Positions 1 through 31,384 of a stretch of 31,384 nucleotides of DNA are shown in pieces. The position numbers were made by a program, and so were the translations under genes. The stretch is from a virus, in IMG/VR virus record IMGVR_UViG_3300042934_001329, positions 1-31,384 of that record; one strand, written 5' to 3'. Numbering within the stretch: the first letter of the stretch is position 1; each line of letters begins with the position of its first letter. The notes under the pieces were generated by a model. That model ran no database searches. It saw nothing but the letters and a program-made list of their open reading frames with translations, and was not told the origin of the DNA.

Positions 1-192
1 ATGTTCTTCGATTACTCAGTTACCATTATCTTCTTAGTACTATCTACTTTTGTCACATTCTCCGGCGGCATTCTTCTGATTGCACCTATCGCAGTACTAA
101 TCTCGGTAGTGGTTTTATACAGTAAATATCGTAGAAAAAAGCTCATTTCAGCTTATATTGATTTGCCAATGATAAATAAAATAGATAAATGA
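1..192 (+). CDS. Small two-helix membrane protein, unknown function
   Basis: A 63-residue protein with an ATG at the first base of the window. Because the window starts there, the upstream ribosome-binding site cannot be seen and a longer protein cannot be excluded. Residues ~5-25 and ~26-42 are almost wholly hydrophobic and separated by a Gly-Gly turn, followed by a basic stretch (KYRRKK, ~42-47) and a short polar tail. By the positive-inside rule the tail should be cytoplasmic. No family was recognised. Small hairpin-type membrane proteins of phages include holins, antiholins and exclusion proteins, but nothing here picks one of these. A putative terminator follows within ~50 nt. Confidence 0.5.
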   Translation: MFFDYSVTIIFLVLSTFVTFSGGILLIAPIAVLISVVVLYSKYRRKKLISAYIDLPMINKIDK

Positions 193-243
193 AATGCTTT
201 TAACAAAGCAGGTATAATGTAGCAGTGTGACAAAAAATAAATT

Positions 244-273
244 AAATCCCGTCTTTATAATGGGGCTTTTTTT
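244..273 (+). terminator. Probable intrinsic terminator after the small membrane gene
   Basis: AAATCCC at 244-250 can pair with GGGGCTTT at 262-269 (six pairs, one mismatch), followed by a run of seven or more T. The loop is 11-12 nt, so the structure is weaker than the other terminators in this window. It separates the gene at 1-192 from the small gene at 323. Confidence 0.5.
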
Positions 274-322
274 CGTCTAAATTTCTTAAAAAAAGAATTC
301 CAATTTTCAAATAAGGATATAT

Positions 323-469
323 ATGAAAGAAAAGAAAACAGAGCAAGTAACTGTAAAAATATCGATTACACAGAAAGAATTTCTCAACTCACTAATAGAG
401 AAGGGTAAAGCAAAAAATCTTGCTCAAAGCATTCAGCATCTCATCAACATGGCAATGATTTTAAATTAA
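323..469 (+). CDS. 48-residue ribbon-helix-helix-like peptide
   Basis: A short gene of 48 residues with an AAGGAT ribosome-binding site about six bases before the ATG. The sequence has the shape of a minimal ribbon-helix-helix (Arc/CopG-type) domain: a charged N-terminus, a short strand with alternating residues (VTVKISI, residues 9-15), a helix beginning TQKEF, a Gly turn (EKGKAKN) and a second helix ending in hydrophobic residues (QHLINMAMIL). Such proteins act as dimers that place the strand in the DNA major groove, usually repressing their own operon. An inverted repeat of AAGTACT lies directly downstream and could be an operator. The fold assignment rests on pattern only. Confidence 0.5.
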   Translation: MKEKKTEQVTVKISITQKEFLNSLIEKGKAKNLAQSIQHLINMAMILN

Positions 470-477
470 AAAACAAA

Positions 478-501
478 AAGTACTTAAAGGATTGAGTACT
501 T
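478..501. repeat. Inverted repeat, possible operator
   Basis: AAGTACT (478-484) and AGTACTT (495-501) are perfect inverted copies separated by 10 bases. The repeat lies between the ribbon-helix-helix-like gene and the ribosome-binding site of the AP2-domain gene at 526. It lacks a T-run, so an operator or mRNA hairpin is more likely than a terminator. Confidence 0.4.
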
Positions 502-525
502 CTCTTCAAGACAAGGATGTGTTAA

Positions 526-1056
526 ATGAAGAAGAAAAAAATTAATGATTTAAAAGGTAAGAAATTACCTCTGCAGGATTTAGCTCAAAAATCGTGGAAT
601 TCCATTCATCAGCGAGCAGGTAAGGCTAAATCATATGAAGACGTAGAAATTTGCGATGAATGGTACACGTTTTCAATTTTTTACAGGTGGTTTGCTAAAA
701 ACCATGAAGAAGGTTGGGTTATTGATAAAGACATCATAATTGAAGGAAATCGAATCTATAGCCCTGAAACCTGCCTCATGGTCGCCCCTCTTTTAAATAG
801 TCTCTTCCGTAGGTCTTCATCGAAGCACGGAATTAAAGGTGTGTATTTCGATAAAAGAACTAGTAAGTACTATGCACAGATTCGCATAGATGGAAAGACG
901 AAACAATCAGGTTCTAGTTTAGACATCAATTATGCACATCAGCACTACGTTGAATTACGGAAAAAAAGGCTTATTGAACTCTTAGAGCGATTCAGCGATT
1001 GCACTAATTCATACGCATATGAAAGATTAGTTCAGGCTATCCAGCAATACCTATAA
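526..1056 (+). CDS. AP2/ERF-type DNA-binding protein of the phage HNH-related family
   Basis: A 176-residue protein with an AAGGA ribosome-binding site at 513-517. The middle (residues ~40-95) matches a pattern familiar from phage HNH/AP2 homing-type proteins: CDEW, an aromatic-rich FSIFYRWF stretch, a W-x-IDKDII strand, GNRIYSPETC and a hydrophobic segment ending NSLF. Residues ~102-140 (GVYFDKRTSKYYAQI followed by a second strand) are an AP2-type DNA-binding domain, a three-stranded sheet that reads the major groove. The C-terminal ~35 residues are helical and basic. I cannot see a clear HNH catalytic triad, so it may bind DNA without cutting it, or it may be a mobile endonuclease relative. 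A hairpin follows 22 nt after its stop codon. Confidence 0.7.
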   Translation: MKKKKINDLKGKKLPLQDLAQKSWNSIHQRAGKAKSYEDVEICDEWYTFSIFYRWFAKNHEEGWVIDKDIIIEGNRIYSPETCLMVAPLLNSLFRRSSSKHGIKGVYFDKRTSKYYAQIRIDGKTKQSGSSLDINYAHQHYVELRKKRLIELLERFSDCTNSYAYERLVQAIQQYL

Positions 1057-1078
1057 CCAGAAACTAGAAATAAAAAAA

Positions 1079-1101
1079 GGGCATACCCGTTAAGTATGCC
1101 C
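1079..1101 (+). terminator. Strong hairpin between the AP2 gene and the NTPase gene
   Basis: GGGCATAC (1079-1086) pairs perfectly with GTATGCCC (1094-1101) around a seven-base loop. A seven-A run precedes it and only CAGTTT follows, so it could terminate weakly on the plus strand and better on the minus strand, where the A-run becomes a T-run. The ATG at 1096 lies inside this stem, which argues that it is not the start of the next gene. Confidence 0.55.
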
Positions 1102-1119
1102 AGTTTGGAGATTTATATA

Positions 1120-2514
1120 ATGTATAACTATTTATTCAAATACGTGAGCGGGGATTGTGGTAGCGGTAAAACCTATGCACTTACACAATTGATCCTTAAA
1201 AGTGACGAGAAATTTATTATATCTCAAGGTACACTTAACCTTACTAAACAAACCGCTAAATCTTTAGGGGATTTAGCTAAGCTTATCACTACTGATACAT
1301 CCAGAAACGTACAGGAAGACATCATCGATTTCCTTCTTAACCCTACACATCAAGTGTTGGTAATCACCGATGTTGCTTTTTTGCAGATCCGCGATGCATC
1401 ACTACTGAAAAACTGGCGTATCTATCTTGACGATGTAGTTAATTTTCATAATTTTGTGACAAAGAACACGGAGCTAAAGGAACAAGTAGAAAATAATCTT
1501 TTTCAGAGTTATGAGGCAATCGGTAATAAGCATATCACGGCAAAACCACAGACCGATTTTGACGATGATCTAATTTCCGCACTAGCTAAAGAATTTAGTT
1601 TCGTGAAACAGTATGACTACTTCCTCATGAATGCTGGTTTTTTTGAAAAGATCGGAGCTACTAGTACTTACAAGGAGAAGAAAGGGCAACTGCAAGTGAT
1701 GTCTTGGGTTGACCTAGACCGATATGCCGGGTTGGATATAACATTTCTGGCAAACGATTTCGAAAAAAGCTTGATCTATCTTGCCAGTCCAGAAAAATTC
1801 ATCAAGACCGATTTGCAGTTAAGACAGCGTAAAACGCCCTTAAGTAAGCGTATGCGAGTACATTACTTCAGCGATGTAAATTTAACTGGAGAGTTGCAAA
1901 AGTACTCACCAGAGCAGTTCTATAAAGCCGTAAACTGGGTAAACACAAACCTTAAGGATTACATTTTCACGGTGAATGGAAGCCAGAGTACTAAAACACT
2001 AAACGGAACATATGTACCTCCGAAAAGTCGCGGGATCAATGAATATAAGGATTTTAATAAGGCAGTTTGGTTTGTTAGCTTGAAACCTTCAACAGTTGAA
2101 GTTAAGCAGTGTGAATTGATGTTTGGTCTTACATATCAGCAGATCCTACATGCAAGGCAGAATGAGGAAATGTACCAATTCATATTACGTACTCAGCTTA
2201 GAGATTTTGATAGTGATGAAGTAGTTGATGTTTACGTTTTTGATAAACAACAGGCATTGTATCTTAGTGATAATCCCATCTTTATTGATCTGGGTATTGA
2301 GCAAAGTAACAGTAGTAAAGCAGTTAGTTCGTTTGTCGCTATGAATCTTACCAGTGCGGAAAACTCAGCCTATGGACGGATCACACTGGAAAGATTCCCT
2401 ACTCAAGAATCCTTTAATAAGTGGATGAATAAAAAAGCCCAGCTAGGTCTTACAACAGAAAAGAGGGCTTATTATGAGAACAAGTACAAATCGCTCCAAG
2501 TACTCTCAAAATGA
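1120..2514 (+). CDS. P-loop NTPase with helicase-like motifs
   Basis: I chose the ATG at 1120 (464 residues) because TTGGAG lies nine bases upstream; the alternative ATG at 1096 is buried in a hairpin. A Walker A motif (GDCGSGKT) is at residues ~11-18. A strand ending in Asp-Asp (RIYLDDVV, near residue 106) fits motif II of DEAD-like superfamily 2 enzymes. Arg-containing FILRTQLRDF near residue 356 is in the right place for a motif VI arginine finger. Motifs between these are poorly conserved. It could be a DNA or RNA helicase, or a plasmid-type replication ATPase. No nuclease, primase or initiator domain was recognised. The gene is immediately followed by a long hairpin-rich stretch, which may be its substrate. 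The helicase call is inference; the P-loop is seen directly. Confidence 0.65.
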   Translation: MYNYLFKYVSGDCGSGKTYALTQLILKSDEKFIISQGTLNLTKQTAKSLGDLAKLITTDTSRNVQEDIIDFLLNPTHQVLVITDVAFLQIRDASLLKNWRIYLDDVVNFHNFVTKNTELKEQVENNLFQSYEAIGNKHITAKPQTDFDDDLISALAKEFSFVKQYDYFLMNAGFFEKIGATSTYKEKKGQLQVMSWVDLDRYAGLDITFLANDFEKSLIYLASPEKFIKTDLQLRQRKTPLSKRMRVHYFSDVNLTGELQKYSPEQFYKAVNWVNTNLKDYIFTVNGSQSTKTLNGTYVPPKSRGINEYKDFNKAVWFVSLKPSTVEVKQCELMFGLTYQQILHARQNEEMYQFILRTQLRDFDSDEVVDVYVFDKQQALYLSDNPIFIDLGIEQSNSSKAVSSFVAMNLTSAENSAYGRITLERFPTQESFNKWMNKKAQLGLTTEKRAYYENKYKSLQVLSK

Positions 2515-2662
2515 GAGAAAAACCATCTAATATACTTAGATAATAAATCTCTCAAAACCGAGTGAGATAGCCACAGCAGAGGCGTTATACGCCGATGGCT
2601 AGGCTATCGAAATGACCGTACGAGTCTTAGACGAGATACGGGAATCTATATAATGTTATTAG

Positions 2663-2757
2663 TATAGAGAAGCACAAACGCAAGCGTTCGGCTTGAATTA
2701 ACCAATTTTATGTACCTCGCAGGCGAGCTACTCAAAATTGCATAATTCATACTTTCA
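2663..2757 (+). repeat. 95-bp direct repeat, copy 1
   Basis: Nearly identical to 2930-3023, 267 bp downstream. The two differ by one A in an A-run (CTCAAAATTG against CTCAAATTG) and one T/C change near the 3' end. Each copy carries the small stems CAAGC/GCTTG and CTCG/CGAG. The sharp ends of the similarity suggest a unit that is functionally kept or recently duplicated. Confidence 0.95.
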
Positions 2758-2929
2758 GCATCAATAACCCTACAAAAATGTACCCAAATTACTAAAGGAT
2801 CTATAGGTAAAAGAAGTACAAAATGGCGAGTAAGACAAGTACAAGAGAACGGGCTATGCTCGTTCGATGTACGCAGGATTACGAGATAAGGCGGTTAGCT
2901 TGTCTAACTGCCTTCATAGAAGAGAGATA

Positions 2930-3023
2930 TATAGAGAAGCACAAACGCAAGCGTTCGGCTTGAATTAACCAATTTTATGTACCTCGCAGGCGAGCTACTC
3001 AAATTGCATAATCCATACTTTCA
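2930..3023 (+). repeat. 94-bp direct repeat, copy 2
   Basis: Second copy of the repeat at 2663-2757. As in copy 1, it begins 15-21 nt after a strong hairpin (here the 11-bp stem at 2888-2914). The sequence before each copy is not similar between the two units, so the array is variable hairpins plus a constant tail. Confidence 0.95.
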
Positions 3024-3252
3024 TTTACTAAGTAACTCAAACATGCAGTGTCGGCACGACGTGCCTAAAGTAAGGGCTTTGAGAGTAGCTACCGCACATC
3101 GCTACGCTCGTTTGCTCAGGTCGTCGGCTGTTAAAGCCTCCTATACTTAAGCAAATTCTTACTGAAACAACCCGATCAGGATCATTGCTTTCACTGATGG
3201 TGAATTTCATTCCTACTGAATAAATACTACTCAATCATAAAGAGGACTAATT

Positions 3253-3516
3253 ATGAATATTCTACAACGAGTTATCAATAACTCACATCCTATGGTAAAG
3301 AACTACATCAAAGAGCTAGAAGAGAAGGTATCACTACTGGAAAGCAAGCAAAAGAAGAGTAAAAAAAGACACAGGTTAAATTTTTTCTTAGTAATTACTG
3401 GTCATTACTTGATCATTTCTAAGAATGATATTATTATTTATTTCCATGGGCGTTTAAACCCCAAAGACATTATTTCCTTAGGGTTTTTTATGTATTATTT
3501 TATATTGAAAAAATAA
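3253..3516 (+). CDS. Small coiled-coil protein, probably frame-disrupted at an A-run
   Basis: An AGAGGA ribosome-binding site precedes the ATG. The open frame runs for 87 residues, but only the first ~40 look like a protein: a helix rich in Glu/Lys/Leu (NYIKELEEKVSLLESKQKK, residues ~17-35) that should form a coiled coil. After AGT at 3358-3360 there is a run of seven A (3361-3367). With six A the frame would read GAC ACA GGT and stop at 3377-3379, giving a 41-residue protein. The frame as read continues through a terminator-like hairpin (3456-3489) and overlaps the 3' end of the opposing gene by 22 nt, which is unnatural. The short form is more likely the working product, by mutation, sequencing error or transcriptional slippage. 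Function unknown. Confidence 0.45.
   Translation: MNILQRVINNSHPMVKNYIKELEEKVSLLESKQKKSKKRHRLNFFLVITGHYLIISKNDIIIYFHGRLNPKDIISLGFFMYYFILKK
3456..3489 (+). terminator. Intrinsic terminator between convergent genes
   Basis: AAACCC (3456-3461) pairs with GGGTTT (3481-3486), extended inward by a few A-T pairs and one G-C with mismatches, and followed by six T. It lies inside the last part of the 3253-3516 frame and next to the stop codon of the minus-strand gene, as expected for a terminator that serves both if the plus-strand gene really ends near 3379. Confidence 0.6.
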
Positions 3517-4103
3517 CTAAATTTCTTTACTGAGAATGTAATATAAAAATTTTCTATTAAATTAAAGCCCTGTTCAACCTCACTCTTTTTTGATTCAAGA
3601 ATTCCCAGATTGACGCTTCCATAGGAATTGTAACGCATCAATTCTTCTTGTTTGGCCGCCGTAATGTAAAATATATTAGCACTATAAAAAATTGACCTCA
3701 ATATTGTAATTGCATAATATAATTCATCTTTTTGCTTGGCTTTGATTGACCATCTTTCTATTGTTTCGTTTTTTCCTAAAGTTTTTATCGTAGCTTCAAG
3801 GCAAGCTTCGTATTTTAAACTTAATTCTTTTAGGTAAGTATCATCTTTGAATTCGCAAATTCCTGGGTAATGCACTAATTCAAACATGTAAGCATAATCT
3901 GAGGTGAGTTTGGCTTGTAAATCCTTAGCTATTCTATAATAATCGTCAATCTCTGAAATAATTTCTTCTGCAAGATCCAGACCCCTACCGTGTGATCTTT
4001 GAGAGAACCAAGATTTAGCGTTATAAGCAGCAAACACAGCTGCACTTGCCATGACCACATTGCAAATTGCATTTGTGACGTCCGAACCGTTACCCCAATC
4101 CAT
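3495..4103 (-). CDS. N-terminally membrane-anchored helical protein, paralogue 1
   Basis: A protein of 202 residues from the ATG at 4103. That start is preferred over the ATG at 4115 because the related gene ending at 5220 has the same sequence, CTACATGGA, around its start. Residues ~10-27 (ICNVVMASAAVFAAYNAK) are a single hydrophobic helix followed by W-x-S and a basic stretch, so the remaining ~170 helical residues should sit in the cytoplasm. The N-terminal ~45 residues match those of the 4660-5220 protein: CN, V, A-AV-AA, AK-W-S, then A-E-I/L-I. The C-terminal parts have diverged strongly. No known domain was recognised. The setting, next to a lipoprotein gene and in the opposite direction to the late genes, is typical of lysogenic-conversion or exclusion genes. 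That role is inference. Confidence 0.65.
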   Translation of the reverse strand: MDWGNGSDVTNAICNVVMASAAVFAAYNAKSWFSQRSHGRGLDLAEEIISEIDDYYRIAKDLQAKLTSDYAYMFELVHYPGICEFKDDTYLKELSLKYEACLEATIKTLGKNETIERWSIKAKQKDELYYAITILRSIFYSANIFYITAAKQEELMRYNSYGSVNLGILESKKSEVEQGFNLIENFYITFSVKKFSYFFNIK

Positions 4104-4123
4104 GTAGTAGCTCATTTTTTTGA

Positions 4124-4129
4124 ATTATA
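4124..4129 (-). promoter_or_regulatory. Possible -10 element for paralogue 1
   Basis: On the minus strand this is a perfect TATAAT, placed so that transcription would begin close to 4117. That gives a leader of only ~14 nt before the ATG at 4103, or a nearly leaderless message for the ATG at 4115. No good -35 element was found at the usual distance, so confidence is modest. Confidence 0.35.
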
Positions 4130-4237
4130 GAGGCTTAAATTGTATCCTCTTCGTGAACCTAGGTCGAGTGAAAATTTGACCTAAAGTAATGTCATAAGTT
4201 GCCGATAATGAAACAATAATAATGTGAGGGATCATAA

Positions 4238-4606
4238 ATGAAAATTGTAAAAATTTTGATAATTGGTTTTGCTTCATTGGTATTGCAAGGCTGTGATAGT
4301 ACCGAATCTAAAGTAAAAAAAGTACTGATGTGTGGAATTGCAGTAGATGAACTGGGTAACTCGCAGGCAAGAATTAACTATAAAAATAACATACCTAAGA
4401 TGTTTGGCGGTAAAGAACCTAATATAAATTCATATGACATTAAGCGAATTGCGGGTGAGGCTAGGGAAGAATTATATATGGACTTTCCGGGTAAGGAGAA
4501 AAACCTAGAGCTTTTATTAGAGGAATATGAAGAAGGCTATTGTGAGGAGCTTCATAAACAACCCAATACTGATAGAGTTCAGTTTGTTAAAAAGGTTCTT
4601 GATTAA
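4238..4606 (+). CDS. Small lipoprotein, probably kept in the inner membrane
   Basis: A 122-residue protein with a GAGGG ribosome-binding site. Residues 1-18 form a lipoprotein signal peptide (Lys-rich start, hydrophobic core, LQGC lipobox) with the lipid-bearing cysteine at position 19. The next residue is Asp (CDST). In E. coli, Asp at +2 acts as a Lol-avoidance signal that keeps lipoproteins in the inner membrane. The mature part is charged, with two further cysteines (residue ~32, LMCGIA; and near 97, EGYCEEL) that might pair in the periplasm. It lies between the two related membrane-anchored genes but is on the other strand. It resembles phage exclusion lipoproteins only in general form. 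The precise role is unknown. Confidence 0.75.
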   Translation: MKIVKILIIGFASLVLQGCDSTESKVKKVLMCGIAVDELGNSQARINYKNNIPKMFGGKEPNINSYDIKRIAGEAREELYMDFPGKEKNLELLLEEYEEGYCEELHKQPNTDRVQFVKKVLD

Positions 4607-4617
4607 TTTACACTAAT

Positions 4618-4656
4618 AGCCCCGAAGTTTAATTGCTTTACTTCAGGGCTGTTTCT
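4618..4656. terminator. Shared terminator between convergent genes
   Basis: AGCCC-C-GAAGT (4618-4628) pairs with ACTTC-A-GGGCT (4640-4650) with a single C/A mismatch, followed by GTTTCTT on the plus strand. It sits between the lipoprotein stop codon and the stop codon of the minus-strand gene at 4660, so it probably ends both transcripts. Confidence 0.75.
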
Positions 4657-4659
4657 TAT

Positions 4660-5220
4660 TCAGAGAAAAAGTTCGCTATAATGTTTCAATATTTTTTTAT
4701 GCGATTCACAAACTGATTTATAGTACTCGCTTATCTGCCTGTCATATTCAAAGCTATTCTTAAGGCGGAACCTTGTTTCATCTGCTCCAATTGATAATGA
4801 CTCTTCAATCTTGATTGCTAAACTTGAATGAGAACTTATGATATTTTTGAAGTCAGCATTGTTTCGAGGTTTCAAACCCCACAGTTTCATTCTTTCCAAT
4901 GTGGTACTTAATTCTTTAGCTTTTTTCCCATGCTCACTAGCTCTTAAATAAATTGCATTCCATCTTTTTGTAAATTCCAAAGCATCGCCTTGATTATCAG
5001 GATCGGTGTTAATAGTGCTTTTAGCATCTCTTTGCAGATAATATGCTTCCTGCTCAAGCTTGCAAAACTGTTCTATAAGTTCATCTGCAAATTTAAACTT
5101 CCTATCATTCAATTTAGGCGAAAGCCAGTCTTTAGCTTTTGAAGCAGCATACACAGCTACACCAGCAGTGACAGCATTGCAGGCGACACCAAACCAATCA
5201 GGCAGACTACCCAGTTCCAT
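4660..5220 (-). CDS. N-terminally membrane-anchored helical protein, paralogue 2
   Basis: A protein of 186 residues. Residues ~10-26 (GVACNAVTAGVAVYAAS) form one hydrophobic helix, followed by AKDWLS, a Lys/Arg-rich segment and a long helical, highly charged cytoplasmic part that could form a coiled coil. The N-terminal ~45 residues are clearly related to those of the 3495-4103 protein, while the rest is not obviously alignable. The ribosome-binding site is poor (GGAAA ~11 bases upstream), as for its relative. A pair of diverged anchor-plus-variable-body proteins is common among phage accessory genes that act at the inner membrane, but no activity can be read from the sequence. Confidence 0.65.
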   Translation of the reverse strand: MELGSLPDWFGVACNAVTAGVAVYAASKAKDWLSPKLNDRKFKFADELIEQFCKLEQEAYYLQRDAKSTINTDPDNQGDALEFTKRWNAIYLRASEHGKKAKELSTTLERMKLWGLKPRNNADFKNIISSHSSLAIKIEESLSIGADETRFRLKNSFEYDRQISEYYKSVCESHKKILKHYSELFL

Positions 5221-5281
5221 GTAGTTTCATTTCCATTAGCAGTTTTTGTGTTTATGTATTACAACATCGTTTGTGGATCTA

Positions 5282-5623
5282 TCAAAACGGCAATTCACCC
5301 TGCATATCATTAAATTCATCAATCACGCCACCGTGTGCATCCAGCATGGCATGTTGTGCAGCAAACCAGCTACCTACTGCAATAATATCTATGGGCTTCG
5401 CTTCCCCTAACACAAAGTAGAACGTACTCGGTGAAACAGTACCGAACCAGTACAAGCGAGTACCATTCCTTGAAGGCTTAGTTTCGAATAGTACGTATCG
5501 CCCATTCTCAATGTTATTCAGATACCCGCCCGGATGAACAACCACTATTCGTTCTTTACGTTCCCAATAGAACTGAACCCCACTTGTAATGCCCGGATCA
5601 AAACCATTCTTGTTGCCCATCAT
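5282..5623 (-). CDS. SOS-controlled small protein ending in an SSB-tail-like GELPF
   Basis: A 113-residue protein with a strong AAGGAGGG ribosome-binding site five bases before the ATG. The upstream promoter is overlapped by a LexA-type operator, so expression should rise on DNA damage. The body is predicted to be mostly beta (VQFYWERKERIVVVHPGGYL, RYVLFETKP, RLYWFGTVS, FYFVLGEAKP). The C-terminus is acidic and ends DEFNDMQGELPF. This resembles the C-terminal tip of bacterial single-stranded DNA-binding proteins (acidic residues then I/L-P-F), which docks many repair and replication enzymes. No OB-fold of SSB type was recognised, so it may mimic the SSB tail rather than be an SSB. Other SOS-linked phage roles (antirepressor, division inhibitor) are not excluded. 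Confidence 0.7.
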   Translation of the reverse strand: MMGNKNGFDPGITSGVQFYWERKERIVVVHPGGYLNNIENGRYVLFETKPSRNGTRLYWFGTVSPSTFYFVLGEAKPIDIIAVGSWFAAQHAMLDAHGGVIDEFNDMQGELPF

Positions 5624-5645
5624 TTAGCCCTCCTTAGTATCGCTG

Positions 5646-5675
5646 TACTGTAAATTTATACAGTAATGGCGTCAA
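5646..5675 (-). promoter_or_regulatory. Promoter with overlapping LexA (SOS) box
   Basis: TACTGTAAATTTATACAGTA at 5646-5665 matches the E. coli LexA consensus (CTGT-N8-ACAG with flanking TA) at all the key positions. On the minus strand TTGACG (5675-5670) and TACAGT (5652-5647) are 17 bases apart and serve as -35 and -10, so LexA bound here would cover the -10 element and the start of transcription of the 5282-5623 gene. Confidence 0.85.
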
Positions 5676-5708
5676 GAACAATGAAGAACCCATAAAATCA
5701 GTAAAATA

Positions 5709-5813
5709 TGATCAAAAACAAGCACTTAATGATCAAGGGTGCTATAGCGTATACAACTAAAAATGATCAATAATTGATCTCTAATCAAAAAAAGAGATAA
5801 CAAGGATGATCAA
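5709..5813. repeat. Cluster of TGATCAA repeats upstream of and into the EAL gene
   Basis: TGATCAA occurs at 5730, 5764 and 5807, ATGATCAA also at 5708, and an inverted TTGATC at 5774-5779. The 5764 copy and the 5774 copy form a hyphenated palindrome. Every copy contains a GATC Dam methylation site, giving five in ~105 bp, and the last overlaps the ATG of the next gene. Options are operator sites for an unknown regulator, methylation-sensitive expression control, or part of an origin; the P1 origin also carries clustered GATC heptamers. Confidence 0.6.
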
Positions 5814-6462
5814 TAAAACCTTCTTTGCAAAGCCCACAATGAGCACAGATGGAAAGCTGTTAGGGGTAGAGCTATGCACACAGTTTCATAATGTCGTAAA
5901 CAGTAAGTACTACTTCTACGCGTTATCCATCGAACAGAAACAACGCTTACTGGTAGAACAATTGGATGAAATCAAACGTGCCGCTTCCTGGTTCCGGGAC
6001 TATAGCCTGTACTGCTCTCTGCACGTGGACAAGTATCAGGCACGTCTATGTGCATTCGATGGTGAACTAAAGGACGCTTTGAGGCAGATAGGGGACATCG
6101 TGCGTCTTGAGGTTTCAGAGGATGAAAGTATTGATTATGGTATCAATAAGGCACTACTGAAATCGCTTTCCGATAATGGAAATACTCTTTTCCTAACAGG
6201 GCTTGGTGCAGGCCGGGCAACCCTACTAACGACTAAGCACTTTCATACCGTGAAGCTTGATAGGGCTTTCTATCATCACGAAGTACAGAAGCCTACGTTC
6301 GAAATCCTGATCAAAAACATTAAGCGTTTTTGTGATCGCATCATTGTTGATGGTGTAGATCAAAGGGATGAACTGGCATTGTTGAGAGAGATAAATGTAT
6401 GGGGCATACAGGGCGACCTATATAGATCAGTACCATTCTTAAAAGTTCATACACTACTGTAG
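5806..6462 (+). CDS. Degenerate EAL-domain protein, probably not a c-di-GMP phosphodiesterase
   Basis: A 218-residue stand-alone EAL-family domain with an AAGG ribosome-binding site. EAL landmarks in order are: LGVELCTQF (residues 19-27, position of the EAL signature), LRLEVSED (~100-107), FLTGLGAGRATL (129-140, position of DDFGTGYSSL), VKLDRAF (149-155), IIVDGVD (179-185, position of AEGVE) and IQGDLYRSVP (201-210). The conserved Glu22, Glu105, Lys150 and Gln202 remain. The Asp-Asp metal ligands are replaced by Leu-Thr (130-131) and the Glu of AEG by Asp182. It therefore probably lacks phosphodiesterase activity and may work by protein or c-di-GMP binding. YdiV of enterobacteria, a degenerate EAL protein that binds FlhDC and represses flagella, is the obvious comparison. 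Confidence 0.75.
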   Translation: MINKTFFAKPTMSTDGKLLGVELCTQFHNVVNSKYYFYALSIEQKQRLLVEQLDEIKRAASWFRDYSLYCSLHVDKYQARLCAFDGELKDALRQIGDIVRLEVSEDESIDYGINKALLKSLSDNGNTLFLTGLGAGRATLLTTKHFHTVKLDRAFYHHEVQKPTFEILIKNIKRFCDRIIVDGVDQRDELALLREINVWGIQGDLYRSVPFLKVHTLL

Positions 6463-6521
6463 CCATAAAAAGACTTATAGTAGAGTACGCCCCGTTTAAG
6501 CACACCAAAGGGAAAATAACT

Positions 6522-6953
6522 ATGAAAAACAGAGTACAGGGATTGTTTGTACTGGCAGTAGTGGCACTGGCAGCTACGTTTACGGCAACATCTAAAGACG
6601 AAGTACAACCCTTGGATAATGAAGGTAAACAAGCCCTACAACCTAGGGAAGATGAGGTAGGGACACGCTCATGTAAGCTCAGAGTGTATGACATCTTTGA
6701 AGGTGAACTTCTTTACCGGCGTACTGAGAACGCGACGGTGACTGAAAAGATTGATAGTTGTGATTTGATGGCTCCATACTTCAACCTTAGCTTTAGTCAC
6801 AATGATACTGAGTACCTTGCCAGTACCGGGGCGGAAAGGGCTTACCTTAAAAGAATGACGGTGGAGCGTTACCGGGATGGAAATGATAACTTGCAGTACG
6901 TAGTAAGAAACGATGCAAGAGCAGAAGAATTCAGAGTAGATTGCAATCAATAA
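6522..6953 (+). CDS. Exported small protein, unknown function
   Basis: A 143-residue protein with a Sec signal peptide: basic MKNR, hydrophobic core at residues 7-19, likely cut near residues 22-25 (TFTA/TSK). The mature protein begins with ~25 acidic, Pro/Gln-rich, probably disordered residues, then a beta-rich part with three cysteines (51, ~77 and 141). No lipobox is present, so it should be soluble in the periplasm or secreted. It lies 59 nt after the EAL gene and shares its direction and terminator, so the two may be co-transcribed. No family was recognised. Confidence 0.65.
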   Translation: MKNRVQGLFVLAVVALAATFTATSKDEVQPLDNEGKQALQPREDEVGTRSCKLRVYDIFEGELLYRRTENATVTEKIDSCDLMAPYFNLSFSHNDTEYLASTGAERAYLKRMTVERYRDGNDNLQYVVRNDARAEEFRVDCNQ

Positions 6954-6958
6954 CAAAT

Positions 6959-6991
6959 GCCCTGTAGATAATATCTACGGGGCTTTTTTTT
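6959..6991 (+). terminator. Strong intrinsic terminator before the virion genes
   Basis: A stem of at least 11 pairs (GCCC-T-GTAGATA with TATCTAC-G-GGGC, the middle pair a G-U wobble) is followed by eight T. It cleanly separates the accessory block from the packaging and head genes. Confidence 0.95.
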
Positions 6992-7019
6992 ATCATCGAT
7001 AAATAAATACAGTGTTAAT

Positions 7020-7196
7020 AAATAATTTAGTACTAAAAAATCATTTTATATAGAAAAAAATTTGAAAATTAATTTTAGGTTCTCCTTTTTTTTCGCATTT
7101 CGGGAGTTTTCGCAGCGAGTTTTTATTCACGTTTATATCAAAAAAATTACATCCCGCACCGCATAAATACTCGTAGCTAACCTAAAAGGAACAACT
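7020..7196 (+). other. Non-coding leader before the terminase genes, possible cos region
   Basis: About 200 nt without a gene. The first half is extremely AT-rich. CGGGAGTTTTCGC at 7101-7113 followed by AGCGAG resembles the region just right of lambda cosN (CGGGTTTTCGC), and cos sites of lambda-type phages lie just upstream of the small terminase gene. The cut site itself cannot be located from sequence alone. The position is expected, but the match is short. Confidence 0.3.
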
Positions 7197-7727
7197 ATGA
7201 GTAATACCCTTTCAATACGTTCTCTCGCTCTACAATACGGCTACGATGAATCTACAATCCGCCAGTCATGGATTCCTAAGGGGCTTGATATGTCATGGCC
7301 TGAAGTACAGATCCGTGCATGGGTAGTTCAGGAAGTATTAAAACCCCTACGTGAAACAGACTTACGCGAACAGATGGATCGCGAGAAGCTACGTAAGCTT
7401 CAGGCAGAAGCAAGTCAGGCAGAGTTAGAACTTGATCGTCAGCTTGGGCAGGTAATCGATGTAGGCTACCTTGAATCCTCGCTTTCAGAGTACTTCAGTC
7501 AATTAAAGAACTACCTACGTACAATCCCGCAAAAGCATTACATCGAACTCTTCGAATCTGAGGATGCATTAGAACTTAAAACGAAACTAGCAAGCTTCAT
7601 AGATGAAGTGCTTAATGAAATTGGCAATCATGAGTATGAAATGCCAGAGGAAGAACATGAACAAGGACAAGCTAACAAAGATATTGAACCAAGCAGTGAA
7701 GAGGATACTTCCACCGAAGAAGAATAA
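7197..7727 (+). CDS. terS: Terminase small subunit (lambda Nu1 type)
   Basis: A 176-residue protein with an AAAGGAA ribosome-binding site. Residues ~5-25 (IRSLALQYGYDESTIRQSWI) form a winged-helix/helix-turn-helix like the DNA-binding end of lambda gpNu1, and the central part is a charged helical region (residues ~55-85, EKLRKLQAEASQAELELD). The last ~30 residues are very acidic and probably disordered. TerS recognises the packaging site and loads the large subunit. The gene overlaps the terL start by 71 nt, indicating coupled translation, and has the usual first place in the late operon. Confidence 0.85.
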   Translation: MSNTLSIRSLALQYGYDESTIRQSWIPKGLDMSWPEVQIRAWVVQEVLKPLRETDLREQMDREKLRKLQAEASQAELELDRQLGQVIDVGYLESSLSEYFSQLKNYLRTIPQKHYIELFESEDALELKTKLASFIDEVLNEIGNHEYEMPEEEHEQGQANKDIEPSSEEDTSTEEE

Positions 7728-9555
7728 ACCTAGTGAATGGTGTGAAGAAAACTTAACGTTTCCAGATGGACCAATGGGATCTCAGAGGCTTTCTTTATTC
7801 GAATTCCAAAAATTGCCCTTAGATATTATTACTAATCCAAAAATACGCAAGGTTGTTTTGCAATCAAGTGCTCAGCTTCTCAAGACAACAGTAATGTTAA
7901 ATGCTGCAATGTATTTTATGGCAATGGATAACTCAAACATGGCTTTTGCTTCCTCTACAGGAAAGGAGGTAAAGCTAATGAAAACTGGTAAATTTGATAA
8001 TGTTGTAGCTCGTTCAGATATCCTTTCAAAAATAGTTACTGATAAAAACAATAAGAACTTTGCCAACAACGCAGATCAAACGCAAATGATTGATGGCAAT
8101 TTTCTGTACTGGCTGAACCTAAACGCGGCGAGTACATTACGCGGTAAAACGATAAAGAGACTGTTTCTAGATGAGGTAAGTAATGTTGAAGCAGATGGAG
8201 AGGAGGGCAATCCTCTAAGACTTGCGGAACAACGTGCTAGTACATTTACTGATGGCCTTGTAATGGTCGCTTCAACTCCAAAGTTAAAAGATGATTTAAT
8301 CTGTACTGAGTATCTCTTGAGTGATCAACGCCGCTTCTTTGTCCCATGCCCGCATTGTGAACATGAGCATACCTTAGAATGGGAAAATGTGCGTTTTGAA
8401 TGGCGACAAATCAATGGTGGTCGTAGAGCGATCCCAGATGAAGAAACCGCGACATTACATTGTCCAAAGTGTAAGAAAGAAATAACTGAAGCACAGCGAG
8501 TAAGAATGGTTAAACAAGGTCATTGGTTAGCAACCAATCCAGAAGTAAAAGATATAGCAGGGTTTCAAATCTCAAGACTCTATTCACCGATTACAAATAT
8601 AAAAAAACTTGTAGCAGAATATGCACAAGCTCACTTCGAATTTGATTTAATGAGTTTTTATAACAATGCCCTTGGTCTGCCTTGGGATGATGAAATGAAT
8701 TCAGACATTGATCTGGTTGTGCTTGAAAACCAACGCGATTCAACCTTTGATATAAATCATATTCCTGATGATGTGTTAGCAGTGGTGCATGGAGTGGATC
8801 AGCAGTTAGATCGCCTTGAAGTGAGCACTATCGGATTCAGCGAAAAGAACGTTTATGTACTTGATCATAGATCATTCTACGCACCAGATTGTACTAAACC
8901 AGGTGCAAAGGCATACGCAGAATTAGATACCTTTATAAACGCACAATTACGAACCATTACAGGACGCTTAGTTAAACGCCTTGGTACATTCATAGATAGT
9001 TCTAACGGTAACGCAACATCGGTAATTTATCGTTATGCATCAATACGCAAGAATGTTGCCGCTATAAAAGGTTCATCCTCTGTCAACGGCCCATTATTTA
9101 AAGTAACGAGGGTAGCAGGACAACAGAATCTGTTAATGCTCAACGTTAATGAAGGCAAGAACACCATAAGGCGTCTGCTAAACGGAGCAGTTAGTGAAGA
9201 GCGTGAAGAAATGCCAACTCAATTACACTTTACAAATAGTCTTCCTGATGATTATTTTGAACAGTTGACCAGTGAAGAACTAAAACGCAAGGGTGATAAT
9301 CTTTATTGGGTACTAAAAAAAGGTCATAAACGCAACGAGACATTGGACTGTTTAAATTATGCATTGATAGCGAAGGAGTATTATTTAAGTCTGATAGGTA
9401 AAAACCCTTATGCTGAGTTGCGTAAGTATGTAGCACGTCAGAAGGATAAACAGAACTTGCCAGTACAGAATGATAAATATATGGAAGGAAAATCCAAAGA
9501 ATTACGCTCGCAAAGTGTACAAATGCAAAGGAAACGTAATAATTGGTTTAATTAA
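7657..9555 (+). CDS. terL: Terminase large subunit (lambda gpA family)
   Basis: I chose the ATG at 7657 (632 residues) because GAGGAAG lies directly upstream; the frame is open further back to 7603. The packaging ATPase has a variant Walker A (SSAQLLKTT, Lys76, the same number as the catalytic Lys of lambda gpA) and Walker B LFLDEV (169-174). Two CxxC pairs (Cys231/234 and Cys269/272) form the zinc-binding element seen in this family. The nuclease domain begins with HGVDQQLDRLE (Asp381 and Asp385 as metal ligands), and FIDSSNG follows near residue 446. It cuts at cos and drives DNA into the prohead together with TerS and the portal. Length matches gpA (641 residues). Confidence 0.95.
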   Translation: MNKDKLTKILNQAVKRILPPKKNKPSEWCEENLTFPDGPMGSQRLSLFEFQKLPLDIITNPKIRKVVLQSSAQLLKTTVMLNAAMYFMAMDNSNMAFASSTGKEVKLMKTGKFDNVVARSDILSKIVTDKNNKNFANNADQTQMIDGNFLYWLNLNAASTLRGKTIKRLFLDEVSNVEADGEEGNPLRLAEQRASTFTDGLVMVASTPKLKDDLICTEYLLSDQRRFFVPCPHCEHEHTLEWENVRFEWRQINGGRRAIPDEETATLHCPKCKKEITEAQRVRMVKQGHWLATNPEVKDIAGFQISRLYSPITNIKKLVAEYAQAHFEFDLMSFYNNALGLPWDDEMNSDIDLVVLENQRDSTFDINHIPDDVLAVVHGVDQQLDRLEVSTIGFSEKNVYVLDHRSFYAPDCTKPGAKAYAELDTFINAQLRTITGRLVKRLGTFIDSSNGNATSVIYRYASIRKNVAAIKGSSSVNGPLFKVTRVAGQQNLLMLNVNEGKNTIRRLLNGAVSEEREEMPTQLHFTNSLPDDYFEQLTSEELKRKGDNLYWVLKKGHKRNETLDCLNYALIAKEYYLSLIGKNPYAELRKYVARQKDKQNLPVQNDKYMEGKSKELRSQSVQMQRKRNNWFN

Positions 9556-9563
9556 GGAATGAT

Positions 9564-13210
<3,647 letters not shown>

Positions 13211-13213
13211 TAT

Positions 13214-13531
13214 ATGAGAGCATTTGTTAACGGTCAATGTGACGCGTTTCTAAATGCTTTCGGACAATCTATCACAACCTCTACGGGCATTACCTTTACT
13301 GCAATAGTAGAGGTTGTGCCCGTTTCTATTGATACGGGTAGTGGTGGAATCATTGAAAGTACAGAAACGTTTATAACATATAAAAAAGAAGATTCTGCAA
13401 TAGCAATAGGTACTGAAATTATCGTCAATAATGTTATCTACGTAATATATCACATTGAGGATGATCTTTCCGGTATGTCCAATGCATATATCAGAAACAA
13501 AGAATCACAATCATTTGCAGAGGACTACTGA
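13214..13531 (+). CDS. Head-tail joining protein (lambda gpFII-like)
   Basis: A 105-residue protein directly after the capsid gene. The C-terminal half (IAIGTEIIVNNVIYVIYHIEDDLSG) is the beta pattern of gpFII-type connectors (a turn with a Gly, a two-stranded hairpin and a final strand with D-D), which form the interface between gpW and the tail terminator. The N-terminal helix (CDAFLNAFGQSI) also fits. The next gene begins two bases after its stop codon. Confidence 0.65.
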   Translation: MRAFVNGQCDAFLNAFGQSITTSTGITFTAIVEVVPVSIDTGSGGIIESTETFITYKKEDSAIAIGTEIIVNNVIYVIYHIEDDLSGMSNAYIRNKESQSFAEDY

Positions 13532-13532
13532 A

Positions 13533-13937
13533 ATGCAACTTGTTACTAAGGTACGACAGACAATGAAAAGCCTCATTGGTGCCAGCAAAAATTTAAAGGT
13601 GAGTAGGGCATTCGATGTTTTCAATGAAGTAGTATTTGATTATTCACTCACCAGTATTAACTACGGCACTCAACGACAATCCGGTACTTTCACTATTCAA
13701 TATCTCGTTTCACCTAATCCAGAAACGGGTAACACTGCACCTTCTATTACCTATGATGAAATAATTTCTAATTTTGACTCAGCAAAGGCAAAGGTATTCA
13801 GGGATGCTGGTTTAATACTATTTTCTTGTTCATACGATCAAAGCGACATTATTACTGATCCTGTAAGTGGCTCTGTATCCTTATCCTTTGTGATAAATAT
13901 TCAAATAGTGGAGAAGACACATAAGGATAATGTTTAA
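13533..13937 (+). CDS. Tail terminator / gpU-like minor tail protein
   Basis: I chose the ATG at 13533 (134 residues), two bases after the previous stop, with GAGGAC upstream; the frame is open back to 13455 but that part overlaps the previous gene. The pattern (N-terminal helix, long strand RAFDVFNEVVFDYSLTS, strands TFTIQYLVS and SVSLSFVINIQIVEK) and position fit a gpU/Zpos-type protein that caps the tail tube and joins the head connectors. No strong motif is available, so this rests mainly on position and length. The stop overlaps the ATG of the next gene. Confidence 0.5.
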   Translation: MQLVTKVRQTMKSLIGASKNLKVSRAFDVFNEVVFDYSLTSINYGTQRQSGTFTIQYLVSPNPETGNTAPSITYDEIISNFDSAKAKVFRDAGLILFSCSYDQSDIITDPVSGSVSLSFVINIQIVEKTHKDNV

Positions 13938-16900
13938 TGTCAGAAATAATTTTAGGTAATAACTTCAAGCTTTATTACAATGAAGATGTTGGAAACAGCG
14001 TACCTCAATCTCCGGGAAATATCCTAATCAATGAATTAGCAGAGTTCCCCACTTTAACTATCAGTTCTAAGGCTGAGAGTTTTGAAACTTATGATAGTGA
14101 ATATCTATCTAGACTACTGGCAGAACAGACGGTAGATCCGTTTGATATTGTTGTTAATTACGTTCCAGATGATCCCACACATCAGTTTTTAGACGATGCA
14201 GCAATCAATCAACAGCAATTTCAGATTCTGATGGTATATGACTATGAAGACGGCGATGAAAATATTGCCTATGCAATAGTCAATGGTTCAATTTCAGCAT
14301 ACAGAATTTCAGGGGACAAAGACGAAGTAGTACGGAAAACATACACCTTTGTACATTCACAGGTAATGACTCGTTCGACAGTAGCGAAAGCAAATCTACC
14401 GCTCTATGTTGGCAATTTCGGTGTTGGTAGCGATGGCATCAACACTCCGCAATATCAGCCGGAAAATCCCGGTGGTAACAGTTTTATCAAAGTACCGGCA
14501 TCGGCGGTTGGTAATCCCAGTTCTACGGATCTTCTGGGGGTAGGGCTTACTGATAATGGCTCAGTAGTAGAAATCGCTGCAACCAAAAGTGGCACTCTAA
14601 GCCTCTTTGCAAAGAATGCTTCTACTGCATGGACACGCATTTATACCGCTTCACAGATTGATTCACGCTACGTACCACTAACCCGTACTGTAAATGGGAA
14701 GGATTTAGGCACTGACATTACTCTGAACAGTACAGATGTTGGTGCATTAGATCTATCGGGTGGCACACTAACAGCCGATCTTAACGGTACTAATATTCTC
14801 ATGTCCGGTGATGTTGTGTCCGCTTCAGTGGCTACTACAACCATCAATGCAAAGGATGTGATTGCAAGCGGTGACGTATCATCATCGAACCTGACGGTAG
14901 CAAACACAATCAGTACTGATGATCTTACCGTGGCTGGGGATGTAAAAGTTGCAGGGGATGTATCTGCAAGTGATGCAACCTTCACGGGTAAAGTGCAGGC
15001 AGAATCACTAAATGCTGATTCCATCACTACAGGTTCACTTGAATCTTCTACTGGTAAATTTACCGGGAAAATCGAAGCAGCTGATGCAGCTTTCACTGGT
15101 GCTATTCAGGCCGCTGATGCAGCTTTCACTGGCAAGGTGCAGGCAGGGGCATTAGAACTTGATACACCTCTACCTGTAAGTAGTGGTGGCACGGGCAGTA
15201 CAGAAGCTGATGGTAGCGGTGCATACAACATCAGTGCCTTACCAATGCGGCCAGAAGTAACAAGTCAGGTTGATATCAATAACTTTGGTCCAAATGCAGC
15301 CTATGTAGGTATCTGGAAGTTCAATAGTACCGAAGCAGTAACCAGTACTAATCTACCAGTAGCAGAGCACGGCATTCTTGAAGTACTCGATGCAGGTATT
15401 AACGGTGGTATGCAGCGTTACACTACTGGCGGTCATATCTATGTGCGTACTCTCTCTTCTGCCTGGGATGAATCAGAACCACAGTGGGGAAGTTGGTTAT
15501 CAGTAGGTTTGAACGCATCACGTGAAGTTTTGACAAGCCTTGATACTACTTTCAATGCGGGTATGTACTCTACTGATGATAGTACCGTGGGTATCCCGGC
15601 AGCGGGCGTAGGCGAATGTGTTGTATATGACCATGCAGATGGCAACCACGTTACACAGGTTTACCATACCAGTACGAACCGTGAATTTATCCGGGCAGGG
15701 TATGATGGTGTCTGGTCTGATTGGGCTGAAGTTGTCACTACTGACAACATCCAGGACACTGTAATTTCGAAGTACATTGATCCTTTCGGCTTAGGTAAAT
15801 CGGTATCCGTTTCGGATCTGAATAACGTTAACGGTAGTGGTTTTTATCATTTCGCAGCAGAAAGCGAAAATACCCCATCGGAGAATGACGGTACTCTATT
15901 ACATAACCAGTATGCGGACGGCTCAGCATCACAGTTTGCAGTAATCAGTGGCAATCGCCTGTACTCACGTGTCCGTTATGATGGTGTCTGGTCTGATTGG
16001 GCTGAATACGTAAATGCAGATACAGTTATTCCAGTTGAGAAAGGTGGTACAGGTAATACAACCGGGAATGCAAAGAGTGCAGATAAGCTATCAAGTACTC
16101 ATACCCTTATCACTGACTTGAGTTCAACAGAAGAAGCAACATTTGATGGCACGAATGATGTCGTACAGGGTGTTAAAGGGATACTGCCTATCGAACATGG
16201 CGGTAGTGGTGCCGATAACGCACCAGACGCACGCACAAATCTCAGTGCTGCAAAGTCCGGTATCAATAGTGACATCACCAGTCTGAAATCCCTATCTGGT
16301 CCGTTACGCTTAGGCGGTGACGCGGCGAGTGATTATGACGCTGTTACGCTAAAGCAACTACTGGCAAATGCCGGTGGTGGTAGTGGTCCTACTCTAAATG
16401 GGGTGATGAACAACTACCTTGGGCAAGTATCATGGTTCAATGGTACACGTGCAAAGTTACCCACTGCATCACTAGGTTCAGATGGTCAGATACTTAACCG
16501 TGCAGACTATCCCGATCTTTGGAACGCGATTAACTCGGGGATGTTCAACAGCGTTTCAGATGAGTTGTGGTTAGACAGTGGCATAAGTACAAACCCATCG
16601 GCAAACCGTGGCATGTATTCTACTGGTGACGGTGTAAGTACTTTCCGTATGCCAGATCTAAACGGTTCACAGGAAGGTTCTACACCTAACCTGTACTTAC
16701 GCGGTACTGGTACAGGCGTCTCCGGCATCCCGTCAGGCACAACTTCTGATAGTGCATTACCGAATATCTCGGGTGGCTTTAATATCAGGAGAGTGTTTAC
16801 AGGTTCTACTGAAACAGATTCGATAATTGCCACTGGTGGCGTATTCAGCAAAACAGTTCAACCATCAAGTTCTGTATGGAATCGCTTCCAACAATCAACG

Positions 16901-17992
16901 AACAGCGGCAACAATGTTGATGTTATGGCTTTTGATGCATCAAAGGCCAACCCAATCTATGGTCGTGATGGTGTAGGTGAAGCCCGCCCACGTTCAGCCT
17001 GGGGTATCTGGGTTATTCGCGTAAGTGGAGTATTCGAAGCAGCAAACACTACTTTCAACGTGTACAACGCAGATAAAACTAAACCTGAAAATGGCGTGAT
17101 TACCTATGGTGGTTCCCTGAATTCAGTTTACCAGATTGGCGGTGCGGATTACTCAGTAACTCGTTTACGTGCAAAGGTGAATATCGGGGATGGCCAGGAA
17201 CATGCAGCAGTATTGAATTTTGGCAATCCTTCAAATCCATCATCAGTTACTTTCGGACAGGGAACCGATACAGTAGTTATGTCAGTTGAAAAGCAATTAG
17301 ATCTTTATAGTGGTGGTGGTTCCTATATGCGTCTACGTAATGATGGGAGTATAAGACTTCAATCAACGAACGTTGGTGCTTTTATTGAACTTAGTAACTT
17401 AGGGATTTCTACTGGCTCTAAAATTGATATTAATGCCTCTGATGGTGCGTTTATTCGTCATAACCAGACTACTAAGGGCGGTACTAGTTATGTATTATCT
17501 TTGATTAATGATCAGCCAAACTGGTATATAGGCAAGCCAAATCTTGATAATAATAATAACGTTTACTGGTATTCATACGTTTTAGGTACTCAGCTACAGT
17601 TACAGTCAGATCGTATCTATGCTAACAAGTTTATAAATGCTCCTGCATTTACGCCAACTTCAGATGAGCGTATTAAAACTAACAAAATACCGCTTACTGA
17701 AGCATTGAGTAAGGTAGTACAGCTGCAGGGCTATGAATCTTATACCCTAACATTCAGCGACGATTATAAATTTGAAACTGGTGGGTTACTTGCACAGGAT
17801 GTGCAAAAGGTAATGCCTGTTGCCGTTAAAGGCGGGGGTGGGGAAGGACTTGATGAAAATGGCAATGTTGTTCAAGACCTGTTATCACTCGACTACAACG
17901 CACTATCAGCCCTATTTGTTGAATCAATCAAGGAAATGAAAATTATGATTGATGAACTGCAGAATGAACTCAATGAACTTAAAAATAAATAA
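13937..17992 (+). CDS. Tail-tube protein fused to a full tail fibre with S74 self-cleaving chaperone
   Basis: A continuous 1351-residue frame. Residues 1-145 are a tail-tube domain. VNYVPDDPTH (73-82) and GDKDEVVRK (126-134) align almost without gaps to VNYLPDDAVH (71-80) and GDKDEVVTK (124-132) of the ordinary tube protein at 18043. Residues ~150-410 form a fibre shaft with VNGKDLGTDITLN and 11-residue repeats of the AADAAFTGKVQ type. PVSSGGTG (~412) and PVEKGGTG (~698) flank three knob modules (435-527, 528-607, 615-690), two of which end GVWSDWAE. A collar-like domain spans ~825-1031 (ending ARPRSAWGIWVIRVSG), then a ~210-residue beta tip. Residues 1242-1351 are an S74 chaperone, in which Ser1242 of SDERIKTN is the expected self-cleavage nucleophile. 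The N-terminus should sit in the tail tube and the rest should project as a receptor-binding fibre. Confidence 0.9.
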   Translation: MSEIILGNNFKLYYNEDVGNSVPQSPGNILINELAEFPTLTISSKAESFETYDSEYLSRLLAEQTVDPFDIVVNYVPDDPTHQFLDDAAINQQQFQILMVYDYEDGDENIAYAIVNGSISAYRISGDKDEVVRKTYTFVHSQVMTRSTVAKANLPLYVGNFGVGSDGINTPQYQPENPGGNSFIKVPASAVGNPSSTDLLGVGLTDNGSVVEIAATKSGTLSLFAKNASTAWTRIYTASQIDSRYVPLTRTVNGKDLGTDITLNSTDVGALDLSGGTLTADLNGTNILMSGDVVSASVATTTINAKDVIASGDVSSSNLTVANTISTDDLTVAGDVKVAGDVSASDATFTGKVQAESLNADSITTGSLESSTGKFTGKIEAADAAFTGAIQAADAAFTGKVQAGALELDTPLPVSSGGTGSTEADGSGAYNISALPMRPEVTSQVDINNFGPNAAYVGIWKFNSTEAVTSTNLPVAEHGILEVLDAGINGGMQRYTTGGHIYVRTLSSAWDESEPQWGSWLSVGLNASREVLTSLDTTFNAGMYSTDDSTVGIPAAGVGECVVYDHADGNHVTQVYHTSTNREFIRAGYDGVWSDWAEVVTTDNIQDTVISKYIDPFGLGKSVSVSDLNNVNGSGFYHFAAESENTPSENDGTLLHNQYADGSASQFAVISGNRLYSRVRYDGVWSDWAEYVNADTVIPVEKGGTGNTTGNAKSADKLSSTHTLITDLSSTEEATFDGTNDVVQGVKGILPIEHGGSGADNAPDARTNLSAAKSGINSDITSLKSLSGPLRLGGDAASDYDAVTLKQLLANAGGGSGPTLNGVMNNYLGQVSWFNGTRAKLPTASLGSDGQILNRADYPDLWNAINSGMFNSVSDELWLDSGISTNPSANRGMYSTGDGVSTFRMPDLNGSQEGSTPNLYLRGTGTGVSGIPSGTTSDSALPNISGGFNIRRVFTGSTETDSIIATGGVFSKTVQPSSSVWNRFQQSTNSGNNVDVMAFDASKANPIYGRDGVGEARPRSAWGIWVIRVSGVFEAANTTFNVYNADKTKPENGVITYGGSLNSVYQIGGADYSVTRLRAKVNIGDGQEHAAVLNFGNPSNPSSVTFGQGTDTVVMSVEKQLDLYSGGGSYMRLRNDGSIRLQSTNVGAFIELSNLGISTGSKIDINASDGAFIRHNQTTKGGTSYVLSLINDQPNWYIGKPNLDNNNNVYWYSYVLGTQLQLQSDRIYANKFINAPAFTPTSDERIKTNKIPLTEALSKVVQLQGYESYTLTFSDDYKFETGGLLAQDVQKVMPVAVKGGGGEGLDENGNVVQDLLSLDYNALSALFVESIKEMKIMIDELQNELNELKNK
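14973..15150 (+). repeat. Short repeats in the fibre shaft
   Basis: The DNA string GCTGATGCAGCTTTCACTGG occurs twice, 33 bp apart, encoding AADAAFTGAIQ followed by AADAAFTGKVQ. Weaker copies (DATFTGKVQ, GKFTGKIE) lie upstream. The 11-residue period suggests a trimeric shaft built from short hendecad-like units. Identical DNA makes this a place for repeat-number change. Confidence 0.85.
15701..16006 (+). repeat. Two knob modules sharing an identical 30-bp stretch
   Basis: The 30 bases at 15701-15730 and at 15977-16006 are identical and encode YDGVWSDWAE at the end of two successive knob domains, 276 bp (92 codons) apart. This is consistent with tandem duplication of the module. Confidence 0.85.
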
Positions 17993-17998
17993 ATAAAA

Positions 17999-18019
17999 TG
18001 GGGTGCAGGAAGTACCCCA
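17999..18019 (+). other. Hairpin between the fibre-fusion gene and the tail-tube gene
   Basis: TGGGGT (17999-18004) pairs with ACCCCA (18014-18019) around a nine-base loop. There is no T-run, so it may stabilise the downstream mRNA end or influence expression of the tube gene rather than terminate. Confidence 0.5.
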
Positions 18020-18042
18020 ATTAACTTATAAGGAAATAAAAA

Positions 18043-31384: not shown

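Follow-up and report, generated by a model that had tools for sequence, protein, structure and literature searches.

The window analysed here is a virus record of 31,384 nt in which a GpA-type terminase gene is followed by genes of structural type. It contains a gene-free region that, to judge from sequence comparison, is a conserved control element travelling with a helicase gene in prophages of gut bacteria and in defence islands of E. coli. This element (2754-3204, together with a front half at 2512-2757) is probably the replication origin of the prophage family and of the related small islands. A bolder proposal, which we make with some doubt, is that it may represent a new class of origin common to the prophage family and to defence islands that have no capsid genes. 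Such an origin would combine an initiator of the SF2-helicase type, nested palindromes particular to each clade, and opposed priming hairpins in single-stranded DNA in a cassette that can be exchanged; this phage would then carry two fronts that differ in arm specificity.

Hairpins and repeats in the window

The region begins where a helicase-like gene ends (1123-2514, plus strand, 463 aa) and runs to a small gene at 3253. The first-pass annotation, made from the letters of the window, held that no gene lies here, and 2515-3252 indeed offers just one TTG ORF of 65 aa on the minus strand, nothing convincing. The helicase-like protein is assigned to phrog_2467 (PHROGs E 3.6e-35) and is the candidate replication initiator. 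It carries the motifs GDCGSGKT (Walker A), LDDV, and QFILRTQLRDF, and it matches the DEAD and ResIII models weakly. Its motifs are SF2-like only, with no DNA-binding domain identified, and a search of PDB sequences returned only noise.

The complete element occupies 2754-3204. It consists of a repeated unit (unit 2) and a downstream part, and is closed by a border repeat, P0, whose left arm TTCAGCATCA (2754-2763, plus strand) pairs at nine of ten positions with its right arm TGATGGTGAA (3195-3204, plus strand). Just inside the left border lies P1 (2779-2820), a nested palindrome in which TGTACCC..AAGTACA encloses TACT..GGTA. Two plus-strand hairpins follow. P2 (2839-2872) has an inner 8-bp stem (2847-2854/2858-2865, one G-U) closed by the 3-nt loop TAT, and P3 (2888-2914) is an 11-bp stem (2888-2898/2904-2914), again with one G-U; both stems are as the first-pass annotation had described them. 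An A+T-rich gap at 2915-2936, a candidate unwinding region with comparable gaps in other clades, leads to the second copy of a constant tail (2930-3023), which folds better on the minus strand and holds P4 (2937-2961) and P5 (2970-3006), the latter with a stem of 7 bp in the window. Downstream come two small plus-strand hairpins that are kept in relatives: P6a (3053-3065), GGCAC-GAC-GTGCC followed by TAAAGT, where GGCAC/GTGCC alternates with GGCC/GGCC, and P6b (3126-3138), GGCT-GTTAA-AGCC.

Unit 1 (2512-2757) is an extra, diverged front half. Its palindrome P1' (2512-2554) overlaps the stop codon of the helicase gene and has perfectly complementary arms, TGAGAGA..TCTCTCA around ATCTAA..TTAGAT. 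It is followed on the plus strand by P2' (2566-2608), recognized from its fold and from its arms GATAGCC/GGCTATC with an inner stem, and by P3' (2616-2641), recognized from the fold of CCGTA/TACGG. Next come an A+T-rich gap (2642-2669, with an A+T fraction of 0.86 over most of its length) and the first copy of the constant tail (2663-2757), with P4 at 2670-2694 and P5 at 2703-2740, which likewise folds better on the minus strand. Unit 1 also has an outer inverted repeat of its own, in which TACTCTCAAA (2501-2510, plus strand) pairs exactly over 10 bp with 3078-3087 (plus strand) and shares the word GAGAG with P1'.

Thus, the shared tail that the first-pass annotation reported is real: its copies, of 95 and 94 nt, are identical except for a single base and a gap of 1 nt. 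Its picture of two units, each with two unrelated hairpins ahead of the tail, is also correct as far as it goes, and what it overlooked is the palindrome that opens each unit. Of the two small stems that it placed in the tail, the first has a better drawing, AAGC-ACA-AACGC..GCGTT-CG-GCTT, which is how relatives preserve it. Between the units the P1 arms (TGAGAG in unit 1) and the P2 and P3 hairpins differ, the P4-P5 block is almost identical, and the variable part of unit 1 joins the shared block just 5' of P4. The window element is free of tandem direct repeats; its sole direct repeat is that of the units, spaced by 267 nt.

Other features of the window deserve mention in their own right. An HNH-endonuclease-like gene (526-1056, phrog_953) lies directly 5' of the helicase gene, a position taken in the phage contig L039 by a different HNH-like gene. 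On the minus strand, 3495-4115 and 4660-5220 encode two similar small proteins of the WGNGSD../..YAASKAKDWLSP type, which recur in the variable region of the relatives L002, L005, and L039. An EAL-domain-like protein (5806-6462) is preceded by several TTGATC/ATGATC words; words like these occur, along with a related gene, in L024, and they recur in the E. coli islands, which hints at a common regulator. A KAP-family P-loop NTPase gene, possibly a defence gene, ends the record on the minus strand (30104-31384). Finally, the tetranucleotide GTAC is about two- to fourfold over-represented, in genes and non-coding DNA alike, throughout the window (1-31384) and in L002-L007, and AGTACT up to about tenfold in the same sequences.

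Relatives of the helicase gene and of the element

Relatives were gathered from viral contigs, species genomes, and E. coli. Diverged relatives of the phrog_2467 helicase gene form about a dozen clades, including those on the chromosomes of Phytobacter diazotrophicus and E. coli. The same kind of element lies 3' of the gene in nearly all clades inspected, with a constant order: the left P0 border, P1, P2, P3, the A+T-rich gap, P4, P5, often P6, and the right P0 border, whose motif in most relatives is TNATGATGGTG. As DNA queries against phages, plasmids, and E. coli, the elements of the window, L002, and L004 found no match.

What is conserved is pairing. Although most arms differ in sequence among clades, 631 of 670 helix positions are Watson-Crick in a hand alignment; the clades were delimited, and the helices chosen, by eye. 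Covariation of this kind, which the first-pass annotation had named as the check on its hairpins, implies that the structure is real. The outer arms of P1 are clade-specific (TGTCTC, TGTACC, TGTCCG, TGTGGAA, TGTTAAC, TGTCACA, GCGATATG, and others), remain complementary, and keep an almost fixed spacing to an inner repeat of the TACCT..AGGTA type. In several clades the P0 border and the P1 arms carry one and the same clade-specific word (TGTCC, TGTGGAA, or GCGATA), giving up to four such sites per element.

The orientation and position of the element are not fixed. In L050-L055 it is inverted with respect to the helicase gene, so that the P4 motif is on the other strand and P1 is beside the far border, and a terminator-like hairpin separates gene from element. 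In L025 the gene has a border pair, CACCATCATT/AATGATGGTG, and a P1-like palindrome on its upstream side. On a smaller scale, the P2 stem-loop of L007 (480-525) matches the reverse complement of its L006 counterpart exactly, a hairpin inverted within a close clade.

Folding strength and strand polarity

On either strand, folding energies are well below those of dinucleotide shuffles, both for the whole region (z -6.0 on the plus strand, -5.6 on the minus) and for unit 1 (-5.7 and -6.3). Taken as a whole, the element folds as well on one strand as on the other (E-/E+ 0.99), where the controls, RNase P and tmRNA of three genomes, lie at 0.85-0.92. Mismatches show no strand bias either, whether in the strand-symmetric fold of the whole element (29 G-T versus 25 A-C) or in columns within clades (25 versus 20). 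Helices picked by hand give 27 G-T to 6 A-C, a count that is open to selection and carries little weight.

A different picture emerges when the element is divided, a division made post hoc, after the test on the whole element had shown no bias. P2-P3 fold better on the plus strand in 20 of 21 sequences, and P4-P5 on the minus strand in 18 of 18; the sequences are related and amount to some eight or nine independent clades for each block, and the P4-P5 result leans in part on one conserved motif. Shuffles that keep composition give mean z values of -1.53 for P2-P3 and +1.79 for P4-P5, with P6 neutral at 0.07, and DNA folding parameters return the same signs (14 of 14 and 12 of 12). The blocks favoring opposite strands face each other across the A+T-rich gap, and this is not the pattern of a single RNA.

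The first-pass annotation had offered a choice between a large structured RNA and an origin, citing G-U pairs and the phage RNAs GOLLD and ROOL in favor of the former. Those RNAs resemble the element in being long, gene-free, highly structured stretches of phage genomes. However, no strand of the element is favored throughout, its domains are polarized on opposite strands, and the G-U argument divides with them, P2-P3 preferring the plus strand and P4-P5 the minus. Nor does the element keep to one orientation or one side of its gene. Further, Rfam returned no match at the gathering score for the window and L002-L007, and at a permissive threshold the best sub-threshold match reached 18 bits. 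One RNA of the GOLLD or ROOL kind is thus unlikely, while the other half of the choice, an origin, fits the linkage to the helicase gene and the exchange described below. A C4-like sRNA family of Acinetobacter was considered and dropped; the named hosts of the relatives are Enterobacteriaceae, and the Rfam model for C4 antisense RNA (a phage immunity sRNA) found nothing at either threshold.

Smaller RNAs are another matter. Structured regulatory RNAs, one or two in number and perhaps convergent, could be read from the plus strand over P1-P3 and from the minus strand over P5-P4, acting with or on the helicase. The compensated stems, the words conserved in loops, and the asymmetric internal loop (ACA/CG) within P4, all of them typical of RNA, would suit them, as would the terminator-like matches on the minus strand at both P4 copies and the mismatches in hand-chosen P2 and P3 stems (18 G-T to 1 A-C). 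We nevertheless consider such RNAs unlikely. Rfam and the overall strand comparison speak against them as they do against a single RNA, and a promoter scan of the window region found fewer sites than in shuffles. Perfect P5 stems of 23-25 bp, as in L039 and L059, would be unusual in a folded RNA, and the orientation and position of the element vary.

Islands, apparent cassette exchange, and a candidate origin

In E. coli, small islands house the helicase gene and the element; they lie at ffs, yggS, ppdD, and thiM, with some 7-10 kb between the flanking genes in most examples opened. Each query, that of the helicase and that of the element, is covered to at least 80% in 49 of 5426 genomes; about thirty further genomes have partial matches. 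The islands hold an integrase (of the tyrosine or the large serine type), the helicase gene, the element, a resolvase, and defence cargo, with no annotated capsid genes. The cargo is annotated as HamA-type, NACHT, AAA, nuclease, and anti-phage genes, and a DNA-invertase-like gene, a small serine recombinase, is often present.

Two of the partial-match genomes that were opened, L090 and L091, match the last 75 nt and sit at ffs. L090 shares identical protein accessions for a DUF2188 protein and a recombinase with the helicase island L089. Where L089 has the helicase, L090 has a protein of 155 aa, homologous to a 169-aa protein of the phage L039 (alignment z 10.6). In this phage and in both islands a small putative Rep gene replaces the helicase gene and the front of the element, and the flank is kept. 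Repeated, iteron-like words follow the small gene (AATTAGTAC in L039, ATAACCGTAACTTAA in L090), and the hairpin regions after it are alignable between the two. The genes themselves (L039:1278-1787, L090:4246-4713) define a second family of putative replication proteins, of 155-169 aa, in phage and ffs islands; its L039 member has no Pfam or PHROG match.

In L039 the front is foreign, and the sequence shared with the other elements (P4-P6) sets in immediately ahead of P4, which is also where the two units of the window diverge. P4-P5 therefore looks like the boundary of a module that is exchanged, and this explains the variable-plus-constant units that the first-pass annotation described. Cassettes of an initiator and an origin appear to be exchanged between phages and islands. 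This exchange is the strongest reason to see a candidate origin here: the element both travels with a putative initiator gene and is exchanged with one.

We infer that the helicase, with or without host factors, would recognize or be guided to the clade-specific P0 and P1 palindromes and would open the A+T-rich gap between P3 and P4. This would expose hairpins of folded DNA on opposite strands, P2-P3 on the plus and P4-P5 on the minus. Such hairpins might act as sites of single-strand initiation, from which synthesis would be started in each direction by a primase or primosome; assembly of the PriA type by the host is equally possible. Several points count against an origin. The window element has no DnaA box, and a scan of ten proteins of the window and of selected proteins from the islands recognized no primase gene. 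The proposed mechanism assigns no part to P6 or to the conserved single-stranded words near P4 and P6, nor does it account for two front units. The GC skew of the window shows no clear turn at the element and is uninformative.

Border inverted repeats flank the element, both orientations of it occur, and the islands carry a DNA-invertase-like gene. The element might instead be a regulatory site bound by protein, a site resembling those for partition, or a target of that small serine recombinase, with the border repeats allowing the segment to flip. This is improbable. The border arms differ strongly among clades with no fixed crossover core seen, the sampled E. coli islands are all in one orientation, and such a site has no need of strand-polarized hairpins. 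Still less probable is that the stretch from the helicase gene to the variable cargo genes is a mere run of bidirectional terminators and repeats in decay. The element does lie at the edge of a variable gene region, and minus-strand terminator-like matches exceed those in shuffles (3 versus 0.6), but order, arms, and borders are kept across many clades, the element lies upstream of the gene in L025, and L050-L055 have a separate terminator-like hairpin before it.

As a candidate origin, the element is best compared with IncQ oriV. RSF1010, an IncQ plasmid, replicates with RepA, RepB, and RepC together with ssiA and ssiB (PMC6925257, PMC4434180). Set beside descriptions of that system, the element shares the proximity of a helicase and a stretch rich in A+T, and its putative recognition sites and its candidate initiation hairpins on either strand would correspond as well. 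By this analogy the element may work like an IncQ oriV, its exposed hairpins recruiting priming as RSF1010 does with RepA, RepC, and ssiA/ssiB, but it is not a proven member. It has the palindromes P0 and P1 in place of the tandem iterons that RepC binds in IncQ, and several hairpins per side; no RepB'-type primase was found among the proteins scanned here, which are part of the gene set.

The islands, judged by their genes, also resemble PLE, P4, and PICI satellites in outline, having an integrase, a replication-like gene of their own, and defence cargo. The P4 satellite has alpha and PLE has RepA; the E. coli islands have the phrog_2467 helicase instead. Integrase-only defence islands of unknown mobility have been mentioned (PMC10121019), and they possibly correspond to the islands found here.

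If the element is an origin, then a prophage family whose replication was previously unannotated would have a testable origin and initiator. Its presence would explain how small anti-phage islands of E. coli could replicate although neither conjugation nor capsid genes are annotated in them, and it would provide a simple enterobacterial system for opposed single-strand initiation. The helicase gene with its element, or the alternative small Rep gene, would also be a marker for finding more such islands.
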